From contig CAKZKA010000217.1 of assembly GCA_937120965.1 (NCBI GenBank), positions 1-35,939 of the forward strand: a stretch of 35,939 nt of DNA, in the 5' to 3' direction. The notes beneath the pieces were generated by a model. That model ran no database searches, had not been told where the DNA came from, and saw nothing but the letters and a program-made list of their open reading frames with translations. Shown one piece after another: positions 1 through 35,939 of the stretch (positions within the stretch are counted from its first letter, which is position 1; each line of letters starts with the position of its first letter). Made by a program: the position numbers and the translations under genes. This DNA is from an uncultured Chloroflexota bacterium (GTDB lineage Bacteria > Chloroflexota > Chloroflexia > Chloroflexales > Chloroflexaceae).

Positions 1-7
1 TATCTTT

Positions 8-115
8 GGGAGGGCCGCCCCCTCCCTGGCCCTCCCCCGCTGGGGGAGGGAACCGGGCGCCTCCCCGCAGGGAGGGGCATGGGGAAACCCGGTTTCCCCG
101 TATTTTCACCTCAGA
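8..115 (+). repeat. Composite palindromic repeat, 3' part of a copy
   Basis: The stretch before the LysR gene is a run of nested palindromes: GGGAGGGCCGCCCCCTCCC at 8-26, a C-run/G-run stem near 32-50, a CTCCCC/GGGGAG stem near 61-76, and GGGGAAACCCGGTTTCCCC at 81-99. It ends in a GTATTTTCACCTCAG tail. The same order recurs at 1802-1967 and 12701-12863, so this is the right part of a longer element cut by the window start. Confidence 0.85.
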
Positions 116-146
116 GCATTGAGGGACGCGCAATCTATCACGTGCA

Positions 147-1061
147 ATGGACGCACAGAAGCTGACCTACTTTCTGGCCGCCGCGCATACCCAGAACTTC
201 CGCAAGGCGGCGGAGTTGTGTTACGTGGCCCAGCCGGTGCTCAGCCGGCAGATCGCCGCGCTCGAACAGGAACTGGGTGTGGAACTGTTCACCCGCCAGA
301 GCCGCCGGGTGACGCTGACCTCCGCCGGTACGGCCTTCATTCCCCACGCCCGTGACATCCTCGAACGCATGCAGGCCGCCCGGCACAGCATGGCCGCGCG
401 GCGCAACCAGGCCGGCGGCGTGTTGAACGTCGGCTGCATCGAGCCGCTCTCCGATACCCTGTTGCCCCCGGCCTTCGCCCTGTTCCAGGGCCGCTTCCCC
501 ACCGCCCATGTTAACGTGACGGTCAGCGGAACCGAGGAGTTGTTCGGGCTGGTGGAAGAGGGACGCCTGGAACTGGGCCTCTTCGGGCTGGCCCCGGAGC
601 GGATGCGCCCGCAACCCTTCCTGGTGGTTCACGAGTTGTACCGTGACCGCCTGGCACTCCTCGTGGCCGCCGATCACCCCCTGGCGCGCGAGGCGCGCCC
701 GGTCGGGGTCGCGCAACTCTTTGTCGAGCGCCTGGCCCTGCTCAACCAGCGCTTCGCTATGCGCCGCATCCTCGAGCGCATCTTCGCCCAGCACTCTCGC
801 GAATTGAACCCGGTGCTGAACATTGACAACGTCGCCACGCTCAAGTTGATCGTCCAGCACGGCGGCGTCAGCACCGTGCTGCCCCAGTCGCTCCTCTCCC
901 CCGCCGACCGCCAGGCCGGTATGGCCGCCCTGCTCATCCACGATCTGCCCGACATCTTTACCTTCGCCCTGGTGTACCGGCGCGAGGCGACCCTTTCGGC
1001 GGTGGCCGAAGGGTTCATCACCGCCGTTACCGAGAGTATCGCCAGCGTGCGCCCGGTGTAG
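147..1061 (+). CDS. LysR-family transcriptional regulator
   Basis: This 304-residue protein has the size and layout of a LysR-type regulator. The N-terminal winged helix-turn-helix (about residues 1-60) contains the typical FRKAAELCYVAQPVLSRQIAALEQELG stretch split as FRKAAELCYVAQP then SRQIAALEQELGVELF, followed by a linker helix and a periplasmic-binding-like effector domain (about 90-295). Family members act as tetramers and respond to a small ligand, often controlling a neighbouring gene. The nearest downstream gene on the same strand is the fused E1 dehydrogenase, about 940 bp away beyond repeats, so a link to it is only a guess. The start ATG gives the canonical MDAQKLTYFLAAA opening; no good Shine-Dalgarno is seen just before it. 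The ligand cannot be told from sequence. Confidence 0.93.
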   Translation: MDAQKLTYFLAAAHTQNFRKAAELCYVAQPVLSRQIAALEQELGVELFTRQSRRVTLTSAGTAFIPHARDILERMQAARHSMAARRNQAGGVLNVGCIEPLSDTLLPPAFALFQGRFPTAHVNVTVSGTEELFGLVEEGRLELGLFGLAPERMRPQPFLVVHELYRDRLALLVAADHPLAREARPVGVAQLFVERLALLNQRFAMRRILERIFAQHSRELNPVLNIDNVATLKLIVQHGGVSTVLPQSLLSPADRQAGMAALLIHDLPDIFTFALVYRREATLSAVAEGFITAVTESIASVRPV

Positions 1062-1146
1062 GGCCGCGGCGCACCCTCATCAGGCCGCAGCCGCCCGGCC
1101 CTCCGCCGGCACGCGGAGAACGCCGGTATGCCCGCATTTCTCCCTC

Positions 1147-1463
1147 AGCCGTCCATGCGACTGCGCCGCACAACGACAAGATGAACATGGGTTTTTCTTG
1201 GGAGGGCTGCGCCCTCCCAAACCCTCCCCGCGGGCGGGTTGGTTCCTGGGACGGCTGCGCCCTCCCACACCCTCCCGCGGGCGGGCTATGTTCACCTCAG
1301 AGTCAGGCACACCTTGCGCATTCGTTTATTCGTTTCCCATTCGTTGGCCCATTTCCCCTCTGCGTCGCAGGAAGCCCATTCCAGAGCAGGTGAAACCCGT
1401 TGAAGGGCTGCGCCCTCCCAAACCCTCCCGCCAGGGAGGGGTGTGGGGAAACCGGGTTTCCCC
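1147..1463. repeat. Repeat cluster: CATGCG..GCCGCACAACGAC module, GGGAGGGC palindromes, 19-bp palindrome
   Basis: From 1147 there is a CATGCGACTGCGCCGCAC module leading into GATGAACAT, then two GGGAGGGCTGCGCCCTCCC-like palindromes (near 1199 and 1250), about 100 bp of AT-richer non-repeated DNA near 1300-1390, another GGGCTGCGCCC stem near 1406, and GGGGAAACCGGGTTTCCCC at 1445-1463. No credible gene lies between 1062 and 2004. Peptides predicted here are repeat translations. Confidence 0.8.
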
Positions 1464-1583
1464 ATGTCCCTATCGTGCGCATCGGCGTATCACCCTGGAA
1501 CCAAAGAGGTACTGGACAACCATGCCTCCCCGACCTATCCTGAAGGTGGCGAAACGTTTCGCGCGCGACTATCGGGAGAACGT

Positions 1584-1796
1584 GGGGAACCCCGGGTTCC
1601 CCCCCACTCGCTGGGAGGGTGCCACCCGCCCTCGGGCAGGGGTGTGGGGAACCCCGGGTTCCCCTCTCACCACCCGCCGGGAGCGCGCCGCCCGCCCCCG
1701 GGTAGGGGCGTGGGGAACCCCGGGTTTCCCTCCCTCCACCCGCCAGGAGAGCACTGCCCGCCCTCGGGCAGGGGTGTGGGGAAACCTGGTTTCCCC
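1584..1796. repeat. Tandem array of four 19-bp palindromes, about 62-66 bp apart
   Basis: Four GGGGAACCCCGGGTTCCCC-type palindromes begin at 1584, 1646, 1712 and 1778. Between them lie similar spacers with a CCGCCC...GGGCAGGGG-type stem. Spacings of 62, 66 and 66 bp show a tandemly amplified unit. The last copy has drifted to GGGGAAACCTGGTTTCCCC. Confidence 0.85.
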
Positions 1797-1801
1797 ATAT
1801 T

Positions 1802-1967
1802 CTCACATTAGACGGTCATGCGCATGGCGCACAACGCCGCGATGAACATAGGGCGTCTTCGGGAGGGCCGCCCCCTCCCTGGCCCTCCCCCGCTGGGGGA
1901 GGGAACCGGGCTTCTCCCCTCAGGGAGGGGGATGGGGAAACCCGGTTTCCCCGTATTTTCACATTAG
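1802..1967 (+). repeat. Full composite palindromic element (about 165 bp)
   Basis: This appears to be a complete element. A TCACATTAG border is followed by CGGTCATGCGCATGGCGC and ACAACGCCGCGATGAACAT, then GGGAGGGCCGCCCCCTCCC, a CCTCCCCC/GGGGGAGG stem, a CTCCCCTCAGGGAG stem, GGGGAAACCCGGTTTCCCC at 1934-1952, and a closing GTATTTTCACATTAG. The copy at 12701-12863 matches it nearly base for base. An inverted copy lies near 25061-25190. Confidence 0.85.
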
Positions 1968-2004
1968 CCTGTTCGGACCAACGACGCTCCGGAGGAAGAA
2001 AAAA

Positions 2005-4398
<2,394 letters not shown>

Positions 4399-4399
4399 T

Positions 4400-4418
4400 G
4401 GGGAAACCGGGTTTCCCC
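4400..4418 (+). terminator. Repeat palindrome one base after the E1 stop codon
   Basis: GGGGAAACCGGGTTTCCCC starts two bases after the TGA and is followed by GTTTGC. The hairpin position suits a terminator for the E1 gene, but the T-run is short, so termination is inferred. Confidence 0.5.
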
Positions 4419-4419
4419 G

Positions 4420-4676
4420 TTTGCATATCAATGCAAAGAGATGCTCCTGGGAGGGCGCAGCCCTCCCAGACCCTCCCCTCAGGGAGGGGGTTGGGGAAAC
4501 CCGGTTTCCCCATATTTTCACCTCAGGCCCTATGCGCGGGGCGCACAACGCCAGAATGAAAATATTATTGTTCTTGGGAGGGCTTCGCCCTCCCAAACCC
4601 TCCCCGCTGGCGGGTTATTTCCTGGGAGGACTTCGCCCTCCCAGACCCTCCCGTACACGGCCTATTTTCACGTCAG
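4420..4676. repeat. Composite repeat cluster between E1 and the BTAD regulator
   Basis: GGGAGGGCGCAGCCCTCCC near 4450 and GGGGAAACCCGGTTTCCCC at 4493-4511 are followed by a CATATTTTCACCTCAG tail, a GGCGCACAACGCCAGAATGAAAAT module, then two further GGGAGGGCTTCGCCCTCCC-type palindromes and a closing CTATTTTCACGTCAG. That closing border overlaps the 3' end of the minus-strand regulator and contains its stop codon. Confidence 0.85.
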
Positions 4677-7624
4677 GCTTCCAGGAGCCGGGCGGCGGCC
4701 ACCTCCCAGGGGGTGGCGCGCCCGCGCCGTTCGGCCTGCGCGGCCGCCACGGGGTCGAGCGCGGCGCGAGTGGCTGCCAGCACCGCCTGCGCCGCGTCCA
4801 CAGTTTCGCGCCAGGTGGCGGGGTGGGCAATAGCCAGGGTCGCCAGTTCGTGGGCCTGCTCCGGCGCGCCGGTTTCGCTCAGCACGATCGCCAGGCCCAC
4901 CAGGGCGTCCATCACGTGGGGCACCACGCCCACCTCGCGGGCCAGGCGCAGCGAGGCCAGCCAGTGCTGGCGCGCCGCCGTCAGGTCGCGCCCCGCGTAG
5001 GCGCCCTCGGCCAGATTGGCGTGGGCGGCAGCCGCGCCGTGCCGGTCGTCCAGGCTCTCGAAGATGATCAGGCTTTCGCTGAGCAACTGCCGCGCTGCGG
5101 CGTGGTCGCCCATCAGCCCCAGTACCCGCCCCAGGCTGCACAGACTCCAGGCTGCGCTGACCTGGTCGCCCATGGCGCTGAAGAGGGTGCTGCTCTCGGT
5201 CAGCAGATCCCTGGCCCGCGCGTAGTCCCCCTGGCTGCCCGCCAGGTCGCCCAGCGCGTCCAGCGCCCATGCGATGCCGGGCTGGTGGTCGAGGGCCTGG
5301 TAGGCGGCCAGCCCTGCCTCGAGCAACTGGCGCGCGCGCGGCTCGTCATCCCGCTCGTCGGCCACGATCCCCAGCCCGGTGAGGGTGAAGGCCACGTCGA
5401 GCGCCTGGCCGTGGGCTTGCAGCACCGGCAGCGCCGCTTCCAGGCGTTGCTCGGCGGTGGCGAATTCGCCGATCCAGCAGTACAACGCCCCGACCCGCGC
5501 CTGCGCCCGGGCTACCAGCACTGCGCAGGCTGGCGCAGCGCGCTCTGCTGGAGGGCCGCGCTCCAGCCGCTCGATCAGCGCCTCCAGGGCCTGAATGCCG
5601 TCGCTGTACCAGCCGCGGACCTCGTGCAGCCGGTAGAAGCCGTCGAGCGCCAGGGCCAGTTCCTCCAGACGCCGCTCCGCTACCGCCCAGGTCCAGGCTT
5701 TCCAGAGATTGTCGTACTCGCTGTCGAGTTCGGCCAGGGCCTGCCGCTGATGGGCGCCCTGCAAGTCCTGGTTGCGCCGATCGAGCAGACGGGCGTAGAA
5801 GCGGCAGAGGCGCAGCATGGTCGCCTGTTCCTCGGCAGGCTCGGCGTGCAGTTTGCGCGCCGCGAATTGCCGCAGCAACTCGTGGATGGCATAGCGCCCG
5901 GCCCGGTCGCGCCGGATGAGGGCCTTGTCGGTGAGGGCGGCCAGGACCAGCGGCGAGGCTCCGGCCACCTCTGTCGCTGCCACGCGGGTGAAGCCGTTCT
6001 CGAAGACGGCGAGTTGCCGCAGGGCCTGTTGCTCGGTGGCAGTGAGCCGCTCCCAGGTCTGCGTGAACACGCCCTCGACGCTGCGGTGCCGCTCGGGCAC
6101 ATCGAGCAGCGAGGTGGTGAGCAGAGCCATGCTCTGGGTCAACTCACGGGCAATCTCCGCGGGCGTCAGCACGCGCACCCAGGCCGCAGCCAGTTCAATC
6201 GCCAGCGGCATCCCCTCCACCAGCCGGCAGATCTCCACCACCGCCAGCAGATCCTCCGGGGTCAGTTCAAAATCGGCGCGCACCTGCCGCGCCCGCAGGG
6301 CAAAGAGTTGCACCGCGGGATAGGCCGCAGGGTCATGCGTCTCGTCGTCTTCCTCGGGAACAGCCAGACCGGCCAGGTCAATGACCCATTCTTCCTGAAG
6401 CTTGAGACGCTCGCGTGACGTAACCAGCAGCTTGAGATGGCGGGTACGGTGCACGAGCGTCCGAAGCAGCGCGGCGCCCTCCAGGGCCTGGTCAACATTG
6501 TCGAGCACCAGCAGGACCTTGCGGTCGTACAGGGCGGCGCACAGCCGCTCCAACCCATCGCCCTGGCCGGTGACGCCAAGGCTTGCGCCGATGGTGGTGA
6601 TCAGTCGCTCGCCGCTACTCACCCCCACCAGCGACATCTGGTACACGCCATCGGGGAAGCGGGCGGCGTTCTGCTGCGCTGCCTGAACGGCCAGGCGCGT
6701 CTTGCCCATGCCGCCCGGGCCGATCAGGGTCAGGATGCGGCAAGCCGGATCCTCCAGGGCCTCGGCGATGCGTTGCAGCTCCTCCTCGCGCCCGAGGAAG
6801 GGCAGACTGGGCGTTTCAATCGCTGCCGTCGGACCCGGCGCAGCAGGGAGACGCGGCGGGGCGCTGCTCCAACGACTGGCCTGCGGCGCGCGGTCGCCCT
6901 GACGGATCTCCTCGTACAGCGCCCGGGTGGCGGGGTCGGGCGCGGCCCCCAGTTCGCGTTCGAGGGCGCTGGCGAGCAGACGGTACTGGCGCAGGGCGGC
7001 GGTGGGCTGGCCCGCCGCCGCGTAGAGGCGCATCAGGCGGCGATGGGCCGGCTCGTGCAGCGGGTCGAGGGCCAGCCAGCGCCGGGCGTAGCCGATCGCG
7101 GTCTCGAGGTCGTCGGCGGCGTCGGGCAGCGCGCTCAGACGGTCGAGCGCTCCGGCCAGCTCCTGGCGCAAGCGTTCGGTCTGGAAGAGTTGCCACTCCT
7201 CGAAGGGGGCGCTGCCGGGCAAACTGAAGCCGGCCATAAAATCGCCGCGGTAGAGCGCCACTGCGTCGCGCAGGTCCGCCCGGTTACCCGCGGCCAGACG
7301 GGCGCGGAAGCGCTCGACATCAACTTCAAACCTCGCGTCGCGCGCGAGGGCCAGCCGGTCGCCAGTGACGTGGAGCCAGGGGCGCAGGATGGGCATCAGC
7401 GCCGCCAGGGCGCGGCGCAGCCCTGCCCGCGATGCGGCCGGTTCGTCATCGGGGGCCAGCAACGCCGCCAGGGCGTCGCGGGGGTGCTCACCCGGCTCCA
7501 TCGCCAGGTAGGCCAGCAGGGCCAGGGCCTTGCGCCGTTCAATCGCTACCGGCGCGCCATCGGCCAGAACCTCCGGCGGCCCGAGCAGACGCAGTTCAAT
7601 CGTCGAGGGGTGCTGTTCGTCCAT
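4673..7624 (-). CDS. SARP/AfsR-like regulator: wHTH-BTAD, NB-ARC ATPase, TPR repeats
   Basis: This 983-residue protein is a large signal-transduction ATPase with transcription-factor parts. Residues about 8-100 form an OmpR-like winged helix (IELRLLGPPEVLADG), and about 100-245 form the BTAD helical domain typical of SARP activators. Then comes an NB-ARC/STAND NTPase with Walker A GPGGMGKT (302-309) and Walker B LLVLDN (371-376). The C-terminal part (about 600-980) is rich in TPR-like helices such as ALDALGDLAGSQGDYARARDLL. By analogy to AfsR-type proteins, ligand or partner binding to the TPRs would control ATP-driven oligomerisation and DNA binding. The stop codon lies in a repeat border. 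Upstream are 12-bp direct repeats beside a putative promoter. Target genes are unknown; the divergent MFS gene is a candidate. Confidence 0.9.
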   Translation of the reverse strand: MDEQHPSTIELRLLGPPEVLADGAPVAIERRKALALLAYLAMEPGEHPRDALAALLAPDDEPAASRAGLRRALAALMPILRPWLHVTGDRLALARDARFEVDVERFRARLAAGNRADLRDAVALYRGDFMAGFSLPGSAPFEEWQLFQTERLRQELAGALDRLSALPDAADDLETAIGYARRWLALDPLHEPAHRRLMRLYAAAGQPTAALRQYRLLASALERELGAAPDPATRALYEEIRQGDRAPQASRWSSAPPRLPAAPGPTAAIETPSLPFLGREEELQRIAEALEDPACRILTLIGPGGMGKTRLAVQAAQQNAARFPDGVYQMSLVGVSSGERLITTIGASLGVTGQGDGLERLCAALYDRKVLLVLDNVDQALEGAALLRTLVHRTRHLKLLVTSRERLKLQEEWVIDLAGLAVPEEDDETHDPAAYPAVQLFALRARQVRADFELTPEDLLAVVEICRLVEGMPLAIELAAAWVRVLTPAEIARELTQSMALLTTSLLDVPERHRSVEGVFTQTWERLTATEQQALRQLAVFENGFTRVAATEVAGASPLVLAALTDKALIRRDRAGRYAIHELLRQFAARKLHAEPAEEQATMLRLCRFYARLLDRRNQDLQGAHQRQALAELDSEYDNLWKAWTWAVAERRLEELALALDGFYRLHEVRGWYSDGIQALEALIERLERGPPAERAAPACAVLVARAQARVGALYCWIGEFATAEQRLEAALPVLQAHGQALDVAFTLTGLGIVADERDDEPRARQLLEAGLAAYQALDHQPGIAWALDALGDLAGSQGDYARARDLLTESSTLFSAMGDQVSAAWSLCSLGRVLGLMGDHAAARQLLSESLIIFESLDDRHGAAAAHANLAEGAYAGRDLTAARQHWLASLRLAREVGVVPHVMDALVGLAIVLSETGAPEQAHELATLAIAHPATWRETVDAAQAVLAATRAALDPVAAAQAERRGRATPWEVAAARLLEA

Positions 7625-7705
7625 GGCGAAGGATTGCGCTCCTGAGACTCATCATAGCCGTGAGAAGCTGTTCTTCCACCTCCACACCTCCACGACTGCA
7701 AACGT

Positions 7706-7733
7706 ATTGTACCCGTCCTGCTACCTCCCGCAA
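7706..7733 (-). promoter_or_regulatory. Putative promoter of the BTAD regulator
   Basis: Read on the minus strand there is TTGCGG (7733-7728), a 16-bp spacer and TACAAT (7711-7706), about 80 bp before the ATG at 7624. The -35 hexamer lies at the inner end of the 12-bp direct-repeat array. The match is reasonable but not strong. Confidence 0.45.
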
Positions 7734-7773
7734 CGCCGGTTGCAACGCCGGTTGCAACGCCGGTCGCAACGGC
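7730..7773. promoter_or_regulatory. 12-bp direct repeats, candidate SARP-type operator
   Basis: Three copies of GCAACGCCGGTT (the third ends in TC) start at 7730, 7742 and 7754, followed by a partial GCAACGGC at 7766. They occupy the gap between the regulator and the divergent transporter, touching the regulator's putative -35 box. SARP regulators are known to bind short direct repeats spaced by about one helical turn near -35. Binding here is inferred. Confidence 0.55.
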
Positions 7774-7990
7774 GGGCGGCACAGGCGCGCAACGGCCGCG
7801 CTGTAGACTGGCTGTGGAAGCAGGAAACGGCGCGTCCGGCGAGTTCTATGCTCGTGAGGGACGCGATAGGAGGGGCGTGGGAGGGCGAAGCCCTCCCCGC
7901 AAAACCCTATTCATCACAACCAGGTTGGCGAGCGACCAGTAAGGCATGCTTCACGGTCATCGGCAATCTGCGATCTGAAATGGCAGGTTT

Positions 7991-9172
7991 ATGTTACGGC
8001 GCGCTCCACAGTACTGGACATGGCGGTTCCTGGCGGGCTTCTTCTTCCAGACCGTCCCGGCGGCGATTCTCACCCCTCTGCTGACGCTGAGCCTGGCCGA
8101 GCGGGGGGTGGAGAGCTGGATCATTGGCGCCCTGGTAGCCGCAGGCTCCCTGGCCTACATGCTGGCGCTGACAGCGGCGCCGGGCCTGGTGCGGCGCTAC
8201 GGCCAGCAAGCCGTCTTCCGCGCCGCCCTGGGTATCGGCGCCCTGGCCCTGGCCGGGCTGGTGCTGTTCGAGCACCCCTTGCCGCTGGCGGCCTGCTTTG
8301 CCCTGGCGGGTTTCACGGCGGGCCTGCGCTTCACCCTGGCCGAGAGTTGGGCGCCGGCGCTGGCCACGCCGCAGACGCGCGGGCGGGTGATGGCGCTGTT
8401 CCAGACCAGCATCGGCGCGGCGCTCTTCGCCGGCTCCGGGAGCCTGCTGATCACGGGCATTCACGGCCCGGCGCCGCGTCTGCTGGCCCTGGCAGCGGGC
8501 CTGGTGGCGCTGGCGCTGCTCTGGCCCATGCGCGCGCCCGCGGCGGCCCGCGAGGCGCCCCTCAAGACCGGGCTGCGGGGCGCGCTGGCGCAGGTCGGGC
8601 CACTGGCGCTCGGCATCGCCCTGCTCGGCGGCCTGTTCGAGTCGGGGTTGAGCGTGGCCCTGCCGCTCTACGGGCTGCACATCGGTCTCGGCTCCACGCT
8701 GGCGGCCGGCATCGTCACCGCGATGGGGCTGGGCAGCCTGGCGCAATACCCCTTCGGCGCCCTGGCCGACCGCTGGTCCTGGCGCCAGGTAATCGTCGGC
8801 ACCACGGTGGTGATCGCGCTGAGCGCGCTGCTGCTGCCGCTCGCCCACGGCTCGCCCTGGCTGCTACTGCTCCTTGGTATGGTCTGGGGCGCTGCCGGGG
8901 GCGGCCTGTACACACTGGCAACCATCCGCAACAGCGCCCGCCTGCGCGGCGAACGCCTGATCACCGCCTCGGCGGTGACGCAGTTCGCCTACATGATCGG
9001 TGATGCCAGCGGGCCAGCGATGGGCGGCCTGGTGCTCGACCTGGCGCCGGGCTTCGGCCTGCCGGCCCTGGTCATCGGGGCCGGGCTGCTCGGACTTGCT
9101 CTGACCCTCGGGCTCGCTGAGCCTGCGCACCGCTTGCTCCAGCCCGCCAACCCCATCCCCGTCGAATCGTAG
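7991..9172 (+). CDS. MFS transporter (12 membrane segments)
   Basis: This 393-residue hydrophobic protein has the length and pattern of a major facilitator: about twelve hydrophobic stretches in two halves separated by a polar region near residues 175-195 (PAAAREAPLKTGLRG). The first half includes AESWAPALATPQTRGRVMALFQT, shown here as AESWAPALATP then TRGRVMALFQT, similar to the segment 4-5 loop of YcaD-like or sugar-type members. The second half has a QYPFGALADRWSWRQVI loop, matching the conserved MFS G-x-x-x-D-R pattern after segment 8. It would move a small solute or drug across the inner membrane by a proton-linked mechanism; the substrate cannot be read from sequence. It is divergent from the BTAD regulator, which may control it. 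The ribosome site before the ATG is weak. Confidence 0.88.
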   Translation: MLRRAPQYWTWRFLAGFFFQTVPAAILTPLLTLSLAERGVESWIIGALVAAGSLAYMLALTAAPGLVRRYGQQAVFRAALGIGALALAGLVLFEHPLPLAACFALAGFTAGLRFTLAESWAPALATPQTRGRVMALFQTSIGAALFAGSGSLLITGIHGPAPRLLALAAGLVALALLWPMRAPAAAREAPLKTGLRGALAQVGPLALGIALLGGLFESGLSVALPLYGLHIGLGSTLAAGIVTAMGLGSLAQYPFGALADRWSWRQVIVGTTVVIALSALLLPLAHGSPWLLLLLGMVWGAAGGGLYTLATIRNSARLRGERLITASAVTQFAYMIGDASGPAMGGLVLDLAPGFGLPALVIGAGLLGLALTLGLAEPAHRLLQPANPIPVES

Positions 9173-9470
9173 CCTCCGGGGTTGGCAAGCCCTCCCCACT
9201 GATACCATTTTAGATTTTGGATTCTGGATTGCCACGCTGGGCAGCACAACGCCTGAAACCGCTTCAAGCAATGCGGCATCATCAACGGTAATTGGTATGA
9301 GAGGGTCCGGGCCTTCAGGTTGTAGAGTTTCTGGCGGATGGCGTCCTGATGCGCTGCTGGTCCTCACCCCCCTGCCCCCCTTCGACTCCGCTCAGGGCAA
9401 GCCTCTCCCTGAGCGGGAGAGGGGGGTATAAAACAGCCCCCGCCATTCCACAAAATGAGAATCTTTTCCA
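9173..9470. other. Intergenic region with a minor hairpin
   Basis: No gene is seen. The stretch contains an AT-rich segment near 9208-9230, a CTTCGACTCCGCTCAG remnant near 9381 related to the CTTCGACAGGCTCAG repeat at 24.7 kb, and a CTCTCCC/GGGAGAG hairpin near 9412-9430. Confidence 0.5.
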
Positions 9471-9500
9471 TTGACAGATGCGGGAATAATGTGATATAAC
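9471..9500 (+). promoter_or_regulatory. Strong promoter of the acyl-CoA dehydrogenase gene
   Basis: A perfect TTGACA at 9471-9476 is followed by an 18-bp spacer and TATAAC at 9495-9500. A TG at 9492-9493 makes this an extended -10 (TGATATAAC). Transcription should begin near 9507, giving a leader of about 200 nt before the ATG at 9710. Confidence 0.8.
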
Positions 9501-9709
9501 ATGCGTAACGCATCGCGTTATCCTCGCCTGATTCTCCTCATGTCTACCGGGAATACAGTCTCTGTCGCGCGACGGGCAGCGTCTTGTAATCCCCGAGAGG
9601 CACAGGCAGACCCGAAGGGGCGGGAGAAGAACAGGCCCGGCGGAACAACGGCGATCCGTCGGCTGGCGACAGCGGCGTCGCTGGCAGCTACAACAACTGG
9701 AGGATTTCC

Positions 9710-11026
9710 ATGGCTCCCGTTACGCTACCCCTGGCCGGTCTCACCCGATTATTGAAGTTCCCGGACATGGTGCGATCCCTTGGCGGGGTCAGCCCGCAAG
9801 AGATCGGCCTGTTGATCAAAAGTATTACCAGCAAACGGCGGCCACGGGCGTTGCCGCCAATCAGCAGCGATTTTTACGACATCAGCGATTTGCTGACGGA
9901 GGAAGAGCGAGCCGTGCAGCGGGGCATCCGCGCCTACATGGAGCAGCGGGTGCGCCCGATCATCGGCGATTACTGGGAGCGGGGCGAGTTTCCACACGAA
10001 CTGCTCCCCTCCTTCGCCGCGATGACCAGAGATGTGCTCGGTGATCGTCTGCACGGCATCAGCGGCATTGGTCCCGTTGTTGGCGGGATCATCGCGATGG
10101 AGCTGGCCCGGGTTGACGCCTCGCTGTACACCTTCCTCGGCGTCCACTGGGGGCTGGCGATGGGGTCAATCGATCTGTTCGGCAGCGAGGAGCAGAAGCG
10201 GCGCTGGTTGGGGCCGATGCAGCGCTTCGAGCGGATCGGCACCTGGTCGCTCACCGAACCCGAGGTTGGCTCGGCTGCAGCTGCGGGCCTGATGACCACG
10301 GCGCATCACGACGAGCACGGCTGGGTACTGCATGGCGCCAAGAAGTGGTGCGGCAATGCGCCCTTCGCTGACCTGAACATCGTTTTCGCCCGCGACGTGC
10401 GCGATCAACAGGTCAAGGCCTTTGTGGTCGAGAGGGGCATGCCCGGCTACCACGTTGAGAAGCTGGAGGGCAAGATCGCGCTGCGCGTGGTGCAGAACGC
10501 CAATGTTCGCCTCGAGCACGTGCGGGTGCCGGAGGCCAACCGGCTCCCCGGCGTGAAGAGCTTCCGCGATGTCGCCCGGCAACTGGGCATGGCCCGCGGC
10601 CATGTGGCCTGGGCCATGACTGGAGTGGCGATGGGGGCCTACGAACGCACACTGGAGTACGCCAACCAGCGCATCCAGTTCGGGCGGCCGATCACCGGCT
10701 TCCAGCTTGTGCAACAGGGCCTGGTGCGCATGCTGGGCAATGTGACTGCTATGCAGACCCTCTGTATGCGCTTGAGCCAGCTCCAGGCCCGCGACGGCAA
10801 GATCAGCCAGGAGCGCGCCTCTCTCGCCAAGGCCTTCTGCGGCGAACGCTTGCGCGAAACGGTCGCCATCGGGCGTAATATCCTCGGCGGCAACGGTATT
10901 CTGCTCGAGCACGAAGTGGCGCGCTACTTCGCCGATGCCGAGGCGCTCTATTCCTACGAGGGCACCCACGAGATGAATACGTTGATCGTCGGCCGGGCCA
11001 TTACGGGGATGAGCGCGTTTCTGTAG
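9710..11026 (+). CDS. Acyl-CoA dehydrogenase, glutaryl-CoA dehydrogenase clade
   Basis: This 438-residue FAD enzyme is an acyl-CoA dehydrogenase that would introduce an alpha-beta double bond and pass electrons to ETF. Clear marks are the flavin-contact region WSLTEPEVGSAA, the QIQ-type QRIQFGRPITGFQLVQQ stretch, and the C-terminal YEGTHEMNTLIVGRAITG, which closely resembles glutaryl-CoA dehydrogenase and holds the catalytic base E417. The N-terminus is about 50 residues longer than usual. The Arg that binds the glutaryl carboxylate in the human enzyme aligns, by eye, with Y140 (DASLYTFLG), so the substrate is probably not glutaryl-CoA. GGAGG lies 8 bases before the ATG. No ETF or CoA-ligase gene is adjacent. 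A short-chain or branched acyl-CoA is possible. Confidence 0.9.
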   Translation: MAPVTLPLAGLTRLLKFPDMVRSLGGVSPQEIGLLIKSITSKRRPRALPPISSDFYDISDLLTEEERAVQRGIRAYMEQRVRPIIGDYWERGEFPHELLPSFAAMTRDVLGDRLHGISGIGPVVGGIIAMELARVDASLYTFLGVHWGLAMGSIDLFGSEEQKRRWLGPMQRFERIGTWSLTEPEVGSAAAAGLMTTAHHDEHGWVLHGAKKWCGNAPFADLNIVFARDVRDQQVKAFVVERGMPGYHVEKLEGKIALRVVQNANVRLEHVRVPEANRLPGVKSFRDVARQLGMARGHVAWAMTGVAMGAYERTLEYANQRIQFGRPITGFQLVQQGLVRMLGNVTAMQTLCMRLSQLQARDGKISQERASLAKAFCGERLRETVAIGRNILGGNGILLEHEVARYFADAEALYSYEGTHEMNTLIVGRAITGMSAFL

Positions 11027-11044
11027 GGATGGTCTACCCCGAGT

Positions 11045-11165
11045 ACTGAGGTGAACATAGGGAACCCGGGGTTCCCTATGCCCCTGCCTGCTGGGGCGCC
11101 AGCCGCCCCCAACGGCGGTTGGAGGGTGGGGAAACCGGGTTTCCCCACCCTCCTCTCTCAAGGGT
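11045..11165. repeat. Repeat cluster after the acyl-CoA dehydrogenase
   Basis: A CTGAGGTGAACATA border is followed by the perfect palindrome AGGGAACCCGGGGTTCCCT, a GGGGCGCCAGCCGCCCC stem, AACGGCGGTTGG, and GGGGAAACCGGGTTTCCCC at 11128-11146. The first hairpin lies about 30 bp after the stop codon and could terminate transcription. Confidence 0.8.
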
Positions 11166-11262
11166 CAGCCCGGCCACCGGGAGCGCCGGCAATACACGGC
11201 TGCGGGCAATTCGCCCGCGCCCCCGGGAAATGGGTGAACAGCTTCCCAACAACCCGGTTGCA

Positions 11263-12483
11263 CTAATCGGCGATGGTCGCCGCGCGGGGCGCGCGGGTCC
11301 AGGCCGGGTTTTTTCCTTGCAGAGCGGCGACGATCTCGGCGCCGAGCATGGCCGCTTCGCGGAGCCGGGGCGGGCTGATCCAGTCCGCCGTGTCGGCGCG
11401 GGTGTGGTCCAGGGGCTGGCGGGCGGCGGTGGTGAAGGCGACGCTGGGCACGCCGCGCAGGGCAAAGAATCCGTGGTCGCTCTCCAGCCAGGGCGCCATA
11501 CGGACGACGCCGGGGTAGCGCCGGAGCAGGTGTTCCAGCACGTCGGCAAAGGCCTGCGAACCTTCCAGGAGCGTGACGCCGTTGGGTGCGAGCCATTGCC
11601 CGACGCCATCGAAGTTCAGCAGGGCCACAATCGCATCGAGGTCGGCGGCGCGGTGCCGGATGTACTCTGCGGCGCCTGACGGCAGGTACTCCTCGCCGTT
11701 AAAGGCTACCACCTCGAGGCCAACGCCGAGGTGATGCGCCCCCAGCATCTCTGCCAGCGCCAGCAGCACCGCCACGCCACCGGCATTGTCGGAGGCGCCC
11801 GGCGTATCGATCTTCGTGTCAAAGTGCGCGCAGAGTATGACCCGCGGCTCGTCCTGCGACCCGCGGCGCCCGATGACATTGTAGGCGCTACCGGGGCCGC
11901 GTCGGGCGTTGATCCGCAGCCGCACCGGCACGCCGGGCTGGCGCACCAGCAGCAACCCCACCTCCGCCGGCACCGTCGCCGAAGCCAGCCCCAGATCAGG
12001 GTCCTCGATCAGACGGGCCAGCCCCGCCTCGTGCGTTTGCACCAGCAACACCGCCTCTGGCGCGCCCTGTTCGAGAGCCGCGACGATTGCCGCGTCGTGC
12101 TCGCCCTTCCACGGCCAGTCCCTGGGCGCCAGTGGCGCCGCCGCCACCTGGCCGTAGAGCACGGCCACGCGCCCCCGCATAGTCAGCGCCTGTAACTCGG
12201 CAAGGGTGCCGGCAGTGACCGTAGGCGCCTGAACGTCGCAGGACGGCGAGAAGGGGTTCGCTCCCACCGGGACTGCCACACCACCCACCTCGAGCGTTGT
12301 CCCCAGGTCTTCCCATGTCGGGCACGGGTAGGCCTGCAAGTCAACCGTAAAGCCGGCGCTCTCGAGGCTGCGCACAATATAGCCGCCCGCAGCCACATTC
12401 GCCGCCGATCCCGCCGGGCGGGCGCCGATGGTTCGGCTGAGATGCAAGAGATGCCTGGTCAACTCGTGCTCGATGTGGGTCAT
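11263..12483 (-). CDS. M28-family zinc aminopeptidase/exopeptidase
   Basis: This 406-residue protein is a di-zinc exopeptidase of family M28 that would release N-terminal residues from peptides. The metal ligands are visible: H220 and D222 in AHFDTKID, bridging D232 in GASDNAGGV, catalytic E264 and ligand E265 in FNGEEYLPSG, D292 in LNFDGVG and H360 in PLDHTRAD. An insert at about 80-190 resembles a PA-like domain. No signal peptide is seen at the chosen start, so it is probably cytoplasmic. I chose the ATG at 12483 because GGAGG lies 7 bases upstream and the product begins MTHIEHELTRHLLHL. A 73-residue longer frame exists but runs through repeat DNA and is not credible. Confidence 0.92.
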   Translation of the reverse strand: MTHIEHELTRHLLHLSRTIGARPAGSAANVAAGGYIVRSLESAGFTVDLQAYPCPTWEDLGTTLEVGGVAVPVGANPFSPSCDVQAPTVTAGTLAELQALTMRGRVAVLYGQVAAAPLAPRDWPWKGEHDAAIVAALEQGAPEAVLLVQTHEAGLARLIEDPDLGLASATVPAEVGLLLVRQPGVPVRLRINARRGPGSAYNVIGRRGSQDEPRVILCAHFDTKIDTPGASDNAGGVAVLLALAEMLGAHHLGVGLEVVAFNGEEYLPSGAAEYIRHRAADLDAIVALLNFDGVGQWLAPNGVTLLEGSQAFADVLEHLLRRYPGVVRMAPWLESDHGFFALRGVPSVAFTTAARQPLDHTRADTADWISPPRLREAAMLGAEIVAALQGKNPAWTRAPRAATIAD

Positions 12484-12505
12484 GGGCCATCCTCCTGATG
12501 CGCCT

Positions 12506-12514
12506 ACTGTAGCA
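12506..12514 (-). promoter_or_regulatory. Extended -10 element of the M28 peptidase gene
   Basis: On the minus strand TGCTACAGT (TG-N-TACAGT) lies 23 bp before the ATG and just upstream of GGAGG. No clear -35 is seen at the right distance. The arrangement implies a short leader. Confidence 0.45.
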
Positions 12515-12630
12515 GGGATGCGCCCGCCCTTGGAGAAAGTCACCCTTACCGGGCGTATAGTTCCGTTAACCCCGGCAGGTACCCTTGCGGCTGCGCTGCT
12601 CCCTACAGGGAATGCAACGAGATGTTCTTT

Positions 12631-13015
12631 TTGGGAGGGCGTAGAGGCGCGGCGGCGCCGCGCCTCTACGCCCAGACCATCCCGCGGGCGGGCGATGTTC
12701 ACGTTAGACGGTCATGCGCATGGCGCACACCGCCGCGATGACCATGGGGCGTCTTCGGGAGGGCCGCCCCCTCCCTGGCCCTCCCCCGCTGGGGGAGGGA
12801 ACCGGGCGCCTCCCCGCAGGGAGGGGGTTGGGGAAACCTGGTTTCCCCGTATGTTCACCTCAGACGGTCATGCGCATGGCGCACAACGCCGGAATGAAAA
12901 TAATTATTCCTGGGAGGGCTGCGCCCTCCCAAACCCTCCCGCGGGCGGGTTGGTTCCTGGGAGGGCTGCGCCCTCCCAAACCCTCCCGCGCGCGGGCGAC
13001 GTTCACATCAGCCAC
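12631..13015. repeat. Repeat cluster including a full composite element and a 37-bp palindrome
   Basis: At 12637-12673 is a 37-bp palindrome with arms GGGCGTAGAGGCGCGGC and a 3-base loop; related copies lie at 18371-18403 and 21516-21552. A nearly exact copy of the 1802-1967 element follows at 12701-12863, including GGGGAAACCTGGTTTCCCC at 12830-12848. Then come a second CGGTCATGCGCATGGCGC module and two GGGAGGGCTGCGCCCTCCC palindromes (near 12913 and 12959), ending in GTTCACATCAG. Confidence 0.88.
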
Positions 13016-13028
13016 TCCCGTGGTGCCG

Positions 13029-13034
13029 TACAAT
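13029..13034 (+). promoter_or_regulatory. Possible -10 box of the MBL-fold gene
   Basis: TACAAT lies 53 bp before the ATG at 13088. No convincing -35 is found 16-18 bp upstream. A GGAGG ribosome site follows at about 13074. Confidence 0.35.
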
Positions 13035-13087
13035 AGCAGTAGTCCCGCGCGTGGGGATGTGCGCGGGTTCCGCGGAGGTCTGATCCT

Positions 13088-14098
13088 ATGGCTCAGGAGG
13101 GTATTACCCGCTATGAAACGGCAGGCGGAGCGCGGATCTACCGCCTGCCCGTGCAGGTGTTTCCTGCGCTTCGGGCGTATGTGCACCTGGTGATCGCCGA
13201 TGATTATGTCGCCCTGGTAGACACCGGTAGCGGACAGGGATCCAGCGATGCCGATCTGCGCGACGGTATGGCCCGCATCCGCGATGAGTGGGACGAGGCG
13301 GTTGACTGGACCGACATCGATCGGATCGTGCTCACCCATGCCCACATTGACCACCACGGCGGCCTCAATTTTGTGCGCAGCCTCACCCCTGCGCCCCTGG
13401 CCGTGCACGAACTGGATCGGCGGGTGATCGTCAACCACGAGGAGCGCCTGACCCTCACCCGCTTTCGCCTGGGGGTCTTTTTGCGCCGGGCCGGGGTTGA
13501 CGATGCCCGCCGGACGCGCATGCTGGCCATGTACAGCGGCGCGAAACACAGCGTGCGCTCAATGCCGGTGGACGACGTGCTGCGTGATGGTGACATGCTC
13601 GATGGCGTCTTCCGCGTCATCCACGTCCCCGGGCATTGCCCGGGCCAGGTGTGCCTGCAAATTGACGACATTCTGCTGACTGCCGACCACGTGCTGCCCA
13701 ACTTCTCGCTGTTCCTTTCGCCCGAGAGCCTGACGGCCTCCAACGGCGTTGATCACTTCTTGCTCTCGCTCCGCAAGGTCGCCGCCCTCAGCGATGTGCG
13801 CCTGGGCCTGGGCGGCCACGACCGCCCGGTGCTCGATCTGGGCGCGGCAGTGGCGAAGATTGAGGCGACACAGCGCCAGCACATCGAGCGGGTGTACCAG
13901 GCCTGCGCCCGGCCAAGCACCATCGCCGAACTGACCGCCCGGCTCTACCCGTTCGTGCGCGACTACGATGAATTGCTCGCCTTGCAGAAAGTGGGCGCGT
14001 ATGTGGAGTATCTCGACCAGCGGGGGATGCTCGCTGTCGCCAATCTGGCCGAGGTCGCCGAGGACGACGCAGCCGCCCCGCGCTACCTGGCGGTGTGA
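13088..14098 (+). CDS. Metallo-beta-lactamase-fold hydrolase (LACTB2-like layout)
   Basis: This 336-residue protein has a complete MBL-fold metal site: H84-x-H86-x-D88-H89 in THAHIDHHGG, H183 in PGHCPGQ, D200 in LTADHVLP and H244 in GGHDRP. The two-metal site would hydrolyse an ester, thioester, nucleic acid or lactone bond. The C-terminal part (about 255-325) is helical and ends in a winged-helix-like segment (LLALQKVGAYVEYLDQRG), as in LACTB2-like members. It has no signal peptide, so it should be cytoplasmic. GGAGGTCTGA precedes the ATG. It stands alone between repeats and a convergent small gene. The exact substrate is not determinable. Confidence 0.9.
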   Translation: MAQEGITRYETAGGARIYRLPVQVFPALRAYVHLVIADDYVALVDTGSGQGSSDADLRDGMARIRDEWDEAVDWTDIDRIVLTHAHIDHHGGLNFVRSLTPAPLAVHELDRRVIVNHEERLTLTRFRLGVFLRRAGVDDARRTRMLAMYSGAKHSVRSMPVDDVLRDGDMLDGVFRVIHVPGHCPGQVCLQIDDILLTADHVLPNFSLFLSPESLTASNGVDHFLLSLRKVAALSDVRLGLGGHDRPVLDLGAAVAKIEATQRQHIERVYQACARPSTIAELTARLYPFVRDYDELLALQKVGAYVEYLDQRGMLAVANLAEVAEDDAAAPRYLAV

Positions 14099-14122
14099 AG
14101 AGGAGCCGCATCTGCCATCGCA

Positions 14123-14455
14123 TTACCCTGACATCGGCGCCAGCTCGCCCGCCTCGTTCACGGTCCAGACACTCCCATCGCTGGCGAGCACTCCTATCGC
14201 GCGCCAGCGTTCCGGCAGGGGGCGGGGTAGCGCCAGGAGACCTCCACCGGGAGTGTCAAGCAGCGTAAAATCCAGTTGTCCTCGATCGGCCACGTCAACC
14301 CGCACTCGCCAGCAGCCATTCCACTCGCGGTAGAATTCGTAGCGCAACTCCACCTCACCGAGCAGGCGGGTCAGGGTAGCGTGGATGCACTGCCGCGCGA
14401 TTGGCGCGCGGCGCCGCAGGTCGGTAAGCGGAACAGGACGTTGTGACGCGCTCAT
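14123..14455 (-). CDS. Small conserved-looking protein of unknown function
   Basis: This 110-residue protein is not recognised. The N-terminal third is helical and Arg-rich (VPLTDLRRRAPIARQCIHATLTRLLG). The rest is predicted beta strand with a WNGCWRVRVDV strand and a repeated W-containing hairpin (RWRAIGVLASDGSVWTVNEAGEL). There is no signal peptide or membrane segment. A clear GGAGGA precedes the ATG by about 8 bases, which supports real translation. It ends 25 bp from the stop of the convergent MBL-fold gene. Function is unknown. Confidence 0.7.
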   Translation of the reverse strand: MSASQRPVPLTDLRRRAPIARQCIHATLTRLLGEVELRYEFYREWNGCWRVRVDVADRGQLDFTLLDTPGGGLLALPRPLPERWRAIGVLASDGSVWTVNEAGELAPMSG

Positions 14456-14535
14456 CGGTGGTTCCTCCGTTGCCCACAGAGCCAGGCCACCGGTATTGTA
14501 CTGTAGGTGGAGAGGAGCAATGGCAGCACGGCGGC

Positions 14536-14755
14536 AACCATAGGGGCCACCGCGTTTCCCGTGCTCCTCACAGAGGGGAGGGTCTGGGAGGGCTGCGCCC
14601 TCCCAGGAAAAAAACCTATCTTCATCGTATCAGAATATGGGGCAACCGCATTTCCCCATGCCCCTCCCTGAGGAGAGGATCTGGGAGGGCTGCGCCCTCC
14701 CAGGAACACGTATGTTCATTCTATTGTCGTGCGGCGCAGCCGCAAGGGCGCCTGA
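14536..14755. repeat. Degenerate repeat cluster before the GH13 gene
   Basis: Two GGGAGGGCTGCGCCCTCCC palindromes near 14586 and 14684 flank a decayed 19-bp palindrome (GGGGCAACCGCATTTCCCC at 14639-14657). A GTTCATTCTATTGTCGTGC then GGCGCAGCCGC module follows. The ribosome site of the next gene begins right after the repeat edge. Confidence 0.75.
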
Positions 14756-14769
14756 GGGAAGGAATTGTT

Positions 14770-16248
14770 ATGTCAAACTGGCCCACACGCCCGGTCATCT
14801 ACGAGATCAACACCTGGGTCTGGCTCAACGAGTTGAGCCGGCGCCACGCGCAGCCAGTAACCCTGGCCAGCGTGCCCGAGTCGGTCTGGGACGCCCTGGC
14901 GGGCTGGAACATCGACGCAGTCTGGTTGATGGGCGTCTGGGAGCGTAGCCCCGAAGGGCGGCGTATCGCCCTGGCGAACGAGCGGCTGATGGCCGATCTG
15001 CGTCAGACGCTGCCCGATCTGCAACCCGACGAGGTGATCGGCTCGCCCTTCTGCATCCGGCGCTACGAGGTCGATCCGCACCTTGGCGGACGGGAGGGGC
15101 TGGCCCGTGCTCGCGAGGCCCTGGCGCGCCGGGGCATCCGGCTCATCCTCGACTTCGTGCCCAACTACGTGGCCCCCGATCACCCGTGGACCGTTGAACA
15201 TCCGGAGTATTTCATCCAGGGGAGCGAGGAGGATCTGGCGCGGGCGCCATCAGACTGGCTCCGCGTCGGCCCGACGATCTTCGCCCGCGGGCGCGACCCG
15301 CACTTCGCGCCCTGGCCGGAGGTGCTGCAACTGAACGCCTTCAACCCCGGCCTGCGCGCCGCGGCCAGCGCCACCCTGCGCGACATCGCCGCGCAGTGCG
15401 ACGGCGTGCGCTGCGATAAGGCCATGCTGCTGATGAATGATCTGTTCGCGCAGACCTGGGGCTGGCGGGCCGGCCCGCCGCCAGCTACGGAGTACTGGGC
15501 GGAGGTGCTCGGCCCGGTGCGCCAGGCGATACCGGAGTTCATCTGGATCGCCGAGGTGTACTGGAACCGCGAGTGGGCCTTGATGCAGCTCGGGTTCACC
15601 TTCTGTTATGACAACGTGCTCTACGACCGGCTGGCCCACGAGGGCGCCGAGCAGGTGCGCGCCCACCTCGCGGCCGCGCCGGCCTTCCAGGCCCGCCTGG
15701 TGCGCTTCATCGAGAACCACGATGAGCCGCGGGCCGCCGCCCTCTTCGGCCCCACGCGCCAGCGGGCCGCCGCCGTCGCCGCGCTGACCCTGCCGGGGGC
15801 CCGGCTGCTCCACGAAGGGCAGTTCGAGGGCCGCACCGCCCGGCTCCCCCTGTTTCTGGCCCGTCGCCCGATCGAGATCCACGACCAGGCATTGCCCGGC
15901 TTTTATCGCCAGTTGCTCGCCGCCCTGCGGAGTGAGCCGCTCCGCCGCGGATCGTGGCACCTCTGCGTCTGTGATAACCCGGACGACCCGGGGGGCAGCC
16001 GCAATCTGCTGGCCTGGCTGTGGACGAGCGAGGCCACCTGGGCGCTGGTGGTGGTTAACCTGGGTGACACGCCCGCCTACGGTCGCGTCCACATGGCCTG
16101 GGATGGTCTCTCCGGCCAGCGCTGGGCGCTCGAGGACGTCCTCAGCGGCGCGGTCTACGAGCGCGACGGCGACGAGATGTACCTGCGCGGACTGCATGTG
16201 ATCCTGCCGCCGTGGGGCGCGCACCTGTTCCTCACCAGCGCCCGGTGA
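14770..16248 (+). CDS. GH13 alpha-amylase-family glycoside hydrolase
   Basis: This 492-residue protein is a GH13 enzyme acting on alpha-glucans. All four conserved regions are present: DFVPNY from D128, GVRCDKA with nucleophile D216, IAEVYW with acid/base E262, and ENHDEPR with transition-state stabiliser D318. The N-terminus begins PVIYEINTWVW, a normal start of the barrel, so no signal peptide is present and the enzyme should be cytoplasmic, probably in glycogen or maltodextrin turnover. A C-terminal beta domain follows from about residue 415. I chose the ATG at 14770, preceded by GGAAGGA. A longer upstream frame runs through repeats and is rejected. Specificity (hydrolase or transferase) cannot be assigned. 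A small CBM48-like gene lies 2.2 kb downstream. Confidence 0.9.
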   Translation: MSNWPTRPVIYEINTWVWLNELSRRHAQPVTLASVPESVWDALAGWNIDAVWLMGVWERSPEGRRIALANERLMADLRQTLPDLQPDEVIGSPFCIRRYEVDPHLGGREGLARAREALARRGIRLILDFVPNYVAPDHPWTVEHPEYFIQGSEEDLARAPSDWLRVGPTIFARGRDPHFAPWPEVLQLNAFNPGLRAAASATLRDIAAQCDGVRCDKAMLLMNDLFAQTWGWRAGPPPATEYWAEVLGPVRQAIPEFIWIAEVYWNREWALMQLGFTFCYDNVLYDRLAHEGAEQVRAHLAAAPAFQARLVRFIENHDEPRAAALFGPTRQRAAAVAALTLPGARLLHEGQFEGRTARLPLFLARRPIEIHDQALPGFYRQLLAALRSEPLRRGSWHLCVCDNPDDPGGSRNLLAWLWTSEATWALVVVNLGDTPAYGRVHMAWDGLSGQRWALEDVLSGAVYERDGDEMYLRGLHVILPPWGAHLFLTSAR

Positions 16249-16311
16249 AGAGAGTCGTCCCCCCCGGCGGTGAGATCTTATCCCCTGGCGCGCGGGGCGG
16301 CTGTTATGATA

Positions 16312-16320
16312 CGAAGGGCG
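16312..16320 (+). promoter_or_regulatory. Extended -10 promoter element of phaC
   Basis: TGTTATGAT (TG-N-TATGAT) lies at 16312-16320 with no obvious -35. It would start a transcript near 16327 with a 5' leader of about 265 nt that contains the large inverted repeat at 16373-16485. Confidence 0.45.
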
Positions 16321-16372
16321 CTCCGTGCCCGCCCATGGGCGGAGGCCTGGGAACACTCGGGTTGCCCCGGCT

Positions 16373-16485
16373 GTACGTGTTCACATGTGGGGTAAGGCGT
16401 CACCCCGGGTGCGCGGGCGCCCCGCCCGCAATAGCCTGGATACAGGCAAGATGCCCGCGCACCCGGGAGAAGTGTGAACACGTAC
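16373..16485. repeat. 113-bp two-step inverted repeat in the phaC leader
   Basis: Outer arms GTACGTGTTCACA (16373-16385) and TGTGAACACGTAC (16473-16485) are perfect complements. A second pair, CCCGGGTGCGCGGGC (16404-16418) and GCCCGCGCACCCGGG (16453-16467), is nested within. The central loop is 34 nt. Decayed copies of the 19-bp palindrome flank it (near 16348 and 16519). It could be a leader RNA structure or a small non-autonomous mobile element. Confidence 0.8.
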
Positions 16486-16591
16486 GCCCCGGCTCCCCTT
16501 CTCCCGGGCGGGCAGAGGCCTGGAGCAACCCGGTTCCCCGGTCTCCCCTCTCCCTGACGAGCAGAGGGCCCCGCGACAGCGGAGGGATCGT

Positions 16592-18331
16592 ATGGATGCA
16601 CTCGCCCAACGTGCCAACCACGGCGCCGGCCTCGACCGGCTGTTGCACGCCTGGCAGGGACGCTTTACGCTGGGCCTCTCGCCCGCAGCTCTGATCCTTG
16701 CCTATGTTGACTGGCTCACCCACCTGGCCAACGCACCGGGCAAGCAGCAGGCCCTGGCCCAGCTTGCCCTGGCCCAGATAGTCACCTTCAATCGCTATGC
16801 GATCGGGTCGGCCCTGAATCCACAGGTCCCGCCAGAGGACCCCGATCTGCCCGAGGATCGCCGCTTTGCCGCCCCGGAGTGGCAACTCTGGCCCTTCAAT
16901 CTCTTCGTCCAATCCTTCTTGCTGACCCAGCAGTGGTGGAGCGCGGCGACCACCGGCGTATCGGGCGTCTCGCGCCACCACGAGCAGGTGACCACATTTG
17001 TGGCCCGCCAGTTGCTCGATATGGTCGCCCCGACCAACTTTCTGCTGACCAACCCGGAGGTACTCCGCGCTACCTGGCTCCAGGGTGGCGCCAATCTGAT
17101 CCGGGGTACGCTCAATGCGCTGGATGACTGGAAACGCTCAATCGAGGGGCGCCCGCCCGCCGGCGCGGAGCAGTACGTGCCGGGAGAGAATGTGGCGATC
17201 ACGCCGGGGAAGGTCGTCTACCGAAACCACCTGATCGAACTGATCCAGTATGAGCCGGCGACCGGGCAGGTGTACGCCGAACCGATCTTGATCGTGCCCG
17301 CCTGGATCATGAAGTACTACATCCTCGACCTCTCGCCCCACAACTCGCTGGTGCGCTATCTGGTGGAGCAGGGCTACACCGTGTTCATCATCTCCTGGAA
17401 GAACCCCGGCCCCGACGATCGCGATCTGGGGATGGAGAATTACTACCACGACGGGGTGATGGCGGCGCTCAACGCAGTGGGGGCCATCGTGCCCGGGCGC
17501 CAGATCCACACCGCCGGCTACTGCCTGGGCGGCACCTTGCTGACCATGGTCGCCGCGGCGCTGGCCCGTGACAATGACGAGCGCCTGCGAAGCGTCACGC
17601 TCTTCGCCGCGCAGACCGACTTTAAGGAGGCCGGTGAGTTGACCCTGTTTATTGACGAGAGCCAGGTGGCGTACCTCAACGACATCATGGCCGTGCAGGG
17701 CTACCTCGACTCCTCGCAAATGGCCGGCGCTTTCCAGTTGTTACGCTCGCAGGACCTGATCTGGTCGCGGATGGTCCGCGAGTACCTGCTGGGCGAGCGC
17801 GAGCCGATGAACGACCTGATGGCCTGGAACGCCGACGGCACGCGGCTGCCCGCACGTATGCACGCCGAGTACCTGGTACGCCTCTTCTTGAACAACGACC
17901 TGTTCGAGGGCCGCTACCGCATCGGCGAGCGGCCCATCGCCCTGAGCGACATCCGCGCGCCGCTCTTCGTCGTGGCAACTCGCACCGACCACGTCTCCCC
18001 GTGGCGCTCGGTCTACAAGTTGATGCTGCTGGAAGATACCGAGGTGACCTTCGTGTTGACCAGTGGGGGACACAACGCGGGGATCGTCAGCGAGCCGGGC
18101 CACCCGCGCCGGAGCTACCAGATTGCCACCAGCTACCCCAGCGACAAGTATGTTGATCCCGACACCTGGCAGGCGACCGTGCCGGTCCACACTGGTTCGT
18201 GGTGGCCGGAGTGGAGCCGCTGGCTGGCCGCCCGTTCAAGCGGGAAGACGGACCCGCCGCGGATGGGGGCGCCCGAGTGCGGCTATGCGCCGCTGATGGA
18301 AGCGCCGGGGACATATGTGTTCCAGCGCTGA
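16592..18331 (+). CDS. phaC: Class I-like poly(3-hydroxyalkanoate) synthase
   Basis: This 579-residue protein polymerises hydroxyacyl-CoA into polyhydroxyalkanoate at the granule surface. The catalytic triad is visible: C311 in the lipase-like box GYCLGGT, D466 in TRTDHVSPW and H494 in GGHNAGIVSEPG. The N-terminal domain (about 1-190) has the family FNLFVQSFLLTQQWW and NFLLTNPEVLR features. Size and motifs fit class I synthases, which work without a PhaE partner. No phaA, phaB or phasin gene is nearby, so monomer supply is encoded elsewhere. GGAGGG stands 5 bases before the ATG. A hairpin with a T-run follows the stop. It may be regulated through the structured leader upstream. Confidence 0.94.
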   Translation: MDALAQRANHGAGLDRLLHAWQGRFTLGLSPAALILAYVDWLTHLANAPGKQQALAQLALAQIVTFNRYAIGSALNPQVPPEDPDLPEDRRFAAPEWQLWPFNLFVQSFLLTQQWWSAATTGVSGVSRHHEQVTTFVARQLLDMVAPTNFLLTNPEVLRATWLQGGANLIRGTLNALDDWKRSIEGRPPAGAEQYVPGENVAITPGKVVYRNHLIELIQYEPATGQVYAEPILIVPAWIMKYYILDLSPHNSLVRYLVEQGYTVFIISWKNPGPDDRDLGMENYYHDGVMAALNAVGAIVPGRQIHTAGYCLGGTLLTMVAAALARDNDERLRSVTLFAAQTDFKEAGELTLFIDESQVAYLNDIMAVQGYLDSSQMAGAFQLLRSQDLIWSRMVREYLLGEREPMNDLMAWNADGTRLPARMHAEYLVRLFLNNDLFEGRYRIGERPIALSDIRAPLFVVATRTDHVSPWRSVYKLMLLEDTEVTFVLTSGGHNAGIVSEPGHPRRSYQIATSYPSDKYVDPDTWQATVPVHTGSWWPEWSRWLAARSSGKTDPPRMGAPECGYAPLMEAPGTYVFQR

Positions 18332-18370
18332 TCAGGTGCGCGGCGGCGCCACACATTGACAAGATGAAAC

Positions 18371-18403
18371 GTGTAGAGGCGCGGCGGCGCCGCACCTCTA
18401 CAC
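18371..18403. repeat. 33-bp palindrome (GTGTAGAGGCGCGGC arms)
   Basis: This is an imperfect inverted repeat with 15-bp arms and one mismatch, about 40 bp after the phaC stop. It is related to the 37-bp palindromes at 12637 and 21516. Confidence 0.8.
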
Positions 18404-18430
18404 TCACACCCTCCCCGCAGGGAGGGGCAT

Positions 18431-18459
18431 GGAGAAACCGGGTTTCCCCATATTTTTTT
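18431..18459 (+). terminator. Repeat palindrome plus T-run, likely phaC terminator
   Basis: GGAGAAACCGGGTTTCCCC (18431-18449) is followed by ATA and seven T. This is a standard intrinsic-terminator shape made from the interspersed palindrome. It lies between phaC and a convergent gene. Confidence 0.72.
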
Positions 18460-18476
18460 GATCTTGAAAGATCACG

Positions 18477-18803
18477 CTAACCCGTCAGAGCCAGCTCATC
18501 CGCCTGGGCAATTTCAATCGGGATCATCGCCACCCGCGGCGCGGCGCCGTCGCGCACGCGCGTTGCGCCGTTGTATTCGCTGCACCAGTACCGCCCGTCC
18601 ACCAGGTAGGCGTAGTAGCAGGTACTGCCTGCCGGCACGGTCACCGTTGCTTCCCAGTACTGTTCACCCCGCCGCATCGGGGTGGCCGTCGTGCTCCAGT
18701 TGTTAAAATCGCCCACGAGATGAATGCTGTCGGCCCAGATCTGTGCTGGCAGGCGAAACACAACCATCACCTGCTCGTTGTTGAGTGGGAGTTGCACGAT
18801 CAT
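18477..18803 (-). CDS. Small CBM48/isoamylase-N-terminal-like protein
   Basis: This 108-residue protein is a single early-set beta-sandwich of the glycogen-binding CBM48 type. The marks are VVFRLPAQIWADSIHLVGDFNNW, quoted as VVFRLPAQIW and VGDFNNWSTTATPM, and the AGSTCYYAYLVDGRYWCSEYN strand pair. Such domains bind glucan or act as adaptors in glycogen-linked proteins; this one has no attached enzyme. I chose the ATG at 18803, which starts MIVQLPLNN with an AGGGGG site upstream. A longer start at 18863 would add an Arg-rich tail and cannot be fully excluded. It converges on phaC and is near the GH13 gene, suggesting a carbohydrate-storage role. Its exact function is unknown. Confidence 0.78.
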   Translation of the reverse strand: MIVQLPLNNEQVMVVFRLPAQIWADSIHLVGDFNNWSTTATPMRRGEQYWEATVTVPAGSTCYYAYLVDGRYWCSEYNGATRVRDGAAPRVAMIPIEIAQADELALTG

Positions 18804-19243
18804 CGGGGTACCCCCTCTGGAAGTTCGTCTGGCGGGCAAACGCCGCCGGTAGCGTCTGATCATGGCGGAGGATACCAGTGGCTCTTCGCCGTTGAAGACG
18901 CCTCGTTTCCCTGATGGCCGTCGCTCACTCCCGGAGCTGACCATCGGCGCGCTCCTCCTGCCTGTCTATTCTGAGGGTACCATTCTTCACGCGCTGCGTC
19001 ACTCCGTATCACTACGAGACGCGCGTCACAAGCGGCGCGTAAACAGGGCTTTAATATCGGTTCAACCCCGTAGTTCTACGGATCGGGTGTGCAGTTCTGA
19101 CGCATTCTAGTGGCAAATGGCGGGCAACTGGCCCGGAGCGGGGCCCGGGGCGCCCCGGGTTCCCCATTCCACAACCGCCGGTGGGGGCGCCTGGCGCCCA
19201 ATGGGCGGGGGCATGGGGAAATCCGCTTTCCCCAATGTCCCTA
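18804..19243. other. Intergenic region upstream of the CBM48-like gene
   Basis: I see no gene. The part at 18940-19110 is less GC-rich and non-repetitive, with a short CCGTAG/CTACGG hairpin near 19068. From 19130 a degenerate repeat appears, including a GGGGCCCGGGGCGCCCCGGG run and a decayed palindrome GGGGAAATCCGCTTTCCCC at 19215-19233. No confident promoter for the minus-strand gene was found. Confidence 0.5.
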
Positions 19244-20365
19244 TCAACCCCGTGGGGTGCGATACGGCCCCAGGTACCGCTGCACGAGCGCCAGGTCGAA
19301 CTCCTGCTGGAGCCAGGTGCGAGCGCCTTCGGCGGTGGCGGCGAGAGCATGGCCAAGCTGCCGGCAGATCGCGTCGGCGAGGAACTGCGGCAGCGGCTCC
19401 TGAATGCTGCCGACGCGCAGGGCGCTACGGAAGGTCGCCAGCACAGCGCCCAGCGGCTCACGGGCGATCAGGGCCGCCGGCAACTCCAGGCGGTAGGCCG
19501 GCCCCAGGCCATCGGGGCGGTAGTAGAGCACGTAGAGTTGCCCGTACCCACGCTCGATGGCCGCGCGCCGGTCGCGAAAATCGGCGATAGCCGGGCTACG
19601 ATAACCGGTCAGGAGGTGCGGCCGGTCTTTGCGGATCAGCGGGGTCGGCAGCGCGTACTCGCCGGGGTTGAGGACGCTGGTCCAGAGGGTGCGGTCGGTT
19701 ATCGTGCCGCTCAGGTGCGGCGCCAGTTCCAGCACATCGTCGGCGGCGGTGGCCGCCTTGGGATGCGCCACCACGCGCCGACACTCCAGCACCAGCCGCC
19801 AGTCTTCGTCCTGGAAGAAGGCTTCGATTAGCGGGCGGAACGTCTCCCACCACGCTGGCGGCCTTCCACCGCGGTGGTCCTGCGCGTAACGTACCAGCAG
19901 CCGGTTGATCTCCAGCAACAGCGCGTAGAACGAGCCATCGAGCACGAAGAGGCCGCTGCTGGTGCTGCGGATGCGCCGGGCGAGCAACCGCACCTCCAGC
20001 ACCGCGCGCAGGCCACCGAGCATGGTGTCCAGCTCCTCGACCGGCGGCAGGAGACTGACACGCACATCCTGGTCGGTGAGCGTGGCATCTTCCACCGCGG
20101 CAGCGGCGATCGCCGCAAAGGTCGCCCCGGCGGCGGGCACGGTGGCATGGGCGCCATCAACGGCGCAGAGGCGCCGCGCTGGCCCATCAGGCGCGGCCTT
20201 GATCCGCCGGTCGAGAACGGCACGCAGACGCTCGCGCTCGCCCTCCAGGGCGCGCAGGGTCTCGCGGCAGGCCTCGGCGCAGGCGCCGATCGCCTGCAAC
20301 ACCGCTGCGGGCAGCGCTGCGGTGCCGATGCGGTGCAGGTCGGGTTGCTGCCCGGCATCGTCCAT
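19244..20365 (-). CDS. nurA: NurA-family nuclease
   Basis: This 373-residue protein fits the NurA domain, a manganese-dependent 5'-3' nuclease that works with the HerA helicase in DNA end resection. The two landmark acidic motifs are present: D70 in CAVDGAHA and D143 in FVLDGSFY. Near the C-terminus are the LLTGYRSPAIADFRDRR and GPAYRLELPA segments typical of NurA. No herA gene lies in this window. GGAGAAAGGA precedes the ATG. The gene is downstream of the translin-like gene on the same strand, with about 310 bp of repeats between them, so they may be separate units. Function is assigned from family knowledge; partner and substrate are unverified. Confidence 0.82.
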   Translation of the reverse strand: MDDAGQQPDLHRIGTAALPAAVLQAIGACAEACRETLRALEGERERLRAVLDRRIKAAPDGPARRLCAVDGAHATVPAAGATFAAIAAAAVEDATLTDQDVRVSLLPPVEELDTMLGGLRAVLEVRLLARRIRSTSSGLFVLDGSFYALLLEINRLLVRYAQDHRGGRPPAWWETFRPLIEAFFQDEDWRLVLECRRVVAHPKAATAADDVLELAPHLSGTITDRTLWTSVLNPGEYALPTPLIRKDRPHLLTGYRSPAIADFRDRRAAIERGYGQLYVLYYRPDGLGPAYRLELPAALIAREPLGAVLATFRSALRVGSIQEPLPQFLADAICRQLGHALAATAEGARTWLQQEFDLALVQRYLGPYRTPRG

Positions 20366-20394
20366 AGCGATGGTCCTTTCTCCGTAGCGTAAAA

Positions 20395-20674
20395 ATAAGG
20401 AACCCGGGGTTCCCTCCGCTCCTGTTCAGGGGGATGCCAGGCGCCCCCGCCACCGGTTGGGGGAGGGGGAAACCGGGGTTCCCCGCCGCCCCGGCCTGCC
20501 GGGCCGCCAGGCGCCCCCGCCACCGGTTGGGGGAGGGGGAAACCGGGTTTCCCCGCGCCCCGGCCTGCCGGGCCGCCAGGCGCCCCGCCACCGGTTGGGA
20601 GAGGGGGAAACCGGGTTTCCCCGCCGCCCCGGCCTGTGGGGAGGGTTTGGGAGGGCGCAGCCCTCTCAGGAGGA
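20395..20674. repeat. Tandem array of about 70-bp repeat units between nurA and the translin-like gene
   Basis: Three units sharing CACCGGTTGGG start at 20451, 20521 and 20590, each followed by a GGGGGAAACCGGGTTTCCCC-type palindrome and a CCCCGGCCTGCCGGGCCGCC stem. A partial AGGAACCCGGGGTTCCCT lies at 20397. A GGGAGGGCGCAGCCCTC palindrome closes the array next to the stop of the translin-like gene. Confidence 0.88.
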
Positions 20675-21313
20675 TCACGCCCCCTCCTGGCCCAGTTGGC
20701 GCTCCAGGTCACGCATCGCGGCCACCAGTTGGTCCTGCCGAATAGCGGCGCTGATGTCGCCGCGGGTGCGCTCGAGCACGGCGCGCAGGGCGTCGGTGGT
20801 GCGCCGCAGGCCGCCAGTGATCGCATCGGGGTAGTCAACCGTCACCAGGGCAACGTAGACATCGTCCATCAACTGGAGCAACGTTTCGCCTCGCGCCGTC
20901 TCTCCGCGCCGCAAGCCATCGAGAATGGCCCGGCGCAACTCACTGGCCGCCTCAGCCAGGCCGTTGAGGTAGGGCGCGGGATCAACCCCGAGCGCCGCCG
21001 CGCCTGGTGGTTCGCGCCCGGACAGGAAGGCCAGAACCAGGTGGGCCTCGGCATACTCCTTCAGCGCGTCCTGTGTGTAGCCCGCCGCGCGGATTTCCAG
21101 ACTGTTGGCTGTCGCGGCGTTGATCTGCGCCACCACCGCCCCGGCTGCGCCGAGCAGGCGCTCAGCTTCGGCAAAATCGCCGCGATGGGTCGCGCGGATG
21201 CTGTTGGCGCACAGGCGGATCAGGCTCCGCGAGGCTCCGATGACCTGCTCGCGGGCCGCATGGCTGGCGTCGATCTGGGCGACGCACTCCGCCACCAACT
21301 GGTCAATGCTCAT
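20675..21313 (-). CDS. Translin-family protein (possible nuclease)
   Basis: This 212-residue all-helical protein matches the translin/TRAX family, sometimes mislabelled as a haloacid dehalogenase. The family core appears in order: RSLIRLCANSIRATHRGD, then QDALKEYAEA (E86 and E89), YLNGLAEAASELRRAILD, and MDDVYVALVTVDYPD followed by GGLRRTTDALRAVLERTRGD. In eukaryotic C3PO the TRAX subunit uses two glutamates in the EYVEA region plus an aspartate to cut RNA; E86/E89 and perhaps D174 are in comparable positions. Translin proteins form octameric shells. The gene has a good GAAGGAG site and its own promoter. It is followed by nurA. An RNA- or DNA-processing role is inferred. Confidence 0.8.
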   Translation of the reverse strand: MSIDQLVAECVAQIDASHAAREQVIGASRSLIRLCANSIRATHRGDFAEAERLLGAAGAVVAQINAATANSLEIRAAGYTQDALKEYAEAHLVLAFLSGREPPGAAALGVDPAPYLNGLAEAASELRRAILDGLRRGETARGETLLQLMDDVYVALVTVDYPDAITGGLRRTTDALRAVLERTRGDISAAIRQDQLVAAMRDLERQLGQEGA

Positions 21314-21336
21314 ATGTTCTCCTTCAGTACGGGGGT

Positions 21337-21366
21337 ATTATAGTCGCTTACTCGCGGGGCACACAA
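21337..21366 (-). promoter_or_regulatory. Promoter of the translin-like gene
   Basis: On the minus strand TTGTGT (21366-21361), an 18-bp spacer and a perfect TATAAT (21342-21337) precede the ATG by 24 bp, with AAGGAG between. The CTGAGGTGAACATA repeat border begins just upstream of the -35. Confidence 0.68.
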
Positions 21367-21369
21367 CCC

Positions 21370-21775
21370 TGAGGTGAACATACGGGGAAACCGGGTTTCC
21401 CCACCTGCGGTGAGCCTGTCGAACCGAACCCCTGCCTGTGGGGCGCCAGCCGCTCCCAACAGCGGTTGGGGATTGGGGAAACCGGGTTTCCCGACGCCAC
21501 TGCCTGTGGGGGGTTGGGCGTAGAGACGCGGCGGCGCCGCGTCTCTACGCCCTCCCAGGAAACAACCCGCCAGCGGGGAGGGTTTGGGAGGGCGCAGCCC
21601 TCCCAGGAAAAACTCATGTTCATCGTGTCGTTGTGCGGCGCAGCCGCATGGGTGACTGAGGTGAACGTGGGGGAAACCCGGTTTCCCCTTCCTGCGGGAA
21701 GGGTTGGTGAGGGCTGCGCCCTCCCTGGAGAAACTCTGTTCATTCCTGTGGTGCCCAGCGCAGCCGCATGAGCAT
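21370..21775. repeat. Repeat cluster upstream of the PIG-L gene
   Basis: CTGAGGTGAACATA leads into GGGGAAACCGGGTTTCCCC (about 21384-21402). Then come a GTGAGCCTGTCGAA remnant, GGGGCGCCAGCCGCTCC, another 19-bp palindrome copy near 21475, the 37-bp palindrome at 21516-21552, GGGAGGGCGCAGCCCTCCC near 21588, a GTGCGGCGCAGCCGCATG module, a second border, GGGGAAACCCGGTTTCCCC near 21671, and a final GAGGGCTGCGCCCTC stem with module. Confidence 0.87.
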
Positions 21776-21796
21776 CTGACATGCGATAGCACCCCC

Positions 21797-21826
21797 TAGA
21801 CAGACCCCCATACCATCGTGTAGACT
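21797..21826 (+). promoter_or_regulatory. Promoter for a probably leaderless PIG-L transcript
   Basis: TAGACA (21797-21802), an 18-bp spacer and TAGACT (21821-21826) are followed by only six bases before the ATG at 21833. Transcription would start at or next to the start codon. There is no Shine-Dalgarno. Confidence 0.55.
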
Positions 21827-21832
21827 AAAGCC

Positions 21833-22543
21833 ATGATGCACCAGAAACACAAACTCACCATACTGGCGGTCGTCGCCCATCCCGACGACACTGAGTTCGG
21901 CATCGCCGGTTCCGTCGCCCGTTGGACCGCCGAGGGCCACACCGTGATCTACTGCATCGTTACCGATGGCGCCGCTGGCTCCAACGAGCCGTCCGTTGAC
22001 CCGCAGACCCTGGTCGAGACCCGTCGCGCCGAGCAGGTCGCCGCCGCTGCCGCGGTTGGCGTCCACGATGTGCGCTTTCTTGGCTACCCCGATGGCTCGC
22101 TCCAGCCTACGCTCGAGCTGCGCCGCGCCATTACCCGCCTCATCCGCGAGGTACGGCCCGACCGGGTGGTGTGCCAGGACCCGACGACCTACTTCTTAGG
22201 TCACAATTACATCAACCATCCCGACCACCGCGCCGTTGGCGAGGCCACCATCTACGCCGTCTTCCCCAGCGCCGAGACGCGCCACATCTTCCCGGAACTG
22301 CTCGCCGAGGGCCTCGAACCGCACAAGGTTTCGGAAGTTTACCTGGATCTGACCCTGCATCCCGATACCTATGTTGACATCAGCGACACGATTGACCGCA
22401 AGCTTACGGCGATCGGGTGCCACCGCTCCCAGGTTGGCCCCGAGGCGCTGACCATGGTGCGCGAGTGGGCCGCTGAAGCCGGCGCCAGGGGGGGGTATGC
22501 CTACGCCGAAGCCTTCCGCGTGTTGCGCCTGGTCGAGGGCTAG
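21833..22543 (+). CDS. PIG-L (LmbE-like) zinc deacetylase
   Basis: This 236-residue protein is a zinc-dependent N-acetylglucosaminyl-type deacetylase. Metal and catalytic residues are visible: H16-P-D18-D19 in AHPDDTEF and H129-P-D-H132 in NHPDHRAVG. The Rossmann-like domain pattern (LTILAVVAHPDDTEFGIAG, given as LTILAVVAH then PDDTEFGIAG) is typical. Relatives deacetylate GlcNAc-containing precursors of thiols or glycolipids, or act on antibiotics; the substrate here is unknown. Two ATG codons are adjacent (21833 and 21836), and the preceding promoter suggests a leaderless message. The protein lacks a signal peptide. It stands alone between two repeat clusters. Confidence 0.92.
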   Translation: MMHQKHKLTILAVVAHPDDTEFGIAGSVARWTAEGHTVIYCIVTDGAAGSNEPSVDPQTLVETRRAEQVAAAAAVGVHDVRFLGYPDGSLQPTLELRRAITRLIREVRPDRVVCQDPTTYFLGHNYINHPDHRAVGEATIYAVFPSAETRHIFPELLAEGLEPHKVSEVYLDLTLHPDTYVDISDTIDRKLTAIGCHRSQVGPEALTMVREWAAEAGARGGYAYAEAFRVLRLVEG

Positions 22544-22633
22544 TGCACTTCCAGGCAACCTGTTCGGGCATTAGCACAGCATCGGCCGCGTCCAGATGCG
22601 CCGCACCCGATCTGCAATCAATACTCTGCAATC

Positions 22634-22806
22634 TGATGTGAAAATACGGGGAAAAACCGGGTTTCCCCATCCCCCTCCCTGAGGGGAGGGTTTGGGAGGG
22701 CTGCGCCCTCCCAGGAAACAACCCGCCAGCGGGGAGGGTTTGGGAGGGCTGCGCCCTCCCAAGAATAATTATTTTCATTCCGGCATTGTGCGGCGCAGCC
22801 GCATGG
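22634..22806 (-). repeat. Composite repeat in inverted orientation
   Basis: The element begins with CTGATGTGAAAATAC and a 19-bp palindrome with two extra A, then a CTCCCTGAGGGGAG stem, two GGGAGGGCTGCGCCCTCCC palindromes (near 22694 and 22743), AAGAATAATTATTTTCATTC and a GTGCGGCGCAGCCGCATG end. Read on the minus strand it has the same order as the plus-strand copies at 4.5 kb and 12.9 kb. Confidence 0.85.
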
Positions 22807-22858
22807 ATGGTTGCACCAGCGCCGGGGCCAGACCCGCCCGGAGCAAAACCGGCACGCT

Positions 22859-23539
22859 ATGACCACGCAGCGCATTCTGATCATCGAAGATGAACCAGAA
22901 ATCGCCAACTACCTGCGCCGCGGCCTGGTGCTCGAGGGCTTTCACGTTACCGTGGCCGCCGATGGCCCCGCAGGGCTGGCCGCTGCGCGTGAGATGCCTC
23001 ACGACCTGGTCATCCTCGACCTGATGCTCCCTGGTATTGACGGCCTGGAGGTGGCCCGGCGCTTGCGGGCCGCCTCCGATGTGCCGATCATTATCCTCAC
23101 CGCCCGCGACGCCGTCGCCGACCGGGTGCGCGGCCTGGAGAACGGCGCCGACGACTACCTGGTGAAACCCTTCGCCTTCGAGGAACTGCTGGCGCGCATC
23201 CGTGTGCAGTTGCGCCGCCGGCAGGCCAGCTCCGGGAGTGAGGTGCTCCACTTTGGCAACCTGACCCTCGATACCGCCGCCCGCGAGTTGCGCGTCGGCG
23301 AGCGGCGGGTGGAACTGACGGCCAAAGAGTACGATCTGCTGGAACTGTTTATGCGCCACCCCAACCAGGTGCTCACCCGGGAGGTGATCTACGATCGGGT
23401 CTGGGGGTATGACTTCGGGGGCGAAAGCAACATCATCGAGGTCTACGTCCGCTATCTGCGCCAGAAACTCGAGGCCCACGGCGAACCTCGCGTGATCCAC
23501 ACTGTGCGCGGCGCCGGTTACATCCTCCGTGAAGAGTAA
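22859..23539 (+). CDS. OmpR/PhoB-family response regulator
   Basis: This 226-residue protein is a two-component response regulator. The receiver domain (about 5-115) has the acidic pair E10-D11 in IIEDEPEI, phosphoacceptor D54 in VILDLMLPG, and K103 in [10 protein letters not shown]. The C-terminal winged helix (about 130-225) has [14 protein letters not shown] and RYLRQKLE. Phosphorylation by a histidine kinase would trigger dimer binding to direct repeats at target promoters. No kinase gene is adjacent; the next gene is a membrane protein with a degraded cyclase-like domain. I chose the ATG at 22859, which gives the standard [12 protein letters not shown] opening. An in-frame TTG 48 bp upstream adds an atypical tail lying at a repeat end. 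There is no clear ribosome site. Confidence 0.93.
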
Positions 23540-23576
23540 TGCCCGGTCGTGGCGCATAATTGTAATCTACGATCCT

Positions 23577-23605
23577 TTGTCGTTGCTCCGGCGCGGTGTT
23601 ATGCT
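23577..23605 (+). promoter_or_regulatory. Promoter of the membrane cyclase-like gene
   Basis: TTGTCG, a 17-bp spacer ending in TGT, and TATGCT (23600-23605) form an extended -10 promoter about 50 bp before the ATG. The gene can therefore be expressed apart from the response regulator. Confidence 0.5.
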
Positions 23606-23654
23606 CTAACGCCCGTGTGGGTGTTTCAGCAACCCGCATCGCACCGGGGTCCGT

Positions 23655-24521
23655 ATGCGTTTGCTCACCGTTATCCGGCCGGGACGCCGTCTGCGCCCGA
23701 TGCTGGCCCTCAGCGCCCTGCTCGCGGCAGCGGCGGCTGTTCTGCTCGCCCCTCGGGTTGTGCTGCCTCTGATCCTGGTAACCGCCCTGTTGATCATTTG
23801 GGATCGGCTGGCGCTTGAACGCGACCTGCGGCGTCTGGCTGCCAGTGTGACCGACACCGAGTCGGGGGGCAAGCTGGAGGTCACCGACGACGCCTGGGGC
23901 GAGTTGTGCCACACCATCAACCGGCTGCGCCAGCAGCGGCGCGCCGAACAGCGGCTCCAGCGCCTGCTCCCCGAGCTTCCTCCAATTGAGGACCTGCTGG
24001 AGGCCGAGCTGCCGCCCGAAGGGGTACCCTGCGACGTTGCGGCGCTGGCCATCGCGCCGCCCGAAGGTGCGGCCCAGGCGGCGCGCCTGCGCGAAGCGGC
24101 CACAATCGCGGCTGCCAGCGTCCGCCAGTACCATGCCCTGCTCACCCGCTCCGGACAAAATCTGGTGTTAATCTTCGGCGTCACAGGCCGGCAAAGCCCC
24201 GCGTTGATCCTGCGGAACGCGCGCCAGGCTGCGCGGGCCATTCACACCCACTGGAACCTCGACGCCACCCGACGCCCCCGCCTCGTTCTGGCCAGCGGCC
24301 AGGCCCGCCTGGCAACTCTCCCCGGTCTCGGGCTGAGTGTGATCGGGCCGCCGGTTGATCAGGCCCTGGCCCTGCTCGACCTGGCCGACGAAGAACTGCT
24401 GCTCTGTAACGAAGAAGCCTACCTGAACCTGCGCCGCCTTGGCCTGGTTCCGGCCCAGCTCGCCGGCCAGCGCCCCCTTGCCAGCGCTGGCTACCCCGGC
24501 GCCTACGGGATTCCTCTCTGA
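23655..24521 (+). CDS. Membrane protein with degenerate class III cyclase-like domain
   Basis: This 288-residue protein has two predicted membrane helices (about 16-32 and 35-49), a HAMP-like linker and helix (about 50-110), and a C-terminal domain (about 124-275) whose pattern follows class III nucleotide cyclases: QNLVLIFG, RLVLASGQARL, LSVIGPPVDQALALLDLA and ELLLCNEEAYLNL. The metal-binding aspartates are missing: the first strand reads CDVAALAIAPP rather than FADI, and the usual GD is SGQ (Q168). It should therefore be catalytically dead and may act as a regulatory or sensing partner. It follows an orphan response regulator by 115 bp. The stop codon TGA is the start of a repeat border. 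The family assignment rests on pattern only. Confidence 0.68.
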   Translation: MRLLTVIRPGRRLRPMLALSALLAAAAAVLLAPRVVLPLILVTALLIIWDRLALERDLRRLAASVTDTESGGKLEVTDDAWGELCHTINRLRQQRRAEQRLQRLLPELPPIEDLLEAELPPEGVPCDVAALAIAPPEGAAQAARLREAATIAAASVRQYHALLTRSGQNLVLIFGVTGRQSPALILRNARQAARAIHTHWNLDATRRPRLVLASGQARLATLPGLGLSVIGPPVDQALALLDLADEELLLCNEEAYLNLRRLGLVPAQLAGQRPLASAGYPGAYGIPL

Positions 24522-25190
24522 GGTGAACATACGGGGAAACCGGGACTCCCCAGGCCCCTGCCTGGAGGGGCGCCAGCCGCTCCCACCAGCGGTTGGGACA
24601 TCGGGAAACCGGGTTTCCCCATGCCCCTCCCTGCGGAGAAGCGCCCGGTTCCCTCCCCCGGCGGGTTCAGGGGCGGACAGAACGTATGAGCGCCGACGGG
24701 CGGTATGGCATTGGGATGCGCTGCCTGGTCCCCGCCCCCTCCCCCTTCGACAGGCTCAGGCTTCGCCCTGAGGCTCAGCCCGAAGGGGCGGGCCTCTCCA
24801 GCTACGCTGGAGAGCCTGCGCTGAGCCTGTCGAAGCGGGGAGACCAGAGCCATGCGCGGGGGCGTTCCAATGATGTTCTGTCCGCCCTTAAACCCCGGCG
24901 GGGGAGGGCCAGGGAGGGGGCGGCCCTCCCAGAGATGCCCCATGGTCATCGCGGCGGTGTGCGCCCCGCGTATGGGGCCTGATGTGAAAATACGGGGAAC
25001 CCGGGGGTCCCCTTCCCCCTGCCCATTGGGGCGCCAGCCGCCCCCACCAGCGGTTGGGACATGGGGAAACCGGGTTTCCCCATGCCCCTCCCTGAGGGGA
25101 GGAGCCCGATTCCCTCCCCCAGCGGGGGAGGGCCAGGGAGGGGGCGGCCCTCCCAGAGATGCCCCATGGTCATCGCGGCGTTGCGCGCCC
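24517..25190. repeat. Large repeat cluster, mostly inverted composite elements
   Basis: The CTGAGGTGAACATA border at the end of the previous gene leads into a drifted 19-bp palindrome (about 24532) and another at about 24602. A different inverted repeat lies at 24752-24836. Inverted composite elements follow near 24890-25000 and 25000-25190, with GGGGAAACCGGGTTTCCCC at about 25064-25082 and a GGGAGGGCCGCCCCCTCCC stem on the minus strand. I see no gene from 24522 to 25320. Confidence 0.85.
24752..24836. repeat. Inverted repeat with CTTCGACAGGCTCAG arms
   Basis: CTTCGACAGGCTCAG near 24746 is matched by CTGAGCCTGTCGAAG near 24821, with an inner CTCTCCAGC/GCTGGAGAG hairpin. Fragments of the same repeat occur near 9381 and 21411, so it is a second, distinct dispersed repeat family. 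Confidence 0.75.
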
Positions 25191-25324
25191 TGCTCGTCCT
25201 GGCAGGGTGCGACTCTCCCCGAGTTTCCCCGCCGCTCGCCGCCGCAGAGCGCGTGGATTGCGCGCCAGCAGCGTAAGCGACTGCGCGTTTAGCGCGTCAG
25301 CATGCCCTGCGCAATTGAACACCC

Positions 25325-25353
25325 TTGCGTTTTGATCTTGCGCGGCGTATAAT
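25325..25353 (+). promoter_or_regulatory. Promoter of the S1-domain gene
   Basis: TTGCGT (25325-25330), a 17-bp spacer and a perfect TATAAT (25348-25353) place the transcript start near 25360. This rules out the upstream in-frame starts at 25325 and 25352 and supports the ATG at 25421. Confidence 0.7.
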
Positions 25354-25420
25354 GTCAACGGTTGATCAATACATCTCCCGGCTGCGTCTTCGGGCCCCTC
25401 GCGTTGAGCAAGGACGGCGC

Positions 25421-26635
25421 ATGGAAGAGTCCAAAGGGATTGCCGCAGAGTCGGAAGAACCTTCCTCCTCGCACCACGGGGAGAACGGGTTTACGTCCGA
25501 AGCTGAGGATATGGCTCTGATGGAGCAGTACCTCAGCGACCCTGCGCACGAGTACCGCAATCTCAAGTATGGTGATACGGTCGACGGCAAAATCATGCGC
25601 GTCGACCGTGATGAGATTCTTGTTGACATTGGCGCCAAAGCCGAAGGGATTGTCCCTGCCCGTGAAATGCAGTCCCTCAGCCCCGAGGATCGGGCCGCGC
25701 TCAAGGTTGGCGACACGCTGCTCGTCTTCGTTGTGCAGTCCGAAGACAAGGAAGGCCGCGCCATCCTCTCGATAGATAAAGCCCGTCAGGAACGGAGCTG
25801 GCGGGCGCTCCAGGCCGCCTACGAGCGCGGCGAGGTGATCAGGGCGCGGGTGGTCAATTATAACAAAGGCGGGTTGCTCGTCAACCTCGATGGAGTGCGC
25901 GGCTTCGTGCCTGCCTCGCAAGTCTCGGGGATCAGCCGGGGCCCCGATACCCAGAAACAGTCCGATATGGCCAGAATGGTCAATACGGAACTGCCGCTCA
26001 AAGTGATTGAGATCAATCGGAACCGCAACCGTCTCATCCTCTCCGAGCGACAGGCGGTTCAAGAGTCCCGCGAACTGAAGAAGGACGAGCTACTCTCAAG
26101 CCTCCGCGAGGGAGACGTGCGGACGGGCGTGGTCAGTTCGGTGTGCGACTTTGGCGCATTTGTTGACATCGGTGGAGCCGATGGTCTCGTGCATCTGTCC
26201 GAGATCTCGTGGAGCCGGGTCAAGCATCCCTCGGAGGTGTTGAAGGTCGGCGATACGGTTCAGGTTTATATTTTGAGTATCGATCACGAACGCAAGCGGA
26301 TTGCCCTGTCGATAAAACGCACCCAGAGCGAACCCTGGACGCGCGCGGGCGAGAAGTACCACCTCGGCCAGATAGTGGAAGGCACCGTTACCCAGATCAC
26401 CTCCTTCGGCGCCTTCGCACGGATCGAGGACGGCATCGAGGGCCTGATCCACGTCTCCGAGATGGGCGATGAGCGTATCCAGAACCCCAGAGACGTCCTC
26501 ACTGAAGGACAGACTATTCGAGCGCGCATCATTCGGATTGACCCGGCCCGCAAGCGCATGGGGCTCAGTCTTCGCCTCAACCCGGACGTGAGCGAGGAAG
26601 CTGACGCCGAGGAGCCAGTGGATCCCGAATCCTGA
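25421..26635 (+). CDS. Four-domain S1 RNA-binding protein (ribosomal protein S1-like)
   Basis: This 404-residue protein has four S1 OB-fold repeats: about 45-115 (GDTVDGKIMRVDRDEILVDIG), 130-200 (VIRARVVNYNKGGLLVNLDG), 220-290 (VRTGVVSSVCDFGAFVDIGG) and 305-385 (VEGTVTQITSFGAFARIEDG), the quoted cores being split at 20 residues or fewer. The third and fourth have the strong GAFVDI/HLSEIS signature for RNA contact. It resembles the shorter S1 proteins of Gram-positive and Chloroflexota bacteria, which help mRNA binding on the 30S subunit or RNA turnover. Acidic tails occur at both ends. I chose the ATG at 25421, preceded by AAGGA, since the promoter -10 overlaps earlier starts. clpC lies 245 bp downstream on the same strand. 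Confidence 0.88.
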   Translation: MEESKGIAAESEEPSSSHHGENGFTSEAEDMALMEQYLSDPAHEYRNLKYGDTVDGKIMRVDRDEILVDIGAKAEGIVPAREMQSLSPEDRAALKVGDTLLVFVVQSEDKEGRAILSIDKARQERSWRALQAAYERGEVIRARVVNYNKGGLLVNLDGVRGFVPASQVSGISRGPDTQKQSDMARMVNTELPLKVIEINRNRNRLILSERQAVQESRELKKDELLSSLREGDVRTGVVSSVCDFGAFVDIGGADGLVHLSEISWSRVKHPSEVLKVGDTVQVYILSIDHERKRIALSIKRTQSEPWTRAGEKYHLGQIVEGTVTQITSFGAFARIEDGIEGLIHVSEMGDERIQNPRDVLTEGQTIRARIIRIDPARKRMGLSLRLNPDVSEEADAEEPVDPES

Positions 26636-26880
26636 GGCAATGAGGCGCCGCGTCCGTGTATGGCGCGGGAGCCTGGGAAGCGGCAACCTCCCGACTCCCA
26701 CCCATCCGCGGTTCCCCGCAGAGTCTACCGGACCCCGCCATCTCCATTGATGGGATCTGAGGAGCCCCGATGCCTGCTCAGACTCCAGGCTCTGCCGGTA
26801 TAACGGGCATCGGTCGCCTGTACGTTCATCCCTGTGGGCGCACCTGCGACTGGTTCAGGGATAGCTAGTGGAGAACTTCC
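26636..26880. other. Gap between the S1 gene and clpC
   Basis: No repeats of the 19-bp family and no gene are seen. There is a weak GGGAG...CTCCC stem near 26670-26700 and a TATAAC at 26799-26804 that could be a clpC -10, without a clear -35. No CIRCE-type inverted repeat is present. GGAGA precedes the clpC ATG. Confidence 0.4.
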
Positions 26881-29409
26881 ATGTCAGATCTTTACAGTAA
26901 GTTTACCAAGCGGGCCAAGCAGGTGCTGCAGCTCGCGCATGAAGAGGCGCGCTCGTTTAATCACCCCTATATTGGCACCGAGCACATCCTGCTCGGCCTC
27001 ATCCGTGAAAGTGAGGGGATCGCCGCGCGCGTCCTCGATGACCTGGGGGTCAAGCTGCCCCAGGCGCGCAGCGCCGTTGAGTTTATCGTCGGGGTCGGGG
27101 AGGGCACCCCTTCGGCCGACCAGGAACTCACCGCCCGCGCCCAGAAGGTCATTAAGTATGCGATTGAAGAAGCCAATCGCCTCAATCACCACTACATCGG
27201 CACGGAACACCTGCTCCTCGGCCTCGTGCGCAACGGCGAGGGGGTGGCCACCGGTGTGCTGGACATTCTGGGTGTGAGCCTGGAGCAGGTGCGCAACCAG
27301 GTGATGCGGGTGCTGCGCCACGGCACCACCGGCACCGCCGAGCAGCGCGGGGCCGCCCCCGGCGCGGCCGCCCAGCGCCAGTCGAAGACACCCTACCTCG
27401 ATGCCCTGGGCACCGACCTCACCGAAATGGCCGAGGCTGGCCGCCTCGACCCGATCATCGGCCGCCAGCACGAGATCGAGCGCGTGATCCAGATCCTCTC
27501 GCGCCGCACCAAGAACAATCCGGCCCTGATTGGCGAGCCTGGCGTCGGCAAGACGGCCATCGTCGAGGGGTTGGCCCAGCGTATCGTGCAGGGCGATGTG
27601 CCCGATAGCATCAAGGGCAAGCGCGTGGTCACGCTGGATATGGGCGCTCTGGTGGCCGGCACCAAGTACCGCGGACAGTTTGAGGAGCGCCTCAAGCGCG
27701 TGATTGATGAGATCAAAGAGACCCGCTGCATCCTCTTCATTGATGAGTTCCATACCATCATCGGGGCCGGCGGCGCCGAGGGCACCCTCGATGCGGCCAA
27801 TATCCTTAAGCCGGCTCTCTCGCGCGGCGAATTGCAGACCATCGGCGCAACCACGCTTGATGAGTACCGCAAGTACATCGAGCGCGATGCGGCGCTCGAA
27901 CGCCGCTTCCAGCCGGTGATGGTCGAGGAGCCTAGCCTTGAGGATACGGTGCAGATCCTCCGCGGCATTAAGTCGCGCTATGAGGATTTCCATCAACTCC
28001 AGATCAGCGACGAGGCCATCAAGGCCGCTGCGGCGCTCTCCGCGCGCTACGTGCCCGATCGCCAGTTGCCCGATAAGGCCATTGACCTGATCGATGAGGC
28101 CGCCAGCCGCGTGCGCATGTACCGCAGCGCCACCCCGCCGCAACTCCGCGATGCCCTCCGCGGCCTCGAGGCCCTGCGCAAGGAGCGCGAGGCGGCCCTC
28201 GAAGATAAGCAGTACGAACTCGCCAGCGACCTCCGCGAGCGCGAGGAGCGTATGCAGATGCGCATTAGCGCCATCGAACAGGAGATGGGCGCCGCGCGGG
28301 GCGATGACCGCATCATCGAGCGGCCCTACGTTACCGAAGAGGATATCGCCGAGGTCGTGGGGATGTGGACCGGTATCCCCGTTACCCGCCTCAAGGGCGA
28401 TGAGACCATGCGCCTCATGCAGATGGAGGAGTTTCTCCATAACCGGGTGATCGGTCAGCAAGAGGCGATTGTGACCATCTCCAAGGCTGTGCGCCGCGCC
28501 CGCGCCGGGCTGAAGGACCCCAAGCGCCCCATCGGTAGCTTCCTCTTCCTCGGTCCCACTGGCGTGGGCAAAACCGAACTCGCCAAGACCCTGGCCGAGT
28601 TTATGTTCGGCTCCGAAGAGAGCCTGATCAAGATCGACATGTCCGAGTTCCAGGAGCGCCATACCACCTCGCGCCTGGTGGGTTCGCCCCCCGGCTACGT
28701 CGGCTATGGCGAGGGCGGCCAGTTGACCGACGCTGTGCGCCGCAAGCCCTATTCCGTCGTGCTCTTCGACGAAATCGAAAAGGCTCACCCCGACGCCTTT
28801 AACCTGCTGCTCCAGGTGCTCGAAGATGGTCACCTCACCGACGGCAAGGGCCGCAAGGTGGACTTCCGGAACACCATTATCATCATGACCTCCAACGTCG
28901 GTACGGAGCACATCCGTCGCGCCAGTCGCATCGGCTTCGGCATCAACGCCGATGAGATTGACCAGACCGATATGCGCCGCAAGGTGGACGACGCCCTGAA
29001 GGCCCTGTTCCGCCCCGAGTTCCTGAACCGCATTGACGCGACGATCATCTTCCATCCCTTGACCAACGAGGAGATCCAGCAGATCACGAAGCTGATGCTC
29101 AATCGCGTGCAGAAGCAGCTCGATGAGCACCAGATGCGGCTGGACGTGCGGCAGGACGCCCTCGACCTCCTGGCCCGCCGGGGCTACGATCCGGCCTTTG
29201 GCGCCCGGCCCCTGCGCCGTATCATCACCAATCTGATCGAAGACGCCCTGGCCGAGGGTCTGCTCGAGGGGCGCTTCCAGGAGGGGGATACGATCATCGC
29301 GGATACCGAGGGCGATACGCTGCGGCTCCGCTCACAGCGCGAGCTTGAGGGACAGACCGGCAGCGAAACGCCGCAGCAGGCCGAAGAAAGCCCCGCGCTC
29401 GTCGAATAG
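26881..29409 (+). CDS. clpC: ClpC-type AAA+ unfoldase of the Clp protease
   Basis: This 842-residue protein is a two-ring AAA+ chaperone that unfolds proteins and feeds them to ClpP. It has two N-terminal Clp repeats (about 1-145, [20 protein letters not shown] and the parallel [20 protein letters not shown]), the first ATPase with GEPGVGKT (218-225), a UVR-containing middle segment ([18 protein letters not shown]) that marks ClpC rather than ClpA, and a second ATPase with GPTGVGKT (558-565). A VGF-type ClpP contact loop is expected; the loop reads ASRIGFG. The acidic tail is typical. No mcsA, mcsB or ctsR gene is adjacent, unlike the Bacillus operon. A 12-bp perfect hairpin follows the stop codon. 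Confidence 0.96.
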
Positions 29410-29439
29410 CAGCGGAGCACGGCTTTCCACCAGTAATCA

Positions 29440-29466
29440 GGAGCCACGCGCAGTGCGCGTGGCTCC
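29440..29466 (+). terminator. Perfect hairpin after clpC
   Basis: GGAGCCACGCGC and GCGCGTGGCTCC form a 12-bp stem with a 3-base loop, 30 bp after the clpC stop. There is no T-run after it, so it may be an mRNA-end stabiliser or a factor-dependent stop rather than a classical terminator. Confidence 0.6.
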
Positions 29467-29524
29467 GGCTATTGGGGGCCGGTGATGGAGCGACCCTGCT
29501 CCAACCGGTGTTGAGTCGCCTGCC

Positions 29525-29700
29525 ATCCCCGCGGGCAGGGGCGTGGGGGCTGTCCTCTGTGCGCTGGGGAGCGTCGCTGCATGCCATCCCCGCGGGCAGG
29601 GGCATGGGGAAACCGGGTTTCCCCGATGTCATAGCAGCCGTCTGTGCGGCTGGGCCGCAGGGAGGGGCGTGGGGAAACCCGGTTTCCCCGGACGTATGCG
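29525..29700. repeat. Repeat cluster before radA
   Basis: Two CCATCCCCGCGGGCAGGGGC stems lie near 29522 and 29583. Palindromes of the 19-bp family lie near 29607 (GGGGAAACCGGGTTTCCCC) and 29671 (GGGGAAACCCGGTTTCCCC). The region 29410-29829 holds no gene. Confidence 0.82.
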
Positions 29701-29814
29701 GTCTGGAGGTCCGCGTAGCCTGGCCGTCATCGGAGGACGTGGCCCTCGAAGAGGCGGGTGGGGCAGCCGGGGTGCCCCACGCTGTCTACGAGGTATCATC
29801 GTAGATCGCCTCCG

Positions 29815-29823
29815 TGGTATAAT
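29815..29823 (+). promoter_or_regulatory. Extended -10 promoter of a leaderless radA
   Basis: TGGTATAAT (TG-N-TATAAT, perfect) ends six bases before the radA ATG at 29830. The expected transcription start falls on the start codon, and there is no room for a ribosome site. Confidence 0.7.
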
Positions 29824-29829
29824 GCGCCC

Positions 29830-31191
29830 ATGGCTAAACCGCGCACAAGTTACGTCTGCCAGCAGTGCGGCGCTCGCCAGAGCCGCTGGATGGGCCGATG
29901 CTCCGACTGCGGCGCCTGGGACAGCTTTGTCGAACAGGTGGAGGACCGTGGTCCCGCCTCGCGAGCGGGCGCCAACGGCGCCAGCGCCCGCCCCCTGCGC
30001 CTGCGCGATGTGCCCACCGCCGGCTTTCAGCGTCTCGAGGTGTACACCGGCGAACTCGCCCGCGTCCTCGGCGGGGGCCTGGTTCCCGGCTCGGTGGTGC
30101 TCATCGGCGGCGACCCGGGCATTGGCAAGAGCACCCTGCTGACCCAGGTGGCGGCCCACTTCGCCGCCGCCGTCGCTCCCGCGCTCTACGTGAGCGCCGA
30201 GGAGTCGGCCCAGCAGATCAAGCTGCGCGCCGAGCGCCTCAACCTGCGCCACGATGACCTGTTCGTCTATGCCGAAACTTCGCTCGACGCGGTGCTGAAC
30301 CAGATCCGTGCTATGCGCCCCGGGCTGGTGATCGTCGACTCGATCCAGACGGTCTACCTCGATGACCTGGCCAGCGCTGCCGGCAGCGTGAGCCAGGTGC
30401 GCGAGGGCGCGCTGCGTCTGATGCACCTGGCCAAGGAGCTGGGCATCCCCATCGTCCTGGTTGGTCACGTTACCAAGGAGGGCGCAATCGCCGGGCCGCG
30501 GGTGCTGGAGCATATCGTTGACGTGGTGCTCTACCTCGAAGGCGACCGTTTCCACCAGTACCGGCTGCTGCGCGGGGTAAAGAACCGCTTTGGCTCGACC
30601 AACGAGATCGGCGTCTTCGAAATGGCCGGCGATGGCCTGCGCGAAGTTCCCAATCCTTCCCAAGTGTTCCTGGCGGAGCGTTCCGCCGGCAGCCCCGGCT
30701 CAACCGTAGCGGTAATGCTGGAGGGTACGCGCCCGTTGCTGGTGGAGGTGCAGGCCCTCACGTCTACCACCAGCAACACCCCGCCGCGCCGCACGACCAA
30801 CGGCTTCGATCTCAACCGGCTGCTGATGCTCAGCGCTGTGCTGACCAAGCGCGTCGGTTTGCCCTTGTTCAATCAGGATATTTATGTCAACATCGTGGGC
30901 GGGTTACGCATCAGTGAACCTGCCGCCGATCTGGCGGTGGCGATGGCGATTGTCTCGTCGTACCGCAACCAGCCAGTCGGGGCGGAGCTGGCGTTGATCG
31001 GCGAGATCGGGCTTTCGGGTGAGCTGCGGAGCGTGAGCCAGCTCGATAGGCGGCTTGCCGAGGCGGCCAACCTCGGCTTCGCTCGCGCGGTCGTACCCGC
31101 CACGACCGGCCTGTCTGCCGTTGGCGATCTGGCCCTGCTCCCGGCACGCTCCCTGAGCGAGGTGGTGGAAATGCTCGCCCTCGGGCGTTGA
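29830..31191 (+). CDS. radA: DNA repair protein RadA (Sms)
   Basis: This 453-residue protein is the bacterial RadA/Sms branch-migration helicase that helps process recombination intermediates with RecA. The order is complete: a four-cysteine zinc finger (C10, C13, C24, C27), a RecA-like ATPase with Walker A GDPGIGKS (94-101), the RadA-specific KNRFG motif (251-255), and a C-terminal Lon-protease-like domain (about 280-450) ending in a LPARSLSEVVEML stretch. I start at MAKPRTSYVCQQCG because a perfect extended -10 sits six bases before it; a frame 72 bp longer crosses that promoter. It is followed by a repeat cluster and the PIN-TRAM gene. Length is normal. Confidence 0.96.
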   Translation: MAKPRTSYVCQQCGARQSRWMGRCSDCGAWDSFVEQVEDRGPASRAGANGASARPLRLRDVPTAGFQRLEVYTGELARVLGGGLVPGSVVLIGGDPGIGKSTLLTQVAAHFAAAVAPALYVSAEESAQQIKLRAERLNLRHDDLFVYAETSLDAVLNQIRAMRPGLVIVDSIQTVYLDDLASAAGSVSQVREGALRLMHLAKELGIPIVLVGHVTKEGAIAGPRVLEHIVDVVLYLEGDRFHQYRLLRGVKNRFGSTNEIGVFEMAGDGLREVPNPSQVFLAERSAGSPGSTVAVMLEGTRPLLVEVQALTSTTSNTPPRRTTNGFDLNRLLMLSAVLTKRVGLPLFNQDIYVNIVGGLRISEPAADLAVAMAIVSSYRNQPVGAELALIGEIGLSGELRSVSQLDRRLAEAANLGFARAVVPATTGLSAVGDLALLPARSLSEVVEMLALGR

Positions 31192-31203
31192 GTAAACGGC
31201 GCT

Positions 31204-31745
31204 GTGTTTCACATCAGTCATCCATGCGGCTGCGCCGCACAACGACACGATGAACATAGGTTTTTCCTGGGAGGGCTATGCCCTCCCCAACCCTCCCGCC
31301 AGGGAGGGGTGTGGGGAAACCGGGTTTCCCCACACCCCAACCGCCGTTGGGGGCGCCTGGCGCCCCAGCAGGCAGGGGGATGGGGAACCCGGTTTCCCCA
31401 TTTCCGAACCGCTGTTGGGAGCGGCTGGCGCCCCCACAGGCAGGGGGATGGGGAAACCCGGTTTCCCCGTATTTTCACATCCCAAACCCTCCCCGCGGGC
31501 GGGTTGTTTCCTGGAAGGGCTGCTGTCCGCCTTTCAACTCTCACTGGGCAGGAGTCCGGCTCCTCTCGCCAACCGGGGAGGTTGGGAGGGCAACCAGAAC
31601 GCACCGTTCTAAACGGTAAGGTGTCAGAGGGCATGGCCCTCGCAAACCCTCTCCGTCGGGAGGAACATGGGAAACCCCGGATTCCCCACATCCCCGCGCG
31701 GGAGGCTACGGCAGGCTACGCTCTCAGGCGCGGGCTACGTTCACC
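31204..31745. repeat. Repeat cluster between radA and the PIN-TRAM gene
   Basis: TTCACATCAG starts the cluster, followed by CATGCGGCTGCGCCGCAC, GATGAACATAGG and GGGAGGGCTATGCCCTCCC. Three 19-bp-type palindromes lie near 31313, 31381 and 31442, separated by AACCGCCGTTGGGGGCGCC-type stems. A decayed region (31500-31680) follows, then a last GGGAAACCCCGGATTCCCC near 31669. It holds no gene. Confidence 0.85.
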
Positions 31746-31750
31746 AAACC

Positions 31751-32848
31751 ATGAAAGTCAGCCTCAACTTCATTGTTCGCATCCTCGGGATGTTGAGCCT
31801 GGCATACATTAGCTGGTCGGTAGGGCGGTCGCTTTCCGACCCGCAGCCCGATGAGATGCAGGTGTTTGCCACGCAGTTGTTGACGCTCGCCGGCGCCGGC
31901 CTGGGGCTGCTGATCACGCCGCGCCTCACCATTGAGCCGGTGGAGGAGTTGTTGCGACGCTCGCGCCAGGTGCCCCTGCCGGACCTGCTCATCATCGGCG
32001 CGGGCATGCTGATTGGTCTGGTCTTTGCCGTGCTGCTCGCCGTCCCCCTTGCTGCGCTGCCGCGCCCATTCGGGCAATACTTGCCCCTGATCTGCGCCCT
32101 GGTCTGCGCCTACGTTGGTGGAACCATTTTCGCTGTGCGCAAGCGTGATCTGAGCGACCTGCTGCGCTCGCTGCGGCCCGGGGCTGCCTCACCGGCCCTG
32201 CCGGGGGCGCCGGTGCAGCCCCAGACGGGTGAACGGCGGCTGCTGCTCGACACCAGCGCAATTATTGACGGGCGCATCGCCGCTGTCGCCCGCACCGGCT
32301 TTCTCGACGGCACGTTTCTGGTGCCGAGCTTTGTACTGGCCGAATTACAACAGCTCGCCGACTCCCCCGATGACCTGCGCCGCAGCAAGGGCCGGCGCGG
32401 CCTCGACCTGCTCAACGAGATGCAACGCCAATCGCCCCTGCCGGTCGAGGTTATCAACGTCGAGGTGGCCGGTGTGAGTAAGGTTGACGATAAGCTCATC
32501 GCCCTGGCCCGCGAGTACTCCTGCCCGATCATCAGCAACGACTTTAACCTCAACCGCGTCGCCGGTCTCCAGGGGGTGCGGGTGCTGAGCCTCAACCAGC
32601 TCAGCGAGGCCGTGCGCCCGCCGGTAAGCCAGGATCAGCGGCTGCACGTGCTGATCCGCAACGAGGGCAACGCGCGGCAGCAAGGGGTTGGCTATCTGGA
32701 AGACGGCACCCCCGTGATCGTCGAAGACGCCCGCCACCTGATCGGCCAGACTACCGAAGTCGTGGTGACACGCTTGCACCAGACCCAGACCGGCCGGCTG
32801 ATCTTCGCTACGGTCGCGCCGGCCCCGGCGCCTCCCAGCAGCGGGTAG
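31751..32848 (+). CDS. PIN-TRAM membrane protein, YacL-like
   Basis: This 365-residue protein has four predicted membrane helices (about 7-24, 37-55, 78-100, 108-127), a PIN nuclease domain (about 160-285) and a C-terminal TRAM RNA-binding domain (about 300-360). PIN active-site acids are visible: D167 in LLLDTSAIIDG, E198 in VLAELQ, D246/D247 in VDDKLIALA and D264 in SNDFNLN. The layout matches YacL-like proteins of Firmicutes and Chloroflexota, often near radA as here, and suggests a membrane-bound RNase of unknown target. I chose the ATG at 31751 (MKVSLNFIVRILG), because the longer frame begins in repeat DNA. There is no clear Shine-Dalgarno. dtd starts 3 bp after the stop, so the two are likely cotranscribed. 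Confidence 0.9.
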   Translation: MKVSLNFIVRILGMLSLAYISWSVGRSLSDPQPDEMQVFATQLLTLAGAGLGLLITPRLTIEPVEELLRRSRQVPLPDLLIIGAGMLIGLVFAVLLAVPLAALPRPFGQYLPLICALVCAYVGGTIFAVRKRDLSDLLRSLRPGAASPALPGAPVQPQTGERRLLLDTSAIIDGRIAAVARTGFLDGTFLVPSFVLAELQQLADSPDDLRRSKGRRGLDLLNEMQRQSPLPVEVINVEVAGVSKVDDKLIALAREYSCPIISNDFNLNRVAGLQGVRVLSLNQLSEAVRPPVSQDQRLHVLIRNEGNARQQGVGYLEDGTPVIVEDARHLIGQTTEVVVTRLHQTQTGRLIFATVAPAPAPPSSG

Positions 32849-32851
32849 GGT

Positions 32852-33316
32852 ATGCGAGCAGTTATTCAGCGGGTCAGTATGGCCTCGGTTGAAGTTGAGG
32901 GCCGGATCGTGGGGCGCATTGGCCCGGGGGTGCTGGTGCTGCTGGGCGTCGGCCACGGCGACAGTGAGGCCGAGGCGCGGCTCCTGGCCGACAAGACGGC
33001 CAATCTGCGAATCTTTGCCGATGAGGGGGGGAAGTTCAACCACTCGCTGCTCGACACGGGCGGCAGCGCCCTGGTGATCTCGCAGTTTACCCTGTACGCC
33101 GACACGCGTAAGGGCCGGCGCCCCAGTTTTAGCGGCGCCGCGCCGCCGACCGAAGCCGAACCGCTGGTCAACGCCTACTGCGCGGCCCTGCGCGCCCTGG
33201 GCATTCCGGTAGAGACCGGCGTCTTCGGCGCGATGATGCGCATCACCCTGGTTAACGAAGGCCCCGTCACGATCACCCTCGATAGCGATACCTTTCGGCT
33301 GCCACGCTCCGGTTGA
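32852..33316 (+). CDS. dtd: D-aminoacyl-tRNA deacylase
   Basis: This 154-residue protein removes D-amino acids (and glycine from tRNA-Ala) wrongly attached to tRNA, a proofreading step in the cytoplasm. The Dtd signatures are [21 protein letters not shown], with core S77-Q-F-T80, and the second motif N135-E-G-P-V-T140. Length is close to the usual 145-150 residues, with a short C-terminal extension (DTFRLPRSG). It begins 3 bp after the stop of the PIN-TRAM gene with GGGTAGGGT in the overlap, indicating coupling in one operon. A strong hairpin lies 80 bp downstream. Confidence 0.95.
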
Positions 33317-33340
33317 GCAGGGTGGAGAACGGCTGCCCAC

Positions 33341-33393
33341 ACCATCCTCCCTGACGGGAGGGGTGCGGGGAAACCCGGTTTCCCTGTGTTCAT
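33341..33393. repeat. Isolated 19-bp palindrome copy after dtd
   Basis: A CTCCCTGACGGGAG stem is followed by GGGGAAACCCGGTTTCCCT near 33367 and a GTGTTCATATG tail. It is a short, partly decayed copy of the composite repeat. Confidence 0.75.
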
Positions 33394-33394
33394 A

Positions 33395-33429
33395 TGCACC
33401 AGCCCTGTCACATCGGCAGGGCTGGTGCA
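33395..33429 (+). terminator. Strong hairpin, likely end of the radA-side operon (dtd)
   Basis: TGCACCAGCCCTG and CAGGGCTGGTGCA form a perfect 13-bp stem with a 9-base loop. No T-run follows, but the stem is very stable and lies between dtd and the next promoter. Confidence 0.6.
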
Positions 33430-33555
33430 ACGTCGTCGAGGCAGGCCCCGAACGCCACCATGCCCGACGGAGGCCCGCAGACCCGGGTTCGCCAGCGAGA
33501 TGGTTGCGTCTGCCCCGTCGCACCGGCTAGCGGCCATGCTATGGTACGGGCGTGA

Positions 33556-33564
33556 TGCTATAAT
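33556..33564 (+). promoter_or_regulatory. Extended -10 promoter of the partner-switching operon
   Basis: TGCTATAAT is a perfect TG-N-TATAAT element. It would start a transcript near 33571 covering the RsbT-like, RsbX-like and GAF genes. No -35 is clear. Confidence 0.62.
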
Positions 33565-33635
33565 CTTCACGTAAGCGCCGCGCGGCCAGCATCTCCGCAC
33601 CGGCGCCATTGATATCTCTGTGAGTGTACTTAGCA

Positions 33636-34064
33636 ATGTCCGTGATCTGCCCGATCCACCGACCAGGCGATGTATACGTGGCCATTAGCCGTGTGCGCGA
33701 TCTGGCGACTGCCATGGGCTTCTCGCCGAACGACCGCGCGCGCATCGAGATTGCCACCACCGAACTCGCGCGCAACCTGATCGTCCACGCCGGGGGTGGA
33801 ACGCTTACCTTCAGTCAGATGAACGACCCTAACCACGGCCCGGGGCTGGTTGTGGAGTCGCATGATCATGGCCCCGGCATTGCCGATCTGGAACTGGCCC
33901 TCCAGGACGGGTACAGCACTGCCCGGAGCCTCGGCGCCGGTCTGCCGGGGGTGCGCCGGCTGATGGATACGTTTGCGATTGAGTCAACGGTGGGTGTGGG
34001 CACGTGGGTCAGGGCTGTCAAGTGGTTGATCCGGCCCCGGCGGAGCAGTATCTATGAACGTTAA
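33636..34064 (+). CDS. RsbT-like serine kinase / anti-sigma regulatory factor
   Basis: This protein of about 142 residues is a small GHKL ATPase of the RsbT/RsbW type, which phosphorylates an STAS-domain partner in stress signalling. The N-box is visible in ELARNLIVHAGGG, the G1 box in SHDHGPGI, and the lid in LGAGLPGVRRLMD. The GFSPNDRARIEIATTELARN segment fits RsbT closely. An in-frame GTG at 33624 would add four residues; I prefer the ATG at 33636, but the choice is open and no strong ribosome site is seen. The next gene overlaps it by 11 bases. STAS partners (RsbR/RsbS) are not in the visible part and may lie beyond the window. Confidence 0.88.
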   Translation: MSVICPIHRPGDVYVAISRVRDLATAMGFSPNDRARIEIATTELARNLIVHAGGGTLTFSQMNDPNHGPGLVVESHDHGPGIADLELALQDGYSTARSLGAGLPGVRRLMDTFAIESTVGVGTWVRAVKWLIRPRRSSIYER

Positions 34065-34635
34065 GTGGGGCGCGAGCAACCAGCCAAAGCACGGACAGAG
34101 GATCAGCGGCGATGCGTATGTCATCGAGCCGTTTAGCCCGCACGGGCTGATAGTCTCGCTCATCGACGGGCTTGGCGGTGGCGAAGCGGCGGCGCATGCA
34201 GCGCAAAGCGCCGCAGCAGTGATCCGCAGCGCGCCAGCGCAGGATCCGCTTGAACTGATCCGGCGCTCTCACCTGGCCCTTCGCGGCACCCGCGGGGCAG
34301 TGATGGCGCTGTTCAGCTACAATCTGCAGCATTGCAGCGTCAGCTTTGCCGGGGTTGGCAACATCGGGGTACAGGTCTACAGCGCCGTGCCGATCAAACC
34401 CATTTCGAAAAACGGGATCGTCGGCTACCGGCTGCCAGGCCTGCTCAAGCTCGCCTACAGCTACAGTCCGGGTGACACCTTCGTACTGTACAGCGATGGT
34501 ATATCAAGCGATTTCACCAGCGAGATCGACCCCGAAAGCGCAGAAGATCCCCAGAGCCTCGCCGAGAGCATCCTGCGCCACTACGCGAAGGGGCACGATG
34601 ATGCCAGCGTGGTAGTTGTGCGCATTGACGGATAG
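34054..34635 (+). CDS. RsbX-like PP2C phosphatase
   Basis: This 193-residue protein is a short PP2C/SpoIIE-type serine phosphatase resembling RsbX, which resets the stress module by dephosphorylating its STAS proteins. The metal-binding PP2C motifs appear as SGDAYVIE (D near residue 21), LIDGLGGGEAA (D near 38), FVLYSDGISSDF and HDDASVVVVRID. Length matches RsbX and is shorter than SpoIIE-domain phosphatases. It overlaps the kinase gene by 11 bases, so translation is probably coupled, and the GAF-protein gene starts 5 bases after its stop. It is cytoplasmic. The assignment is firm for fold and good for role. Confidence 0.88.
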   Translation: MNVKWGASNQPKHGQRISGDAYVIEPFSPHGLIVSLIDGLGGGEAAAHAAQSAAAVIRSAPAQDPLELIRRSHLALRGTRGAVMALFSYNLQHCSVSFAGVGNIGVQVYSAVPIKPISKNGIVGYRLPGLLKLAYSYSPGDTFVLYSDGISSDFTSEIDPESAEDPQSLAESILRHYAKGHDDASVVVVRIDG

Positions 34636-34640
34636 AACCA

Positions 34641-35939
34641 ATGTACGACGACCTTGCAGCCTGGCTCGAAGCCCACCGTCCCCGCCTGATCCATAGCTGG
34701 ACCGAGCTTGGCCTGGCATCGGGCAACGGCGCTACCGGGGGGTCGGGCATTACCACTCTGGCGCCGGCGGTGAGCGTGGCCGATCTCTACACGGCAGTGG
34801 TCGCCGCGGCTCGTGGTGATAGCGCTGCCCTGGCTGAACAGTTGTACGCTCTGGCTGTCGCCGAACATGGGCGGGCCATTACCGCGAGCCTCGATCTGGC
34901 CCGCGCCCTGCGGCAGAGTACCGTAGCTTTGATCGGCGCCAGTGTGAACGATCCGGTTGCAGCTCTCGCCCTCAGTGAAAGCGTCGGTGCCGTCTTCGAG
35001 CAGGCAGTCTTTGCGCTGGTGGAGGACTGGGAAGCCCGCACGCGCCAGATCATCGAAGATCGCGAGTTCATCGCCGAAAGTCTGGAGGTGGCCTCCGAGG
35101 CTGCCGACAAACGGGCCCTGCAACTCCAGTCGCTCAATGTCATCTCCCGACAGCTCTCGTCGGTGCTGGAAGAGGACGCGATCATCCACCTGGTCGTCAA
35201 CAACATCCATCAGCTCACCGGCGTTGCGCATGTCGCGATCTGGCAGCCCGGCGCTCCCGCTGGCCCCGACGGCCTCACCCTGGTCGCCCGCCAGTCGGTT
35301 GGGGTCGAACGGGTCAGCGTTCCCGGCATGCTCCTGTCCGCGGAGCATCCCACCGACCTGGTGGCGCGGGCCTTCCGGAGCGGCACGCTCCAGTTCGACC
35401 TGGCGCCCAACCCTGACCGGCACGGTCCGTGGCTGCAGCCCGACTGCGGCGCGCTCGCGCTGCCGATGGTGGTAGGGCAGCAGGTGGTGGCAGTTACAGT
35501 ATTGCAGGACCCCGATCCTCTCAATCAACTGCGCCTGCAGCAAGAGCTGGCCCAGGGCGTCGTTGGCCAGGCGGCCATCGCGCTGCAGAACGCGCGGCTC
35601 TATGCCGAGATACGCACCTTGAACGCTGACCTGGAGCACCGCGTGGCCGAGCGGACCCGCGAGCTGCAGGAGGAAAAGGATCGCCTCGCTACCATTTATC
35701 AGATTTCCACCGAGGTCAGTAGCACGCTCGATCTGGACGCCCTGCTTCGCACCTCGCTCAAACTACTCGCCGATGTGACCAGGGCCGAGCAGGGGGCCAT
35801 CTTGCTCATCGAGCAGCCCGAGGGCGACGTACTGGTGACGCGCGCAGTCTTCGGTATGCCCGACGAGGCCCAGACCTACGTTCGTCTACCCCTTAACAGC
35901 GGCATCGCCGGTCAGGTCGTGCAGAGGCGGACGGGGTTG
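34641..35939 (+). CDS. GAF-domain sensor protein, cut by the window end
   Basis: The frame is open from the ATG to the last base (433 codons), so the C-terminal output domain is missing. The N-terminal part (about 1-150) is helical and opens DDLAAWLEAHRPRLIHSW, similar to an RsbRD N-terminal sensor. A GAF domain follows (about 170-320, LSSVLEEDAIIHLVVNNIHQLTG), then a coiled coil (about 320-350, ADLEHRVAERTRELQEEKDRL, quoted in parts), then a second GAF domain (from about 355, STLDLDALLRTSLKLLADV). The output is likely a histidine kinase or SpoIIE phosphatase domain beyond the window. It starts 5 bases after the phosphatase stop and so belongs to the partner-switching operon, where it probably senses the signal. 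Confidence 0.85.
   Translation, partial: MYDDLAAWLEAHRPRLIHSWTELGLASGNGATGGSGITTLAPAVSVADLYTAVVAAARGDSAALAEQLYALAVAEHGRAITASLDLARALRQSTVALIGASVNDPVAALALSESVGAVFEQAVFALVEDWEARTRQIIEDREFIAESLEVASEAADKRALQLQSLNVISRQLSSVLEEDAIIHLVVNNIHQLTGVAHVAIWQPGAPAGPDGLTLVARQSVGVERVSVPGMLLSAEHPTDLVARAFRSGTLQFDLAPNPDRHGPWLQPDCGALALPMVVGQQVVAVTVLQDPDPLNQLRLQQELAQGVVGQAAIALQNARLYAEIRTLNADLEHRVAERTRELQEEKDRLATIYQISTEVSSTLDLDALLRTSLKLLADVTRAEQGAILLIEQPEGDVLVTRAVFGMPDEAQTYVRLPLNSGIAGQVVQRRTGL

Follow-up and report, generated by a model that had tools for sequence, protein, structure and literature searches.

A translin-superfamily protein of the C3PO type encoded beside a divergent NurA paralogue in Chloroflexales

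The translin/TRAX proteins are known mainly through eukaryotic studies of RNA interference and genome stability and through two archaeal crystal structures. The A. fulgidus C3PO (AfTRAX, 3zc0/3zc1) is cited in PMC9246224 as a single-paralogue RNase (Parizotto 2013), and the C3PO of Nanoarchaeum equitans (NEQ131, PDB 5jr9/5jrc) is likewise cited in PMC9051087 as an RNase built from one paralogue. An archaeal operon joins TRAX to SepRS and endonuclease V (PMC5424206, PMC8762117). Bacterial translins are already catalogued, as NCBIfam family PRK14562 and in Gupta et al. 2012, whose subject is eubacterial translins. Thus, the remark in the initial annotation that they are hardly studied is fair with regard to experiments, which are few, but these proteins are not undescribed. 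A literature search for translin and Chloroflexi together returned only the SepRS study PMC5424206, and one for PRK14562 found no mention of it.

We analyzed a stretch of 35,939 nucleotides, hereafter the window, which is contig G000:C217 of a 5.18-Mb Chloroflexales genome whose closest relatives are labelled Chloroflexaceae or Chloroflexales. Its minus strand carries a translin-like gene and, 309 bp downstream, a second nuclease gene that we call NurA2. The features of the locus are the following:

20675-21313, minus strand: translin-superfamily (TRAX/C3PO-like) protein, 212 aa, ATG start; predicted ssRNA endoribonuclease subunit (NCBIfam, AfTRAX, AF2)
20366-20674, no strand: spacer between translin and NurA2, 309 bp, with a 70-bp x 2.9 tandem array of the GGGAAACCCGGTTTCCC repeat at 20436-20636
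19244-20365, minus strand: divergent NurA-family nuclease, NurA2, 373 aa, ATG start (Pfam NurA, profile-profile match)
18477-18944, minus strand: ORF with a CBM48 (glycogen-binding) domain, 155 aa, downstream of NurA2 (Pfam CBM_48, 30.6 bits)
21833-22543, plus strand: PIG-L family deacetylase, the divergent neighbour on translin's other side (Pfam PIG-L, 111 bits)

The window protein resembles A. fulgidus C3PO in its fold, the glutamates of QELVEA/KEYAEA, and the ELRR motif, and it differs in having Glu121 where AfTRAX has its catalytic Asp, in being bacterial, and in having the NurA2 gene after it. It shares the fold and the ExxE motif with N. equitans C3PO, although identity between the two is just 17-18%. 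The archaeal operon also places TRAX with nucleic-acid enzymes, but there it is partnered by a tRNA synthetase and endonuclease V rather than by NurA. For NurA2, the closest described system is the canonical bacterial NurA of NurA-HerA (Deinococcus type, PMC9960219), with which it shares the Pfam NurA domain and, compared against Chloroflexota NurA, aligned residues D70, E124, D143, and D224. Unlike that system, NurA2 is very divergent, has no adjoining HerA, apparently carries an Asp in place of the AHE histidine, and is partnered with translin.

Genome-wide, the near-palindrome GGGAAACCCGGTTTCCC has 1247 exact copies (599 forward, 648 reverse; control 0). It builds tandem arrays of 66-70 bp units, in the window for example at 20436-20636, 1581-1796, and 31300-31468. 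In the window, the spacer between translin and NurA2 is widened by one such array; the same spacer measures 56 bp in genome G003. The CBM48 ORF follows NurA2 in only three near relatives (L031, L032, L033) and probably lies outside the pair.

We found that the translin-like protein belongs to PRK14562, matching PRK14562.1-5 with 315 bits against a cut-off of 291. This family is named "haloacid dehalogenase superfamily protein" in NCBIfam, a misleading label given that the fold is clearly that of translin/C3PO, and we regard it as a database misannotation. The Pfam Translin model PF01997 scored the protein at only 15.6 bits, under its cut-off of 25.9, so Pfam-based annotation overlooks it; a PF01997 search of the window's genome accordingly gave no matches at E 0.001, a null result that reflects insensitivity of the model and not absence of translin. 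AfTRAX (3zc1) matched the protein with E 1.9e-18 from the single sequence and E 7e-36 from a profile, and human TRAX with E 1e-4 in a profile search. An AlphaFold2 model of the single chain, built from 43 aligned sequences, reached a pLDDT of 97.2, and Foldseek ranked AfC3PO, NeC3PO, human and fly C3PO, and translin highest against it. In VIA-align, the model matched AfC3PO with Z 24.1 (190 residues superposed at an rmsd of 1.6 A, 32% identity), NeC3PO with Z 21.6, and human TRAX (C3PO 3pja_J) with Z 20.3. Since these scores far exceed those of unrelated helical proteins (Z <= 9.9), the identification is firm: judged by its predicted structure, the window protein is a genuine member of the translin superfamily, related to the RNA-cutting ring that translin and TRAX form in humans. 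The translin/TRAX assignment of the initial annotation thus held up, and the fold comparison that might have overturned it came out decisively for translin.

The same annotation had placed a NurA-type nuclease beside translin on the same strand, and this too was borne out, with the refinement that the neighbour is a divergent paralogue. NurA2 scored 24.0 bits against Pfam NurA, marginally over the cut-off of 21, and a profile-profile comparison with canonical Chloroflexota NurA (n = 21) gave P 3.4e-6 over residues 65-314. In an alignment of 17 NurA2 sequences, D70, R120/E124, D143, D224, and R292/P296 are conserved, and these fall on columns invariant in the 21 canonical proteins. The canonical GYP..AHE reads EPLPQFLAD in NurA2, where the conserved His is apparently Asp331, a correspondence drawn by eye outside the profile-aligned range. 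PDB sequence searches with NurA2, both single-sequence and profile, returned no matches, and its structure model was poor (pLDDT 46) and unusable for fold comparison. Two more NurA genes make NurA2 not the sole NurA of the genome: the canonical one on C35, with a HAS-barrel gene adjoining, and a divergent third on C101, beside a HerA ATPase. No HerA was found in the window, the best HerA matches being on C101 and C257. NurA2 is thus an orphan, a divergent extra NurA paralogue and not the canonical NurA of the genome. Two side observations concern these other loci. At L116:8619-9221, a stand-alone HAS-barrel protein of 201 aa stands right after canonical nurA, and HerA is on another contig; the second HerA ATPase, on C101 (L112), matches PADLOC HerA models and may form a defence or mobile cassette with the divergent NurA adjoining it.

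We consider it likely that the translin-like gene encodes a C3PO-type endoribonuclease that depends on metal and acts on ssRNA, and that in Chloroflexales it shares a transcript with the orphan NurA paralogue. We surveyed the pair in the window's genome and 40 relatives; of these 41 genomes, 37 carry translin and 21 carry NurA2. Within the window's family, NurA2 adjoins translin on the same strand, with translin first, in 16 of the 17 genomes carrying both, while in the sister family the two are adjacent in one of three co-carriers, and in the Roseiflexus-like genome G030 they lie 1.7 Mb apart. Each gene also occurs singly: translin is found without NurA2 in six members of the window's family, in Chloroflexus, Chloroploca, and Herpetosiphon, and in nearly all other Chloroflexota, and G015 has NurA2 without any translin. 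Depending on which start codon is chosen, 10 of 15 loci allow NurA2 to begin no more than about 90 bp from the end of translin, in some cases overlapping it, and the spacer is longer in the others. Differences from genome G003 at single-difference codons were mostly synonymous in both translin (48 synonymous, 9 non-synonymous) and NurA2 (92 and 18), which fits purifying selection.

Of the best 80 public loci, 15 have NurA2 after translin; every one of these is from Chloroflexales, and we saw no translin-NurA adjacency outside this order among the loci listed. Nor did these 80 loci reveal a general alternative partner, the neighbours elsewhere being unrelated and lineage specific. In Herpetosiphon, for example, they are an aroA-like gene and a short-chain dehydrogenase, and marine Chloroflexota have a pyrophosphatase-like membrane protein there, all named from sequence starts only. 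The neighbourhood survey that had been proposed for Chloroflexota therefore upheld a conserved pair within the lineage, but one that is confined to Chloroflexales and has several times been lost or broken. Because the pair is kept within one order and not beyond it, we read it as probably an operon local to this lineage, made up of two nucleases of familiar kinds, and not as a new universal system. The interpretation offered in the initial annotation is thus supported in part.

Given this distribution, we asked how far the pairing speaks for coupled function. Our judgment is evenly balanced on whether translin and NurA2 are functionally unrelated, their order having been inherited from one NurA2 insertion downstream of translin in a Chloroflexales ancestor. 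This reading competes only with coupled function and leaves the fold and RNase parts of our preferred explanation untouched. It gains from the restriction to a single order, from the repeats that stretch the window's gap, and from a translin tree compatible with one old NurA2 gain and several losses or separations (six changes). Using adjacency of PIG-L and translin as the synteny background, we found that this other flank is conserved as well, in 9 of 17 family members; however, adjacency with NurA2 is more frequent (Fisher p 0.017, uncorrected for phylogeny), its orientation is constant, and its spacing is often short. A control pair, amylase-PhaC, could not serve to calibrate synteny because few relatives have its orthologues.

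Of 301 Chloroflexota genomes, 167 carry translin, 187 carry any Pfam NurA, and 153 carry both, such that NurA-family genes occur in 153/167 genomes with translin versus 34/134 without it (odds ratio 32). In the coordinates listed for these genomes, no NurA gene adjoined translin outside Chloroflexales. Endonuclease V co-occurs with translin more weakly (odds ratio 10), and since it does so likewise, common clade history accounts for part of the signal. After collapse to 81 families, in a table counted by hand, the odds ratio for NurA was 6.7 (p 0.001). The association thus extends past one clade, although a good share of it comes from lineages having or lacking gene sets, and the co-occurring gene is usually canonical NurA and not the paired NurA2. 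These figures, the operon-like layout, and the link between translin and the stability of the genome in human and fission yeast cells (PMC9246224) could be read as signs of a dedicated two-component processing or repair system, in which a translin-NurA2 complex would act on RNA:DNA intermediates. We find this rather unlikely, as both genes also occur singly, adjacency was seen only in Chloroflexales, and the phylum-wide co-occurrence mostly concerns canonical NurA and partly reflects clade structure.

The EYxEA glutamates noted in the initial annotation are present as K85-E86-Y-A-E89-A, and E86 and E89 are invariant in 23/23 Chloroflexales sequences and 43/43 broader relatives. Together with E121 and E125, they form a putative acidic site. 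The AfTRAX segment FLNGFADAVGELRR aligns with YLNGLAEAASELRR of the window protein, which brings the AfTRAX Asp opposite E121, and E125 of ELRR is common to both proteins. The deposited AfC3PO-RNA complex 3zc0 has Ala at the position of this Asp, which suggests that a functional residue normally stands there. Most of the 43 loci were collected with two peptide patterns, one of which spans E121 and E125 but not E86/E89, so the invariance of E121 and E125 among the 43 is partly due to selection; in the 23 sequences from the whole-protein search, all four positions are invariant. The ExxE, Asp, and Glu expected of a catalytic TRAX are therefore all represented, with one conservative change, Asp to Glu121. 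This change appears compatible with metal binding, and Glu in place of the catalytic Asp may lower activity. It is also what would favour a non-catalytic protein that only binds nucleic acid, a reading that we consider unlikely because all four positions are still acidic, as in RNase-active TRAX.

Returning to the preferred reading of a C3PO-type RNase, the translin-like protein is a helical TRAX-type protein, most likely assembled into a closed homo-octamer, and by homology ssRNA would be cleaved inside the octamer barrel with a divalent metal that E86, E89, E121, and E125 would coordinate. NurA2, a predicted RNase-H-fold nuclease, would act on DNA ends or ssDNA; it was probably gained close to the root of the branch uniting the window's family with the Roseiflexus-like family, and in most relatives it probably shares one transcript with translin. 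The link to NurA2 suggests a repair-related use of the translin-like protein. Speculatively, the two could share a task in R-loops or RNA:DNA intermediates, NurA2 trimming the DNA and translin removing the RNA, but a loose operon of two independent nucleases fits the evidence at least as well. That translin and NurA2 form a coupled bacterial machine of RNA and DNA nucleases, with the task of removing RNA:DNA intermediates in the course of repair, is in our estimate quite unlikely; if true, it would be the prokaryotic counterpart of translin's reported role in genome stability. We consider it highly improbable that the pair serves anti-phage defence by analogy with HerA-nuclease systems, for although HerA-NurA-like modules are known in defence, PADLOC includes HerA models, and a HerA and NurA cassette lies at C101 of the same genome, PADLOC and PHROGs searches gave no match for the translin-like protein or NurA2, the genes around the pair serve metabolism and housekeeping (amylase, PhaC, PIG-L, an S1-domain protein), and translin is steady among the relatives, unlike patchy defence genes.

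The protein described here represents a well-conserved bacterial branch of translins, found in more than half of the Chloroflexota genomes sampled and carrying a dehalogenase's name by mistake, that would constitute a single-subunit version of translin/TRAX. Its linkage to NurA2 in Chloroflexales offers a concrete, testable lead towards a function in nucleic-acid repair.
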